64,000 nt of DNA from Betaproteobacteria bacterium (GTDB taxonomy: Bacteria > Pseudomonadota > Gammaproteobacteria > Burkholderiales > Burkholderiaceae_C). Below, one piece after another: positions 1-64,000 of this stretch; positions within the stretch are counted from its first letter, which is position 1, and each line of letters starts with the position of its first letter. Below the pieces are notes generated by a model. That model worked only from the letters and a program-made list of their open reading frames with translations. It was not told where the DNA came from and did no database searches. The stretch covers positions 47,772 through 111,771 of the forward strand of contig RGCL01000001.1 in assembly GCA_009919175.1 (NCBI GenBank). The letters run 5' to 3'. A program made the translations under genes and the position numbers.

Positions 1-228
1 CCAGATCGCCGACTTGGTAATTGCGATTGCGACCGAACCAGAAATCGGATTGACGGTTGGTGTAAATGCCGCCTGTGGGCACGCGATTGGCCGTGTCGGC
101 CGTGGGATAGACCGGCGCAAACTCGGGTGAGGGTGTGAGCCGCGACAAATCCGGGTCGTCCAATGCAGTGCAACCCGTAAAGACCACGGCCAAAGCACAA
201 CCAACCCATGACAACATCAAACGCATGA
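1..228 (-). CDS. flgH: Flagellar L-ring lipoprotein FlgH, N-terminal part (cut by window edge)
   Basis: Reverse translation from ATG at 228: MRLMLSWVGCALAVVFTGCTALDDPDLSRLTPSPEFAPVYP...; lipobox-like signal, adjacent to flgG. Confidence 0.85.
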
Positions 229-237
229 TCAGAGTCC

Positions 238-1023
238 TCACAGGTTTTGGTTCAGGTACTTGAGCATGCCGTCCACGGTTTCGATGGACTTGGAATTGAT
301 CTCGTACGCACGTTGGGTTTCGATCATGTTGACCATTTCGGTCACCACGTTCACGTTGGAAGCCTCCAGGGAGCCCTGCGCCAATACACCGGCGCCCGCA
401 ACACCCGGCTGCTGCAAAACAGGCGGGCCACTGGCTGCCGTGGTGGCCATGAGGTTGTTGCCCAACGGCTTCAAGCCGGCGGGGTTGATGAAGTTGGCAA
501 TCTGGATCTGACCCAGCTGCTGCTGACCACCACCGGCCACCAATTCGATGGTCACCGTGCCATCGCGCCCAATGGTGAGCGCGGAAGCATTGGCGGGGAT
601 GGTGATCTGGGGCTGCAAGAGAAAACCCTGGGCATTGACCAGCTGACCGGTGGCCGAGAGTTTGAAGTTGCCATCGCGCGAATAGGCCAGCGTGCCATCG
701 GGCTGCAGGATCTGGAAATAACCATTGCCTTGGATGGCCACATCCAGAGGGGCATTGGTATTGATCATGTTGCCCTGCTCAGGCAACTTTTCGACGCCCA
801 CGACCTTGACACCCGTGCCCAGCATCATGCCGGTGGGCAATTGGGTGTTGACCGTCGAGAGCCCGCCAGGCTGCAAGACGTTTTGGTAGAGCATGTCTTC
901 AAAAATGGGGCGATCCCGCTTGAAACCCGTCGTATTGACGTTGGCCAAGTTGTTGGAGATCACGTTCATGCGCGTTTGCTGCGCATCCAAACCGGTTTTC
1001 GATACCCACAATGCGGCGTCCAT
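238..1023 (-). CDS. flgG: Flagellar distal rod protein FlgG
   Basis: N-term MDAALWVSKTGLDAQQTRMNVISNNLANVNTTGFKRDRP and C-term EMVNMIETQRAYEINSKSIETVDGMLKYLNQ, typical of FlgG. Confidence 0.97.
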   Translation of the reverse strand: MDAALWVSKTGLDAQQTRMNVISNNLANVNTTGFKRDRPIFEDMLYQNVLQPGGLSTVNTQLPTGMMLGTGVKVVGVEKLPEQGNMINTNAPLDVAIQGNGYFQILQPDGTLAYSRDGNFKLSATGQLVNAQGFLLQPQITIPANASALTIGRDGTVTIELVAGGGQQQLGQIQIANFINPAGLKPLGNNLMATTAASGPPVLQQPGVAGAGVLAQGSLEASNVNVVTEMVNMIETQRAYEINSKSIETVDGMLKYLNQNL

Positions 1024-1074
1024 GCTTCACCTCTGCTGGTTAACCCAGTTCATCTGGGTATGCCCCGCTCACGA

Positions 1075-1842
1075 TCAGGTTTGCAACCGGATCATGGACG
1101 ATGCGTTTTCATCATTCGATTTGGCTTCCTTGATCATTCGAACCTGCTGCTCAAACATGCGGCTCTGATCGATCAATCGAACCAAGGCAGCCATGGGGTT
1201 GACGTTGCTGCTCTCCAGCGCTTGTGACGTCAATCCGACAGGCTGTTGACCTGTTGCAAAGTCCGTGCCAGATGCCTGCCCCAGGACCTTGAAAAGACCG
1301 TCTTCGCGCCTCTCCAGCCTGACTTCGCTGGCATCGCGCAAAAAAAGCTGGGCAATCGGGACTTCCTGGGGCACACCAGGCTGGGTGGGGTCGGTGGCAA
1401 AAACATTGCCGTCTGAGCCGAAGCGGACCTTGAAACCCACGGGGATGGTGATGGGGTTGTTATCGGCGCTGAGCACCAGATGCCCTGCCCCATTGACCAA
1501 GGTGCCCTGGTTATTGAGCCGCAAATCGCCCCGGCGGGTGAAGGCCAGCTCCCCGTTGGGAGCGGTGACACCCATGACGGTCTTGCCCGACAAGGCCACA
1601 TCCATGTCTTTGCCGGTCACCATCAAAGGACCTTCACGCAAGTCAATGAAGTCGCCGGGAATCAACTTGGGCTGGATGCGTGAATCAAAACCCTCGCCTT
1701 TGGCCATGACGCTGATGAGCGAAGAGTCAAACGACCGCTTAAAGCCCGTGGTGTTCAAGTTGGCCATTTCGTTGGCCAAGGCCTGCCGTTGGTAATTCAT
1801 CTCATTGATGGCATGAGACGAGGTGAAAGCTAAGCGGTCCAT
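1075..1842 (-). CDS. flgF: Flagellar proximal rod protein FlgF
   Basis: MDRLAFTSSHAINEMNYQRQALANEMANLNTTGFKRSF; position between flgG and flgE. Confidence 0.93.
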   Translation of the reverse strand: MDRLAFTSSHAINEMNYQRQALANEMANLNTTGFKRSFDSSLISVMAKGEGFDSRIQPKLIPGDFIDLREGPLMVTGKDMDVALSGKTVMGVTAPNGELAFTRRGDLRLNNQGTLVNGAGHLVLSADNNPITIPVGFKVRFGSDGNVFATDPTQPGVPQEVPIAQLFLRDASEVRLERREDGLFKVLGQASGTDFATGQQPVGLTSQALESSNVNPMAALVRLIDQSRMFEQQVRMIKEAKSNDENASSMIRLQT

Positions 1843-1865
1843 GTCAGGTCCTCACATCAAGGCCA

Positions 1866-4800
1866 TCAGGCGCGGATTTGAATGATGGTCTGCGTCAAAG
1901 TGGCATCGGTTTCGATGGCTTTGGCACTGGCCTGGAAGTTACGTTGTTCAGTGATCAGGTCCACCAGCTCGGCGGTCAAGTCCACGTTGGCGCTCTCGGT
2001 TGCACCCGATCGCACCGTGCCAAAGCCTGCCGATCCGGCTTCACCAATCTTGGCTGAACCCGATGCGTAGCTGGCATAGAAACTGGAGTTACCAATCTGG
2101 CGCAAACCGGCCGGGTTGGAGAAGTTGGCCAGCACGATCTTGCCCAGGGACTGCTGCGTGCCGTTGGAATAGGACGCGTTGACCAGACCGTCATCGGCAA
2201 TGCTCAGGCCCACCAGGTCACCTTCGGGTGCACCGTCCTGCGACTGTGACAACACCGCAAAGGGCGAGGTGTATTGGGTGGACTTGGAGTAATCGATGTT
2301 GATGGACAAAGAGCCTTTACCGTCAGGGAGGTAAATCGTGTCGAGCTTGGAGCCGGTGGTGGGGGAGATCAATCCACCCGCCGTGTTGAAGGTCAACTCG
2401 CCTCGGTCCAAATAAACCGGGGACCAAGCTGGCAAAGCCGTAAAGCCATCGGCAGAAGCGGTTTCATTGCCGTATTTGTCGATGTACTGGGCAACCGGCA
2501 CGCCATTGGCAACCTGGGTGAACTGGGTGGGCTTGATCCAGGTCGATGTGGCGCCGCGTCCTGCCTGCACCGACGACAAGCCCCACAGGGCATCGCCCGT
2601 GACCTTGATGAAGGAGTCTTCGCCCGAGGTCCCTGTGGTGAATTTGAGAGAGTTCGTCGCACCGTCGTAAGAAACTTTGACGCCAGACACCGAGGGACCG
2701 GTCAGCCCTGCGCCTGCACTGGGACCAGTCAAACGGTTGATGCCGTCCTCCAAGGCCTGGATGAAGGTGTCCAGGGTGTAGTTGGACTTGGGCTCGAGCA
2801 CCACCGTGCCTTGCACGTTGTCGACCGAGACCACAAATTTGTTGTTGGACACATCCACCGAGAAGGTGTTGTTCACGTTGATGCCGATGGGGGTGCCTGT
2901 CATGACCGCCGGGTTGGAGGCCAAGCCGCGCAATGCCGTAGCGGTGGTTTCGACCGAGTAATTGATGGGGATGCCAGCAGGCGTGCTTTCCACCAAACCC
3001 AGTTTGGTCAACGCCAGGTTCTCGATGTCGGTCGTGGGCACGACAGAAATGCTGGACATGTCGCCTGAGGTGCCCGAGGTGAAGACAAAGTTTTGATTCA
3101 CGCTGTCATAGGTCACCGTCATGCCAAAGCGCTGCAACTTGGCATCGCGAATGTAAGCACCCTGGGGATAAGAGGTGGCCGACAAGGTGGTCAAGTTAGG
3201 GTCCTGGGTCAAAGAGGCCGATGACATGCCCATGAGCAAGTTGGGGCCGCCCGTGAGCGACATGGTTGCGCCAGTTGGGGGGGCGAAGACGAATTGCTGG
3301 GACACAGGGTCATATTGGGTGGTCACGGCCGAGCTGGGGGTGGAGACAGTGCCTCGGGGATAGGTCACACCCGATACAAAGTCAGTTCCCGACGCCACCA
3401 CCGTCACCCCCGCACTGGGGGTGATCACGAGGTTGGTGCCGCTCACGGTCACCTCAAACGTGACCCCAGCGCCACCGTCGGTCACCGTGATGGCGCCCAC
3501 CGTCGAACCTTGTGATTCCGCCAGGTCAGTGATGTCGCCCACGGCCGTCGAAGTGAACACCACTTGGTCGGTATTGTTGGCAGCGCCAGTCGCATACCCA
3601 TTCAAGGTACCCGTATAACTGCCCTTGGCTGTTCCGGGACCCGTGGTCGCGCCTTCAGCCAAATTTGCAAAAGCAGCGGCGACTTCGTCTGCGGTGGCAC
3701 CGTTTGCGCCAGCCGTGAATTTCAGGCCTCCCAACTCCACGAATTGACCTGCAGTCAGTGCAACAAACTGCACCGAAGCCGCTTCAGAGGTGTTGCCCAA
3801 AGAGGGGTCGGTATTGAGGTCGGTTTCCAGTTTGGTGGCCATGTCGCTCAGACTGGTGGCATCCAAGAATGACGCGGTATCGTCCAGCTGGATGGCTTGG
3901 GCTGTGTTGCCATCCGTGTAGACCAGATTGAAGCCCTTGAAGTAGGTGCCCGATGTCAATGGGGACACCAACTGAACTGCGCCATTGGGCAGCGTAGAGG
4001 TGGCATTGAAGCCCGTTCCCGATTTGGTGATGGTGCCACCTTGCTTGTCGGTGATGATCAGGTCCAAACCGTTGTCGGCCACTTTGACGCTGAATCGGTT
4101 GTCCGAGAAAGACACCACCACTTGGTTGTTGCCTTGCGTCTCGGTGTACGTGTTCAAGCTGGAGTTATTGAGGTCAGCTTGCAGCTTGGTGGCCATGTCG
4201 GTGAGGCTGGAGGCCTTCAAGAAAGACGCCGACGAGCCGAGAACGATAGGGTGGGAATAGCCAGGGTTGCCTGGGGTCGTGTATTTGAGGGTGAAGCCGC
4301 CAAAGTTGGCGCCAACGCCTGACGAGTTCTCAATCACCACCTTGGAGTTATCGGCCGTATAGAGCTGGTCATTGATGAGCTTGGAGACTTCTTCCGACGT
4401 CATGCTGGGGAAGTTGGGATAGTCGGCTGCCGTGGTGTTCTTGAGCACACTCACCCCGTTGGTGTCGGTGAGGCTACCCAGGTTGATGGTCTTGGTGCTC
4501 AAGGTCACACCGGTATTGGGGTCGGTGGTCACCACCTTGAAGGTGGGGTTGGAGGTGAAGTTGAAGTACTTGCCATCCCCCAGCTTTTGGTTGATGACAT
4601 TGGTGAGCTCTTGAGCGATCTGCGCGCCTGAGAGGGTCACGTTTTTACCCGCCAGATGTTCCAGACCGATCGAGACTGGTGTTCCCGTATCGTCCACATC
4701 GATGGTGAACATGTCGGTGAGCTGGTGGGCGTTGTATTGGGAGAAATTCACGCCTTCACCCGGCAAAGTGCCCAGGTTGGAGGCTGTGCCACCGGTCACT

Positions 4801-5663
4801 GTGGCCGGGGTGGAGGTGCGCACATCCGTCAAGTCATCAAGGTGAAAACTCATGGTCTTGGCGTTGACCAACTGATCGCTCACCTTGCTTTCGGGTTCTA
4901 GCTGGCCGTATTGGTTCACATAGAGCTTTTCACCACTCGAATTGGTGGCCTGCTGCAATGCCGCACCCACCAGCGTTTCACCCACATACACATAGGTTTG
5001 CCACTTGTTGGTGGGGGACGCTTGCGAGGCGTTTTGTGTCTTGACGTAGTAAACGGTGGCCAGGTAACTGTTGCCCCCCGCGTCATACACGGTCAAAGCC
5101 GTGCTCTTGTTGTAAGTGGTGGGGTCGTTGCGATCAAAATCGCCGCCCACCACCTTGGCATCGGCTGGGAAGTTCAAACCCAACTGGATCAGCGAGGTCT
5201 CGCGCGCCTGACCTGAGGTCTTTTGCGGAATGGTGAGCACGCTCAATTCATCCAGGTTGGCCTTGCCCGAGCTATCGACCGAGGCCGCCAGGAGTCGCTG
5301 TCCCGAAGAGTTCACCACGTTGTACTGGTCGTTCATCATGAACGATCCATTGCGGGTGTAAATGCTTTGAAGCCCGTCGGGTGACTTCAGCGGGAAGAAA
5401 CCGTCACCGGTAATGGCAAGGTCAAGCGTGTTGGCCGAGAAAGCCACGTTACCCTGGCTGAACTGCTGTGTCACTTGCTTGAGCGCCACACCCTGACCGA
5501 TGGTGGTCGAAGCGTTTTGCAAAGGTGAAGTGGCAAAGATGTCGCCAAAGTCGGTGCGGCTTCGCTTGAAACCCACCGTGCCGGCGTTGGCGATGTTGTT
5601 CGATGTCACACCGAGGGCTGACGTGGCGGCCTTGAGGCCAGTGAGCGCGGTAAAAAAGGACAT
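1866..5663 (-). CDS. flgE: Flagellar hook protein FlgE, unusually large (1265 aa)
   Basis: FlgE N-terminus (MSFFTALTGLKAATSALGVTSNNIANAGTVGFKRSRTDFGDIFA) and C-terminus (AELVDLITEQRNFQASAKAIETDATLTQTIIQIRA) bracket a very long central region. Confidence 0.95.
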   Translation of the reverse strand: MSFFTALTGLKAATSALGVTSNNIANAGTVGFKRSRTDFGDIFATSPLQNASTTIGQGVALKQVTQQFSQGNVAFSANTLDLAITGDGFFPLKSPDGLQSIYTRNGSFMMNDQYNVVNSSGQRLLAASVDSSGKANLDELSVLTIPQKTSGQARETSLIQLGLNFPADAKVVGGDFDRNDPTTYNKSTALTVYDAGGNSYLATVYYVKTQNASQASPTNKWQTYVYVGETLVGAALQQATNSSGEKLYVNQYGQLEPESKVSDQLVNAKTMSFHLDDLTDVRTSTPATVTGGTASNLGTLPGEGVNFSQYNAHQLTDMFTIDVDDTGTPVSIGLEHLAGKNVTLSGAQIAQELTNVINQKLGDGKYFNFTSNPTFKVVTTDPNTGVTLSTKTINLGSLTDTNGVSVLKNTTAADYPNFPSMTSEEVSKLINDQLYTADNSKVVIENSSGVGANFGGFTLKYTTPGNPGYSHPIVLGSSASFLKASSLTDMATKLQADLNNSSLNTYTETQGNNQVVVSFSDNRFSVKVADNGLDLIITDKQGGTITKSGTGFNATSTLPNGAVQLVSPLTSGTYFKGFNLVYTDGNTAQAIQLDDTASFLDATSLSDMATKLETDLNTDPSLGNTSEAASVQFVALTAGQFVELGGLKFTAGANGATADEVAAAFANLAEGATTGPGTAKGSYTGTLNGYATGAANNTDQVVFTSTAVGDITDLAESQGSTVGAITVTDGGAGVTFEVTVSGTNLVITPSAGVTVVASGTDFVSGVTYPRGTVSTPSSAVTTQYDPVSQQFVFAPPTGATMSLTGGPNLLMGMSSASLTQDPNLTTLSATSYPQGAYIRDAKLQRFGMTVTYDSVNQNFVFTSGTSGDMSSISVVPTTDIENLALTKLGLVESTPAGIPINYSVETTATALRGLASNPAVMTGTPIGINVNNTFSVDVSNNKFVVSVDNVQGTVVLEPKSNYTLDTFIQALEDGINRLTGPSAGAGLTGPSVSGVKVSYDGATNSLKFTTGTSGEDSFIKVTGDALWGLSSVQAGRGATSTWIKPTQFTQVANGVPVAQYIDKYGNETASADGFTALPAWSPVYLDRGELTFNTAGGLISPTTGSKLDTIYLPDGKGSLSINIDYSKSTQYTSPFAVLSQSQDGAPEGDLVGLSIADDGLVNASYSNGTQQSLGKIVLANFSNPAGLRQIGNSSFYASYASGSAKIGEAGSAGFGTVRSGATESANVDLTAELVDLITEQRNFQASAKAIETDATLTQTIIQIRA

Positions 5664-5684
5664 GGTTGTGTGTCTCCGAAAAAA

Positions 5685-6389
5685 TCAATTGCTGACGCGT
5701 TGAACTTGACTCAGGCCAAGGGTTTTGCCGCCCTGAACCTGCAACAGCCAGGAGCCATCGCTGGTGCCAGCGTTGCTGGCGCTGATGACTTGCGACATCA
5801 CATCGGGGGTGATGGTTTTGGTTTGACCCATGCTGGTGGCCGTGACGATGAAGTTGTAGGAGCCATCGGGCAGCGGTGTGCCCTTGTCGTCTGTGCCATC
5901 CCAGGTGAGCGACATATCGCCAACTGGCTGAGAGCCAAATGTCTGGCTGCGCACCACAGAGCCCGTTGAATTGACGACTTGCAGGCTCACGCCATCGGCT
6001 CCGCTTGGCAAGTTCACATATGCAGAAACTGGGCGCCCTTGCTGCAACACGGCTGTGCCGCCATTGACGCCGACCATGCGTCCGATCATGGAAGAACCGG
6101 TGAGCATGCGGTCACCTGTCATGGCCTTGACCAAAGTGTCCATGCTGGACTTCATGGACTGCGAGGCCTCGAGTTGGGAAAACTGGGCCAACTGAGCCAC
6201 GAAAGTCTGGTTATCCATCGGATCGAGTGGGTTCTGGTTTTTCAACTGTGTTGTGAACAGCGTCAAAAATGCCTGCTGCCCCATCTCGTTGTTGATGGGC
6301 TTGGAGGCCTTGTCGGTCTCATACTGCTTGGTGGTCTTGATGCTGCTGGAGAGCAGCGGTGAATACCCATTGGCGGTTGAAGTGGTCAT
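5685..6389 (-). CDS. flgD: Flagellar hook assembly (cap) protein FlgD
   Basis: QQAFLTLFTTQLKNQNPLDPMDNQTFVAQLAQFSQLEAS signature. Confidence 0.96.
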   Translation of the reverse strand: MTTSTANGYSPLLSSSIKTTKQYETDKASKPINNEMGQQAFLTLFTTQLKNQNPLDPMDNQTFVAQLAQFSQLEASQSMKSSMDTLVKAMTGDRMLTGSSMIGRMVGVNGGTAVLQQGRPVSAYVNLPSGADGVSLQVVNSTGSVVRSQTFGSQPVGDMSLTWDGTDDKGTPLPDGSYNFIVTATSMGQTKTITPDVMSQVISASNAGTSDGSWLLQVQGGKTLGLSQVQRVSN

Positions 6390-6401
6390 CTCAATCCCTC
6401 A

Positions 6402-6839
6402 TCAGGCTTTGGTGATTTCAAGGGTGCGCATCATCAGCAAGCGTGCTGTATTGACCACCTCGACGTTGTTTTGATAGGAGCGTGAGGCCGTCATCATTTC
6501 GACCATCTCCTGCATTTCATTGACGTTGGAGAGCCAAACAAAACCACGCTCGTCTGCCAAGGGGTTGCCCGGGTCGTATTGCGTTCGCACTGGTGTGGGG
6601 TCGTTTTGCAACTGGTGCACCTTGACGCCACCGACGAATTGAGCACCTGCATTGGTCATCTCTTCGTTGACCAGGGCTTTGAAAACGGGGCGCTTGGCGC
6701 GAAAGGCATCGGCCTCGGTGGTGGACACCGTGTTGGCGTTGGCCAGGTTGGATGCAATGGTGTTCATGCGAACACTTTGGGCATTGAGCGCAGTGGACGC
6801 GATGCCAATGACGTTATCGATGGTTTTCATCATCATCAA
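6402..6839 (-). CDS. flgC: Flagellar basal-body rod protein FlgC
   Basis: IASTALNAQSVRMNTIASNLANANTVSTTEADAFRAKRPVF; C-term EMVEMMTASRSYQNNVEVVNTARLLMMRTLEI. Confidence 0.96.
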   Translation of the reverse strand: MMMMKTIDNVIGIASTALNAQSVRMNTIASNLANANTVSTTEADAFRAKRPVFKALVNEEMTNAGAQFVGGVKVHQLQNDPTPVRTQYDPGNPLADERGFVWLSNVNEMQEMVEMMTASRSYQNNVEVVNTARLLMMRTLEITKA

Positions 6840-7219
6840 TCTCCACGCAAGGCTTTGCGAATGCCTGAAATTCGGTTTTCAAGGAAGTTCAATGTGGTCT
6901 GGAAATCAGCGGCGGCCTTACCGTACTGGGCTTGCTCGACGTTGAGTTCGACCGTGTTGCCATCAAACGAGGAGTTGAATGGCACGCGATAGCGCATGCC
7001 ATCGTCAGGCATGTCCATGAGGCCGCCATAGTGCTTTTCATGGGTGGCGCTGATGCGATCCACCTCCAGCTCTTTGAGCACCGCTTTGAAGTCAAGCTCC
7101 TGGGACTTGAAGTTGGGCGTGTCAGCGTTGGCAATGTTGCTCGCCAGAATCTGCAGGCGCTTGCTCTGCAGGTTCAACACCTTTTCCTGAAACCCGAAGG
7201 CAGTGGACAACAAGTCCAT
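6836..7219 (-). CDS. flgB: Flagellar basal-body rod protein FlgB
   Basis: MDLLSTAFGFQEKVLNLQSKRLQILASNIANADTPNFKSQELDF; start set at internal ATG 7219. Confidence 0.95.
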   Translation of the reverse strand: MDLLSTAFGFQEKVLNLQSKRLQILASNIANADTPNFKSQELDFKAVLKELEVDRISATHEKHYGGLMDMPDDGMRYRVPFNSSFDGNTVELNVEQAQYGKAAADFQTTLNFLENRISGIRKALRGD

Positions 7220-7286
7220 GACATTCTCCGAACCGTACAACTCCCGCTTTCGCGGTCCCGCCCTCAAGAAAAGAGGACTCGGTTCG

Positions 7287-7306
7287 AATTTGCAAATTTC
7301 ATGCCA
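7287..7306 (-). promoter_or_regulatory. Sigma-54 (-24/-12) promoter for flgBCDEFGH
   Basis: Minus strand TGGCATGAAATTTGCA (7306..7291) matches TGGCAYRNNNNTTGCW with no mismatch; about 72 bp upstream of flgB. Confidence 0.75.
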
Positions 7307-7338
7307 CTTGCAAAGCGTGTTTGCAGGGGCTCAAAGCC

Positions 7339-8697
7339 TCAAGGACGTGGCAAGCCCTGTCCACCTGGCAAGGGGGGCGGCGAATTTTTGCCGCTTGCGG
7401 CTGGGTTGCCGTTGGCACTGGCCAGCCATACGCCCTGCCCCACGACCTGGGTGGAAGCCTTGCTGATTTGCGTGGACGCACGCTGGACCAGTTGTCCGGC
7501 GCGGTTGACCAACTGGGAATAGGTGGCGGCGTCCATGCCCAATCGCTCCTGGGCGTTTTGATGCAGCCCCTGGACAATGGATTGTCGGGTGATGGGCAAA
7601 CGACGATCGTTATTGGTATAGAGGTGTTCGGCCTGCAAGCCAGGGATGTTGAGTCGCGCATTGGCACGCCCCTCATTGCGCGCAGCAGGTGTCAGCACCG
7701 TGAGGTAGAGGTCATCCTGACCGACATTGGAGAACTTGCGCAAGCCTGTGTCATCGAAATATTTGGAGACCAGATCCAATTGCTGCAACACGCTGCGATT
7801 GAGGATGGCCTTGGGATTGGAGGCAAAACCCGCGCTGGCTGCGCCTCGATCAGGACCATCGCAGAACTGGATGATGCCGTGGCAATTGGTGTTGGTGGCT
7901 TTGGGGTTCATGCCATCGCTTTCCATGAGCGTCATGCGCGCGAAGTCATCGGGCACAAAGCCGTAGGTTTTGCTCATGTCCATGATCTTGTCGTACACCG
8001 CCTGGCGTTCGCCAGCCGGGATGAACCCCTTGGCCACCGCTCGATCCAGGGTTCTGGTGAGGATGGGCGTATTGGGTAAATCCCCGTTTCTGATCATGGT
8101 TCGCGGGCTGGTTGCAGCAACCGCTTGGCGCTGGCTCAACATGGCCTGGGTGTTGTTCGAAAGAGGGTCCTGCATCTGGGCTGCCGCGACCGGCGCTTGC
8201 CCAGGCTGAGCCACCGCCTCGGGCGAGGTCACCGCCAAAGCCGCAGAGGTGGTCATCGGTGCCACCACAGAAGAAGGCGTTGGCAAGACAACGGCAGCGG
8301 CATTGCTGGCCACAGACATGGCATTGGTGCTGACATGGGCCTGAGCTGGCGCCTGAGGGGTCAAACTGGACAAAGACAGGCGCTGGCCAGGAAAGATGCG
8401 GTTGGGGTTGTCGATGCCATTGGCTTTGGCCAGGGTCATGGCCTGGGCAAAGGCCTGGGATTGGGTCACGCTGTCACCGCGCTGGGCGGCCAGGCGCTGA
8501 ACAATGCCCACCAGGGTATCGCCGGACTTGATCACCACCTCATCGGGCTGGGCTGTCGGTGGGTTGGCACCTGTTTTTTTCAGCAAAGCCGCGAAACGGT
8601 CTGGAGGCGGCGCATCTGAAGCCGCCACAGACATGCGTTCATTGGCATTCATCCAGATGGATGACATCATGGATTTGGATTCAATTGAAGGATTCAT
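7339..8697 (-). CDS. LysM-domain protein with lysozyme/transglycosylase-like domain, flagellar locus
   Basis: LysM: DEVVIKSGDTLVGIVQRLAAQ...NPNRIFPGQRL; C-terminal MESDGMNPKATNTNCHGIIQF resembles lytic transglycosylase E-S-x-x-N-P-x-A...G-x-x-Q-F; start set at ATG 8697. Confidence 0.65.
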   Translation of the reverse strand: MNPSIESKSMMSSIWMNANERMSVAASDAPPPDRFAALLKKTGANPPTAQPDEVVIKSGDTLVGIVQRLAAQRGDSVTQSQAFAQAMTLAKANGIDNPNRIFPGQRLSLSSLTPQAPAQAHVSTNAMSVASNAAAVVLPTPSSVVAPMTTSAALAVTSPEAVAQPGQAPVAAAQMQDPLSNNTQAMLSQRQAVAATSPRTMIRNGDLPNTPILTRTLDRAVAKGFIPAGERQAVYDKIMDMSKTYGFVPDDFARMTLMESDGMNPKATNTNCHGIIQFCDGPDRGAASAGFASNPKAILNRSVLQQLDLVSKYFDDTGLRKFSNVGQDDLYLTVLTPAARNEGRANARLNIPGLQAEHLYTNNDRRLPITRQSIVQGLHQNAQERLGMDAATYSQLVNRAGQLVQRASTQISKASTQVVGQGVWLASANGNPAASGKNSPPPLPGGQGLPRP

Positions 8698-8723
8698 GGC
8701 ATGACTCTGTGGGACTTTTGATC

Positions 8724-8739
8724 TGGCATCGAACTTGCA
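8724..8739 (+). promoter_or_regulatory. Sigma-54-like promoter for flgA
   Basis: TGGCATCGAACTTGCA, one mismatch to TGGCAYRNNNNTTGCW; about 60 bp upstream of flgA ATG. Confidence 0.6.
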
Positions 8740-8794
8740 TGAAAGGTGGCACTTGTTCAACTTTTTGACAGACCACCCAACACTTTCAGGATCT

Positions 8795-8810
8795 TGCAAA
8801 TGCTGTGCCC
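8795..8810 (-). promoter_or_regulatory. Sigma-54-like promoter for the LysM/muramidase gene
   Basis: Minus strand GGGCACAGCATTTGCA; 15/16 match, GG and GC core dinucleotides intact; about 98 bp upstream of start. Confidence 0.45.
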
Positions 8811-9564
8811 ACTTCATAAGCCCCTCTCGTCCAGCCCCGCACCCGCGCGTGTGGTGGGTGTGAGCGTGTTGACGCTGACACTGCTGAGCATGAGCGCCGC
8901 TGGCCTGGCTCAATCCTCTGAAGGCCGGGCGATGCTCTTTCAATCGGCCACCGAATGGGTGTCACAGCAAAACCGCCTGGACCCCGCTTCCATTCAGTTC
9001 AACCCCCTGGATGAGCGGGTGCGCATTGCCGCATGTCGTCAGCCCATCCAGTTTGATCAACCGCTTGGCAATCCCAATACCCTCAGGGCGCGTTGCACGC
9101 AGCCCTACTGGCAACACTGGCTGAGCTTTTACACACAAGCTCCCCAGCGAGCCCAAGCAGCTGTTCAACAACGGGATCAAAACCGTGAAGTCTGGGTGGC
9201 CAACCAGTTGATCCGCCGCGGAACCCTGGTGACCCCCGACATGTTTGAGCGCCGCAACATGGACATCAGCAACGCAGAAACGGCGCTGATTCAAAGCCCT
9301 GAAGACCTCAAAAATGTGGAGTTGCTCAGGGACATGCAACCCGGCAGCCCCATCCGCAGCCACGACCTCAAACCCGCCATGCTGGTCAAGCGGGGCCAAG
9401 TGGTGCTGGTGTCCATGGGCGAAGGCCGTGGCTTTTTGGTCACCGTGCGCGCCGAATCCCAACAAGATGGGCGCCTGGGCGAGTTGATTCGCTTGAAAAA
9501 TCCCGAATCGGGCCGATTGTTATCAGCGATGGTGACTGGCCCCAACTCTGCGAGGGGGATGTGA
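8800..9564 (+). CDS. flgA: Flagellar P-ring assembly chaperone FlgA
   Basis: Signal peptide, SAF-like C-terminal region (NREVWVANQLIRRGTLVTPDMFERRNMDIS...RDMQPGSPIRSHDLKPAMLVKRGQVVLV). Confidence 0.92.
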   Translation: MLCPLHKPLSSSPAPARVVGVSVLTLTLLSMSAAGLAQSSEGRAMLFQSATEWVSQQNRLDPASIQFNPLDERVRIAACRQPIQFDQPLGNPNTLRARCTQPYWQHWLSFYTQAPQRAQAAVQQRDQNREVWVANQLIRRGTLVTPDMFERRNMDISNAETALIQSPEDLKNVELLRDMQPGSPIRSHDLKPAMLVKRGQVVLVSMGEGRGFLVTVRAESQQDGRLGELIRLKNPESGRLLSAMVTGPNSARGM

Positions 9565-9650
9565 GCATGCTCCAAGCCCATCTTTTGAATACTTTGATGC
9601 ACAATCTACCTACTGTGCCGATGTTTTCTGAATTTTTTTCAGCCAGCCGC

Positions 9651-9677
9651 TCAAGTTCACTTCAGTGGCTCCGATAC
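9651..9677 (+). promoter_or_regulatory. Sigma-28 (FliA) promoter for flgM
   Basis: TCAAGTTC-N11-TCCGATAC versus TAAAGTTT-N11-GCCGATAA; about 42 bp upstream of flgM. Confidence 0.7.
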
Positions 9678-9718
9678 ACCCAAGGTGAAAAAAGCTTTAG
9701 CTCTGCAGTGAGGTCATC

Positions 9719-10033
9719 ATGACGGACAAAATCGCAAACCAAGCCCGCATCCTGCAATCCAGCGATGTGATGCGCAGCAACCTGGACAAACTCAACGGCC
9801 AAAAAACGGCCAATGTGACTCAGGATGGCAAACCAGCGCCTGCAGACAAACCCAGTTCTGGAGCCGACTCCGTGTCTTTGAGTAATTTGGAACAAAAGGT
9901 CAAGGAGCAGGCCTCGTTTGATCGCGCCAAGGTGGAATCCATCAAGGAGGCCATCCGCAGCGGCAACTACCCGCTCGACCCGCGCCGCATCGCTGAGAAC
10001 TTTGTCTCCCTTGAACGCATGATTGAGGGCTGA
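9719..10033 (+). CDS. flgM: Anti-sigma-28 factor FlgM
   Basis: C-terminal DRAKVESIKEAIRSGNYPLDPRRIAENFVSLERMI; downstream of flgA. Confidence 0.92.
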   Translation: MTDKIANQARILQSSDVMRSNLDKLNGQKTANVTQDGKPAPADKPSSGADSVSLSNLEQKVKEQASFDRAKVESIKEAIRSGNYPLDPRRIAENFVSLERMIEG

Positions 10034-10040
10034 ACCAGCC

Positions 10041-10454
10041 ATGAGCGACCTGCAAGATTTGCCTTTGGTTGATCAGGCGATGGTTCGCGTGCAAGCCCTC
10101 GAAGGCTTGCTGGAAGAAGAATTCGGCGCCTTGAAGGTCCAGGATCTGGACCAGTTCGAGCGTTTGCTGAATCAAAAGAATGACCTCCTTCACGAACTCA
10201 CCCAACTCACTGGGGTGGTCAAACCCGAGGACTCCGATGCCCTAGGGCAAGAGTGGGATGACTTTCGTGCTCGCATGGCTGGATGCCGAGATCTGCATCG
10301 CCGCAATGAAATCCTGATCCTGCGCAAGCTCGACGCCATTCGTGGCGCACTCGACAGCTTGCAACTGGGCGGCTCTGGCAGCTCAGTGGAAACCTACGAT
10401 CGACTCGGTCAGGTGCGCCGGGGTCGTCGCCAGCGCGATCACCAAGCAGCCTGA
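10041..10454 (+). CDS. flgN: Flagellar export chaperone FlgN
   Basis: Small helical protein (LEGLLEEEFGALKVQDLDQFERLLNQKNDLLHELTQL) directly after flgM. Confidence 0.85.
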   Translation: MSDLQDLPLVDQAMVRVQALEGLLEEEFGALKVQDLDQFERLLNQKNDLLHELTQLTGVVKPEDSDALGQEWDDFRARMAGCRDLHRRNEILILRKLDAIRGALDSLQLGGSGSSVETYDRLGQVRRGRRQRDHQAA

Positions 10455-10457
10455 AGG

Positions 10458-10742
10458 CTACGAGACGATTTTTTCGTCACCGGGCTGCATGCCCTTGAGC
10501 CAATACACCCACGACAAAATGACCGCCACGGCGGTATAGAGGTGTTCAGGGATCTCTTGCCCCAATTCGAGACGGCTCAACCATTCGGCCAATTGGGGAT
10601 CCTGAGCCACATGCACCCCATGTTCGCGCGCGGCTTGCAACAAGCTCAGCGCCGCCTCGTCCTCGGCCTTGGCGCTCACGATGGGGGATGTGTTTTGGCC
10701 ATACTCTAGGGCCACGGCTTTGAGGCTGCGTCGCATGATCAT
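10458..10742 (-). CDS. FlhB C-terminal-domain-like protein (no transmembrane part)
   Basis: AVALEYGQNTSPIVSAKAEDEAALSLLQAAREHGVHVAQDPQLAEWLSRLELGQEIPEHLYTAVAVILSWVYWL aligns by eye to the FlhB cytoplasmic C-terminal fragment. Confidence 0.85.
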   Translation of the reverse strand: MIMRRSLKAVALEYGQNTSPIVSAKAEDEAALSLLQAAREHGVHVAQDPQLAEWLSRLELGQEIPEHLYTAVAVILSWVYWLKGMQPGDEKIVS

Positions 10743-10747
10743 GTCTT

Positions 10748-11902
10748 TCAGGCCAGGGTGTCCAGGCGCAGGCGAACCGTTTGTTCCCAGTTGTCCTTTT
10801 GGGTCATGGGTTGAACCTCGCTTCGGGGTCGAGGCGAGTGATGAATCTGAAACGACTCGAGCTCAAGGCCAGAATCCTTCAACTCGGCGCCAAGCAAACT
10901 CGCTTTGCTGCGTGCCCAACTGACGGTTTGCGCCTGCAAAGCCCACATGACCAGACCCACACGGTGGCTGCTGCGGATCGTGGTGGCCAGCCAAATTTCG
11001 CCCAGACTGGCATGCAGGGTGTGCACGTCCACGGTGAAGGGCGGGTCATCGCCCTTGTGTTTGGGGGCATCGCGCTGAATGTGCAAATGCAATGGGCTGG
11101 CATCGGCAAACGGCAGCCACAGGTGCGCCGACAAAGCCCCTTTGGCCTGGGCCAAGGCAGCCTGAGCCTGGGCGCTGTCCATGGCTTCAAGACCCTGGCG
11201 AACCGTTTTCGCCTGCAGCCGGTCGACCTCGGAAGACTCTGATTGGGTCAGTGAATCCAAGAGTTTTTTGAGCATGCTGCGTGCATCGGGCAAGGGCGGC
11301 TGACCTTGTGCCAGTCGGCGCTCGTTGGGGATGAGGCCTTGCTGCACCAGCGCCTTGAGCAGGCTGGGATTGATTTGCGCCAGGGACATTGACTTGGCCA
11401 TCCACGCCTGCATCAAAGTCATTTGGAGCGGTGCTGCCTCACTGGTGGGTCTTGCCGAGAGCAAAGACAGCAAGGACGTCCCATCCATGGGTCGGGCCGC
11501 CATGGCCTGCATGCGTGCTTCGAGCAATTGTGCCGGGCTAGGTTGTGCAGCTGCGGCCGCTGAGGCCAGGCCAGCGCCGGCTGCCCCTGCGCCGGAAGAA
11601 GCTGCACTGGTGCCATCCGCTCGCGGCTGGATCAACAAAGCCCAAGAGCTCGCACCACGCACCACCCGCATGAAGGGCGTGTCGCCTGGCTTGAGGATCC
11701 AGCCATTGGGCATCTCAAAAGAAAAGTTTTTAAGCCACAGGCGAACAGAGCCGCCCTTGGCCTCGATCAGGGCTTGCACCACCTGCCCGTCGGTCAAACC
11801 CAGCTGCTGGGCCACCGAGGCCTCGATCCACAAGGGCTTGGCTTCGAGATTGGGCGTGGGTGTGGCCCGAATCACGCTGGATAAAGCGTCCAGGCCAAGC
11901 AT
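10748..11902 (-). CDS. FliK-like hook-length control protein (second copy)
   Basis: C-terminal LHASLGEIWLATTIRSSHRVGLVMWALQAQTVSWARSKASLLGAELKDSGLELESFQIH, FliK-type; adjacent to FlhB-like protein. Confidence 0.7.
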   Translation of the reverse strand: MLGLDALSSVIRATPTPNLEAKPLWIEASVAQQLGLTDGQVVQALIEAKGGSVRLWLKNFSFEMPNGWILKPGDTPFMRVVRGASSWALLIQPRADGTSAASSGAGAAGAGLASAAAAAQPSPAQLLEARMQAMAARPMDGTSLLSLLSARPTSEAAPLQMTLMQAWMAKSMSLAQINPSLLKALVQQGLIPNERRLAQGQPPLPDARSMLKKLLDSLTQSESSEVDRLQAKTVRQGLEAMDSAQAQAALAQAKGALSAHLWLPFADASPLHLHIQRDAPKHKGDDPPFTVDVHTLHASLGEIWLATTIRSSHRVGLVMWALQAQTVSWARSKASLLGAELKDSGLELESFQIHHSPRPRSEVQPMTQKDNWEQTVRLRLDTLA

Positions 11903-11922
11903 GAGGGTCTTCTAAATTGCGT

Positions 11923-12291
11923 TCAAGGAAAGCGCACCCATTTACGGGGCGAGTCCTCGGAGGCGTCCTCGCCAGGGGCAGGCGCAGAGAACAATTTGTA
12001 CTGTTGCTCCAGCATGGCCACATGGTTGGGCACTTTGAGCATGGCGCCAGCCAGCAGCACATTGGGCTTGCCCTTCAAGAAAGCCTGGGGGTTGGTGGAT
12101 TTCAAGGCGTCGCTGAGCAATTGCTCGCGCAGCGGGCTGTTGGGATAGAGCTTCTTGACCACGCCATTGAGGGTGTCACCCGACTTCACCGCATACATCT
12201 GGGTGGGTGCGGGCTCGTCTTGCGCCAACGCAGGCGCACTGGCCATGCACACCACGAGCGCCAAAGCCGTTGAAGAAAATTGAGACAACAT
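11923..12291 (-). CDS. LysM-domain exported protein
   Basis: Signal peptide (MLSQFSSTALALVVCMASAPALA) then YAVKSGDTLNGVVKKLYPNSPLREQLLSDALKSTNPQAF; start set at ATG 12291. Confidence 0.7.
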   Translation of the reverse strand: MLSQFSSTALALVVCMASAPALAQDEPAPTQMYAVKSGDTLNGVVKKLYPNSPLREQLLSDALKSTNPQAFLKGKPNVLLAGAMLKVPNHVAMLEQQYKLFSAPAPGEDASEDSPRKWVRFP

Positions 12292-12308
12292 GAACTGACT
12301 CCTTGGGT

Positions 12309-13385
12309 TCAAGGCAGGCTGGGCATTGCAACCCAACGGCCATTCGGGGTAGGTGGTGGTCCGGCAAATGGCACTACCTGCGCATCATTTTCATTCAAAG
12401 ACTTGACTTGCACCAAAGCAACTTGCTGCAGGTTTTTGGGATCCCATTCATCGCCCATGCGATGGTTGCTGGGCAGCAGCAACAAGCGATCCCCCACCCT
12501 CAAGCCGTTGAGTGAACCCGCCTGGATGCGCCAGAGGCGATCGGGGGTTCGCGTGAGTTCGTAGCGGGGCGACTGACAGCGCAAGCTGTTGTCCAGGGCT
12601 TCACCGACTTGCTGCACCGACTTGACCAACTGGGCAAGCACATCCTGCTCCAGCGCGGGCGGCGAGACCTGAGGATCGCGCTCGGGCAGGCTCACCCTTT
12701 GCTGGTGGGTCCACCAGGTCTTGCCCGTGGTTTGATCCGCCAGGCTCCAATGGAGTCGGTAGCTGCGCGAGGGCGATTCATAGGGATCACCGGCACTGAG
12801 CACCAGGTTCAACACCATTTGGAGCTCATTGCGGCTGTTGCCGGCCAAATAGCGCTCATAGGTATTTTGTACGGGCGGCGCCTTCACGAGGATCATGCCC
12901 TCCAAACCCTGCAACTGGGGCCACACGGTCTGGTCCATGGCAGCCTGCAAGCGCGACAAATCCCAGCGTGTTTGGGCGGTCATGGCCCCTTCCCATCGCA
13001 TCTGCCAGCGAACCGTGTGCTTGGGGGCATTCCCATTGAGGGGCTTGCGGTCGCACGGGGTTTCGATCAAATCCCTGGATTGCATCCAGGCCACACGCGA
13101 GGTGGGTGCGTCATGCGACAGGGTCTGACTGTCTTGCTGCGGCAGCAAACGCACCCCCCTAACCACCATGCCAGTGCGAAATTCGCTGCTCTCGCGCAAT
13201 TGACCCGAGGTGTCCAGCCATTGGGTGGCCGTGACCGCCACAGGCCTTTGAAGTGCCGCTTGCACCAGGGCATCCTTGACCTGTCGCAAATGCTCTTCGG
13301 GCGCGAGATCAGCCGCCTGGGCCACTGAACCCAGCAGGGTCAGCAGTGCCCAGCAAAGGCGGCGAAGGCTGAGCTTGGTGTGCAT
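12309..13385 (-). CDS. FlgT-like flagellar assembly protein (T-ring type)
   Basis: Signal peptide, VKDALVQAALQRPVAVTATQWLDTSGQL start and C-terminal IQAGSLNGLRVGDRLLLL; next to FlgP-like gene. Confidence 0.55.
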   Translation of the reverse strand: MHTKLSLRRLCWALLTLLGSVAQAADLAPEEHLRQVKDALVQAALQRPVAVTATQWLDTSGQLRESSEFRTGMVVRGVRLLPQQDSQTLSHDAPTSRVAWMQSRDLIETPCDRKPLNGNAPKHTVRWQMRWEGAMTAQTRWDLSRLQAAMDQTVWPQLQGLEGMILVKAPPVQNTYERYLAGNSRNELQMVLNLVLSAGDPYESPSRSYRLHWSLADQTTGKTWWTHQQRVSLPERDPQVSPPALEQDVLAQLVKSVQQVGEALDNSLRCQSPRYELTRTPDRLWRIQAGSLNGLRVGDRLLLLPSNHRMGDEWDPKNLQQVALVQVKSLNENDAQVVPFAGPPPTPNGRWVAMPSLP

Positions 13386-13398
13386 GGCTCAGTTCCCG

Positions 13399-13923
13399 TC
13401 ACTGCAGGCGACGGCCTGCATTGACCTGGCGCACATACATGGCGCGGATGTCGTTGACCACGGTGCGGTCCAGCGACAAGGTGGTTTCGTAGGTGTCGTT
13501 GCCCACGGGGTTGATGCTCACCAGCTTGGCGCCGTAAATCACGCCATTGACGTGCGCGCGGAAGGTGTCGTTCATCACGGTCATGTCGGCCACCGTGGTG
13601 TTGGCGTCGATGTACTGGCCATAGACCTGTTCGGTCAATGCACGATAAGCATCGAGCTTGGAGGCACGAATGGCCATGAGGCGCTTTTGCGCGGGGGTCT
13701 TGGGGCTTTGGACGCTGATCACGGCATAACCCGTGGCCACAAAGGCTTCGCGCTGCTCCACCAGGGGCTTGAGCAAGGTGTCTTCGGCAGCCACCGCATT
13801 GACCGGCTTGACCGATTCAGTCACCGGCGCAGCGGGCTGTGAATGCGAGGTCATGGGCATGTTTTGACAGCCAGCCAGGGTCATGGCGGCGGCCACCAGG
13901 GAGAAGGAGAGGAGTTTGTTCAT
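13399..13923 (-). CDS. LPP20/FlgP-like lipoprotein
   Basis: Lipobox LAGC; GYAVISVQSPKTPAQKRLMAIRASKLDAYRALTEQVYGQYIDANTTVADM typical of LPP20/FlgP family. Confidence 0.65.
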   Translation of the reverse strand: MNKLLSFSLVAAAMTLAGCQNMPMTSHSQPAAPVTESVKPVNAVAAEDTLLKPLVEQREAFVATGYAVISVQSPKTPAQKRLMAIRASKLDAYRALTEQVYGQYIDANTTVADMTVMNDTFRAHVNGVIYGAKLVSINPVGNDTYETTLSLDRTVVNDIRAMYVRQVNAGRRLQ

Positions 13924-13998
13924 GTCGGCTTCCTTGTTGGTGAATCACCCAGTGAATCGGTGCAGCACGGCTGCGTTGCTGTGAATCTCATGGTCTTG

Positions 13999-14025
13999 GT
14001 TTCGGCACCAAGCGAGTACTCTTGA
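13999..14025 (-). promoter_or_regulatory. Tentative sigma-28 promoter for flgP-flgT-lysM genes
   Basis: Minus strand TCAAGAGT-N11-GCCGAAAC, 12 of 16 core positions as in TCAAGTTT/GCCGATAA. Confidence 0.35.
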
Positions 14026-14056
14026 ATCTTGTACCTGAGAGAGAACTTTTGTCGTC

Positions 14057-15208
14057 TTGCCTAACATCTTGATTCATAGAGAATTTCTACCTGTGAATGC
14101 AAAACAAGAATTGAACTGGCGATATTTGGGCAATAGCCCACAAGTGGTGGCCCTGCGAGAGTTGGTGGCCACCATGGCCCATTCCTCCGCCGCCGTCATG
14201 ATCACGGGCGAAAGCGGTACCGGTAAAGAGTTGCTGGCGCGTGCCTTGCACGACCTCTCCCCCCGTCAGGGTTTGAACTTTGTGCCCATCAATTGCGGCG
14301 CCATACCGAAAGAATTATTAGAAAGCGAACTCTTTGGTCACCGCAAAGGCTCCTTCACGGGTGCAGTGGTCGATCGGGTGGGTCGCTTCGAAATGGCGCA
14401 TGGCGGCACACTCTTTTTGGACGAGATTGGCGACATGCCGCTGGACATGCAGGTCAAGCTGCTGCGGGTCCTGCAAGAGAAAACCATTGATCCCGTAGGG
14501 GGTAGCAAGCCCATTCCGGTCGATGTTCGTGTCATTGCCGCAACACATCGGGACCTGGAATCAGAAATATCTGCCGGCCGCTTTCGCGAAGATTTGTATT
14601 ACCGGCTCAACGTTTTACCCATCCACACCCCGGCCTTGCGCGAGCGCCCCCAGGACATCGAGCACATGCTGGAGCACTTTGCCCAAGCCTATGCCCTGCC
14701 CGGCCAGCCCCCGATTCGCTTCAACACGCATTTTTTGAGTTTGCTGCAAACCTACCCGTGGCCCGGCAACGTGCGCGAACTGTGCAATCTGGTGGACCGC
14801 TACAGCACCCTGTATGCCGGCCAGGAGCTCGACATCCGCAGCATCCCCACCAGCATGCTGCCCAAGGGCCTGCAAATGGTTCAGATCGAATTACTGCAAG
14901 AACAAGGACCGCCACCCGAGCCGCAGCGACTCACGCCGCCGCCCGAGGTATTGGCCGAGATGAACGATCAGCCCGAGCCGCTCGATACCGACATGGAGCA
15001 ACTCATCATGCTGGCGCAAGGCGCACCGTCGGCTTTGCCCGCGCAAGGCTTGTCGCTCAAAGACAAATTGGCCCAAATCGAACGCAGCTTCATCGAGCAG
15101 GCCTTGCAGCAATCCGAAGGCAATGTCTCCAAAACCGCCAAGCTGCTCAATGTGCAACGCACCACGCTGATCGAGAAGATCAACAAATACGAGTTGCGGT
15201 CTGCCTAA
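14057..15208 (+). CDS. Sigma-54-dependent transcriptional activator (FleQ/FlrA-like AAA+ plus Fis HTH, no receiver domain)
   Basis: [43 protein letters not shown]-terminal [26 protein letters not shown] start at 14057 or nearby. Confidence 0.9.
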
Positions 15209-15244
15209 AGCCGCTCTAGCGGCGTCACCTCCCAACCTGACCAA

Positions 15245-15264
15245 GAAAAAGGGGTGAGCACCCC
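15245..15264 (-). terminator. Intrinsic terminator after motB
   Basis: Minus strand AGGGGTGCTCACCCCTTTTTC. Confidence 0.5.
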
Positions 15265-15274
15265 TCCAACCCGA

Positions 15275-16417
15275 TCAGTTGTCGATGTTGAGCACGGTGA
15301 TGCTCATGCGGCGGTTGCGCGGATCTTTGGGATCCTTGGGGTTGAAGGGATCCGTGTCGGCCACGCCCTCAATGCGCTCAAAGCGTTTTTCACTCACCCC
15401 TGCTTTTTCCAGCAGGCTGCGCGTGGCTTCAGCTCGCTCACCCGACAAGGCCCAGTTGTTCTTGCCACTTCCCTTGGCAAAGGGCACAGAGTCCGTGTGT
15501 CCACGAATGGCCACCTTGTTGGGGATCTTGTTCAAGGCTGCAGCCACTTCCTGCACCAGTTTGTCGGCTTTGTCGGCCATGTTGGTCCCGCCTGAGGGGA
15601 ACATGGCGAAGTCCGCCTTGTCGATGATCTCGATGCGCAAGCCCTGACGATCGCGGCTGATGGCCACCTGGTTGCGCAAGTCCTTGAGGTTGGGGTCCTG
15701 CAAGAGCTTTTGCTTGATCTCTTGCTCCAATTGCTTGAAGTTGGCCTCGTCCTGCGCCTTGGCAATTGCCTTTTTCTGGGCCTCGGTGAGCTTGTCGGGG
15801 TTGGTGCCGCCATTGCCCGCACCACTACCCTTGCCCGGCTCGCCTGCTTCGCCCGCTGCATTGCCCTTGCCCTGGTTGTTGTCGTCGCCCGTGGTGGAGC
15901 CCTGCCCCATTTCATCCTTCATGCCCTGGTTGGGCGCCGGATTGTTGGGGGTGTCGTTTTCGTTGTCGGGACCTGGCGGTGTATTGGGATTGGGGCCGCC
16001 CTCGGAGCGCGGCGTGAGGCGCTCGAGCAGACCGGTTTGTTTCATCTGATAGGGAAAGCCATCGGTGTCGATGATGGACTTGCCGCCCAGGACCCCGTTG
16101 GAGCCAGCCAGTTGCCCCATGGGCAAGAGGCTATGAGAGCTGGGGCGGAAATAGTCGGCAATGCTTTTGCGCTGGTCGGCATTGGAGGCGCCCAGCAGCC
16201 ACATCAACAAGAAAAACGCCATCATGGCGGTCATCATGTCGGCCAGCGCAATTTTCCAGGCACCACCGTGAGCGCCACCGTGCCCTTCATCAATGACTTT
16301 CTTGATGACGATGACAGGCGCATTGGAGGCCTCTGCGGGCGCTTCAGCCGCTGCAGGTGCGCCCTCGGCGGGGGCTCCCTCGGCAGCGACCTGCTCTGCG
16401 GGCTTCTCGTCAGCCAT
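15275..16417 (-). CDS. motB: Flagellar motor protein MotB
   Basis: WKIALADMMTAMMAFFLLMWLLG TM with Asp; OmpA-like C-term NKVAIRGHTDSVPFAKGSGKNNWALSGERAEATRSLL. Confidence 0.95.
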   Translation of the reverse strand: MADEKPAEQVAAEGAPAEGAPAAAEAPAEASNAPVIVIKKVIDEGHGGAHGGAWKIALADMMTAMMAFFLLMWLLGASNADQRKSIADYFRPSSHSLLPMGQLAGSNGVLGGKSIIDTDGFPYQMKQTGLLERLTPRSEGGPNPNTPPGPDNENDTPNNPAPNQGMKDEMGQGSTTGDDNNQGKGNAAGEAGEPGKGSGAGNGGTNPDKLTEAQKKAIAKAQDEANFKQLEQEIKQKLLQDPNLKDLRNQVAISRDRQGLRIEIIDKADFAMFPSGGTNMADKADKLVQEVAAALNKIPNKVAIRGHTDSVPFAKGSGKNNWALSGERAEATRSLLEKAGVSEKRFERIEGVADTDPFNPKDPKDPRNRRMSITVLNIDN

Positions 16418-17277
16418 TACTTGCCTCGCATGCCGTCAAAGACTTCAGCAAAGGTGGGCTGATTGTCGTGAGAGATGCAAACGCGGGCAGCCTCGATCAC
16501 CAGGGGCATGGGATGACCATGCAAGTTGGCAACGATGAGCTGCTGCACCATTTTGTACATCTCGCCCTCTTCTTCAATGATTTGCTTGAGGCGGATGGCA
16601 AAGGGGCCAACCAGACCATAGGCCAACAACACGCCCATGAACGTTCCCACCAGCGCCGAGCCAATCAGGGCACCCAGCACAGGCGGGGGCTGGTCAATGG
16701 CACCCATGGTTTTCACCACACCCAGCACGCAAGCCACAATACCCAGCGCAGGCATGGCGCCTTCCATGGCGGTCCACACTTCGGCACTCTTGAGCTCGTT
16801 GGCGTGGTGCAGTTTGATGGACGCCGTCATGACGTCTTCCACCGCATAAGGGCTGAGGTTGCTGGACGACACGACCATCAACCGAACCGTGTCGGTGATG
16901 AGGTGCAGCAGGGCGTGATCGTGAAGAATGGGTGGGTACTCGGCAAAGATGGCCGACGACTCCGGGTTTTCAACGTGAGGTTCCAAAGCCACCGCGCCCT
17001 CCGCCTTGAGGGTCTTGAGGATTTTGGAGATCAGGAACATCACCGCGAGGAAGTCGTCCTTTTTGTAGCGCGGGCCTTTGAACACGCGACCCAAGCCTGC
17101 CATGGCGGGCTTGATGACGTTCATGCCGTTGCCGATCAACATGGCTGCAAACGCAGCGCCGCCGATCTGGGCAAATTCCCAAGGGGCTGCGTGAATAACA
17201 GGTGTCAAATCGCCGCCGTGGGCGACGAACACCCCGAACACGAAGACAAACAACAGAAGAATACCGACTGGTGGCAT
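16417..17277 (-). CDS. motA: Flagellar motor protein MotA
   Basis: TASIKLHHANELKSAEVWTAMEGAMPALGIVACVLGVVKTMGAIDQPPPVLGALIGSALVGTFMGVLLAYGLVGP. Confidence 0.95.
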   Translation of the reverse strand: MPPVGILLLFVFVFGVFVAHGGDLTPVIHAAPWEFAQIGGAAFAAMLIGNGMNVIKPAMAGLGRVFKGPRYKKDDFLAVMFLISKILKTLKAEGAVALEPHVENPESSAIFAEYPPILHDHALLHLITDTVRLMVVSSSNLSPYAVEDVMTASIKLHHANELKSAEVWTAMEGAMPALGIVACVLGVVKTMGAIDQPPPVLGALIGSALVGTFMGVLLAYGLVGPFAIRLKQIIEEEGEMYKMVQQLIVANLHGHPMPLVIEAARVCISHDNQPTFAEVFDGMRGK

Positions 17278-17369
17278 CTACGACTCCATTGACTTTCACA
17301 GGCCTATGAGGCCATCCGGGTTGGTGACCCGAAGGTTAACTGAATTCCCCTGGCCTGGCCTGCGATGAA

Positions 17370-17801
17370 TCAATTCAAGGCAGACGTGGGCTGAGGATTT
17401 GAAGGAACGAGGCTGGGAACCGTTTCCCAGGCCCCTCGGATTTCCGAAATCAAACCATGGACCTCGTCCAAAGCCGACAAGTCATTGTGGGCATTGGCAT
17501 GCAGCAGGCGGCGGGTCACATAACCATACAACTCGTTGAGGTTTTGCGCCAAGTCACCGCCCCGGTCGAAATCCAGTGCGCCTTGAAGACCCAACACAAT
17601 GCGACTGGCACGTGCCAGCGCCTTGGACTTCTCGGCAATGTTGCGATGCTGGATGTGACCACGGGCTGTGGCGATGCTTTCCAGCAATCCGTCAAACAAC
17701 ATCATGATGAGCTCGACGTTGTTGGACTTTGCCACTCCAGTGCTGGCTCTGACCTCGCCGTAGGATTCAATGGCTCTCATGTGTGCTCTCATGTCTGTCA
17801 C
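17370..17801 (-). CDS. fliS: Flagellin chaperone FliS
   Basis: VELIMMLFDGLLESIATARGHIQHRNIAEKSKALARASRIVLGLQGALDFDRGGDLAQNLNELYGYVTRRLLHAN. Confidence 0.93.
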   Translation of the reverse strand: MTDMRAHMRAIESYGEVRASTGVAKSNNVELIMMLFDGLLESIATARGHIQHRNIAEKSKALARASRIVLGLQGALDFDRGGDLAQNLNELYGYVTRRLLHANAHNDLSALDEVHGLISEIRGAWETVPSLVPSNPQPTSALN

Positions 17802-17828
17802 TCCGGGTTGTTTTCAACTTGCCAGAGT

Positions 17829-17855
17829 GATTCGGAGTCAGTTGGACGAACTTGA
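17829..17855 (-). promoter_or_regulatory. Sigma-28 promoter for fliS
   Basis: Minus strand TCAAGTTC-N11-TCCGAATC, nearly the same as the flgM promoter elements; 28 bp upstream of fliS. Confidence 0.65.
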
Positions 17856-17869
17856 ATGGTCTCCTGCCA

Positions 17870-18712
17870 TCAAACCGTTTGCGGCCTGACAGGCTCGGTT
17901 TGGGGCATGCTCAATTGGGGCTGCATCAATTCAGGAGCGGGCTCCTGCGTGGATGCGGTGTTGGGGGCGCTTGGAACCTCGGGCGAGGCCAAGGCGGCGC
18001 TGCGCTCAACGCCGCGCTGGACCACGTCACGCGAAGCCACCAGGCTCGGGTCAGCCGTGTATTCGGCCGCCGCCAGCAAAGGTTTGGCCAAGCCCTGATC
18101 GGCCGCCTCCAGCACGGGACGCATCTCGGGCGGCAAGGCTGCAATGGGGCCGCCTGGCTCGGAATCGGCCGGGTGCTTGAGCAAATGGGTGGAATACGGC
18201 TCGGTGAGGGACAGGCCAGTTCGAGCGTAGAGCATGGAGATCACCTGATCGAGGTTTTGCTGAATGCGCAAATAACTGTCCTCGGGCTTGGTGGCGAAAT
18301 CCTCACCCGCCTGATAGAGGCTGGCCAGATGGTGAACTGGAATCCAGGACTCCACTTTGCCCCTGGGCGTGGGCACCATGCGGTTGTTGGTGGGCATGCC
18401 AGGGCGATTGCGTCGCCCATCCTGGTAGCCCTCGGCAAAAGTGGCTTCAATGTGCTGACGCAGCACGGGCTCGTAATGCACACGCAAGTCATTGACCAGC
18501 TTGAGGTCCAAGCCAGGCAAGGGAATGCCGCTCATGGCATCCCACAGGGTTTTGCCCTGCAACTCGCCAAACAGGCCATCGCTGTAGATCTTTGGCTTGT
18601 CAGCGGGCACGGAGGCCGCATAAATCGTGTTGACCTTGTCGATCAGGTACAAGGCCAGGATGACGGCCAGCAAGACCCCCCAGGCCGTGAACAACTGGAA
18701 GAATCCGTTCAT
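17870..18712 (-). CDS. Hypothetical membrane-anchored protein of the flhA-flhF-flhG-fliA operon
   Basis: 280 aa; N-terminal TM FFQLFTAWGVLLAVILALYLIDKVN; overlaps fliA stop by 4 bp; no family recognised. Confidence 0.8.
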   Translation of the reverse strand: MNGFFQLFTAWGVLLAVILALYLIDKVNTIYAASVPADKPKIYSDGLFGELQGKTLWDAMSGIPLPGLDLKLVNDLRVHYEPVLRQHIEATFAEGYQDGRRNRPGMPTNNRMVPTPRGKVESWIPVHHLASLYQAGEDFATKPEDSYLRIQQNLDQVISMLYARTGLSLTEPYSTHLLKHPADSEPGGPIAALPPEMRPVLEAADQGLAKPLLAAAEYTADPSLVASRDVVQRGVERSAALASPEVPSAPNTASTQEPAPELMQPQLSMPQTEPVRPQTV

Positions 18713-19476
18713 GAGACCTCCTGCCGCTGTTTGACTTTGGCTTTACCCGGCATCTCGATCTGGAGTTCACCGCGCAGTTTTTTCACCACGGTGGACAAGA
18801 TCTGGCTCACGCGAGATTCGGTGACCCCCAGGATTTCGCCAATCTCTTTGAGGTTGAGTTCCTCCACGTAATACAACTGCATGACCAGTTGTTCACGTTC
18901 TGGCAACTCGCTGATTTTTTCGGTGACGACGGCCATGAATTCGGCCTCTTCGACCTGCACATCTGGCTGTCGGGATTCGTCATCAGCCAGAGTCATGACC
19001 TCCTCGGCCACCACTTCCATGGAATAGGTTTCAAAGCGGTTGGCTTTGCCACGCTCTTTGTGGAAGGCATCGATGTCACGCCCCATGTGCTCGGCAATTT
19101 CAGCCTGCGTGGGGTTACGACCCAACTCGGCGGCCAGCACATGGACCGTTTCGTTGTGTTCCTTGTTGAAAGCCACCGCCGAGCGGGGCAGAAAGGACAG
19201 GCGGCGAACCTCGTCGAGCATGGCACCGCGCACACGGCTGTGCGCGAAGTTTTCGAACTCCACGCCCTTGCTCAGGTCAAAGGCGCGAGCGGCTTCGAGC
19301 AAACCCAGCGTTCCCACCTGAATGAGTTCATCGAGGTCCATGAAAGCCGGCACCCTGGCCTTGATGTGCAAAGCCACACGCTTGACCATGGCCAAGTGGG
19401 ACAACACCAATTCATCGGTGCTGGGCTGGCAGCTGGTCTGATAGTGACGGACTGGATTGAGCGCTCTCATGTTCAC
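18709..19476 (-). CDS. fliA: Flagellar sigma factor FliA (sigma-28)
   Basis: DELIQVGTLGLLEAARAFDLSKGVEFENFAHSRVRGAMLDEVR; region 4 LNLKEIGEILGVTESRVSQILSTVVKKLR. Confidence 0.96.
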   Translation of the reverse strand: MNMRALNPVRHYQTSCQPSTDELVLSHLAMVKRVALHIKARVPAFMDLDELIQVGTLGLLEAARAFDLSKGVEFENFAHSRVRGAMLDEVRRLSFLPRSAVAFNKEHNETVHVLAAELGRNPTQAEIAEHMGRDIDAFHKERGKANRFETYSMEVVAEEVMTLADDESRQPDVQVEEAEFMAVVTEKISELPEREQLVMQLYYVEELNLKEIGEILGVTESRVSQILSTVVKKLRGELQIEMPGKAKVKQRQEVS

Positions 19477-20294
19477 CTCGCTTGGCCCTGCATCAGCCGT
19501 TGCATGAAAAATTGAATGCCACCGGATGGTCCCTGAAGGGGACGCAATTCAGTGGTGAGTTCAGCCAGGCGACGAAAATCCCGCGCAGCTGCCGTGCCTG
19601 GAGCAAGCTCCAGAACCGATTGGTATTTCTTGAGGGCCGCGAGGACCATCTCATCTTCTTCAATGGCGGTGAGGTACTGGATGGAATGACCCAAAAACCT
19701 GACGCACACATCGTTGAGGCGCTGATACAGACGCCAACCCTGGGTTTGGGTTCGCACCGCGTTGGGCACCAGATAGATTTCGTCGAGCTTGAGCTCCTGG
19801 CTCATGACCTTGATGGTGCCGTAGGCATCGGCAATCGAGGACGGGTCGTCCTGAACCACGATGAAACGGCGCTGACAGGCCGCCAGGAAGGTGAGCACAG
19901 AAGGTGAAATGCCAGCGGCAACATCCACCACCAACACATCCAGATCCTGGGTGAGGGATTCGAAGGCTTGGACAATGCCAGCGGCTTGCAGATTGGACAA
20001 GGCCGCAAGCTCTTGCAAGCCCGAGGCTCCCGGCACCAGCAACACGCCCTGGCGGGTTTTGACCATGATCTCTTGCAGGGTTTTTTGCCCGCTCAGGAAA
20101 TGGCTCAGGTTGTATTCAGCCCTGGCACCCAGCGCAATTTGCGCGTTGGCCAGACCCAGGTCAGCATCGAACAGCATCACGCGCTGCCCCATCTGGCTCA
20201 ATGCCACGGCCAAGTTGACGGACACGGTGGTCTTGCCCACACCACCTTTGCCGCTGGCCACGCCGATCACCTGGGTTTGTTTGCTTTTGCTCAT
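19473..20294 (-). CDS. flhG: MinD-like ATPase FlhG/FleN
   Basis: VIGVASGKGGVGKTTVSVNLAVALSQMGQRVMLFDADLGLANAQIALG; between flhF and fliA. Confidence 0.93.
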   Translation of the reverse strand: MSKSKQTQVIGVASGKGGVGKTTVSVNLAVALSQMGQRVMLFDADLGLANAQIALGARAEYNLSHFLSGQKTLQEIMVKTRQGVLLVPGASGLQELAALSNLQAAGIVQAFESLTQDLDVLVVDVAAGISPSVLTFLAACQRRFIVVQDDPSSIADAYGTIKVMSQELKLDEIYLVPNAVRTQTQGWRLYQRLNDVCVRFLGHSIQYLTAIEEDEMVLAALKKYQSVLELAPGTAAARDFRRLAELTTELRPLQGPSGGIQFFMQRLMQGQAR

Positions 20295-20295
20295 G

Positions 20296-21588
20296 TCATG
20301 CTCTTGAAGTCGCCATGGAATGTTTAGGCGAGGGATGAATCATCATCGCACCGTCTGACTTCGATTGCACGATGGGCAAGCGATCAATCGCCTGATTCAC
20401 CAATGCCGACACGGCAAAGGGACGCTGCCAATCGCTCAAGCGCTCGCCGTGGCTGGCAGCATGAATGGCAATGGGGTTTTCACTCAGCATCTGAATGAGC
20501 GCCCAAGGCTGCTCGGATTCATCGAGCTTGCTGATGAACAGGCCCTGCCAGTTCACACCCGACTGCAACACCTTGGCCATGGAGACCTGGGAGGCATCGG
20601 CCATGATGACGGCATGGGCTTGCACCTGGGGATGAACCGACAGGATTTCATCAAAGCGTTCCTTGATGCCCATGCCCGGTGTGTCGATGAGGATGAGGCG
20701 GCTATGCGAGTGCTCATCGAGCAACAGGCGCAACATGCCAGGGTTGGTCGAACGCACACAGGACACGCCAGACTGGGAGCACAGCAACTGAGTCTGGTTC
20801 CAGGCGCCAGCGCGGTGATCCATGTGGCTGATCACCAGCACGTTTTCGCAATCCCACTCGGCGCTGGCCTGCGAGGCCCAACGCGCAACCATGGAGGACT
20901 TGCCGCTGCCAGACAGACCGCCAATGGCGTGAATGCCTTGCTGGGGCCAATCGCTGCGCTCGCGGTCGATGGCCGACTTGAGCATGTGAGAGAGGATAGC
21001 CACGCCCGACTCCAGGCTGGTGGAGTCCTTGAGGGCATCGATGAGCAAGGTGCGCAAGCCCACGGGCATGGCGGCTTCTTGCAAAGCCAGCTGCAAAGGC
21101 TCCAAGGATTCATGCAGCACCGGCCCTTGTTGCAAGGCCAATTGCTGGCTGATCTTGAATTCACGACGCAAGGTGGCCAGTTCTTCGCGGACCAAGGCCA
21201 CGATTTCCTGACCTCGCAAGGCTTCCTGATGGCGCGACAGCTCATCGGCGGCAAAGGCCGGCTTTTTGGTCGATGGGGCGGCCTTGAGGGCTGCACCTTG
21301 CGCGGCGGCTTGCTGACGCAAGGGCTTGGCCTCCTGGATTTCCTGTGCCAGCACATCCGAAAAGCTCGCATCGATGCGGCGCTCATAGGTCTTGGGGGTG
21401 ATCTGGATTTGCTCCGCCAGCGCCTGGTCCGCGCTCATCTCGGGGATGTCCACCGCCACGATGAGTTCGGTCTGCCCGCGCACGCGCGCCGATGAGATCA
21501 CCAGCACGTCCGGCCCGTACAAAGCCACGGCTTTGTCGTTGGCGGACTTGGTATCTTTGGCAAGGATTCGTTTGAGTTCCATGATCAC
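20296..21588 (-). CDS. flhF: Flagellar SRP-like GTPase FlhF
   Basis: ELKRILAKDTKSANDKAVALYGPDVLVISSARV; G-domain GLSGSGKSS, LILIDTPGMG, FISKLDES. Confidence 0.94.
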   Translation of the reverse strand: MIMELKRILAKDTKSANDKAVALYGPDVLVISSARVRGQTELIVAVDIPEMSADQALAEQIQITPKTYERRIDASFSDVLAQEIQEAKPLRQQAAAQGAALKAAPSTKKPAFAADELSRHQEALRGQEIVALVREELATLRREFKISQQLALQQGPVLHESLEPLQLALQEAAMPVGLRTLLIDALKDSTSLESGVAILSHMLKSAIDRERSDWPQQGIHAIGGLSGSGKSSMVARWASQASAEWDCENVLVISHMDHRAGAWNQTQLLCSQSGVSCVRSTNPGMLRLLLDEHSHSRLILIDTPGMGIKERFDEILSVHPQVQAHAVIMADASQVSMAKVLQSGVNWQGLFISKLDESEQPWALIQMLSENPIAIHAASHGERLSDWQRPFAVSALVNQAIDRLPIVQSKSDGAMMIHPSPKHSMATSRA

Positions 21589-21603
21589 TCTCTTGTTTCA
21601 AAC

Positions 21604-23730
21604 TCAGGCTGAAGTCGTTTGGGCATCGCGGCGCTGGGCGTCGACGGTTTGCACCACCTTGACGGATTGGTCATCCGGAATTTCGCTGTAGGACAGGACC
21701 GTGAGGTCGTTGACGCGATAGCGAACGGCTTTGGACAACCATCCACGGATGAGGGGCGAGACCACCAGCACAGCCGGCAATCCTTCTTCTTCCATTTGCA
21801 CGGCTGCGGACCGCAGCGAGGCAAACAGGCTCTCAGACAAACCCGGCTCCAGGATCACCGGCTGGCCAGGCTGGCTTTGTTGCAAAACGTTGTGCAACAA
21901 CTGCTCCAGCGACGGCGCCAGGGTCATGACCGACAAACTGTTTTGATCGTCCACCAGCGCCTGCATGATCATGCGACCCAGCTTGGGACGCACCGAGGCG
22001 GTCAAGGCTTCAGGATCGGTGGTGCGTGCACTCATTTCGGTGAGGGTCTCGGCAATGGTGCGCATATCGCGAATGGAAACGCCTTCGATGAGCAGGTTTT
22101 GCAGGACCTTGGTCACCGCACCCAGGCTGAGCTTGCCAGGGACCAGCTCTTCCACCAGTTTGGGCGACTTGGTGGCGAGCTTGTCCAGCAGCTGCTGCAC
22201 CTCGTCGTGGCTGAGCAAATCAGAGGCGTTTTCACGCAAGACCTTGTTGAGGTGTGTGGCCATGGCCGTGCTCGCATCCACCACGGTGTAACCCAGGGTG
22301 CGGGCGTGATCGCGCAACGACGGCTCGATCCAGACGGCCTCCAGGCCAAATGCGGGTTCGCGGGTGGGGATGCCGTCAAGCTCGCCATAAACGCGGCCTG
22401 GGTTGATGGCCAATTCACGACCCACCTTGATTTCGCCCTTGCCGCGCACCACGCCTTTGAGGACCACGTGATAGGTGTCGGGGTCCAGGTTCAGGTCGTC
22501 GCGGATGCGAACCGGTTGGACCAAAAAGCCCAATTCGGCAGACAGCTTTTTGCGCACGCCTTTGACGCGCCCCATGAGCTCGCCACCCGTTTCTGCATTG
22601 ACCAGGGGAATGAGGCCATAGCCAATGTCCAGGCCAATGAGGTCCACCTGATCCACATCGTCCCAGTCCAGTTCCTTGGGCGCTTGGGCAGCCGCCTCGG
22701 CAGAGGCTTGCTCCTCGGCCTTGGTCTCACTTTCCTTGCTCACTTCCTGGCGCACCAACATCAAACCCAGGGCAATGATGACCAGCGCCAGTGAAATGAA
22801 CATGGCGTGGGGCATGCCGGGCACCAGACCCAGAATGATCAGGATGCCGCCAGAAATGAAGAGGGCTGCCGGGTTGGAGACCTGGGAGAAGACCTGTTCT
22901 GACATGGACTCGGCCGTGGTCACGCGCGTCACGATGATGGCCGTTGCCAGCGACAGCAGCAGCGAGGGAATCTGTGCCACCAGGCCGTCACCAATGGTCA
23001 GCAAGGTGTAGATGCGACCTGCTTCGCCCACGGGCAGGTTGTGTTGGATCACGCCAATGGCCAGGCCGCCCACGATGTTGATGAGCAAAATCAGCAAGCC
23101 TGCAATGGCGTCACCGCTCACAAATTTGGAGGCACCGTCCATGGCACCAAAGAAGTCCGACTCTTGCGAGAGTTCTTCGCGGCGCTTTTTGGCGGTTTCC
23201 TGGTCGATGACGCCAGCATTGAGGTCGGCATCGATGGACATTTGTTTACCAGGCATGGCATCCAGGGTGAATCGGGCGTTCACTTCAGAGACCCGGCCAG
23301 CGCCCTTGGTCACCACGATGAAGTTGATGATCATCAAGATGGCAAAGATGATGAAACCCACCACATAGTTGCCGCCGATCACAAATTCGCCAAAGGCTGC
23401 GATCACCTGGCCGGCTGACTCATGGCCGGTGTGACCATTGACCAGGATGACGCGGGTGGATGCCACGTTCAGCGCCAGGCGCAGCATGGTGGCAAACAGC
23501 AATAAGGAAGGGAAGGACGAGAAATCCAGGGGATTGCGCGTCCCAATGGCCACCATGATGATCACCAGGCTGGCCACGATGTTGAAAGTGAACAGGAAAT
23601 CCAGCAACAAGGGCGGCAACGGCAAGACCAACATGGCCATGATCAACAGCACCAGCACTGGAATGCTCAGTGCGGTGTAGTCAAACTTGGCCAAGTTCTG
23701 TCGAATCGTCGACAGGGTCAGGGTGCTCAT
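21604..23730 (-). CDS. flhA: Flagellar export protein FlhA
   Basis: FHIPEP-family sequence: FVKGDAIAGL-like FVSGDAIAGLLILLINIVGGLAIGVIQ, TRPRDPVFGLEAVW-like TREPAFGLEAVWI; start set at MSTLTL. Confidence 0.96.
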   Translation of the reverse strand: MSTLTLSTIRQNLAKFDYTALSIPVLVLLIMAMLVLPLPPLLLDFLFTFNIVASLVIIMVAIGTRNPLDFSSFPSLLLFATMLRLALNVASTRVILVNGHTGHESAGQVIAAFGEFVIGGNYVVGFIIFAILMIINFIVVTKGAGRVSEVNARFTLDAMPGKQMSIDADLNAGVIDQETAKKRREELSQESDFFGAMDGASKFVSGDAIAGLLILLINIVGGLAIGVIQHNLPVGEAGRIYTLLTIGDGLVAQIPSLLLSLATAIIVTRVTTAESMSEQVFSQVSNPAALFISGGILIILGLVPGMPHAMFISLALVIIALGLMLVRQEVSKESETKAEEQASAEAAAQAPKELDWDDVDQVDLIGLDIGYGLIPLVNAETGGELMGRVKGVRKKLSAELGFLVQPVRIRDDLNLDPDTYHVVLKGVVRGKGEIKVGRELAINPGRVYGELDGIPTREPAFGLEAVWIEPSLRDHARTLGYTVVDASTAMATHLNKVLRENASDLLSHDEVQQLLDKLATKSPKLVEELVPGKLSLGAVTKVLQNLLIEGVSIRDMRTIAETLTEMSARTTDPEALTASVRPKLGRMIMQALVDDQNSLSVMTLAPSLEQLLHNVLQQSQPGQPVILEPGLSESLFASLRSAAVQMEEEGLPAVLVVSPLIRGWLSKAVRYRVNDLTVLSYSEIPDDQSVKVVQTVDAQRRDAQTTSA

Positions 23731-23803
23731 TGCGTGTTTTTCCTTGTTTTCTAGAACTATGGAATTCAAGTTGTGAGGACTGGGTCCCCGGTGCAAGGAT
23801 CAA

Positions 23804-23819
23804 TGCAAGCGATGTGCCA
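23804..23819 (-). promoter_or_regulatory. Sigma-54 promoter for flhA operon
   Basis: Minus strand TGGCACATCGCTTGCA, no mismatch to TGGCAYRNNNNTTGCW; 74 bp upstream of flhA ATG. Confidence 0.7.
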
Positions 23820-23891
23820 GCTTGGCCGACAGACCTGTCACGCTTCTTGCTTGATACCTGGCAACTTTCATTGGAACGGACACGAATTGCC

Positions 23892-25550
23892 ATGAATTTG
23901 TCGCCAAGCCAGATCAATCAGGCCAACCAAACTGCCAACCCCATTGATGCCAAACCCGCATCAAACCTGGGTTCGCCCGCTGCTGGGCGGGCGGTGGATG
24001 CGGGCTTGTTTGCAGACATCCTGTCTCGCCACTGGCAACACCTGGCCCAAAACGAGCGGCAAGAAGTTGCCGCCTCGGCCGATGCCACCTTTGCTGCAGT
24101 GGGTCGCTTGCCGGCCCAATCGGCACCTGCCCCTGTCAAGCCGGCTCAGGAACCCACGCAAGATTCAGACCGCGTAGACGACGCCGCACAAGCCCGCTCA
24201 GATCAGGCGGATGCTGCCGAAGATGCCGCACGGGCCAACGACCGCGCCCATCCTGCTGCAGCCTGGCGTGCCGATGCGCACACCGCCCTGGATGCCGGAC
24301 GACTGCCCCAGGTGCCTGAGCATCTGCTCAATTTGAGTCTGAGTTCATCCCCACAAGCCCAGATGACCAACGACGGCTTGCTCGTCATGCCGCTGGGCGA
24401 ACGCATCAACATCGTCACCACGCCCCAGCCCCAGGTCAACGCCCAAAGCGTGGCCGACTTTGCACGCAGCATGGGCATGAACGAGTTGCAAATCGAACAA
24501 CTCTTTGGCGCCCAGGCCACGGTGGTCACCGCTTCAGATGACACGCTCAGCACCCTGGATCGGCTCACGGCCAATGGCTCCACTGGTGCACTGCCCCTGG
24601 CGAACTCCAGCAATGCCACGGGCTTGCTGATGCAGACCAACGCCACCAGTTCCAGCCCGGTGAGCATGACCCAGCAGGCCAACCCCCTCTCCACCCTGGC
24701 CTCGCTCAACGCCCTGGGCCATAGCACCCTGAGCGCACCCCTTGCAGCTCAGGCTGCCGATGCGGCACAGGGCAAATCCAGCCCCACCTTGCCCACAGCC
24801 ACCTCGGTTGATGTGCTCACCATCATGGAGGCCGACTTCACCCCCGAAGTGTGGCAAGCCCTGCAATCGCGGGTGGGCGCCAATGGTCAAAACGGTCAAC
24901 CCGGCTTCAATGCCAACGGCTCGGCGGCTTTGGCCATGCCCAACACCAGCGCTGCCATGAACCTGGGCACCGATTCAGCCAGCCCAACGCCCGTGGGTGG
25001 TCTGGTCACAGGTGCCATGGTGGGCCAAGGCATGAACCGCGGCCAGGCTCAAGCCACGTTGCCGAGCAGCCTCAATGCCAACCCACTGGATCCGCAAGAG
25101 GCCTATGACGAACTCAACCAAAAGTTCACAAGCGAGTTGGCCTCTCGCATCCACCAGCAAATCAATTCCGGCGAATGGAAGATGAAATTTGCCCTCAAGC
25201 CAGCCAGCCTCGGCCATTTGGACGTGCAACTGGAAATGCGGGATGGCAAACTCTCGGCTGTGTTTCAAACCGACAATGCGATGACTCAGGATTTGCTGAG
25301 CACCGGCAGTCAGCGTCTGAAGGAAGCACTCGCCCAGCTTGGTCATTCCAACGCCTCCGTCTGGGTCGGGTCCGGTGGCGCTGGCCAGTCTCAGGGGCAA
25401 GGTCAGGGCCGTGGCCCATCCACCCCCCCGCCGGCGCCTCATGGAATGAGCGCCTCATCCGATTCATCCAGTGGGTCCAACGTCACCACCGTGGCGAACC
25501 GGTCTGCTGGCTCATCCCAGTCATCCACACATTTGGACTTGTTCGCCTGA
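23892..25550 (+). CDS. fliK: Flagellar hook-length control protein FliK
   Basis: C-terminal SGEWKMKFALKPASLGHLDVQLEMRDGKLSAVFQTDNAMTQDLLSTGSQRLKEAL; upstream of fliL-M-N. Confidence 0.92.
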   Translation: MNLSPSQINQANQTANPIDAKPASNLGSPAAGRAVDAGLFADILSRHWQHLAQNERQEVAASADATFAAVGRLPAQSAPAPVKPAQEPTQDSDRVDDAAQARSDQADAAEDAARANDRAHPAAAWRADAHTALDAGRLPQVPEHLLNLSLSSSPQAQMTNDGLLVMPLGERINIVTTPQPQVNAQSVADFARSMGMNELQIEQLFGAQATVVTASDDTLSTLDRLTANGSTGALPLANSSNATGLLMQTNATSSSPVSMTQQANPLSTLASLNALGHSTLSAPLAAQAADAAQGKSSPTLPTATSVDVLTIMEADFTPEVWQALQSRVGANGQNGQPGFNANGSAALAMPNTSAAMNLGTDSASPTPVGGLVTGAMVGQGMNRGQAQATLPSSLNANPLDPQEAYDELNQKFTSELASRIHQQINSGEWKMKFALKPASLGHLDVQLEMRDGKLSAVFQTDNAMTQDLLSTGSQRLKEALAQLGHSNASVWVGSGGAGQSQGQGQGRGPSTPPPAPHGMSASSDSSSGSNVTTVANRSAGSSQSSTHLDLFA

Positions 25551-25573
25551 TCCAGGCATCGAAGGAGTAATTC

Positions 25574-26158
25574 ATGGCAACCGCAGCCCCAGAAGCAACC
25601 GAAGGCAATGACGAAGCCCCCAAAAAGAAAAAGCCGATCCTCTTGATCGCAGGCGTCGCCGTTGGCGTCATCGTTTTACTCGTTGGCGTGGTGTTTGGCA
25701 CTTTGTTCTTCTCAGGCTACTTCGAGAAGAAAGCCGAAATGGCCGCCATGGAAAAGCTCGATGAGCTCGAAGCGGCAGCCACCAAAGCCCGCGACGAAGC
25801 GCCGGTGAAGATCAAGAAAGAAGCGCCCGAGGAAACTCGCTTCGAGAAGAACTACATGCAAATGGACAAGGAGTTGATGACCAACATCACCGGCTCCAAG
25901 AAAGTGATGGTCGTTCAAGTGGCCCTCATGACCCATTACGACCAGCGCGTGTTCGACAACGTCAAAAAGCATGACTTCGCCATCCGCTCGTCCATGCTCG
26001 ATGTCTTGCGTCAAACCACCGAAGCCGAGCTCGCACGCTCGGACTTTCGCAAGAACCTGGCCGAAAAACTCAAGGTCGTCATGAACGAAGTGCTCGAGAA
26101 AAACGAGGATTTCGGTGGCATTGAAGACGTCTTCTTCACCTCCTTTGTGGTGCAGTGA
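25574..26158 (+). CDS. fliL: Flagellar basal-body-associated protein FliL
   Basis: Single TM near N-terminus; C-term RSDFRKNLAEKLKVVMNEVLEKNEDFGGIEDVFFTSFVVQ. Confidence 0.92.
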   Translation: MATAAPEATEGNDEAPKKKKPILLIAGVAVGVIVLLVGVVFGTLFFSGYFEKKAEMAAMEKLDELEAAATKARDEAPVKIKKEAPEETRFEKNYMQMDKELMTNITGSKKVMVVQVALMTHYDQRVFDNVKKHDFAIRSSMLDVLRQTTEAELARSDFRKNLAEKLKVVMNEVLEKNEDFGGIEDVFFTSFVVQ

Positions 26159-27156
26159 CCATGACCACCGCGACCGGATTGCTCACCCCTGAGGAGATCT
26201 CGGCCTTGACCGAGGCCGTCAAGGACGGGAGCATTGAAACCGATACCGGCTTCAACACCAAGTTGAAGGTGCGCAAGCACGACCTCGCCAGCGAGAACTC
26301 CAGCCTTGGCGTGAACGTGTCGTCCATCGACATGATCAACGAGCGCTTCATCCGCATGTTCCGTCTGGGCTTGCTTGAAGTGCTGCGCACCACCCCGCGC
26401 GTGAACCCCACGCGCGTGCAAATCACCAAATTTGGCGATTACCTCAAGACCCTCAAAGCGCCTTTGTCGGTCAACACGGTGCGCATGAACCCGCTGCGGG
26501 GCTTTTCGGTGGTCATCATCGATCCCAACGTGGTGTTCAGCTCACTCGACAGTTTTTTTGGTGGCTATGGCAAGGGCGTGGGTGAGCTGCCACCCGGCCG
26601 GTTGTTCACGCCCACCGAATCGCGCATCATCTCCATCATCCTCGAAGTGTTCTTTCGTTCACTCAAGGATGCATGGTCGCCCGTCATGGACATCGATTGC
26701 GAGCATGTCAGCTCGGAAATCAATCCCCATTTCGCGCAAATTGCCGACGAAGGCGATCTGGTGGTGCTCAGCCGCTTTGAGTCCGATGGGGTCAGCGGCG
26801 CCAAAGGCTTCATCGATCTGGTCTATCCCTACGCCACGCTCAAACCTTTGCGCGAGCTCCTGCGCAACCGCGTGCAAACGGGAGACGGCAACGAGGAATC
26901 CGACAAAGTCTGGCGCGAAGACCTGGCCATTGCCGTGGGCGACGCCCTCATCGACATCAAGGTGGACATGGGTCATGTCAAAACCACCCTGCACCACCTT
27001 CGCACCATGAAAGAGGGCGACTTGCTCTTCTTCAAAAAACCCGAGCTCGCGCAACTGCAGGCTCAAGGCGTTCCAGCATTTGGCGTCACCGTTGGCAACC
27101 GGGGTTCCAGCGTGGCCGTGCGCGTCGAAAAACAACTTGTCCCGGGTCACATCTGA
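26155..27156 (+). CDS. fliM: Flagellar motor switch protein FliM
   Basis: LLTPEEISALTEAV; FIRMFRLGLLEVLRTTPRVNPTRVQITKFGDYLKTL; FTPTESRIISIILEV. Confidence 0.96.
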   Translation: MTMTTATGLLTPEEISALTEAVKDGSIETDTGFNTKLKVRKHDLASENSSLGVNVSSIDMINERFIRMFRLGLLEVLRTTPRVNPTRVQITKFGDYLKTLKAPLSVNTVRMNPLRGFSVVIIDPNVVFSSLDSFFGGYGKGVGELPPGRLFTPTESRIISIILEVFFRSLKDAWSPVMDIDCEHVSSEINPHFAQIADEGDLVVLSRFESDGVSGAKGFIDLVYPYATLKPLRELLRNRVQTGDGNEESDKVWREDLAIAVGDALIDIKVDMGHVKTTLHHLRTMKEGDLLFFKKPELAQLQAQGVPAFGVTVGNRGSSVAVRVEKQLVPGHI

Positions 27157-27167
27157 AAGGTTGAACC

Positions 27168-27590
27168 ATGTCCGAAGAAACACAAGACGTCCAAAAAGAC
27201 GAAGCCGCTGCAGCCGATGCCGCAGCTGAGGCTCAGCCCGTTGCCCTGGCCACGGAACAAGCCCATGCCACGGTTGGCGAGGATTTAGACCCGCTGCCCA
27301 CGGCCAGGGATTTCGAGGAAAGCTCGCCCAACAACATCAACCCCGAGGTGTTGAAGAACATCACGGTGAATTTGTCGATTGAAGTGGGCCGCACCCAAAT
27401 CAAGATCAAAGACCTCATGCGCCTGACCCAGGGCAGCGTGGTCGAACTCGATCGCATTGCAGGTGAACCGCTTGACCTGCTGGTCAACAACACCGTGGTT
27501 GCCCAGGGTGAAGTGGTGCTGGTCAACGATCGTTATGGCATTCGCCTCACCCGCGTGGTGCCGTCGACCGAACGACTCAAGTCGCTGTGA
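27168..27590 (+). CDS. fliN: Flagellar motor switch protein FliN
   Basis: LSIEVGRTQIKIKDLMRLTQGSVVELDRIAGEPLDLLVNNTVVAQGEVVLVNDRYGIRLTRVV. Confidence 0.96.
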   Translation: MSEETQDVQKDEAAAADAAAEAQPVALATEQAHATVGEDLDPLPTARDFEESSPNNINPEVLKNITVNLSIEVGRTQIKIKDLMRLTQGSVVELDRIAGEPLDLLVNNTVVAQGEVVLVNDRYGIRLTRVVPSTERLKSL

Positions 27591-27639
27591 TCAGCGCCGA
27601 TTCCTGTAGCTGAAGTAACACTCTCCAAGTGTGCACCTC

Positions 27640-27670
27640 GCCGAGGGCCAAACGCCCTCGGCTTTTTTTT
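27640..27670 (+). terminator. Rho-independent terminator after fliN
   Basis: GCCGAGGGC-CAAAC-GCCCTCGGC followed by T8. Confidence 0.9.
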
Positions 27671-27682
27671 GACCCGGTTATC

Positions 27683-28075
27683 ATGATCCGCATGAATACA
27701 TTCACCCGCGTCGAACTCTTCACCGATACCGATGGTGTGGCCCGATTTCGCACCAACGATATTGCCCTTGACCAAGGCACCGAGGCCGCCAGGCTCTCTG
27801 CCCTCATGAGCAGTGGTGGCTTGCAGCTGCGCCAAAGCCCGGTGGGTTTTCGCAGCGTGTTTCATGTCACCACCACACCACAGTGGGTCTTCATCCTTCA
27901 AGGGCAAATGGAGATTGGCTTGCGAGACGGCAGCTCCAGGGTCTTCTCGCCTGGCGAACACTTTTTCTCTAACGACGTCCTGCCCGAAGGCGAGGAATTT
28001 AATCCTCAAGTTCACGGGCATTGGAGCCGACAAGTTGGGGACCAAGCTCTGATCACGGCCTTCGTGCGCGCCTGA
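27683..28075 (+). CDS. Cupin-domain protein
   Basis: QWVFILQGQMEIGLRDGSSRVFSPGEHFFSND cupin motif. Confidence 0.7.
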   Translation: MIRMNTFTRVELFTDTDGVARFRTNDIALDQGTEAARLSALMSSGGLQLRQSPVGFRSVFHVTTTPQWVFILQGQMEIGLRDGSSRVFSPGEHFFSNDVLPEGEEFNPQVHGHWSRQVGDQALITAFVRA

Positions 28076-28175
28076 GGGCGACATCCAGGCAGAGCCTGGC
28101 TTGAAACTTTTTGCTTGTTGACCTTAAGGTTTGCGGGCATTCTTCCGATTCTTGATGAATCCCAGGTGAGGTCTT

Positions 28176-29375
28176 ATGAAAAAGTATCTGCGAATCATCC
28201 TTGAAGTCCTGCTCGGACTTTTGTTTGTTGTGGCAAGCGTGCTGGCCTATGTGAATTGGTCAGGCAAACGACATGCCGTTGTTGAAGTCAGCAGCGTCTC
28301 CCAGGAAATGGAAGAGCTGGACAAGGACCTCAAAGACGCCGAGGAGGAAGTCAAACACCTCAAAGGCGAAATGGATGCCCTGCAACCCCGCGTGTTCCAG
28401 CTCGATGCCGTCAAAGCTGCGCTCTCAGGTGGCCAAGTCCTCCAAGACATGGAAACCCTCTACAAGGGCGGCAAGATTGAAATGACCGCCGAGCGCCAGG
28501 CTGGCATTGGCGCACTGCGCATGCTTGCGATTGGCGCAGATGACCCCAACACCGTGGCCGCGTTCAACAAGGCGCTGGAAATGGCGCAGTGGAAGAACCG
28601 CCTTGACACCGTGTGCGCCGCGCAAAACGCCTTGGCCGCTGCAGGTCAAAAAATCGAGGTGCTCTCGGAGTGCCGCAACATCTCCACCGCCAAACCCAAG
28701 GAAGCGGCCAAACATGATTTCCACTGGGGCTACGAAGGCAAGGAAGGCCCTGAACATTGGGGATCCCATTTCCCGGTGTGCGGCAACGGCAAAAAACAGT
28801 CCCCGCTCAACATCGTTGCACCCTTTGAGAAGTCCAAGGCCAAGCTGACCGTGAACTACAAGATGGGTCCGCTCAAGATGCTCAACAACGGCCACACCAT
28901 TCAGGTCAACATCCCGCCGGGCAGCACCATGAGCGTCAACGGCACCGCGTATGACTTGCTCCAGTTTCACTTCCATCGCCCCAGCGAGGAGCAAATCAAC
29001 GGTGACTACTCGGCCATGGTGGCGCACTTTGTTCACAAGAGCAAAGAGGGTCAACTCGCTGTGATTGGTGTGCTGTTGCAGTACGGCAAGGAAAACCCCG
29101 CCATCAAGACGCTGTGGGCCAACCTGCCTCCGAAAGAAAACGAAGAGTACGCCCCCGACAAGATCGCCTTTGATCCGGCCAGCCTGCTGCCCAAGGACCT
29201 CGGCTTCTATCACTACGAGGGCTCGCTCACCACACCGCCGTGTACCGAAGGCGTGGACTTCTACATCCTCAAAACACCCAGCGAGGTGTCCAAGGATCAA
29301 GTGGGTCAGTTCCCCTACAAGATGAACGCCCGCCCGGTCCAGCCGCTCAACGGTCGCAAGATCTCCGAAAGCTGA
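28176..29375 (+). CDS. Membrane-anchored alpha-class carbonic anhydrase
   Basis: HFHWGYEG-like [65 protein letters not shown]-terminal TM and coiled coil. Confidence 0.92.
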
Positions 29376-29402
29376 TCAGCCCCAGGCCTTGCGCCCCACA
29401 AC

Positions 29403-29433
29403 ACACCCCAGCCTGCGCTGGGGTGTTTTTTTT
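29403..29433 (+). terminator. Rho-independent terminator after carbonic anhydrase gene
   Basis: ACACCCCAGC-CTGC-GCTGGGGTGT then T-run. Confidence 0.85.
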
Positions 29434-29488
29434 GGTGAACCCAAGAGCATGGGAGAATCCCGTCTTTCTTTGCCTCTGGATCTACACC

Positions 29489-30820
29489 ATGTCTCGCAAA
29501 GTCTTCATCAAAACCTTTGGCTGCCAGATGAACGAGTACGACTCGGACAAGATGGGCGATGTGCTCGCAGCAGCCGAAGGCTACGAAGCCACCACCAACC
29601 CCGATGAGGCCGACCTCATCGTCTTCAACACCTGCTCGGTGCGCGAAAAAGCCCAGGAAAAAGTTTTTTCAGATCTGGGTCGCGTCAAACACCTCAAGAA
29701 AAAAGGCGTGCAAATCGCCGTCGGCGGCTGCGTGGCCAGCCAAGAGGGCGCCGCCATTGTCGAGCGCGCGCCCTACGTCGATGTGGTGTTTGGTCCGCAG
29801 ACCCTGCATCGCCTGCCCGAGCTGCTGCAACAAAGCCGCCGCTCGCAACGCGCTCAGGTGGACATCAACTTCCCCGAGATCGAAAAATTCGATCACCTGC
29901 CCGCGCCCAAAGCCAGCGGCGGTTCGGCCTTTGTGTCCATCATGGAAGGCTGCTCCAAATACTGCAGCTACTGTGTGGTGCCCTACACCCGCGGCGAAGA
30001 GGTCAACCGCCCGCTCGAAGATGTCCTCACCGAGGTGGCCAGCCTCGTGAGCCAAGGGGTCAAGGAAATCAACCTGCTGGGGCAAAACGTCAACGCTTAC
30101 CGCGACCCCACCGCCACTGACCCTCAGCACGGCGACTTTGCCTGGCTGCTCGAATGCGTGGCGGCCATTCCCGGCGTGGAGCGGCTGCGCTACACCACCA
30201 GCCACCCCAATGAATTCACACCGCGACTCATCGAGGCCTATGCGCGGGTGCCGCAACTGGTGAGCCATTTGCACCTGCCCGTCCAGCATGGCAGCGACCG
30301 CATCCTCATGGCCATGAAGCGTGGCTACACCGCCTTGCAGTACAAGAGCATCATCCGCAAGCTGCGCGCCATTCGCCCTGACCTGTCACTCAGCTCGGAC
30401 TTCATCGTGGGCTTTCCAGGCGAGACCGAGGCCGACTTCGATCAACTCATGCGCCTCATTGACGATGTGAAGTTCGATGCCTCCTTCAGCTTCATCTTCA
30501 GCCCTCGCCCCGGCACACCCGCTGCCAACCTGGCCGACGACACCCCGCACGAGGTCAAGCTCAAGCGGCTGCAAACCCTGCAAGCCACCATTGAAGAAGA
30601 AGTGCAGCGCATCTCGGCCAGCCGCGTGGGCACGGTGCAGCGCATCCTGGTCGAAGGCCCCGCACGCAAGAATGCCGATACCGAGTGGATGGGACGCACT
30701 GCGTGCAACCGCATTGTGAACTTTGCGGTCGGGCCACAGCCCCAGCGATTCGCGGGACAGATGATCAACGTACGCATCACCCAAGCCCTGCCCCATTCGC
30801 TCAGAGGCGAGCTGATTTAA
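29489..30820 (+). CDS. miaB: tRNA-2-methylthio-N6-dimethylallyladenosine synthase MiaB
   Basis: [19 protein letters not shown]; radical [23 protein letters not shown] domain. Confidence 0.97.
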
Positions 30821-30910
30821 TTGGGGTCAGATTACATTTTTTCCTGACCCCTTTTTGATCAGTTGGGGTCAGAGCACATTTCCCTTCGGGAAATGATGAT
30901 CTGACCCCAA
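30821..30910. repeat. Two GGGGTCAG/CTGACCCC inverted-repeat hairpins between convergent miaB and qor
   Basis: TTGGGGTCAG...CCTGACCCCTTTTT and TTGGGGTCAGA-(ATTTCCC TTC GGGAAAT)-TCTGACCCCAA. Confidence 0.8.
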
Positions 30911-30914
30911 TGTT

Positions 30915-31898
30915 TCATAAGGTCATGATGGTGCAGCCCGTGGTTTTGCGGGCTTCGAGGTCGCGGTGGGCTTGCTGGACTTGATCGAGGGGGTAGGTCT
31001 GATCGATGGGGATCTTCACCGCGCCGCTGAGCACCACGTTGAAGAGTTCGTCGGCCAGTGCCTGCGACGACTCGCGCGTGGCCAGGTGGGTGAACAGGGT
31101 GCAGCGGGTCACATAGAGTGAGCCTTTGGGGCCAAGAATGCCAGGCGAGAACGGCGGCACGGGACCGGAGGCGTTGCCAAAGCTGGCCATGAGGCCAAAG
31201 GGCTGCAAGCAGTCCAGCGATTTGTCCCAGGTGTCTTTGCCCACGGAGTCATACACCACCTTCACGCCTTTACCGCCCGTGATGTCCTTGACCCGCACGA
31301 GGAAGTCTTCCTTGCTGTAGTTGATGACGTGGGCAGCCCCATATTGTTTGGCCAGCTCGCACTTGGCATCACTGCCTGCGGTGCCAATCAACTGCAAGCC
31401 CAGGGCCTTGGCCCATTGGCATGCAATGAGGCCAACCCCACCGGCTGCGGCATGGAAGAGCACGTGATCGCCCTTTTGCAAACCCGCCACGGGCAAGGTG
31501 CGCTTGAGCAAGTAACCCGCGGTCATGCCCTTGAGCATCATGGCCGCGCCGGTTTCAAAAGAAATGCCATCGGGCAATTTGCACACGGTCTTGGCGGGCA
31601 TCACACGCGCCTCGCTGTAGCTGCCCGGCGGGTTGCTGGCATAGGCCGCACGGTCACCCACTTTGAGGTGGGTCACGCCTTCGCCCACGGCTTCGATCAC
31701 ACCCGAGGCTTCCATGCCCAGCTTGAGCGGCATGGGGAAGGGGTACAGGCCGCTGCGCTGATAAACATCGATGTAGTTCAAGCCAATCGCTTTGTGGCGA
31801 ATGCGGATTTCACCAGGACCCGGTTGGCCGACTTCGACGTCCACCAATTTCATGTTTTCGGGGCCACCGGCTTGATCGATGACAACGGCTTTGCTCAT
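30915..31898 (-). CDS. Quinone oxidoreductase (zinc-less MDR family)
   Basis: GEIRIRHKAIGLNYIDVYQRSGLYP; HAAAGGVGLIACQWAKALG. Confidence 0.93.
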   Translation of the reverse strand: MSKAVVIDQAGGPENMKLVDVEVGQPGPGEIRIRHKAIGLNYIDVYQRSGLYPFPMPLKLGMEASGVIEAVGEGVTHLKVGDRAAYASNPPGSYSEARVMPAKTVCKLPDGISFETGAAMMLKGMTAGYLLKRTLPVAGLQKGDHVLFHAAAGGVGLIACQWAKALGLQLIGTAGSDAKCELAKQYGAAHVINYSKEDFLVRVKDITGGKGVKVVYDSVGKDTWDKSLDCLQPFGLMASFGNASGPVPPFSPGILGPKGSLYVTRCTLFTHLATRESSQALADELFNVVLSGAVKIPIDQTYPLDQVQQAHRDLEARKTTGCTIMTL

Positions 31899-32005
31899 GT
31901 GAGTTCTCCTTGTTGGTCTGTTGGCTTTGATGCTGCCACAAATCGATTTCCGTGGCTGTCACGGCCATTGCGGCGGGCAGCTCGGCTTGCGCTAGAGTGC
32001 ACGCC

Positions 32006-32932
32006 ATGACTGCTTCTGCCCCTGGTCTCTCACTCAAGACAGCCCTGCTGCTGGTTGTGCCCCCCCTGATGTGGGCTGGCAACGCGGTGGTGGGACGACT
32101 GGTGTATCCCTATGTGCCACCCCTGACGCTGAATTTTTTGCGATGGGTCGGCGCGTTCCTCCTGCTGCTGCCGCTGGCTCATGCGTTGCTGCGCGCGAAT
32201 CATCCCGTCTGGTCGCACTGGCGGCGTTATGCGCTGCTGGGTTTGCTGGGTGTGGGTTGCTACAACTCGTTTCAGTACCTGGCCTTGCACACCTCCTCCC
32301 CCATCAACGTCACCTTGGTGGCTTCAAGTGGCCCGGTGTTCATGCTGGCCATCGGGGCACTCTTTTTTGGTCAACGCATCCGCACCCAGCAACTCGCTGG
32401 GGCTGCGCTCTCGATCCTGGGCGTGTTGTTTGTGCTCTCGCGTGGCGAACCCAGCAGCTTGCTCAGCGTGCAATGGGTGATTGGTGACATCTATGTGCTG
32501 ATCGCCACCGCATGCTGGTCCTTTTACAGCTGGCTCTTGTCACAGGACAAAGATCCGCCGGGTCTGCGCAGCAATTGGGCGCACTTTCTGATGGCGCAGG
32601 TGATGTTTGGGCTGGGCTGGGGCGGCCTCTTCTCTGGCCTGGAATGGGGCTTCACACCGGCGCACATCGAATGGAATGCCACGGTCTGGCTGGCGCTGAT
32701 TTATGTGGCCATCGGTCCAGCCATCCTGGCCTACCGCTGCTGGGGCCTGGGCGTTCAGCAAGCCGGACCCAACGTCGCTGGTTTTTTTGCCAACCTCACC
32801 CCGCTCTTTGCTGCGCTGATCTCCACCGTGATGCTGGGCGACGCACCCAAGGCCTACCATGCCCTGGCGTTCACGCTGATCGTGGGTGGGATCTGGGTGT
32901 CGTCGCGCAAACCATCGATATCCCAGACCTGA
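32006..32932 (+). CDS. DMT-family (EamA) transporter
   Basis: Ten hydrophobic segments; LMWAGNAVVGRLV..., NVTLVASSGPVFMLAIGALFFGQRI. Confidence 0.88.
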   Translation: MTASAPGLSLKTALLLVVPPLMWAGNAVVGRLVYPYVPPLTLNFLRWVGAFLLLLPLAHALLRANHPVWSHWRRYALLGLLGVGCYNSFQYLALHTSSPINVTLVASSGPVFMLAIGALFFGQRIRTQQLAGAALSILGVLFVLSRGEPSSLLSVQWVIGDIYVLIATACWSFYSWLLSQDKDPPGLRSNWAHFLMAQVMFGLGWGGLFSGLEWGFTPAHIEWNATVWLALIYVAIGPAILAYRCWGLGVQQAGPNVAGFFANLTPLFAALISTVMLGDAPKAYHALAFTLIVGGIWVSSRKPSISQT

Positions 32933-32958
32933 ACTTCAGGCCTGGGTGAGTCACCCGC

Positions 32959-33753
32959 TCAATACGTCCCCGGATACGCCCCACCGTCGATCAGCAGGTT
33001 TTGCCCCGTGATGTAGGCCGCCTGCTGGCTGCACAGGTAAGCACAGGCCTCGCCAAATTCCTTGGGGTTGCCAAAGCGCCCTGCCGGGATGGTCTTGATG
33101 CGCGCGGCACGGATGTCGTCTTCGCTTTGCCCCGTCTTTTTGGCCGCGCCGGTGATGGTGGCACGAATGCGGTCGGTGTCAAAAGAGCCGGGCAGCAAGT
33201 TGTTGAGGGTCACGTTGCGCGCCACCAGCCTGGGGTTGCGCGCCACGCCCGCAACGAACCCCGTGAGGCCACTGCGTGCGCCATTCGATAGCCCAAGGAT
33301 GTCGATGGGCGCTTTGACCGAGCTGCTGGTGATGTTGACGATGCGGCCAAACCCACGCTCGGCCATGCCGTCGACGGTGGCCTTGATGAGCTCAATGGGG
33401 GTGAGCATGTTGGCGTCCACGGCCTTGATCCAGTCCTCACGCGCCCAGTCCCTGAAGTCACCCGGTGGCGGGCCACCGGCATTGGTCACCACGATGTCAA
33501 AGGCCTTGCCAGGTCCACCGGCCACTTGCCACACGGCTTGGCGGCCTTCGGGGGTGGTGATGTCCTGGGCCACGGTTAGCACGGTGGTGCCGTGCGCGCG
33601 CAGCGCTTGCGCGGCCTCTTCAAGCACGTCAGCGCGCCGCGCGACGATGACCAGATGACAGCCCTCGCTGGCCAGTGCCTGCGCACAGCCCAAGCCCAAG
33701 CCCTTGCTCGCACCCCCCACCAGCGCCCATTTGCCTTTGAGTCCAAAGTCCAT
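32959..33753 (-). CDS. SDR-family oxidoreductase
   Basis: KWALVGGASKGLGLGCAQALASEGCHLVIVAR; NAGG. Confidence 0.9.
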   Translation of the reverse strand: MDFGLKGKWALVGGASKGLGLGCAQALASEGCHLVIVARRADVLEEAAQALRAHGTTVLTVAQDITTPEGRQAVWQVAGGPGKAFDIVVTNAGGPPPGDFRDWAREDWIKAVDANMLTPIELIKATVDGMAERGFGRIVNITSSSVKAPIDILGLSNGARSGLTGFVAGVARNPRLVARNVTLNNLLPGSFDTDRIRATITGAAKKTGQSEDDIRAARIKTIPAGRFGNPKEFGEACAYLCSQQAAYITGQNLLIDGGAYPGTY

Positions 33754-33754
33754 T

Positions 33755-34684
33755 TCACTTTCCTCCTGATCGAGACACCATGTACACCCCACTGAGCACC
33801 AGCAGGGTTCCCAAAATCACCCATTGATTGAACGGCTCATCGAGCACCAGCACACCCAGCGCCAAGGTGGCCATGGGGCCAACCATGCCGGCCTGCGCGG
33901 CCAGCCCTGCACCAATGCGCTCGACGGCCATCATGACCATGAGCACCGGGGCCACGGTGCAGACCACGGCATTGGCCAGCGACAAGCCCCACACGGGCGC
34001 GGGGATGTCGGCCAGGGACATGGGTTGCATCACCAGGTACTGGATCACGCTCATGAGGCAGGCAAAGCTCGAGGCCATGCCCACCAGACGCATGGAGCCC
34101 AGGCGCTTGACCAAACGGCCGCTGAAGATGAGGTAGAGCGCATAGGCCAGGGCACTGAGGAACACCAGCACCACACCCAGCACCACATGCGCGCCTTCGA
34201 GTCGCGCCTCGTGACCAAAGACCACCAGCACGCCCACATAACTCAGCCCCATGGCCAGCATGCGCTGGAGCGTCACCTGCTGGCGATACATCAGCCAGCT
34301 CAGGATCATGACCAGGGTGGGGTTGAGGTAGAGGATGAGCCGCTCCAGCGATGCGGTGATGAATTGCAAGCCCAGGAAATCCAGGTAGCTCGCCAGGTAG
34401 TAGCCCAAAAAACCCAGGCCGACGCAGGCTGCGAGGTCGCTGCGGGTGAGGGGGTTTTCGCGGGCTTGCGCGCCCCGGCTCGCCCACCACACCATGGCCA
34501 AAAAAAACGGCAGCGCCAAGCTCATGCGCAGCATGATGAGCGTGGCCGGGTCCACGCCATAGCGATAAATGATCTTGACCAAAATGGCCTTGCCGCTGAA
34601 GGCCATCGCCCCCAAAAGGGCCAGCCACAAACCCAGGCGATGCGTGGCCTCAGTGGGGGATGGGAGCGTGGAAGCGTTGGACAT
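33755..34684 (-). CDS. DMT-family (EamA) transporter
   Basis: LGLWLALLGAMAFSGKAILVKIIYRYGVDP...; multiple TMs. Confidence 0.87.
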   Translation of the reverse strand: MSNASTLPSPTEATHRLGLWLALLGAMAFSGKAILVKIIYRYGVDPATLIMLRMSLALPFFLAMVWWASRGAQARENPLTRSDLAACVGLGFLGYYLASYLDFLGLQFITASLERLILYLNPTLVMILSWLMYRQQVTLQRMLAMGLSYVGVLVVFGHEARLEGAHVVLGVVLVFLSALAYALYLIFSGRLVKRLGSMRLVGMASSFACLMSVIQYLVMQPMSLADIPAPVWGLSLANAVVCTVAPVLMVMMAVERIGAGLAAQAGMVGPMATLALGVLVLDEPFNQWVILGTLLVLSGVYMVSRSGGK

Positions 34685-34756
34685 GCGCGAGGCTCTTCAA
34701 GGCGTCAAGGGTCGAGGCATTCTGGTGTGACAGGGAATGAAACTGTGTTTCAAGGA

Positions 34757-36388
34757 TCAAAACCCGGCGGCCAATCCATCGCGACGCGAATCGCTGGCCA
34801 CAACATAGCCCTGGGTTTTGGGGTCGCCCGCACGCCAGATGAATTGGCCCGAGCCAAAGTCCTGGTAGCTGTCCTGGATGACTTCGAGCTGATGGCCGCG
34901 TGCCTGCAAACCCTGGACCACCTCGGCGTTCATGGCGGACTCCACATTGATGCTGAGCCCCTCGTTGTAGCGCCAGCGCGGCGCATCGCAAGCGGCTTGC
35001 GGGTTTTGCTGGTAATCGAGCATGCGCACCAGCGTCTGCATGTGCCCCTGGGGCTGCATGTTCGCGCCCATGACGCCATAGCTCATCACCGGCTGGCCGT
35101 CTTTGGTGAGGAAAGCGGGGATGATGGTGTGGAAGGGGCGCTTGCCCGGTGCCACCAGATTGGCCGGGTTGAGCCCGCCCGGTTGGACGGCAAAGGCGTG
35201 ACCCCGGTTTTGCAGGCTCACGCCGAACTCGGGCTCCACACAGCCTGACCCAAAGCCCATGTAGTTGCTCTGGATGAAGCTCACCATCATGCCGTTTTCG
35301 TCGGCGGCGCTGAGGTAAATGGTGCCGCCCTTGACGGGGTTGCCCGCGCCAAAGTTCTGGGCGCGTCGCGGGTCGATGAGGCGCGCACGCTCAGCAAGGT
35401 ATGCGTCATCGAGCATTTGCTCGGGTGTGACTGCCATGGCAGAGGGGTCGGCCACGTAGCGATAGACGTCGGCAAAGGCGAGCTTCATGGCTTCGATTTG
35501 CATGTGCTGGGAGTCCACGCTGTCAACCGGCATGCGCGACAAGTCCACCTGCGACAGGATGCCCAGCGCAATGAGAGCGGCAATGCCCTGCCCGTTGGGG
35601 GGGATCTCGTGCAAGGTGTAGCCGCGGTAGTTCTTGGCAATGGGGGTGACCCATTCGGGCTGGTAGGCCGCAAAGTCGCTGGCCTTGAGGCTGCCGCCAT
35701 GCTGGGCAGCGTGGTGTTCAATGGCTTGCGCGATGGCGCCGCCGTAAAAAGCCTGCCCCTTGGTTTGTGCGATGGCGCGCAAGCCACGCGCCGCAGCTGG
35801 GAACTGGAACAGCTCGCCCACTTCAGGCGCACGCCCCCAGGGCATGAAGGCCTGGGCAAAACCGGGCTGGTTCTTGAGCTCGGGCACGGCAGCAGCCCAT
35901 TTCTGTTGCACCACCACCGGCACCAGGTAACCGCGCTCGGCGATCTCGATGGCAGGCTGCATGAGGTCGGCAAAGGGCAAGCGGCCAAACCGCTCACTCA
36001 TGGCCACCCAACTGGCCACGGCACCGGGCACGGTCACCGAGTCATAGCCACGCTTGGGGGGGCGATCCATGTCGCCATGCTTGCGGGTGAAGTAAGAAGG
36101 CGTCCAGGTGGCAGGTGCACGCCCCGAGGCGTTGAGGCCATGGAGCTGTTGACCATCCCACAAAATGCAAAACGCATCCGACCCCAAGCCATTGCTCACG
36201 GGCTCGGCGATGGTGATGGCCGCTGCGGCCGCAATGGCCGCATCCACCGCATTGCCCCCCTGCCAGAGGATGCGCAAGCCCGCCTGCGCAGCCAGCGGAT
36301 GGGAGGTGGACACCACATTGCGAGCAAAGACGGGGAGGCGGTGGCTGGTGTAGGGAGTGGTGAATTGAAACGGGAGGTGCGGGTTCAT
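34757..36388 (-). CDS. ggt: Gamma-glutamyltransferase family protein
   Basis: HPLAAQAGLRILWQGGNAVDAAIAAAAAITIAEPVSNGLGSDAF; GGTIYLSAADENGMMVSFIQSNYMGFGSG. Confidence 0.9.
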   Translation of the reverse strand: MNPHLPFQFTTPYTSHRLPVFARNVVSTSHPLAAQAGLRILWQGGNAVDAAIAAAAAITIAEPVSNGLGSDAFCILWDGQQLHGLNASGRAPATWTPSYFTRKHGDMDRPPKRGYDSVTVPGAVASWVAMSERFGRLPFADLMQPAIEIAERGYLVPVVVQQKWAAAVPELKNQPGFAQAFMPWGRAPEVGELFQFPAAARGLRAIAQTKGQAFYGGAIAQAIEHHAAQHGGSLKASDFAAYQPEWVTPIAKNYRGYTLHEIPPNGQGIAALIALGILSQVDLSRMPVDSVDSQHMQIEAMKLAFADVYRYVADPSAMAVTPEQMLDDAYLAERARLIDPRRAQNFGAGNPVKGGTIYLSAADENGMMVSFIQSNYMGFGSGCVEPEFGVSLQNRGHAFAVQPGGLNPANLVAPGKRPFHTIIPAFLTKDGQPVMSYGVMGANMQPQGHMQTLVRMLDYQQNPQAACDAPRWRYNEGLSINVESAMNAEVVQGLQARGHQLEVIQDSYQDFGSGQFIWRAGDPKTQGYVVASDSRRDGLAAGF

Positions 36389-37692
36389 GGTCGGCTGTTG
36401 GGTTGGACAAGCGCATCGCGATTGAGCACACGGCGATGCAATCGTCGCATGAACCACCACACGGTCAGTGCCACCACGGGGACAAACCCGGCAGCCACCC
36501 ACTCGGCATCGGGGATCCAGCCTTTGGACTCCAGCCCCAAGGCCATGTACTTGATGAGGCCCACGATGTAGTAGGTGATGGCCGCCACCGACAAGCCTTC
36601 GACGGTGGACTGCAACTTGAGTTGCAGGCTCTGGCGGCGGTTCATGGCCAGCAGCAACTCCTGCGAGCTGCGCTCTTGCTCCACGTCCACGCGCGTGCGC
36701 AACAGGTTGCTCATGCGCGAGACCCGCTCGGACAAGGCGATTTGCCGCTGCGACACCGATTCGCAGGTGTTGCGTGCCGGCGAGAGTCGGCGCAACAGGA
36801 ACTCGCCAACGGTTTGCGAGCCCGCAATGCTGGTCTCATGGATGTCGGCCACACGCTGGTCGACCAGCTGGAAATAAGCACGGCTGGCAGAAAAACGGCT
36901 GTGCTGGGCAGCGTACTGGCCTTCGAGCTCACTGGCCAAACGGGTGAGCCGCTCGAGCAGCATGGTCTCTTCGTGGCGTTCAGCGGTTTGAATGGCAATG
37001 GCCAGCTCGGCGAGTTCGTTTTCAGCGCCAGCCAGCAAAGGCACAGCGGCACGGGCGGTGGGCAAGGCCAGCAAGGCCATGAGGCGGTAAGTCTCGATCT
37101 CGCACAGTTGTTGCACCAGGCGACCCAGGCGGCGCTCGGAGATGGGGTCGTGGATGAGGACCATGCGGGCATGGCCATCGGGATGGATCTGGAAATCGGT
37201 GTGGACCTCGGCCAGGCCATTGCCCACGCAGGAGCTCACCAGCGTGTCTTCGCGCAACAAGCTGCCCAGTGCCGCACGCGTGGCCTCGGCTGGTGCGGGC
37301 ACCACCCACAGGTGCATGCGCACCATGCCCTGACCCGGCAGCTGGTGCAACCAGCTCTGGGGCACAGCCATGGTTGCACTGGCTGCCGCATTGGGGGCAA
37401 GCTCCTCGGCAGCCATGGGGCGCATGAAGGTCCAGCTGATGAATTCGGTGTGGGTTTCCCAGCGCAGGCGAAAGGCGCCAAAGTCAGCGCGCACATGCGC
37501 GGCCGTCTCGGCTGGGGGTGCGAGGTGGTGGTCACGCATCAGCTGCGCGAGGTGTGCACGACTTTGCTGGCGTTGGGCTTCATTGGCCAGCATCACCACA
37601 TGGGTCACGGCCATGCGGCTGCTCATGGGTTCAGGCGGTCGGGCATGAACCTCGTTGTGCAAAAGGGAGCGCAAGTCGTGATCTTTGATCAT
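36385..37692 (-). CDS. DUF3422-family membrane protein
   Basis: LHNEVHARPPEPMSSRMAVTHVVML; C-terminal TM segments. Confidence 0.8.
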   Translation of the reverse strand: MIKDHDLRSLLHNEVHARPPEPMSSRMAVTHVVMLANEAQRQQSRAHLAQLMRDHHLAPPAETAAHVRADFGAFRLRWETHTEFISWTFMRPMAAEELAPNAAASATMAVPQSWLHQLPGQGMVRMHLWVVPAPAEATRAALGSLLREDTLVSSCVGNGLAEVHTDFQIHPDGHARMVLIHDPISERRLGRLVQQLCEIETYRLMALLALPTARAAVPLLAGAENELAELAIAIQTAERHEETMLLERLTRLASELEGQYAAQHSRFSASRAYFQLVDQRVADIHETSIAGSQTVGEFLLRRLSPARNTCESVSQRQIALSERVSRMSNLLRTRVDVEQERSSQELLLAMNRRQSLQLKLQSTVEGLSVAAITYYIVGLIKYMALGLESKGWIPDAEWVAAGFVPVVALTVWWFMRRLHRRVLNRDALVQPNSRP

Positions 37693-37784
37693 GGGTTTTG
37701 ACTGTATCGGAAAGCAATGGGCAGATTGAGGCAAGGACTTCGCAACACACCCGCCTGCAAGGCCACGCGAAATGGGCTGTGGGT

Positions 37785-38291
37785 TCAGGGGCACTTCAAC
37801 TGGTAGAGGTCCACGTCCAGCCAGCGATCGAACTTACGCCCCACCTCACGCAGCGTGCCCGCCTGCATAAAGCCCAGTTGCTGGTGCAGCCGGATGCTGG
37901 GCCGGTTGCCCGACTCGATGACGCCCACCAGCACATGCACATCGCTGGCCCAGGCGTGCGCGATGAGCCGCTGCATCACCACCCGCCCCAAGCCCCGCCC
38001 CTGATGCTGGGGGTGGACATACACGGAATGCTCCATGGTCTGACCATAGGCCGCGTGGGCGCGAAACGCGCCATAGGTGGCAAAGGCGCACAGGGTGCCC
38101 GCCTCGTCTTGCAAGCCAAAGACAGGCCAGTTTTTGCCTTCCTTGATGGCAAACCACTGGGCCATGTCCATCGCCGTGCGGGGCTTGAGGTCAAAGAGGG
38201 CGGTGGTGTGGGCAATGGCGTGGTTGAAGATGGCCAGGATGGCCTCGCCATGCTGGTCCAGGGTGCAGTCCACTTCGTTCAAGCCGTTCAT
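37785..38291 (-). CDS. GNAT-family N-acetyltransferase
   Basis: EHSVYVHPQHQGRGLGRVVMQRLIAHA...GNRPSIRLHQQLGF. Confidence 0.88.
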   Translation of the reverse strand: MNGLNEVDCTLDQHGEAILAIFNHAIAHTTALFDLKPRTAMDMAQWFAIKEGKNWPVFGLQDEAGTLCAFATYGAFRAHAAYGQTMEHSVYVHPQHQGRGLGRVVMQRLIAHAWASDVHVLVGVIESGNRPSIRLHQQLGFMQAGTLREVGRKFDRWLDVDLYQLKCP

Positions 38292-39070
38292 GTGTCCCCC
38301 ACCCTTTGCAAGGATTTGAGCCAGCGCTGGGCAGGCAAAGGCCAGCGCTTGGCGATGTCGTCCGCCCGTTGAGCCAGGGTTTCGCGCGCCAGCGCCAGGG
38401 GCGAGCGCGTGGCCAGCAACACCACATTGCCTTCGCGCGTGGGCGCAAATCGCCACACACAGCCCGCGCCAAAGGTGGCCAGTAAGCGGTCGATGGATTC
38501 AGCCTCGCTGGACTGGTTGCCAAAGACGTTGAGGGTCAACACCCCGTCGTCGGTGAGCAAGTGGCGGCAGTCGGCATAAAAGCCCTGGTCATCCAGCAAG
38601 GGGGCAGCGGCCTCTTCGTCGTACAAATCCACTTGCAAGGCATCGATCTGCCCTGCCCAGTGGTCGCTCGCGGCCACCTCGGCGGCATCGCCCAGGATCA
38701 CACTCAGGCGCTGGTCGTCTGGGGGCATCTTGAACCACAGCCGACAGGCCGCCACCACTTGCGGGTTGAGTTCGATGGCGGTGGTGGTCATGCGCAAATG
38801 GTGGTGACAAAACTTGGTGAGGGCGCCTGCACCCAAGCCCAACTGCATGGCATGCCGGCTGGCCACCGATTCGGGGGGCATGAAGAGCAGCCAGGCCATC
38901 ATGCGCTGGACGTACTCGAGTTCGATGTCAAACGGCTTTTTGATCCGCATGCTGCCCTGCACCCAGGGGCTGCCCAAATGCAAATGGCGCACGCCCCCGC
39001 CTTCGGAGGTGGTGACCTCGGGCAGGTCGCGTTGCCTGGGGCTGCTGGACTGGGCGGCGCGCCGACTCAT
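38288..39070 (-). CDS. Spermidine synthase-like methyltransferase fold protein
   Basis: MQLGLGAGALTKFCHHHLRMTTTAIELNPQVVAACRLWF; DALQVDLYDEEAAAPLL; start set at MSRRAAQSS. Confidence 0.8.
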   Translation of the reverse strand: MSRRAAQSSSPRQRDLPEVTTSEGGGVRHLHLGSPWVQGSMRIKKPFDIELEYVQRMMAWLLFMPPESVASRHAMQLGLGAGALTKFCHHHLRMTTTAIELNPQVVAACRLWFKMPPDDQRLSVILGDAAEVAASDHWAGQIDALQVDLYDEEAAAPLLDDQGFYADCRHLLTDDGVLTLNVFGNQSSEAESIDRLLATFGAGCVWRFAPTREGNVVLLATRSPLALARETLAQRADDIAKRWPLPAQRWLKSLQRVGDT

Positions 39071-39936
39071 GAGGCCTCCGGGACAGGGGACTGGGGCAAG
39101 GCCAGGGACTGCGCCAATGCCGCCAGGCGCGGCAACACCCGCTGGGCATTGCGCGTGGTGGCCGTGGCCAACGCCGCTGGCGAGATGCCGCGCAAGGTGG
39201 CCAGCGTCTGTGCAATGCGGGGCAACTCCTCGGGCGTGTTGCGCCCCTGAGCCTGCCCTGCCGCACGCTGCTCGGCGGTGACATACAGCCACTGGGGTGG
39301 GATGTCGGGCGCATCGGTTTCCAGCACCAGGGCATCGAGTGGCAATTCGCTCGCCAAGCGCCGAATCTGCAAGGCTTTGTCGTAGCTCAGCGTGCCGCCA
39401 AAGCCCAGGGCAAAGCCTGCCGAAACAAAGGCCTTGGCCTGTTCCAAGCTGCCATTGAACGCATGGGCCATGCCGCCGCAGGGCGCGATCTCGCGCAAGC
39501 CCTTGAGCAAGGCATCGGCACTCTTGCGAACGTGCAGGATGACGGGCAAGCCATGGCGACGCGCCAGGCGCAATTGCTCGCGATAGAAAAACACTTGGCG
39601 CTCCCAAGCCTGGGGGGTGAGCAGCGACTGCACAAAGCCATCGAGCCCCACTTCGCCCACAGCCACCAGATGCGGGTCATCGCGCCATTGGGTGAGGGCT
39701 TGATCGAGCCGGGTCAAATCGTCAGGGGTGGCGTGCGGTGTGTAAAGCGGGTGAATGCCTAGGGCATAGGCGTCGCCATGTTCGCGTGCGCCCGCACGCA
39801 CCCGCTCGAAATCGGCGGCTTGCACCGCAGGCCACACGCACAGGCCCACGCCCGCTGCACGCGCCCGCGCACGCACCTGGGCGCGGTCGGCCTCGAACTC
39901 GGGCGCATCCAAATGGCAATGGGTGTCAATCCACAT
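39067..39936 (-). CDS. TatD-family metal-dependent hydrolase
   Basis: MWIDTHCHLDAPEFEADR; LETDAPDIPPQW. Confidence 0.93.
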   Translation of the reverse strand: MWIDTHCHLDAPEFEADRAQVRARARAAGVGLCVWPAVQAADFERVRAGAREHGDAYALGIHPLYTPHATPDDLTRLDQALTQWRDDPHLVAVGEVGLDGFVQSLLTPQAWERQVFFYREQLRLARRHGLPVILHVRKSADALLKGLREIAPCGGMAHAFNGSLEQAKAFVSAGFALGFGGTLSYDKALQIRRLASELPLDALVLETDAPDIPPQWLYVTAEQRAAGQAQGRNTPEELPRIAQTLATLRGISPAALATATTRNAQRVLPRLAALAQSLALPQSPVPEAS

Positions 39937-39942
39937 GCGCGC

Positions 39943-40635
39943 TCAACCTGCGTCGGACAGGGGCTGCAAACGGCCTTCAAGCATGAAGCGCTGCACATCG
40001 CAACGCGCCGCCAGCCCCGCATCGTGGGTGACCACCACAAAGGCCGTGCCGTGCTCCCGCGCGAGCTGGAGCATGAGGTCAAACACCTGATCGGCGGTCT
40101 GGCGATCGAGGTTGCCCGTGGGTTCGTCTGCCAGCACACAGGCTGGGCGTGTCACCAGCGCCCTGGCCAAGGCCACGCGCTGGCGCTCGCCGCCCGAGAG
40201 CTCGGCAGGCAGGTGGTGCGCGCGCGCTGCCAAGCCCACATCGGCCAGCGCCTGGCGTGCCGCCTCGCGCGCCAAGTCTCTGGGCATTCGGCGTATCCAC
40301 AAGGGCATGGCCACGTTGTCCTCGGCGCTGAGCTCGGCGAGCAAATGGTGGAACTGGTAGACAAAGCCCAGGTGGGCATTGCGCCGCTGGCCCAATTCGG
40401 TGACCGCGCTGTGGTTGACGCGCCAGTCGCCCCAGCGCACCTCACCGGCATCGGGGCGGTCCAAACCACCCAGCACATGCAACAAGGTGCTTTTGCCCGA
40501 ACCCGAGCGCCCCACCAGCGCCAGGGTCTGACCCTTCATGACCTGCAAGTCCACCCCTTGCAGGACCTCGACCGCCTGGGGGCCGGCCATGAAGGTGCGC
40601 ACCAGGCCTTGGGCTTGCAACACGCAGTCACTCAT
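39943..40635 (-). CDS. lolD: Lipoprotein-releasing ABC transporter ATPase LolD
   Basis: [43 protein letters not shown]; adjacent LolC-like permease. Confidence 0.93.
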
Positions 40636-41905
40636 GGCGCAAGGCCTCCGCAGGCTGAACCTGGCTGGCGCGCCAGCTGGGGTAGAGCGTGGCGAGCAAG
40701 GCCAGCACCAGCGAGACCACCACCACGGGCACGATGTCGGCGGCTTGCGGGTCGCTGGGCATTTGGCTGATGAGGTAGATGTCACGCGGCAGAAAGCTCA
40801 CGTTCAGGGTGTTTTCAATGGCGGGCACGATGACATCGATGTTGAAGGCCACCAGCAGACCCAGTAGCAAACCGCCCAGGGTGCCCACCACGCCCACCAC
40901 TGCACCTTGCACCATGAAGATGGCCAGGATGCTCGACGGGCTTGCGCCCAGGGTGCGAAGGATGGCGATGTCGGCGCGCTTGTCGGTGACCGTCATCACC
41001 AGGGTGCTCACCAGGTTGAAGGCTGCCACCGCCACGATGAGGGTGAGGATGATGAACATCATGCGCTTTTCAATCTGCACAGCCGCAAACCAGCTGCGGT
41101 TGTGCTGAGTCCAGTCGCGCACCCAGTAGCCCGAGCCCAGCGTCTGGGTCAGCGCCCGCACCACCTCGCGCGAGCGCATGGGGTCGGCCAGCCGCAACTG
41201 GATTTGCGTGGGGCCTTCCAAACGGTAGATGCGGGCGGCATCGTCCTTGTGCAGCAAGGCCAGTGCCGAGTCGTATTCGTAATGCCCGGTGTCGAGGATG
41301 CCCAGCACCCGCAAAGCCTTGATGCGCGGCAAGGTGCCCGCCGGTGTGACCTGCCCTCCCGGCGCGATCAGCGTGACCTGGTCGCCCGCTTTGACGCCCA
41401 GCACAAAGGCCAGTTCTCGCCCCAGGATCACCCCAAAGGAGCCGGGTTGCAATTGGGAGAGGACTGGCTCGGGAATGCGTGAGAGGGCATCGCTCACGGC
41501 AGGCGCGCGCGCTGGATCGATGCCGCGCACCATGGCGCCGCGCATGGCTTCGCCGCGGGCAATGAGCGACTGGCCGTCGACCTCGTCGCTGGCGGCGAGC
41601 ACGCCCAAAGGCTTGCCCTGGTCCATCAGGGTCTGGATGAGGGCGTCGGTGTCGGCAAGGGCTGAGCCGTCGCTGTTGACCACTTGCACATGGGGGATGA
41701 CGCCCAGCATGCGCTGCCTCACCTCTTTTTGAAAGCCGTTCATCACCGACAACACGATGATCAGGGCCGCCACCCCCAGACCAATGCCCAGCATGGACAC
41801 CGTGGAGATGAAGGAGATGAAGCCGTTGCGCCCAGCCGAGCGGGCGCTGCGGGTGTAGCGCCACCCCAGGGCGAGTTCAAACGGTGGGTTCTGACGCCAG
41901 GACAT
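40628..41905 (-). CDS. lolC: Lipoprotein-releasing ABC transporter permease LolC/E
   Basis: [55 protein letters not shown]. Confidence 0.93.
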
Positions 41906-41980
41906 GGGGCTTATTGTCACCCAGGCTTTGCAGGTGGCGCAGCCAGATCCCCTTGGGGTGTCGGAGACAATGCGCCACCC

Positions 41981-42994
41981 ATGAACCCGACCTTCAAGCC
42001 CCTTGCGAATGCCGACTCGCCCCACGACCTGCACGTGCTGGTGCTGGGCGCCCAGCTCGGTCAGGGCTTGGTGCAGGCCGCACCCAGCGCCGGGTCTTCA
42101 CTGCCCACCCCGCCACTGTCCACCCCGCACCTAGCGGCCTTGCTCCAGGGCGCGCAATGGTCGCCTGTTCACAGCCTGGACGAGGACAGCACCTGGAGCG
42201 TGCCGGATTGGGTGCATGTGCACGCCCTTGGCCTGAGCCCAGGCGCCTTGGGCGATGCTTGGCCGGATGCCGCCTGGCACAGCGAAGCAGAGGGTATACA
42301 GGCCTGGGTCACGCCATGCCATTGGCACATGGCTCAAGGTCGCACCCTCATGCTGGACCCCCACACACTGGCGCTGGACGAGGCGCGCTCGCGCGACTTC
42401 ATGCAGGCCATGCAGCCCTACTTTGAAGAAGACGGCTTGCACCTGGATTGGCACGATGCCCTGCACTGGCGCCTGAGTGGCGCGGCCTTGAAAGCCTGGT
42501 CTGGCCATGGCCTGAGGTCCATCATCGGGCGGGATGTGCAGCAGGTGATGCAAGACCAGCCTTGGCCTGCCCCCCTGGGGCGATTGCAGATCGAGATGCA
42601 AATGCTGCTCTACACGCATGCCCTCAACGACGTGCAAAGCCAACAGGGCCTGCCCACCGTCAACTCGTTTTGGGTGCATGGGGTGGGTGCGTGGCCGCAA
42701 GACCATGCCCGACGGCGCGATGCCGTCATCACCCTGGATGTGCTGGAGCACGCCTGGCGCCAGGGTCAAGGCCAAGCCTGGCTGTCGGCCTGGACCGCAC
42801 TGGATGCGCAACTGAGTTCCCTCATCACACAGGGCTTGCAGTCGGGGCAGCGCGTGCAGGTGCACCTGTGCGGCCCAACGCGGTGGCAAAGCGCCCTGCT
42901 CACCCCGCAGGCGCTCAAGCCGTCGTGGTGGTCCCGGCTTTGGCCCAAGGCCAATGCCCAGGCACGCCTCAATCGCCGAATGCAGGCCTTGTGA
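41981..42994 (+). CDS. Conserved hypothetical protein upstream of recJ
   Basis: 337 aa ORF, good start, ends 3 bp before recJ ATG. Confidence 0.75.
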   Translation: MNPTFKPLANADSPHDLHVLVLGAQLGQGLVQAAPSAGSSLPTPPLSTPHLAALLQGAQWSPVHSLDEDSTWSVPDWVHVHALGLSPGALGDAWPDAAWHSEAEGIQAWVTPCHWHMAQGRTLMLDPHTLALDEARSRDFMQAMQPYFEEDGLHLDWHDALHWRLSGAALKAWSGHGLRSIIGRDVQQVMQDQPWPAPLGRLQIEMQMLLYTHALNDVQSQQGLPTVNSFWVHGVGAWPQDHARRRDAVITLDVLEHAWRQGQGQAWLSAWTALDAQLSSLITQGLQSGQRVQVHLCGPTRWQSALLTPQALKPSWWSRLWPKANAQARLNRRMQAL

Positions 42995-42996
42995 CC

Positions 42997-44712
42997 ATGC
43001 AGTGGCGCGAACGGGTCCTGGATCCCCAACTGGCATCGCAATGGTCAGGGCAAGCGGTTCACCCCCTGATGGCACGCCTGTGGGCTTTGCGCGGGGTGAG
43101 CACGCCCAGCGCCATGGACACCGACTTGAAGCACATGCTGCCGCCCCTGATGCTCAAAGGCATGGCGCAGGCCGCCGCCGATCTGGCGCAAGCCCTCTGT
43201 GATCGGGCGCGCCTGGTGATCGTGGCCGATTACGACTGCGATGGGGCAACCGCCTGTGCCGTGGGCATGCGAGGCCTCAAGGCGCTGGGCGCGCACAACG
43301 TGCAGGCCGTGGTCCCCGATCGCGCACGCGATGGCTATGGCCTCACGCCCGAGATTGCCCAGCGGGTCAAAGCCCTGGGCGCCGATTGGCTCATCACCGT
43401 GGACAACGGCATTGCCAGCGTGGAAGGGGTGGACCATGCGCGCGCGCTGGGTCTGCGCGTGCTCATCACCGACCACCACCTGCCGGGCGACACGTTGCCC
43501 GAGGCCGATCACCTGATCAACCCCAATCAGCCAGGTTGCCCCTACCCCAGCAAACACCTCAGCGGTGTGGGCGTGATGTTCAACCTGCTGGTGGCCACGC
43601 GTGCGGTGTTGCGCGAATCCGGCCAATGGCCCAGTGCCATGGCGGCCTCGGCCAGGCTCGACCCCCTGCTGCCGCTGGTGGCCTTGGGCACCGTGGCCGA
43701 CTTGGTGCGGCTCGACGAGCACAACCGCCGCCTGGTGCACCAGGGGCTAGCGCGCATCCGACAAGGCATCATGCCGGCCGGGCTCAAGGCGTTGTTTGAG
43801 GTGTCGGGGCGGCCCTACAGCGATGCCAGTGCCTCGGACCTGGGCTTTTCGCTGGGGCCTCGCATCAATGCAGCAGGGCGTTTGAGCGACATGCGCATGG
43901 GCATTGAATGCCTCACGCAGGATGACCCTGTGCAGGCACGCGCCCTGGCCGAGCAACTCGACGCCATCAACCGCCAGCGCCGCGACCTGCAAGCCGACAT
44001 GAGCGAATCCGCCCTGGCCCTGGTGCAGCCCTCACTCACCGGTGCGCCACCGCCTGCGGTGTGCGTCTTTCACCCCGACTTTCATGAGGGCGTGGTGGGC
44101 ATCGTGGCAGCGCGACTCAAAGAGGCCTGGCACCGTCCGAGCTTTGTGTTTGCCGCCAATGCCAATGAGCCCCAGCAGTTGCGGGGCTCGGGGCGTTCCA
44201 TCGCAGGCTTTCATTTGCGCGATGCGCTGGATCTGGTGGCCAAGCGCCATCCGGGGCTGCTGATCCGTTTTGGCGGGCATGCCATGGCAGCGGGCTGCAC
44301 GATTCAACGCAGCGGCCTAGATGACTTTGCCCGCGCCCTGGCCGACATCGCCCAGCAAACCCTGTGCGCCGAGGACTTGGAGCAGCAGTTGCTGCACGAC
44401 GGCTCGCTGCCCGCCGAATGGCTCAACCTGCACACGGCGCAGCACCTGCGTGACCAGGTGTGGGGACAGGGTTTTGCAGAGCCTGTGTTTTGCGACCCGG
44501 TGAGGGTGCGCGAGCAGCGCATCGTGGGCGACAAACACCTGCGGCTGCAAGTGACGCTGCACGGCCAGCCCCTCAATGCCATCTGGTTTGGCCGCACCGA
44601 CCCCTTGCCTGAGGACTGCCACATCGCCTACGCCCTGGACCTCAACACCTGGCAAGGTCAAACCCGCTTGCAACTGCGCGTCCTTGACGCCCAATCCCTC
44701 GCCCACGGTTGA
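42997..44712 (+). CDS. recJ: Single-stranded-DNA exonuclease RecJ
   Basis: LVIVADYDCDGATACAVGMRGLKALG; VLITDHHLPGDTLPEADHLINPNQPGC; FGGHAMAAG. Confidence 0.95.
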   Translation: MQWRERVLDPQLASQWSGQAVHPLMARLWALRGVSTPSAMDTDLKHMLPPLMLKGMAQAAADLAQALCDRARLVIVADYDCDGATACAVGMRGLKALGAHNVQAVVPDRARDGYGLTPEIAQRVKALGADWLITVDNGIASVEGVDHARALGLRVLITDHHLPGDTLPEADHLINPNQPGCPYPSKHLSGVGVMFNLLVATRAVLRESGQWPSAMAASARLDPLLPLVALGTVADLVRLDEHNRRLVHQGLARIRQGIMPAGLKALFEVSGRPYSDASASDLGFSLGPRINAAGRLSDMRMGIECLTQDDPVQARALAEQLDAINRQRRDLQADMSESALALVQPSLTGAPPPAVCVFHPDFHEGVVGIVAARLKEAWHRPSFVFAANANEPQQLRGSGRSIAGFHLRDALDLVAKRHPGLLIRFGGHAMAAGCTIQRSGLDDFARALADIAQQTLCAEDLEQQLLHDGSLPAEWLNLHTAQHLRDQVWGQGFAEPVFCDPVRVREQRIVGDKHLRLQVTLHGQPLNAIWFGRTDPLPEDCHIAYALDLNTWQGQTRLQLRVLDAQSLAHG

Positions 44713-44736
44713 ATGGGGTTTCATTAGAATGGTTGG

Positions 44737-45591
44737 GTGACTTACCTCAACGCCGATCTGCATTGCCACTCCGTGGTTTCCGATGGCACGCTCACGCCCA
44801 CGGCGCTGGCGCATCGCGCCAAAGCCAACGGGGTGGAGCTGTGGGCGCTGACCGATCACGATGAGGTTGGCGGCTGTCATGAAGCCGCTGCTGCTGCGCG
44901 CTCACTGGGCCTGCCTTTTTTGAGCGGCGTCGAAATCTCTGTGACGTTTGCCGACAAGACGGTCCACATCGTGGGCTTGGGCTTTGATGCCCACGATCCG
45001 CGCATGAGCCAGGGCTTGTCGCAAACCCGGGGCGGGCGCGAGCAACGTGCCCGCGAAATGGCCGAACAACTCGCCCGCGTCGGCATCCAGGGCGCATACG
45101 AAGGCGCGCTGCGGTATGTGGGTAATCCCGATCTCATCTCCCGCACCCACTTTGCCCGCTTCTTGGTGGACAGTGGGGTGTGCCACGATACCCACGACGT
45201 GTTCCGGCGATACCTCACCGAAGGCAAACCTGGGTTTGTGCCGCACCGCTGGGCGAATCTGGGCGACGCCGTGCGCTGGATCCGCGATGGCGGGGGCATG
45301 GCCATCGTGGCGCATCCCGCCCGCTATGGCTTCACGCCCACCGAGGAATACGCCCTCTTCACCGAATTCAAGCAGCATGGCGGCCAAGGGGTGGAGGTGA
45401 TGACGGGCTCTCATTCAGCTCAGGAATGCATCGCCTACGCGCAGGTGGCCCGCGAATTCGGCCTGGCCGCCTCGCGCGGCAGCGACTTTCACAGCCCCGA
45501 GGAAAGCCACTCAGACCTGGGCTCCCTGCCCTGGCTGCCTGGGGATTTGCAACCGGTGTGGGAAGCGTTGAGCGACCGCATCCAGCACTGA
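44737..45591 (+). CDS. PHP-domain phosphoesterase (RNase AM / nucleoside 3',5'-bisphosphate phosphatase-like)
   Basis: ADLHCHSVVSDGTLTPTALAHRAKANGVELWALTDHDEVGG; AHPARYGF; GTG start. Confidence 0.9.
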   Translation: MTYLNADLHCHSVVSDGTLTPTALAHRAKANGVELWALTDHDEVGGCHEAAAAARSLGLPFLSGVEISVTFADKTVHIVGLGFDAHDPRMSQGLSQTRGGREQRAREMAEQLARVGIQGAYEGALRYVGNPDLISRTHFARFLVDSGVCHDTHDVFRRYLTEGKPGFVPHRWANLGDAVRWIRDGGGMAIVAHPARYGFTPTEEYALFTEFKQHGGQGVEVMTGSHSAQECIAYAQVAREFGLAASRGSDFHSPEESHSDLGSLPWLPGDLQPVWEALSDRIQH

Positions 45592-45594
45592 CCC

Positions 45595-46509
45595 ATGACG
45601 TTCACGCCGAAATCTGCGTCCTGGCTATCTGGCGTTGCGTTCACCCTGGGAGCCATGGCCTCGTTTGCGGTCCTGGACACCACCAGCAAATTCATCCTGA
45701 TGTCGCAGCCCGTGATGCTGCTGATTTTTGTTCGCTACCTGGTGCAGTCCGCCCTCACCACCGCCTACCTGGTGCCCAAGCGCGGTCTGAAGTTGTTCAA
45801 GACCCGCATGCTGGGCTGGCACATCGTGCGCGGCTTGTTGCTGGTGGCATGCAGCCTCATGGCGGTGCTGAGCTTCATGCGCATGCCGCTGGCCGAATTT
45901 GCTGCCGTGGTGCTGATCACGCCGCTGGTGGTGACGCTCATGGCGCGCTTCCTGCTCGGCGAGCACGTGCCAGCCTTTCGCTGGGCCTGCGTGTTCACGG
46001 GCTTGTTGGGCGCGCTCATCATCGTGCGCCCAGGCGGCAGCCTCAACTGGCTCAACATGTGGCTGCCCTTGCTGTTGGTGGTGGCCAATTCGCTCTTTCA
46101 AATCCTCACCTCGCGCATGACGCGAACCGAAGACCCCCTCACGATTCATTTCTACACCAACTGGGTGGGCACGCTGATTGCCGGCGTGGCCATGGGCAAC
46201 CCCGGCAACCTGGAGTTGCCGCTCACGAATTGGTTGCTGATGCTCTTTAGCGGCGCACTGGGTGCCTTTGCCCATTACCTGCTGATCCTGGCTTATTCGC
46301 GCGCGCCGGCCAGCCAGCTCACGCCCTTCATGTATTCCAACATGGTGTTCACCGCATTGTGTGGTTGGCTGGCTTTTTCAGAGGTGCCCCAAGGTCTGGC
46401 GTTGGTGGGCATGGCGTTGATTGCGGTCTCTGGCATTGCCGCAGGGGTGCACGCTGCATACTTTCAGCAGCCCCGCTTGGTGCCCACCCAGGAGACCCAG
46501 CGACAATGA
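45595..46509 (+). CDS. DMT-family (EamA) transporter
   Basis: Multiple TM; PLAEFAAVVLITPLVVTLMARFLLGEHVPAFRW. Confidence 0.88.
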   Translation: MTFTPKSASWLSGVAFTLGAMASFAVLDTTSKFILMSQPVMLLIFVRYLVQSALTTAYLVPKRGLKLFKTRMLGWHIVRGLLLVACSLMAVLSFMRMPLAEFAAVVLITPLVVTLMARFLLGEHVPAFRWACVFTGLLGALIIVRPGGSLNWLNMWLPLLLVVANSLFQILTSRMTRTEDPLTIHFYTNWVGTLIAGVAMGNPGNLELPLTNWLLMLFSGALGAFAHYLLILAYSRAPASQLTPFMYSNMVFTALCGWLAFSEVPQGLALVGMALIAVSGIAAGVHAAYFQQPRLVPTQETQRQ

Positions 46510-46512
46510 CAC

Positions 46513-47136
46513 ATGGCCCAATGGTTTTCACTTCATCCAGATAACCCTCAACCCCGATTGATTCAGCAAGCCGTGCAGTTGCTGCGCAAAGGGGGCGTGC
46601 TCGCCATCCCCACGGACTCCTGTTATGCCCTGGTCTGCCACCTCGACGACAAGGACGCCGTGGCCGAGATCCGCCGCTTGCGAGGGGTGGATGAGCGTCA
46701 CCATTTGTCCTTGCTGTGTCGCGACATGAGCGAGCTGGCCAATCACGCCCGCATGAACAACGCGCAATTCCGTCTGGTCAAGCAGCACACACCCGGCCCG
46801 TTCACCTTCTTGCTCGAGGCCACCAAGGAGGTGCCGCGCCGCGTGTGCCACCCGCACCGCAAATCCATAGGCACTCGCATGCCAGACCATCGAACAGCCC
46901 TGAGCCTGCTCGAGGCGCATGGTGAAGCGCTGATCGCTTCGACGCTCATCCCCAAGGACGAGCACGACCCGCTCAACGAAGCCGAGCTCATCCGCGAACG
47001 CTATGAACACCAGCTCGCAGCGGTGCTCGAAGCCGGTCCGTGTCCCAACGAACCCACCACGGTGGTGGACCTCACGCCCATGGCCACGGGCGATGCCTAC
47101 GAACTCATCCGCCAGGGTCGTGGCATCTTGCAGTGA
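46513..47136 (+). CDS. Sua5/YciO/YrdC-family threonylcarbamoyl-AMP synthase-like protein
   Basis: LRKGGVLAIPTDSCYALVCHLDDKDAVAEIRRLRGVDERHHLSLLCRD. Confidence 0.92.
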   Translation: MAQWFSLHPDNPQPRLIQQAVQLLRKGGVLAIPTDSCYALVCHLDDKDAVAEIRRLRGVDERHHLSLLCRDMSELANHARMNNAQFRLVKQHTPGPFTFLLEATKEVPRRVCHPHRKSIGTRMPDHRTALSLLEAHGEALIASTLIPKDEHDPLNEAELIRERYEHQLAAVLEAGPCPNEPTTVVDLTPMATGDAYELIRQGRGILQ

Positions 47137-47149
47137 GAGAATCGGTTCT

Positions 47150-47818
47150 GTGGACATCGCCTCGCTCATTCAAACCGTTTCCGTTTTCGCGCTGCCTGTG
47201 GTCTTTGCCATCACCTTGCACGAAGCCGCGCATGCCTTTGTGGCGAACAAGCTGGGCGACCCCACTGCCGCGCTCTTGGGGCGCGTGACCCTCAATCCCT
47301 GGCCTCACATCGATCTGGTCGGCACGGTGCTCATGCCCCTGCTGCTTTACTTCGCGACCCAGGGTCAATTCCTGTTTGGCTATGCCAAGCCCGTGCCTGT
47401 GGATTGGCGCAACCTCAAACACCCCAAACGCGACATGGCCTGGGTGGCGCTGGCAGGTCCTGGCTCCAACTGGGTGCAGGCACTGGCTTGGGCTTTAGTG
47501 CTCAATGCCTTGGTCTTTTTCAAGGTCGAGGAAGCCTTCTGGCTGGACATGTGCCAGGCAGGCGTGCTGGTCAACGCCGTGATGTTCGCTTTCAACCTCT
47601 TTCCCCTGCCGCCTCTGGATGGCGGGCGAATTCTCGTGGGCTTGCTGCCATGGCGCGCAGCGATGTGGGTTTCGCGCGTCGAGCCCTTTGGTTTTTATGT
47701 GGTCCTGGCTCTGGTGATGCTTGGCGTGGTCAGTGAATGGTGGCTCAAGCCCCTGATGTCGCTCACCATCAAAAGCCTCGAATGGGTGTTGTGGCCGTTG
47801 ATTGGGAGTTTTCATTGA
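47150..47818 (+). CDS. Site-2 protease family (M50) membrane protein
   Basis: ITLHEAAHAFVANKLGD (HExxH); NLFPLPPLDGGRIL; GTG start. Confidence 0.9.
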   Translation: MDIASLIQTVSVFALPVVFAITLHEAAHAFVANKLGDPTAALLGRVTLNPWPHIDLVGTVLMPLLLYFATQGQFLFGYAKPVPVDWRNLKHPKRDMAWVALAGPGSNWVQALAWALVLNALVFFKVEEAFWLDMCQAGVLVNAVMFAFNLFPLPPLDGGRILVGLLPWRAAMWVSRVEPFGFYVVLALVMLGVVSEWWLKPLMSLTIKSLEWVLWPLIGSFH

Positions 47819-49014
47819 TGGAAGAACGCGCGTTGTCGGGCATGCGCCCCACTGGCGCATTGCACCTGGGGCACTATCACGGCGCCCTCAAAAACTGGGT
47901 GCGACTGCAATCTCAAATGCCTTGCTTTTTCTTCGTTGCCGATTGGCATGCGCTCACCACGCACTACGAGGACCGCGAGGTCATCGAGCAAAACGTCTAC
48001 GAGATGGTGATCGACTGGCTGGCCGCTGGGCTGGATCCTGAGCAATGCACCCTCTTCCTGCAAAGCCGCATCCCCGAGCATGCCGAGTTGTTCACGCTCC
48101 TGGCCATGGGCACTCCCCTGGGCTGGCTCGAACGCGTGCCCACCTACAAAGACCAGCAGGAAAAGCTCAAGGACAAGGATTTGTCAACCTACGGGTTTTT
48201 GGGCTACCCCTTGCTGCAAGCGGCCGACATCCTCATCTACAAGGCCAAGTGGGTGCCCGTGGGCGAAGACCAGGCCAGCCATGTGGAACTCACCCGTGAG
48301 GCTGCGCGTCGTTTCAATCACTTGTATGGGCGAGAGCCGCATTTCGAGGAGAAGGTCCAGGTGGCCCTGGCCAAATTGCCCAAGGACTCCGCCAAGCGAC
48401 TGGAGAAGTCCCGCAAGGCGTATCAGGAAGCAGGGGATGCCAAAGCCCTGGAGGGCGCTTTGCAATTCATCGCCACCGCTGAGCCCCTGGACGCGCACGA
48501 CCGCGAGCGACTCACGGCCTACCTCAAGGGCACGGGCAAGCAAATCCTGGTTGAACCGCAGGCCTTGCTCACCGAAGCCAGCCGTTTGCCTGGCCTTGAC
48601 GGGGCCAAGATGAGCAAGAGTTATGGCAACGCCATTGCCATCCGGGAGGACCGCGCCAGCATCGAGCACAAGGTCAGGCGCATGCCCACTGACCCGGCGC
48701 GGGTCAAGCGCAGCGACCCTGGCGATCCGTCGCGCTGCCCGGTTTGGCAGTTCCATCTGGTTTATTCCGATGCCAGCACCCGCGAATGGGTAGAAAAAGG
48801 TTGTCAAAACGCGGGCATTGGCTGCCTGGAGTGCAAGCAACCGGTGATCGACGGCATCCTCAAGGAACAACAACCCATGTTGGAGAGGGCAGAACAATTC
48901 ATTACGAAACCCAAAATGGTTCGTGATATCGTTCACAATGGAACCTTAAAGGCTCGTAGCGTTGCTCAAGAGACCATGAACGATGTGCGCGAAGCAATGG
49001 GCTTGTCATATTGA
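47818..49014 (+). CDS. trpS: Tryptophanyl-tRNA synthetase
   Basis: SGMRPTGALHLGHYHGALKNW; KMSKSYGNAI. Confidence 0.96.
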   Translation: MEERALSGMRPTGALHLGHYHGALKNWVRLQSQMPCFFFVADWHALTTHYEDREVIEQNVYEMVIDWLAAGLDPEQCTLFLQSRIPEHAELFTLLAMGTPLGWLERVPTYKDQQEKLKDKDLSTYGFLGYPLLQAADILIYKAKWVPVGEDQASHVELTREAARRFNHLYGREPHFEEKVQVALAKLPKDSAKRLEKSRKAYQEAGDAKALEGALQFIATAEPLDAHDRERLTAYLKGTGKQILVEPQALLTEASRLPGLDGAKMSKSYGNAIAIREDRASIEHKVRRMPTDPARVKRSDPGDPSRCPVWQFHLVYSDASTREWVEKGCQNAGIGCLECKQPVIDGILKEQQPMLERAEQFITKPKMVRDIVHNGTLKARSVAQETMNDVREAMGLSY

Positions 49015-49034
49015 AAATTGAAACGGAGATCCCG

Positions 49035-49634
49035 ATGAGCATCTATGTGATCGATGACCACCCCCTGGTTCGCCAGGCCCTGGCCATGCTGTTGCGTCGC
49101 ATCAAGCCCTCGGCCAAAGTGGTTGAACTCGAAAAGTACAGCGAACTCAAACCCGCACTCATCAAGCATGGTGAACCCGAGTTGTTTGTGCTCGATCTGT
49201 TGTTGCCCGGCGTTCGCGGTGCCAGCGGCATTCACGAAGTCAAATCCATGTACCCCGATGTGCCGCTCATCGTGGTGTCGGCCATGCCCTCTGGTGAAGC
49301 CCGCGATGCCTGTCTTGAAGCGGGCGCAGACATGTACCTCGAAAAATCCACTGACTCCGCCGAAATCTCCCAGGTATTCCAGGACATGCTGGGGTTGAGC
49401 TCACCCGACGACGACGGCGAGATCCCGGTTGGCGAAGTCAAACTCTCCAAGCGCCAAAAGCAGCTCATCCTCATGCTCGATCGGGGCTTGTCCAATCGCG
49501 ACATCGCTGCCGAGCTCAACATCAGCGAGCACACCGTCAAAGTTCACCTCTGGCGCCTGTTCCGCCGCATCGGTGTCAAAAGCCGCACGCAAACCCTGCA
49601 CTACGCGCGCAGCCACGGTTTGCTGATGTCCTGA
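49035..49634 (+). CDS. LuxR-family response regulator
   Basis: YVIDDHPLVRQALAMLL; LFVLDLLLPG; LSNRDIAAELNISEHTVKVHLWRLFRRIGVKSR. Confidence 0.94.
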   Translation: MSIYVIDDHPLVRQALAMLLRRIKPSAKVVELEKYSELKPALIKHGEPELFVLDLLLPGVRGASGIHEVKSMYPDVPLIVVSAMPSGEARDACLEAGADMYLEKSTDSAEISQVFQDMLGLSSPDDDGEIPVGEVKLSKRQKQLILMLDRGLSNRDIAAELNISEHTVKVHLWRLFRRIGVKSRTQTLHYARSHGLLMS

Positions 49635-49646
49635 TCCTTCAGGACA
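49627..49646. terminator. Hairpin spanning stop codons of convergent luxR-type gene and ccmI
   Basis: TGTCCTGA-TCCT-TCAGGACA perfect inverted repeat. Confidence 0.5.
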
Positions 49647-50955
49647 AAGGCCCTGTGATCTTCAACTGCAACTTGCTTTGACCCCGGGTGGGCACAGCCG
49701 ATTGGCTGGCGCCCCACTCGCCGGGTTGAGCCACGGCCTGGCCGTTGCTCGAAATGCGCACACTCACCTTGACCTCGGGCACGCTGGATAGGGCCATGCC
49801 CTGAGCCATGGCCTGGCTGTCATCGAGCACCACCTGAGTTGGCAAAGCGCCCAGCGTGGTCTTGGCCACGGCCAAGGGCATGCGCGAGCCCGGTGCCTGT
49901 GCATAGACAAACACCACATCGCTGGGCTTATGGCGGGATTGCGCCTCGGGGCTCACTGCCACCTCCACCACAATGCGCGCGCCAGCAGGTGCCGGCGCAG
50001 CGGGTGAAGCAGCGGCCGTTGACGCATCAAGCGGGGGTTTGCCTTGCGCAGCCCGCACCTGGTTGATGGCATCAAAGAGCGGCTGCGCATCGGTGGTGCC
50101 GGGTGGCAGATTCTGGCGTGCGGTCATCCAGTACCCCTCGGCCTCCACCAACTGACCTGCATTCATGGCGGCTTGACCGGCAAGAACCAAGGCACCCAGA
50201 TTTTTGGGATCCTGGCGCAAGACGGAACGGATCAATGCCCAAGGCTCGCCGTCAAATTTGCCCGATTGCTGCTGGGCCACCAGTTCGGCACGCTCCAGCG
50301 TGAGTTCGGTGCTGGGCGCCAAGGCCTGTGCCTTGCTCAAGGCCTGCAAGGCCTCATCGAGTTGCCCGCGAGCGCGTTCGACGCGCGCGAGCATGGCCCA
50401 ACCCTCGGCCTTGTCGGGTTCCTGAGCCAGACGGGCGCGCAAGCCCTCAGCCAGCTCTTTGAGTTGAGCGGGGGAGATGTCGCCAGAACCCGCAGCCTGC
50501 ATGGCCGCTTCGGGCACGATGGCCAAAGGGCGACCCAAGAACAAATAGCCCGCGATGGACAACAGCGGAACAGCCACCATCAGGCTCCACGCGAGCGCGC
50601 GACCCCGGCTTTGAGCGACCGGCGCCACTGCACGCGATGCCGACTGCGACCCCGCCGATCCCGTGGATGCAGCGGCCAGGTCATCGCCCTGCACATCGCT
50701 GAGCAAACGGATTTCCAGCTCGGACTTGGCCAGGTCGAATGCCGCCGCATCGAGCTCACCCCGATCGCGCTGAGCCTGCAAATCGGCCAGTTGCTCGCGA
50801 AACACCTGGACCAGGGGTGCCTCGACGGCGTTTTCACGCGCCCAATCGAATTCGCGGGCTTGGCGCGCAGCGCGCGCAAGTTGCCACCAGGCCACCATCA
50901 CCACCACGGCCGTGAGCCCCAAGGCCAGACACACAAACATCAATACAGGATTCAC
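49639..50955 (-). CDS. ccmI: c-type cytochrome biogenesis protein CcmI
   Basis: TPR region (EGWAMLARVERARGQLDEALQALSKA), last gene of ccm operon. Confidence 0.9.
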   Translation of the reverse strand: MNPVLMFVCLALGLTAVVVMVAWWQLARAARQAREFDWARENAVEAPLVQVFREQLADLQAQRDRGELDAAAFDLAKSELEIRLLSDVQGDDLAAASTGSAGSQSASRAVAPVAQSRGRALAWSLMVAVPLLSIAGYLFLGRPLAIVPEAAMQAAGSGDISPAQLKELAEGLRARLAQEPDKAEGWAMLARVERARGQLDEALQALSKAQALAPSTELTLERAELVAQQQSGKFDGEPWALIRSVLRQDPKNLGALVLAGQAAMNAGQLVEAEGYWMTARQNLPPGTTDAQPLFDAINQVRAAQGKPPLDASTAAASPAAPAPAGARIVVEVAVSPEAQSRHKPSDVVFVYAQAPGSRMPLAVAKTTLGALPTQVVLDDSQAMAQGMALSSVPEVKVSVRISSNGQAVAQPGEWGASQSAVPTRGQSKLQLKITGPLS

Positions 50956-50958
50956 GCA

Positions 50959-51474
50959 TCAGTCCTTGAGCAATTGTTGGAGGCGTTCACGCTGGGCCTC
51001 ACTGAGTTCGGTCGATCCGCCGGGGTTGATGCGCGTTCGCCTGCGCACCACCCACACCAGCGCAATCACTGCACCCACGAGCAGGGCAAAAGGGCCAAAC
51101 CACAGCATGAGGGTGCTGCCCTTGACGGGCGGGCGATAGAGCACAAAGTCGCCATAACGTGCCACCAGGTATGCCTTGATCTCGGTGTCGGACTTGCCCT
51201 GAACGATGAGCTCCCTCACCTCGCGGCGCAAATCGTTGGCCAGATCGGCACGGGAGGAGGCCAGGGATTCGTTTTGACACACCAGGCAGCGCAAGTCCTC
51301 GGCAATGACCACCAGGCGTTGCTCGATGACGGGGTTTTCGGCCAAGGGTTGAGCGGTTTGCGCTGCCCAGGCGCGGGGGCTCATCGAGCAAGCCAAGCCC
51401 AGCACCCAGGCCATCACAGCCCAGCGCCAGGGCGAACCACGCAGGCGCAAAACCAGGCTCATGCGCCCTCCCAC
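50959..51474 (-). CDS. ccmH: Cytochrome c biogenesis protein CcmH
   Basis: IAEDLRCLVCQNESLASSRADLANDLRREVRELIVQGKSDTEIKAYLVARYGDFVLYRPP. Confidence 0.95.
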   Translation of the reverse strand: MGGRMSLVLRLRGSPWRWAVMAWVLGLACSMSPRAWAAQTAQPLAENPVIEQRLVVIAEDLRCLVCQNESLASSRADLANDLRREVRELIVQGKSDTEIKAYLVARYGDFVLYRPPVKGSTLMLWFGPFALLVGAVIALVWVVRRRTRINPGGSTELSEAQRERLQQLLKD

Positions 51475-52040
51475 TGCTTGACTTTGGGCAAGACCACTTG
51501 CAAGAGCAGCTCCGGGGTGAGTGGCCCCACATGCTTGAAGCGGATCACGCCCTGCTTGTCGATGAGGTAGGTCTCGGGCACGCCATACACACCGTAGGCA
51601 ATGCCCACTCGCCCATCCATGTCGAGCACCGACAACACATAGGGATTGCCATGGCGCTCCAGGTAGCGCTGCTCGCGCTGGCGTGCAAAGCTCAGTTGGG
51701 CATCGGGTGCCCAGCTCGCTTGCTCCTCTTGCGATTGAACCTCTTTGTAACCCAGCCCCACCACGGGCACATCATGCGCCTTGGAAAACGCCACAAGGGC
51801 GGGGTGTTCTTCGCGGCAGCTCACGCACCAGGTGGCCCAGACGTTGAGCAGCCACACTTTGCCCTTGAACTGGTCGGGTGAAAAGCGCTGACCTTCTTCA
51901 AGCGTGTGCAGATCGAAAGCCGGGGCAGGCTTGCCAATGAGGGGCGACGGGATCTCGTGTGGGTCGCGCTGCAAGCCCACCGCCAAAAACACCACCAGGC
52001 CGATGAACAAGGCCAGGGGAATGAGCAGGAGTTTGCGCAT
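51459..52040 (-). CDS. ccmG: Thiol:disulfide interchange protein CcmG/DsbE
   Basis: KGKVWLLNVWATWCVSCREEHPAL; GVYGVPETYLIDKQGVIRFKHVGPL. Confidence 0.95.
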   Translation of the reverse strand: MRKLLLIPLALFIGLVVFLAVGLQRDPHEIPSPLIGKPAPAFDLHTLEEGQRFSPDQFKGKVWLLNVWATWCVSCREEHPALVAFSKAHDVPVVGLGYKEVQSQEEQASWAPDAQLSFARQREQRYLERHGNPYVLSVLDMDGRVGIAYGVYGVPETYLIDKQGVIRFKHVGPLTPELLLQVVLPKVKQWEGA

Positions 52041-52042
52041 GG

Positions 52043-54004
52043 TCAGGCCGATCCGGTTGAAGCGGCAACCCCTGTGGGGGACGCGGCCGTTGCACTAGCG
52101 CGCCGATAGCGCCTGTCCAGCGCCGCAATGACCCCGGCAAAGGTCATGAGCAACGCGCCGCCCCACAGCCAGGGCACAAACGGCTTGTAGTAGACGCGCA
52201 TGGCCCATTGCGGGGTGTTGCCCGGCAAGGGGTCGCCCATCGAGACATACAAGTCACGCCAGGCATTGGAATCGATGCCGGCCTCGGTCATGGGCATGGC
52301 TGAAGACACGTACTTTCGCTTTTGAGTGCGCAGGACATCGATCACCTGGCCGTTGCGCAGCACCTCGACGCGACCCTCTACCGCCATGTAATTGGGACCC
52401 GGCACATTGCCCACACTGGCCAACCTGAAGGTGTAGGGCGCGATCTCCACGGTGTCGCCCAAGCCCATGCGCACATCGCGCTCGACTTCATGGTGCTTGA
52501 CGCCGGTGATGCCCATGACCACGATGGCCAAGCCCAGGTGAGCCAAATGCATGCCCCAAAAGGAGCCGGCGATGCGGCCTGGCTTGAGCAAACGCACCAG
52601 CATGTGCGCCAGCGAGGACAACCCCACCCAGGCGCCCAGGGTGAAGCCCAACGCCGCCGTGGCCTGCCACGGACCCATCCACCACGACAAGGCATTGCCC
52701 ACCACCAGGCTGCTGATGGCCGTGGGCCACAGCGTCTTGACCAGCTCGCCCAAGTCGGCTTGCCGCCAGCGTGCCACCACACCGGGCACCAGCAAGAACA
52801 GCACCGGCACCATCATGGGCACGAAAACCAGATTGAAATAAGGCGGCCCCACCGAGAGCTTGCCCAGGTCGAGCGCATCCATCACCAGGGGGTAGAGCGT
52901 GCCCAGCATGACCACCAACGTGGCCACCACCTGCAACACGCTGTTGGCCAGGAGGAAAGACTCGCGGGAGAGCAGAGCGAAAGGGCTGCCCGTCATCACC
53001 TGGGGCGCCTTGAGGGCGAAGATGGTGAGCGACACGCCCACGACCACCGCCAGAAAGAGGAGGATGAACACCCCGCGCGTGGGGTCGGAGGCAAACGCGT
53101 GCACCGAGGTGAGCACACCCGAGCGCACCAGGAAAGTCCCGAGCAGAGAAAGTGAAAAGCCCGCAATGGCCAGCAGCACCGTCCAGGCCTTGAAACCCCC
53201 GCGCTTTTCAGTGACGCTGAGTGAATGGATCAAGGCGGTGAGCACCAGCCAGGGCTGAAGAGAAGCGTTTTCCACCGGATCCCAGAACCACCAGCCGCCC
53301 CAGCCCAATTCGTAATACGCCCACCAGGAACCCAGACCAATGCCCAGGGTGAGAAAGGCCCAGGCAATCACGGTCCAAGGCCGCGACCAGCGTGCCCAGG
53401 CTGCATCCAGCCGCCCCGCCAGCAAGGCCGACAAGGCAAAGGCAAAGGCCACCGCCGTGCCCACATAGCCCATGTAGAGCATGGGTGGGTGAATGACCAA
53501 ACCGGGGTCTTGCAACAACGGGTTGAGGTCACGCCCCTCTTGGGGCGCGGGCAAGATGCGCTCAAAGGGGTTGGAGGTGAACAGGATGAACAGCAAAAAA
53601 CCCAGGCTCACCCAGCCAAGGATGGAGAGCACGCGCGCCACCATGGTCTGCGGCAGGCTGCGGGAAAAAGCGGCCACCGCCAGCATCCAGGTGGCCAGCA
53701 AGAAAATCCACAACAGCAAGGAGCCCTCGTGCCCGCCCCAGATGGCAGCGAACTGGTAGGGCCTGGGCAGCAAGGTGTTGGAATGCTGGGCGACGTACTC
53801 CACGCTGAAGTCGTTGGTCAAAAAAGCATTAGCCAGACAAGCAAAGGCCAGGGCCAGCATGGACCACATCAGCACGGTGAGGGGGCGAGCCATCGCCATC
53901 CATACCCACTGGCGACGATGCACACCCCAGCCTGGGACCACAGCGAGCAGTGCCGAGAGCACCGCCGCCAGAATCAATGCAAAGTGACCCAGTTCAGCAA
54001 TCAT
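52043..54004 (-). CDS. ccmF: Cytochrome c-type biogenesis protein CcmF
   Basis: WGGHEGSLLLWIFLL; GWGGWWFWDPVENASLQPWL. Confidence 0.97.
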   Translation of the reverse strand: MIAELGHFALILAAVLSALLAVVPGWGVHRRQWVWMAMARPLTVLMWSMLALAFACLANAFLTNDFSVEYVAQHSNTLLPRPYQFAAIWGGHEGSLLLWIFLLATWMLAVAAFSRSLPQTMVARVLSILGWVSLGFLLFILFTSNPFERILPAPQEGRDLNPLLQDPGLVIHPPMLYMGYVGTAVAFAFALSALLAGRLDAAWARWSRPWTVIAWAFLTLGIGLGSWWAYYELGWGGWWFWDPVENASLQPWLVLTALIHSLSVTEKRGGFKAWTVLLAIAGFSLSLLGTFLVRSGVLTSVHAFASDPTRGVFILLFLAVVVGVSLTIFALKAPQVMTGSPFALLSRESFLLANSVLQVVATLVVMLGTLYPLVMDALDLGKLSVGPPYFNLVFVPMMVPVLFLLVPGVVARWRQADLGELVKTLWPTAISSLVVGNALSWWMGPWQATAALGFTLGAWVGLSSLAHMLVRLLKPGRIAGSFWGMHLAHLGLAIVVMGITGVKHHEVERDVRMGLGDTVEIAPYTFRLASVGNVPGPNYMAVEGRVEVLRNGQVIDVLRTQKRKYVSSAMPMTEAGIDSNAWRDLYVSMGDPLPGNTPQWAMRVYYKPFVPWLWGGALLMTFAGVIAALDRRYRRASATAASPTGVAASTGSA

Positions 54005-54459
54005 GACCCCTCCTTGAGGGTTTTGGAGGCGCGCTGTTGCGCAGCATCGTCCAAGGCTTTTTGAGCCTCAGGCGGCATGTAGTTTTCGTCGTGCTTGGCC
54101 AGGACCTGGGCGGCCTCGAACACCCCCCCTGACTGGATTTGCCCTTGCGCCACCACGCCCTTGCCCTCCTGGAAGAGGTCAGGCAGCAAGCCCACGTAGT
54201 GAACCGGCACATCGTGGCTGAAGTCGGTCACCACAAAGCGCACCTCGGTGCCCCGCCGCTCAAGGCTCCCCGTTTTGACCATGCCCCCCACACGAAACAC
54301 GCGGCTGGTGGGCGCCTCGCCATTGAAGACCTGTGTGGGCGAAAAGAAAAAGACCAGGTTGCTTTGAAAGGCGTTGAGCACAAAGGCCGCCGCCGCCGAC
54401 AACACCACCAAGCCCGCCACCACAATGGCCAAGCGTTTGCGCCTAGGCGTCCAGTTCAT
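54001..54459 (-). CDS. ccmE: Heme chaperone CcmE
   Basis: RVFRVGGMVKTGSLERRGTEVRFVVTDF; AKHDENYMPPE. Confidence 0.96.
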   Translation of the reverse strand: MNWTPRRKRLAIVVAGLVVLSAAAAFVLNAFQSNLVFFFSPTQVFNGEAPTSRVFRVGGMVKTGSLERRGTEVRFVVTDFSHDVPVHYVGLLPDLFQEGKGVVAQGQIQSGGVFEAAQVLAKHDENYMPPEAQKALDDAAQQRASKTLKEGS

Positions 54460-54462
54460 GGG

Positions 54463-54654
54463 TCACTCCGTGTCATTGATGGCATGCATCTGTGCGATCT
54501 CGCTCAGGGTGCGACGATGGGCAGCTCGCACCAGCCACACCTCCCAGGCCATGAGGGCAAAGCTCACCCCCATGCTGCCCCAAACATACATGGCATAGCC
54601 CCCCATGGCCCAGAAATCGGACCAGGACGACCAATGGATGTTCAAGAGGCTCAT
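54463..54654 (-). CDS. ccmD: Heme exporter protein CcmD
   Basis: Short ORF between ccmC and ccmE; FWAMGGYAMYVWGSMGVSFALMAWEV. Confidence 0.85.
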   Translation of the reverse strand: MSLLNIHWSSWSDFWAMGGYAMYVWGSMGVSFALMAWEVWLVRAAHRRTLSEIAQMHAINDTE

Positions 54655-55406
54655 GCCGTGGCCTCCTTGTGTTGAGCGCGCACCACCTCGCGCACCCAGT
54701 CGGTGTGCGACTCGCGCTGCAAGATGAGGGTTCGCACGCGATAGAGCACCAGCGCGAGCGTGTAGACCCAAAACGCCAGCGTCATGATGAGCATGGCTGC
54801 CAGCATGAGCGCCGCCATGCTGGGGGCTTTGGTCAGCGACACCGACGCCCCCTGGTGCAAGGTGTTCCACCACTTGACCGAGAAATAAATGATGGGCACG
54901 TTGATGGCACCCACGATGGCGATCACCGCACCGGCGCGATCGCCTCGGCGGGGATCGTCAATGGCCGAGGTGAGCGCGATGTAGCCCAGATAAAGGAAAA
55001 ACAGAATCAGTTCAGAAGTGAGCCGCGCATCCCACACCCACCACGTGCCCCACATGGGCTTGCCCCACAAAGCACCCGTCCACAAGGACAAGAAAGCGAA
55101 CATCGCCCCGGTGGGTGCCAGGGCGCGGGTCATCATGCCTGAGAGCCGGGTGTTGAAGGTCACGCCCAAGATGCTCCAAAACGCCATGGCCAGATAGATG
55201 ATCATGGACATCCAGCTTGCAGGCACATGAACAAAGATGATGCGATAGCCCTCGCCTTGCTGAAAGTCGGTGGGGGCAACGGCAAAGCCCATCCACAGGC
55301 CCAATGCCGTGAGCGCAGTGGCCAGCACCACCAGGGGCATGAGCCACGAGCCAGCCAGGCCGTAAAACGTCTGCGGGGCTGCGTAATGGAACCAGCGAAT
55401 GCTCAC
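54651..55406 (-). CDS. ccmC: Heme exporter protein CcmC
   Basis: EGYRIIFVHVPASWMSMIIYLAMAF; GALWGKPMWGTWWVWDARLTSELILFFLYLGYIAL; GTG start proposed at 55406. Confidence 0.93.
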   Translation of the reverse strand: MSIRWFHYAAPQTFYGLAGSWLMPLVVLATALTALGLWMGFAVAPTDFQQGEGYRIIFVHVPASWMSMIIYLAMAFWSILGVTFNTRLSGMMTRALAPTGAMFAFLSLWTGALWGKPMWGTWWVWDARLTSELILFFLYLGYIALTSAIDDPRRGDRAGAVIAIVGAINVPIIYFSVKWWNTLHQGASVSLTKAPSMAALMLAAMLIMTLAFWVYTLALVLYRVRTLILQRESHTDWVREVVRAQHKEATA

Positions 55407-55410
55407 ACTT

Positions 55411-56076
55411 TCACTCCAGGGCAATGCGCAATGCCGCCGCACAGGCCCAAGGGCTGAACAACCCAGCCAACAACAACATGGCCATGAGCAGGGACACATG
55501 CGCTTGCGCGCCCAGCCCAGCAAAGACCGCCTCGACTGCACCAGCCCCAAAGACCAGCACAGGCACACACAAGGGCAACACCAGCAAGGCCACCAACAAG
55601 CCGCCGCCGCGCACACCCAAGGTCAGCGCTGCACCCACAGCACCGATCAAGGACAAAACGGGGGTCCCGATGAGCAAGGTGATCACCAGGGTGGACAACT
55701 CTTGTGGCGAGAGGCCAAACTGCAACCCAAGCAGTGGCGACAATGTTACCAACGGCACCCCACAGACGATCCAGTGTGCAGCAATCTTCCCCATGACCAG
55801 CAGGGTCAGCGGATGCGGCGACAACACCAGTTGTTCCAAACTGCCATCTGCCCAGTCGGCCTCGAACATGCGGTTGAGCGACAACAGACTCGACAGCAGC
55901 GCCCCCACCCACAAGATGCCTGCCCCCATGAGGTGAAGGGTTTTAGGGTCTGGACCAATGGCCAGGGGAAAGAGCGTGGCGACCACCGAAAAAAAGAACA
56001 CCCCGGTGAACCATTCGACTTTGCGCCGCATGGCCAGGCGAACATCGCGCTCAACGACATACCAAAACGCCTTCAT
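55411..56076 (-). CDS. ccmB: Heme exporter protein CcmB
   Basis: MKAFWYVVERDVRLAMRRKVEWFTGVFFFSVVATLFPLAIG; start set at 56076. Confidence 0.93.
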   Translation of the reverse strand: MKAFWYVVERDVRLAMRRKVEWFTGVFFFSVVATLFPLAIGPDPKTLHLMGAGILWVGALLSSLLSLNRMFEADWADGSLEQLVLSPHPLTLLVMGKIAAHWIVCGVPLVTLSPLLGLQFGLSPQELSTLVITLLIGTPVLSLIGAVGAALTLGVRGGGLLVALLVLPLCVPVLVFGAGAVEAVFAGLGAQAHVSLLMAMLLLAGLFSPWACAAALRIALE

Positions 56077-56700
56077 GCGTGCAGACTCACAGTTTGCCCC
56101 GAGGTGGCCAAGGGCGCCGCCTGGTGACTGGTGAACATCAAAGCACCGCCACGGCGCACATGCGCATCGAGCTGGTGTGAAAGCAAAGCGACCGAATCCG
56201 CATCCAAGGCCACCCAGGGCTCGTCGAGCACCCACAGCCTGGCCTGACTCACCACCAGCCTGGCGAGCGCGGCGCGGCGCTGCTGGCCCTGCGAGAGCAC
56301 CCGAAGGGGCAAGTGTGCACGAGCGCGCAGCCCCACTTGGGACAAGGCGTGCAAAGCCTGCTCGGCACGGAGGGGGTGGCCGCGCAGGCGGGCGTCGGTG
56401 ATGAGGTTGTCCAACGCGCTGAGTTCGCCCTTGAGCGCCAGGGCGTGGCCCAGGTAGAGCAGATCGGATTGATAGGCAGCGCGGTCTTGGTGAATGGGCT
56501 GGCCTTGCCAAAGCACTTGACCGGTCTCGGGCATGGCCAAACCACATACCGTTCTGAGCAAGGTGGTCTTGCCCGCGCCATTGGCGCCTTGGATGTGAAC
56601 CCATTGGCCAGCTGGCAGGGCCAGGCTCAGGGGCGCAAACAAAGGCCGCAAGCCCCGCACACAGGTGACCGCGTCTAGCGCCAACAAGGACTTCTCCATG
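56073..56700 (-). CDS. ccmA: Heme exporter ATP-binding protein CcmA
   Basis: WVHIQGANGAGKTTLLRTVCGLAMPETGQV; LSQGQQRRAALARLVVSQARLWVLDEP. Confidence 0.94.
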
Positions 56701-56769
56701 GAGGCCGATCTTAGCGGCCTTCTGCGGCGGGCAGTCAGCTGGGCCACCCACAGGTGGCCCAGGCCGCGC

Positions 56770-57665
56770 TCACAAGACCACGTTGCCGTGCTGCTTGAGT
56801 TGATCGATGCTGACCACGGTATTGAGCAACACCACCTGACAGGACGGATGGGCGAAGTCGTGGCTGCCCGTGGCATCGACCTGGATCACCGTGTCATTGC
56901 CGCGTTGAACCGTCTGCACATAGTCAGACAAGTTGCCTCCCTTGGCATGCCATTTGGCCAGCTCCCCCGACAAATCCAACACATCGCCCTCGTCGGCATT
57001 GAAATTCTTGATTTGAGACAGGCCTTCCTGGACCTTGAAGTTGTCCTTGCTGCCATCGCTGCCTTGCAGCGTGGTGGCCTTGGCGTAGGAGAAGGTGGCA
57101 TCGGCCACAGTCATGGTCTGACCATTGCTCAATTTGGCGGTGGTGCGGCCACTTTCTTCGATGCCATCGGCGGGCGTGGATGCAACGCCGTCGCTCTGGA
57201 GGTGAATCGACGTGATGCCCACCTCGGCCAGCGACTGGGTTTCGCCCTCGTCGGACAAGCCGTTGCTGTTTTTGTCCTCCCAGACCATGAACTCACCGAA
57301 TTTTTCATCGGTTGCGCTGAACTCGCCATCGTGGTTGGTGTCATAGTCTTGCGAGAGGCCTTGCAGGTCGGACACCCCCTTGGAGGGATTGCCAAATGCA
57401 TATTGGGACTTGTCGTGGACTTTGCCATCGTTGAATTTGTTCCAGAACAAAACGCCGTCCGAGCTGCCCGCCCAAGCGACATTGGAGATCTGCCCAGAGC
57501 CCGTCACATCCATGAGCAAATGCGAATAGGACAAATACCCATCATGGTTCAAATCCAGAACAATCGGGCTGAACCCATCCCCACCAGCCAAATGCTGGCC
57601 TTGATTGAACAGCACGCCAATGCGTTCGAGCAGGTGTTCGCCGAGAACCTGCTGGTGATTGAGAA
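56770..57665 (-). pseudogene. RTX/type I secretion C-terminal remnant (5'-truncated)
   Basis: GGDGFSPIVLDLNHDGYLSYSHLLMDVTGSG, DYDTNHDGEFSATDEKFGEFMVWEDKNSNGLSDEGETQSLAEVGITSI, C-terminal secretion-like end; no plausible 5' part because boxA occupies the upstream DNA. Confidence 0.65.
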
Positions 57666-57673
57666 AACAACAA

Positions 57674-58933
57674 TCAGTAAGTTTCGAGGTGCAGTCGCCC
57701 TTCGCGCTGCATTTGGCTTCCAACGGCATCCCAATCCAGATTCGCCCCCTGAGCAATGTCCCTGAGGGCTTGAAGCACACCCTCCTCCATGGCCTTGAGG
57801 CCACACACATAAATGTGGGTCTGGCCATCCTTGAGCAGCTCGGCCAAATCAGCTGAGCGCTCGCGCATGCGGTCTTGCACATAGCGACGCGGCTGACCAG
57901 GTGTGCGTGAAAACGCAAAGTGGATGTCGATGAAGTCCTTGGGCAGTTTTTGCAAAGGGCCAAAGTAAGGCAGCTCCTGCTGAGTGCGTGCGCCAAAGAA
58001 CAGCATCAAACGCCCGCCTTCGAATTTGCCGCTGGCACGCAAACGTCGACGCCATTCGGTCATGGCGCGCATGGGAGCGCTGCCCGTGCCGGTGCAAATC
58101 ATGATGATGTGGCTCTTGGGGTGATTGGGCATGAGGAAGCTCGAACCAAAAGGCCCAATGACCGAGACCGTGTCGCCAACTTGCAAATCACACAAATAGT
58201 TGGAGCACACACCGGGCGGGTGACCTTCTTCTGCACGTACCCGCTTGACCGTGAGCGAGGCGTTGTTGTAAGCCGCGCGCTCACCATTGCGAGGCGAAGC
58301 AATGGAGTACTGCCGAGCGTGATGGGCTTTGCCGCTGGCATCCACGCCGGGCGGAACCACGCCAATCGATTGACCCTCGAGCAAAGGGAAAGGCATGACA
58401 CCAAAGTCCAGCACGATGTGGTGCGTTTCGTTTTCTGTGCCCGCCTCGTTGACCTGCACATTGCCCACCACGGTGGCCTTGAGTGGGGCCTTAGGGCCAT
58501 GCAGGTTGGTGTAGGCATGCGCAGCAGACCAGGGCGGCAGCGTGGCGTTGTAACTTGGGGTTGCAGCCGAGGTGGTGGTGGCCGAGCTCGACACGCTGGC
58601 CACGGGGCTGCTTGGCTGGGCTGCTGCGGACGTGGCGTCAGCGGGTTCACCGTGCTGCGCCCAGTCCGCATCGCTCAGAGCTGCTGGCAACTCGTCCCAG
58701 CCCAATTGCTCCTCCACCGTGTAAGGGCGTGAGGTTGGCACTTTTCGCCAGTTGTCAATGGAGCCCGTGGGGCAAGGTGGCACGCACGCCATGCAATGGT
58801 TGCAGACATCGGCCTTGACCACGTAATTGCGCGAATCGTGCGTGATGGCACCCACCGGGCAGGTGGCCTCGCAGGTGTTGCAACGAATGCAAATTTCGGG
58901 ATCGATCAAATGCTGTTCCAACACCTCGCTCAT
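57674..58933 (-). CDS. boxA: Benzoyl-CoA 2,3-epoxidase reductase subunit BoxA
   Basis: Two 4Fe-4S ferredoxin motifs (CIRCNTCEATCP, CNHCMACVPPCPTG) plus FNR-like domain; adjacent boxB and boxC. Confidence 0.94.
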   Translation of the reverse strand: MSEVLEQHLIDPEICIRCNTCEATCPVGAITHDSRNYVVKADVCNHCMACVPPCPTGSIDNWRKVPTSRPYTVEEQLGWDELPAALSDADWAQHGEPADATSAAAQPSSPVASVSSSATTTSAATPSYNATLPPWSAAHAYTNLHGPKAPLKATVVGNVQVNEAGTENETHHIVLDFGVMPFPLLEGQSIGVVPPGVDASGKAHHARQYSIASPRNGERAAYNNASLTVKRVRAEEGHPPGVCSNYLCDLQVGDTVSVIGPFGSSFLMPNHPKSHIIMICTGTGSAPMRAMTEWRRRLRASGKFEGGRLMLFFGARTQQELPYFGPLQKLPKDFIDIHFAFSRTPGQPRRYVQDRMRERSADLAELLKDGQTHIYVCGLKAMEEGVLQALRDIAQGANLDWDAVGSQMQREGRLHLETY

Positions 58934-58944
58934 GGCGACTCCTC

Positions 58945-60372
58945 TCAGTTAAAGCGCACGTACTCGAAATCAACCGGCTGGCGGTTGATGCCCATGGCGG
59001 GCGGGGCAATCCAGTTGGCGAATTGTCCAGGCTCGACCACGCGACCCATCAGGCTGGCCACAAAGGCGCGATCGGCGGCGCTGGGCAACCATTCGTCCTG
59101 ACGGGCTTGCCACTCGGCTTCGCTCACAACCTGTCCCTCGGGGCTCACTTTGATGCCGGCCAAGGCGCCAATGTTGCGATGGAAGGCCTTGTGCGGCACT
59201 TTGAGGCGCACGGGGATGCCTGCCTTTTCAATGACCTTGTTCCAGCGCTCCACGCCTCCCACGGAGTCCTTGATGTAGTCATCGCGCAGGACTTCGTTGA
59301 GGGCATTGAGCAAGGGGACTTCTTTTTCACGCAGCTGGCCGTCGCGCACTTCGAGCACCCTGTAGTGGTCGTTGCGCAGTTGATGGTCGTCCGTGCGCTT
59401 GCCTTCTTCGTAGCGACCCTTGAGGCCAGTGGTGTAGAAGGTGGCCGCGTTGGAAGACTCGTCAGCGCCAAAGAGGTCAATGGTCACGCTGAAGTGGAAG
59501 TTGAGGTAACGCTGCAAGGTGGGCAAATCGATGACCCCCGCTGCGCGCAGCTTGGCCACGTCATCGGTCTTGAGTTCGTTCATCACCTGGCAGGTGCGCT
59601 GGATCACGCGCGAAATGCCCGACTCACCCACAAACATGTGATGCGCCTCTTCGGTGAGCATGAACTTGGTCGTGCGGGCGAGCGGGTCAAAGCTGGACTC
59701 AGCCAGGGCACACAACTGGAACTTGCCATCGCGGTCGGTGAAGTAGGTGAACATGAAGAAAGACAACCAGTCAGGCGTTTCCTCGTTGAAAGCCTCCAGG
59801 ATGCGGGGGTTGTCTTTTTGGCCGCTGCGACGCTCGAGCAAGGCCTCGCCTTCCTCGCGACCATCGCGACCAAAGTATTTGTGCAGCAAATACACCATGG
59901 CCCACAGGTGGCGACCTTCTTCCACATTCACCTGGAAGAGGTTGCGCAAATCGTATTGGCTTGGCGCAGTCAAACCCAGGTGGCGCTGCTGCTCCACGGA
60001 AGCGGGCTCGGTGTCGCCTTGCGTCACGATGATGCGGCGCAAGTTGGCGCGGTATTCGCCAGGCACATCTTGCCAGGCCTCTTCGCCGAGGTGATCACCA
60101 AAATGGATCTTGCGGCCTTGTTCAGCGGGGTTGAGAAAAATGCCCCAGCGGTAATCGGGCATCTTCACATGGCCAAACTGAGCCCAGCCCTGCGGATCCA
60201 CGCTCACCGCAGTGCGCAGGTAGACATCAAAGTTTTGCGAACCATCTGGTCCCATGTCTTGCCACCAGCTGAGGTAGTTGGGCTGCCACTGTTCCAAGGC
60301 GCGCTGCAAAGTACGGTCTTCGCTGAGATTGACGTTGTTGGGAATCTTTTCGCTGTAGTTGATGCTTGACAT
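58945..60372 (-). CDS. boxB: Benzoyl-CoA 2,3-epoxidase subunit BoxB
   Basis: EKIPNNVNLSEDRTLQRALEQWQPNYLSWWQDMGP; diiron-type EEGRHLWAMVYLL and EEAHHMF. Confidence 0.96.
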   Translation of the reverse strand: MSSINYSEKIPNNVNLSEDRTLQRALEQWQPNYLSWWQDMGPDGSQNFDVYLRTAVSVDPQGWAQFGHVKMPDYRWGIFLNPAEQGRKIHFGDHLGEEAWQDVPGEYRANLRRIIVTQGDTEPASVEQQRHLGLTAPSQYDLRNLFQVNVEEGRHLWAMVYLLHKYFGRDGREEGEALLERRSGQKDNPRILEAFNEETPDWLSFFMFTYFTDRDGKFQLCALAESSFDPLARTTKFMLTEEAHHMFVGESGISRVIQRTCQVMNELKTDDVAKLRAAGVIDLPTLQRYLNFHFSVTIDLFGADESSNAATFYTTGLKGRYEEGKRTDDHQLRNDHYRVLEVRDGQLREKEVPLLNALNEVLRDDYIKDSVGGVERWNKVIEKAGIPVRLKVPHKAFHRNIGALAGIKVSPEGQVVSEAEWQARQDEWLPSAADRAFVASLMGRVVEPGQFANWIAPPAMGINRQPVDFEYVRFN

Positions 60373-60450
60373 GTTGAAAGCTCCTGTTTGGGATTGAGTG
60401 GATGGATTGGGGTGCAGGCTAGGGCGAGTCCGTTCAGACCCGCCGTTGGC

Positions 60451-62118
60451 TCACACCCGGTTCCAATCGAATGCAGCCTTGTCGCCCTTGCCATAGACCT
60501 TGAGCGCACCTTTGTCGCCCACTGCGTTGGGGCGCTGGAAGATCCAGTTTTGCCAGGCCGTGAGACGGCCAAAAATCCGGGTGACCATGTTTTCTTTGCC
60601 GTTAAATCGCAGGTTGGCCTCCATGCCGGTGAGCGCATCGGGCGACATGGCCACACGCTCTTCGAGCGCAATGCGAACCTCGTCAGCCCAATCGATGTCA
60701 TCTGGCGCGGCAGTGACCAGGCCCAGCTGGAAGGCCGCATCGGCATCCAGTGCCTTGCCCACCACGGCGCGCACGGCTTCGAGCGCTGGCAATTCGTCGT
60801 AGAAGCGCCGACCGAGGCGGCTTTGCCCCGTGGCCATGGGGTAGGTGCCAAAGTTGAGCTCGCTCACCTGCACATGCGGCGCTTTCTCGGGCGAATCGGG
60901 CAAGGCCAAGTGATAGATCCGGTCGCAGGCAAGTGCCAGCTCGAGGTAGGTGCCGGTGAAGCACGAACCCTCTTCAACCAGTGCAAACAGGCTGCGCGAG
61001 GACACATCGAGCCGGCTGAGTGTGCGGCGCAACAAGCCCAGGGTCTGACGCACAAACCAGTGCTGGGCATGGGCTGCCAAGAATGCATCCATGGCCATGA
61101 CCGCCTGGGCATCGCCCTGGGTTTTGATCACCCACACGCCCAGGTCAGGTTCATTGGTTCGCATGTGCAAGATGGCATCGTCAAGTTCGCGTGCCATTTG
61201 CAACACGCTCCACTTGGATCCCAAAGCTTGGGCGGCATCGCCGTTGGCGGGCATGGCACCACGGGGCGCATGGATCACCCAGGTGGCGGTGCGGTGGGCG
61301 CGGTCTATGGCGATCTCCACATGCTCGTAGCGCACCGAGTTCTCGCTCAGTTTGCGATCGAGGGCAGCCAGAGCCACGCCTTGAGCTTGGTTGGGGCGGT
61401 CGCTTTTCGCAGCCAACGCAGCGGCGCGTTCCTTGACCTTCTCGGCAAAGGCTGCTGGCTTGGCAATGTCGTCCACCAGGCGCCAGTCCTTGGCCTTTTG
61501 GCCGCGAATGCCTTCATTGGTGGTGCAGAAGATGTCGGCCAAGTCGTGGCGCACATGGCGCTTGTCCGTCACGCGGGTGAGGCCACCGGTACCCGGCAAT
61601 ACGCCCAGCAGGGGCACTTCGGGCAGGCTCACCGAGGACGAACGGTCATCGATCAGCAAGATTTCATCGCAGGCCAAAGCCAACTCGTAACCACCACCAG
61701 CACAAGCGCCATTGACGGCGGCCAGGAATTTGAGGCCGTCATGGGTCGAGGAGTCTTCCATGCCGTTGCGGGTCTCATTGGTGAACTTGCAAAAGTTCAC
61801 CTTCCAGGCATGGCTGGACAAGCCCAGCATGAAGATGTTGGCGCCCGAGCAAAACACCTTGTCTTTGAGGCTGGTGATCACCACGGTCTTGACACTGGGG
61901 TGCTCAAAGCGCACTCGATTGATCGCGTCATTGAGCTCGATGTCCACACCCAGGTCATAACTGTTGAGCTTGAGTTTGTAGCCCGGGCGCAGGCCACCGT
62001 TTTCATCAAAGTGGGCGGCCAGCGTCGCCACTTCACCGTCCACGCTCAGCGTCCAGTGCCGGTATTGGCTGGGATGGGTTTGGTACTCCACGCGATCTTG
62101 GGAAGCGACTGCAGTCAT
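60451..62118 (-). CDS. boxC: 2,3-epoxybenzoyl-CoA dihydrolase BoxC
   Basis: Crotonase-like domains (KTVVITSLKDKVFCSGANIFMLG; AAVNGACAGGGYELALACDEILLIDD); upstream of boxB. Confidence 0.94.
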   Translation of the reverse strand: MTAVASQDRVEYQTHPSQYRHWTLSVDGEVATLAAHFDENGGLRPGYKLKLNSYDLGVDIELNDAINRVRFEHPSVKTVVITSLKDKVFCSGANIFMLGLSSHAWKVNFCKFTNETRNGMEDSSTHDGLKFLAAVNGACAGGGYELALACDEILLIDDRSSSVSLPEVPLLGVLPGTGGLTRVTDKRHVRHDLADIFCTTNEGIRGQKAKDWRLVDDIAKPAAFAEKVKERAAALAAKSDRPNQAQGVALAALDRKLSENSVRYEHVEIAIDRAHRTATWVIHAPRGAMPANGDAAQALGSKWSVLQMARELDDAILHMRTNEPDLGVWVIKTQGDAQAVMAMDAFLAAHAQHWFVRQTLGLLRRTLSRLDVSSRSLFALVEEGSCFTGTYLELALACDRIYHLALPDSPEKAPHVQVSELNFGTYPMATGQSRLGRRFYDELPALEAVRAVVGKALDADAAFQLGLVTAAPDDIDWADEVRIALEERVAMSPDALTGMEANLRFNGKENMVTRIFGRLTAWQNWIFQRPNAVGDKGALKVYGKGDKAAFDWNRV

Positions 62119-62173
62119 GGATGTCTCCTGGTGTGTTGAGGGTGGGCTCATGGCCCCACGACATGAATTAAAG

Positions 62174-62218
62174 TGCATCATACGTAGGCATCACTGCTTG
62201 TCAATGCATTTTTTTGCA
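62174..62218 (-). promoter_or_regulatory. boxC promoter with TGCA operator sites
   Basis: Minus strand TTGACA (62204..62199)-16 bp-TATGAT (62182..62177); TGCA-N6-TGCA (62205..62218) abuts the -35 and TGCA (62174..62177) touches the -10. Confidence 0.7.
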
Positions 62219-62294
62219 GTTTTTCAACTTTTTGGGCCAATGAATCCCTTTTGCTGATCAAAACCGCGCTTGATCAGGGTAAATACGGGGGGGA

Positions 62295-63173
62295 TCAGGC
62301 CAGCCGGGGCGCGAGCAAGGCCAACAAGGCCTGAAAGGCCTGCTGGGTGGTCTGTTGGCTGGTCATGAGGCTGAAATCGGCCTTGGCGTAGAAGGCTGCG
62401 CGGCCTTGAAGAATGCGCCGCAAGTCGTCCATGGCTTCAGGGTTGGCCGCCATGGGACGGGTGTCGCCTTGCGCGAGCACGCGCCCCATGTGGTCTTCAG
62501 GCGTGGCTTGCAGCCAGACGGTGAGGCAATGGGACAGCAGGTACTGGAAATTGTCCGGGTCAGACACCAGGCCACCAGGCGTGGCGATCACCGCTTCGGG
62601 CATGCTCTGGAGCGCCTCTTCCAGCGCACGGCGCTCATAGCGCCGGTAGGCGAGTGGCCCATACAGGGAATGGATTTCACTGGTGCTGCAACCCGCCAGC
62701 GCTTCCACCCTCAAGGTCAGTTCCACAAAAGGCCAACCCAGGGTTTGGGCCAAGAGCTTGCCCAAGGTGGATTTGCCCGCGCCGCGCAAGCCAATCAGGG
62801 CGATGTGGCGATTGCGTTGGGCATGGTCGGCCTGCTCCTGCAACAAATCGGGCAAGGCCAGCCTCACCTTTTGCAATTCGGTCTCACTGCGCTGAGCCAA
62901 GGCCTGACGCAACATCAGCCATTCGGGCGAGGAGGTGGTCACATCCCCAATCAGCTCCGACAAGCTGCACCCCAGTGCCTCTGCAACTTGCAAAAGAATG
63001 AGGATGGAAGCGTTGCCCGTGCCGCTTTCGAGGTTGGCCAAGTGGCGTTCAGACACCTGCGCGGACTGCGCCACCGCCCGACGCGTCAAGCCCCGGCGGG
63101 CACGCAAAAGGCGAAGCCGCTCCCCCAGGGCATCTAAAAAAGGGTGGCGTGAAGAAGCATCCGAGTCAGTCAT
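62295..63173 (-). CDS. boxR: BzdR/BoxR-family transcriptional regulator (HTH plus shikimate-kinase-like domain)
   Basis: XRE-type HTH LRARRGLTRRAVAQSAQVSERHLANLESG fused to IALIGLRGAGKSTLGKLLAQTLGWPFVEL. Confidence 0.94.
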   Translation of the reverse strand: MTDSDASSRHPFLDALGERLRLLRARRGLTRRAVAQSAQVSERHLANLESGTGNASILILLQVAEALGCSLSELIGDVTTSSPEWLMLRQALAQRSETELQKVRLALPDLLQEQADHAQRNRHIALIGLRGAGKSTLGKLLAQTLGWPFVELTLRVEALAGCSTSEIHSLYGPLAYRRYERRALEEALQSMPEAVIATPGGLVSDPDNFQYLLSHCLTVWLQATPEDHMGRVLAQGDTRPMAANPEAMDDLRRILQGRAAFYAKADFSLMTSQQTTQQAFQALLALLAPRLA

Positions 63174-63190
63174 GCATGCACTTTAATGCA
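63173..63190 (-). promoter_or_regulatory. Putative BoxR operator at boxR start
   Basis: TGCATGCACTTTAATGCA contains TGCA-N6-TGCA (63177..63190) and an extra TGCA; shares 12-mer ATTAAAGTGCAT with the boxC upstream region. Confidence 0.65.
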
Positions 63191-63201
63191 TAACCACGGC
63201 A

Positions 63202-64000
63202 TCACGTCTTGGAGATCTTGATGGTGGGGAAGGCGCGCTTGTGGTCCGCCGACACCTCACCCACGCGCGCCCACACGGCGCGGGCAATGTCGAGGTAATG
63301 CGCGCTCAAAGGCCCTTTGGGGTCTGCGACCACGGTGGGCTGGCCTGAATCAGCTTGTTCACGGATGCGGATGTCCAGCGGCAAGGCACCCAGCACCCGG
63401 GCACCAATGTCCTTGGCCAGGCGCTGCGCCCCGAGTTGCCCAAAGATGTGCTCCTCGTGCCCACACTGGCTGCAAATGTGAACGGCCATGTTCTCCACCA
63501 ACCCCAGGATGGGCACGCCCACCTTTTCAAACATGGCCACGCCCTTGCGGGCATCGATCAGCGCCAAATCCTGCGGGGTGGTGACGATGATCGCGCCCGT
63601 GAGCGGCACGCGCTGGCTGAGCGACAACTGGATGTCCCCAGTGCCCGGTGGCATGTCCACGATGAGCACATCCAGGTTGTCCCACCGGGTTTGGTGCAAA
63701 AGCTGATCCAGGGCTTGCGAAGCCATGGGGCCACGCCAGATCATGGCCTGGCTGGGTGGCACCAGAAAGCCAATCGACATCAGTTGCAGGCCATGGCGCT
63801 GCATGGGCAACATGAATTTGTCGTCCTGGGTTTTGGGCTTGCCCTCCACCCCGAACAACACGGCGAGGCTGGGGCCGTAAATGTCCGCGTCCAGAATGCC
63901 CACGCGGTGGCCCAGTTGGCTCAAGGCCAAGGCCAGATTGGCCGCAGTGGTGCTCTTGCCCACCCCACCCTTGCCCGAGGCCACGGCCACGATGTGCTTG
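63202..64000 (-). CDS. apbC: Mrp/ApbC-family iron-sulfur cluster carrier ATPase (cut by window edge)
   Basis: VAVASGKGGVGKSTTAANLALALSQLGHRVGILDADIYGPS; DVLIVDMPPGTGDIQLSL. Confidence 0.93.
   Translation of the reverse strand, partial: KHIVAVASGKGGVGKSTTAANLALALSQLGHRVGILDADIYGPSLAVLFGVEGKPKTQDDKFMLPMQRHGLQLMSIGFLVPPSQAMIWRGPMASQALDQLLHQTRWDNLDVLIVDMPPGTGDIQLSLSQRVPLTGAIIVTTPQDLALIDARKGVAMFEKVGVPILGLVENMAVHICSQCGHEEHIFGQLGAQRLAKDIGARVLGALPLDIRIREQADSGQPTVVADPKGPLSAHYLDIARAVWARVGEVSADHKRAFPTIKISKT

Follow-up and report, generated by a model that had tools for sequence, protein, structure and literature searches.

The closest described system is the FlgE of Campylobacter jejuni (851–865 aa; PDB 5JXL, 5AZ4), whose 865-aa form has been ranked among the longest hook proteins (PMC5069557). 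Its extra domains are inserted in D2, where they form outer rings, widen the hook and add contacts (PMC5097172). The D3/D4 insertion corresponds to Thr167/Pro168 of Salmonella FlgE, and Salmonella FlgE carrying these domains (an insertion of ~386 aa) is functional and builds a wider hook (PMC5069557). Caulobacter FlgE likewise has an extra domain, D3, within D2. Among filament subunits, the giant flagellins of Bermanella and Oleibacter are axial proteins of more than 1000 aa from aquatic bacteria, with duplicated and inserted outer domains (PMC6248924). No paper on a FlgE above 1000 aa or on the FlgE of SAR92 was found among the open-access papers searched.

The window analysed here (64,000 nucleotides) comes from a freshwater bacterium that falls within Limnohabitans or close beside it (family Comamonadaceae/Burkholderiaceae). 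The gene order is flgBCDEFG according to the ORFs and Pfam matches, with flgE situated between flgD and flgF/flgG:

238..1023, minus strand: flgG, 261 aa, ordinary size, the basis of the second tree described below (Pfam)
1075..1842, minus strand: flgF, 255 aa, ordinary size (Pfam rod/hook domains and position)
1866..5663, minus strand: flgE, hook protein, 1265 aa (ORF; Pfam, NCBIfam and PDB sequence matches)
5685..6389, minus strand: flgD, hook cap scaffold, 234 aa, ordinary size (Pfam)
6402..6839, minus strand: flgC (ORF sequence and position)
6836..7267, minus strand: flgB, start codon uncertain (ORF sequence and position)

The flgE frame runs unbroken from ATG to stop, contains no tandem DNA repeats, and its GC content is near-uniform along the gene, insert included (0.57–0.59). 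Both ends of the product are clearly FlgE, as the earlier note had stated. Flg_bb_rod (PF00460, residues 5–33), the D1 domain (PF22692, 83–149) and Flg_bbr_C (PF06429, 1219–1263) all match above their cut-offs, and solved FlgE structures match residues 4–228 and ~1092–1264 with E-values down to 4e-68. FlgE_D2 (PF07559) matches in two stretches (63 bits, cut-off 22.7) and is placed by Pfam at 173–287. The NCBIfam subfamily model TIGR03506 passes (269 vs 70), and the best FlgE equivalog reaches 364 bits, below its cut-off of 472, which is a threshold for whole-protein annotation and no biological feature. Because this score covers the whole protein, a long insert should lower it.

The site of the insertion follows from the alignment with Salmonella FlgE. 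Residues 1–217 of the window FlgE align to Salmonella 1–211 without a large gap, and residue 1092 pairs with Salmonella 237; therefore ~860 residues stand in place of ~25 inside D2, in the loop between Salmonella ~211 and ~237. The length of 1265 aa given in the earlier note is borne out, whereas its excess of about 800 residues is too low: compared with Salmonella FlgE (403 aa) it is ~860. Its figure of about 700–850 aa for epsilonproteobacterial FlgE agrees with the published 851–865 aa (PMC5097172, PMC5069557). The protein can be divided as follows:

FlgE 1–150, 5214..5663, minus strand: N-terminal D0/D1 (PF00460, PF22692; mean identity to relatives ~68–78% over 61–150)
FlgE 151–229, 4977..5213, minus strand: first part of D2 (PF07559 at 173–287; no large gap against Salmonella FlgE up to ~211)
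FlgE 230–390, 4494..4976, minus strand: conserved outer extension, first half (coverage by relatives; AlphaFold2)
FlgE 391–780, 3324..4493, minus strand: hypervariable tip (low identity, variable length; low AlphaFold2 confidence)
FlgE ~629–719, 3507..3779, minus strand: shared module (profile matches in FlgK, flagellin and RTX-like proteins; compact predicted fold)
FlgE 781–1090, 2394..3323, minus strand: conserved outer extension, second half (identity, near-constant length; AlphaFold2)
FlgE 1091–1265, 1866..2393, minus strand: end of D2 and C-terminal D1/D0 (aligns to Salmonella FlgE 237–403; PF06429 at 1219–1263)

The short FlgE with solved structures, those of Salmonella type and others (403–437 aa), have the same D0, D1 and D2 ends as the window FlgE but are without the ~860-residue insert. 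Caulobacter FlgE differs in carrying a single domain of 145 residues, at its own residues 184–328 (PMC5069557). With C. jejuni FlgE the protein shares D2-inserted outer domains and a variable surface region (PMC5097172, PMC5069557), but it is ~400 aa longer and has its insert at Salmonella ~211–237 and none at Thr167/Pro168. The differing site led to the rejection of a direct relationship with the D3/D4 of Campylobacter (PMC5069557). No significant sequence match was found between C. jejuni D3/D4 and the window insert, and the Foldseek match of the window FlgE to 5jxl is weak (E 0.03, prob 0.10). As the two enlargements occupy different sites in D2, independent insertion is the most plausible reading.

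The insert interrupts FlgE_D2, the domain that lies furthest out in a standard hook, and this agrees with the expectation of the earlier note that the extra mass should lie in the outer hook domains. By analogy its position on the outside of the hook is the natural reading, since the D2 inserts of C. jejuni form outer rings and the Salmonella chimera builds a wider working hook.

Could the length be an artefact? The genome is a draft of 248 contigs, and an assembly error, a pseudogene or a cleaved protein leaving an ordinary hook might be considered. The continuous repeat-free ORF with its near-uniform insert GC speaks against this, as does the recurrence of FlgE just as long in many separate genomes, isolates included, and we regard such an explanation as hardly credible; an assembly or repeat artefact was rejected on these grounds. 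FlgE ORFs of 939–1574 aa recur in the same genus (lengths from the genome searches are counted from stop to stop, which can add a few residues to the actual protein). The earlier note had named an assembly error, together with ~400-aa FlgE in close relatives, as what would speak against the giant size; the close relatives are not all that short. Among loci from named genomes of the genus, its neighbours and marine gammaproteobacteria, 51 full-length giant FlgE of 916–1558 aa were collected, including those of the isolates Limnohabitans B9-3, JirII-31 and Jir61, whose genomes encode FlgE of 1056–1280 aa. The 1265-aa FlgE ORF is genuine and three times the usual size.

In marine SAR92-type gammaproteobacteria FlgE has 944–978 aa (944 aa in HTCC2207, SAR92). 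Ordinary FlgE also occurs in the family of the host: in a length survey drawn by the conserved FlgE C-terminus, the 94 ORFs not of the giant type have a median of 451 aa and a maximum of 823. A phylum-wide FlgE_D2 survey was left out of this statistic because ranking by D2 score hides FlgE with a split D2. In one close relative (L038, frames +0 and +1) FlgE is split into frames of 1193 and 225 aa by a frameshift or a sequencing error. At least one Limnohabitans species has been described as non-motile (PMC3031073), a point against the overall reading of the hook given below.

The extra mass consists of two layers, a conserved extension (~230–390 and ~781–1090) and a hypervariable tip (~391–780). 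Compared with 42 relatives, residues 61–360 and 781–1250 are conserved, and most stretches within them are nearly constant in length. The first half of the extension is present in nearly all relatives up to ~360, with an identity of 20–47% from residue 241 on. The second half has a mean identity of 18–60% and an almost constant length (288–329 residues) across beta- and gammaproteobacteria. The tip shows 3–12% identity and ranges from 49 to 622 residues (sd 191). Prediction of the structure, proposed in the earlier note as a check, gave a corresponding picture: AlphaFold2 on 43 sequences has a mean pLDDT of 59.9, with residues 781–1090 mostly at 74–94 and 230–390 also well predicted, and with low confidence in the tip. 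The low values there may reflect the shallow alignment and not disorder. Foldseek with the predicted FlgE retrieves FlgE D2 and just a weak likeness to the outer domains of C. jejuni FlgE, FlgK and FliD. A phmmer search with the whole tip retrieves homologs via one region only, the shared module.

This module (~90 aa, residues ~629–719) has similar stretches in two proteins encoded just outside the window, FlgK (1141 aa) and a flagellin of 1783 aa, at 37–48% identity to the FlgE copy. A profile made of five such copies, run on the own genome, detects extra partial copies in the 1783-aa flagellin and also hits two giant open frames on contig C113, with scores of up to 71 bits; the five seed copies score high by construction, so that the independent evidence lies in C113 and in the matches of relatives. 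The C113 frames carry RTX-type calcium-binding repeats; they measure 3634 and 6335 aa from stop to stop (C113:39000-58000, L152) and hold several module copies. In relatives the module matches only flagellins, FlgK, FlgE, FliD and RTX-like proteins. A FlgE of another betaproteobacterial genome (L081:7255-8360), cut by the contig end, has at least three tandem copies. A FliD-like ORF of 735 aa (L158:2052-4256) has two copies, hence the filament cap can carry the module too.

The first ~80 residues of the module are predicted as a compact fold of three strands, a helix and three strands (pLDDT mostly 85–93). A known domain was considered and rejected, as the module has no match in Pfam, PHROGs, PDB sequences or PDB folds; it is a domain family absent from the libraries searched. 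Flagellin_IN (PF07196) matches neither FlgE nor the module in the Pfam search, and has one match in the FlgK of the same cluster (833–865).

It is possible, and we propose it tentatively, that in this lineage one shuffled, previously undescribed domain family decorates every outer part of the flagellum, from the hook and junction to the filament and its cap, as well as RTX-like giant proteins, and so provides a common fast-changing surface coat. The tip might also be a neutral accretion, D2 loops tolerating insertions and repeat-rich surface genes donating segments without benefit. Its extreme length variation and low identity fit this idea, as does the ~386-aa insertion tolerated by the Salmonella chimera (PMC5069557). 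However, the reading frames are intact in the 51 full-length relatives, and the genomes that have the module carry it in several surface proteins. In a class-wide draw of 232 genomes, the own genome alone gave a match at 1e-8 (0 of the 231 others). This distribution suggests retention, and neutral accretion appears unlikely.

The first junction protein is enlarged as well. FlgK has 925–1214 aa in 8 of 8 giant-FlgE genomes tested, beta- and gammaproteobacteria alike. Within the family, FlgK of the giant type measures 831–1297 aa, the others having a median of 667 (one-sided p = 5e-4). Across 93 pairs located on one contig, FlgE length correlates with FlgK length (rho 0.36, p = 4e-4); both p values are optimistic, as related genomes are not independent. 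One giant-type genome (G502), whose FlgE is split over two contigs, was left out of this comparison. FlgK length also varies independently of FlgE. As an exception to the joint enlargement, genome G416 (contig C2) pairs a 1199-aa FlgK with a FlgE of ordinary size (415 aa, the matched stretch containing one TAA).

FlgL (308 aa) and FlgD (234 aa) are ordinary. The flagellins range from 310–418 aa in two marine gammaproteobacterial isolates to as much as 1442 aa in Limnohabitans isolates. A rule that hook and filament enlarge together was rejected, since the two marine isolates pair these short flagellins with a 944-aa FlgE; their ordinary flagellin also means that the enlarged parts are not simply matched in diameter. 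The Bermanella and Oleibacter giants are filament subunits, whereas the giant of the window is a hook protein, and its genome encodes both a giant hook protein and giant flagellin. Just below the window start, on contig C1 (28000-38900; L135:138-5489 and 7593-10898), lie flagellins of 1783 and 1101 aa, adjoined by the 1141-aa FlgK, a 583-aa FliD and FlgL. Contig C221 (1-9502; L137) carries a second set of FlgK (at least 1044 aa), FlgL, FliD (895 aa) and flagellin, with 38–54% identity to the first set where the two align, which is either a second flagellar system or a contaminant of the bin.

A purely mechanical role of the insert deserves consideration: the additional outer domains would increase the contacts between subunits and make the hook stiffer, to suit a polar flagellum of high torque. 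The same has been argued for Campylobacter. The tip would then be tolerated slack. The near-constant length and the 18–60% identity of the second half of the extension across beta- and gammaproteobacteria are consistent with it, and so are the enlargement of FlgK with FlgE and the contacts added by the C. jejuni domains (PMC5097172). Yet mechanics alone leave unexplained a 390-residue tip with 3–12% identity and lengths of 49–622, which moreover holds a module common to RTX-like giant proteins. We consider the purely mechanical explanation doubtful, though less so than neutral accretion.

The FlgE core of the window is closer to that of SAR92-type proteins (identity ~60% at the N end and ~72% at the C end) than to ordinary FlgE of its own family (35–41% and 42–46%). 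In a tree of the FlgE core and in a separate tree of FlgG the giant beta- and gammaproteobacterial forms make up one clade (100/100 in each) with ordinary Burkholderiales apart, some end branches being long and the exact position of a few rows unsure. Because both trees join the giant forms against ordinary Burkholderiales, they point to horizontal transfer of the flagellar gene cluster between freshwater beta- and marine SAR92-type gammaproteobacteria, in either direction. GTDB places Burkholderiales within the gammaproteobacterial class, so that a single ancient origin is conceivable, with vertical inheritance of giant FlgE, its loss or shortening in other lineages and no transfer between the two groups. 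Both the difference in core identity and the fully supported separation of the giant clade for FlgE and for FlgG argue against vertical descent, which we judge quite improbable.

Taken as a whole, the likely reading is a normal hook tube with a conserved outer shell and an exchangeable variable tip, in which FlgK has grown along and the cluster has been horizontally shared. D0, D1 and D2 would build the usual tube, and the conserved extension in the D2 loop would form an additional outer shell, capped at the hook surface by the species-specific hypervariable block. The ORF, its insertion site, the two-layer conservation, the module in several proteins, the larger FlgK and the discordant trees are direct results; translation of FlgE, thicker hooks, an effect on stiffness and a surface role of the tip are inferred. 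The shell probably widens the hook and strengthens cross-contacts, and it may stiffen the hook; FlgK, as the first junction ring, would have grown along with it. The tip is probably an exchangeable surface coat serving adhesion or escape from phages or grazers, and part of it is a domain that the lineage also employs in flagellin, FlgK and FliD and in RTX-like giant proteins. The cluster would have been shared by horizontal transfer between the freshwater beta- and the marine SAR92-type gammaproteobacteria.

The hook is usually viewed as a simple universal joint whose subunit is constrained. In a clade of abundant freshwater bacteria and in a marine clade far removed from it, the encoded hook subunit is two to three times as large as usual, with the insert at another D2 loop than in Campylobacter and, in the freshwater group, with a hypervariable tip. 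The natural length series (916–1558 aa, tips of 49–622 residues) offers a handle on what determines the diameter and stiffness of the hook, on a possible need for FlgK to match FlgE, and on a possible attack of phages or grazers on the hook surface.
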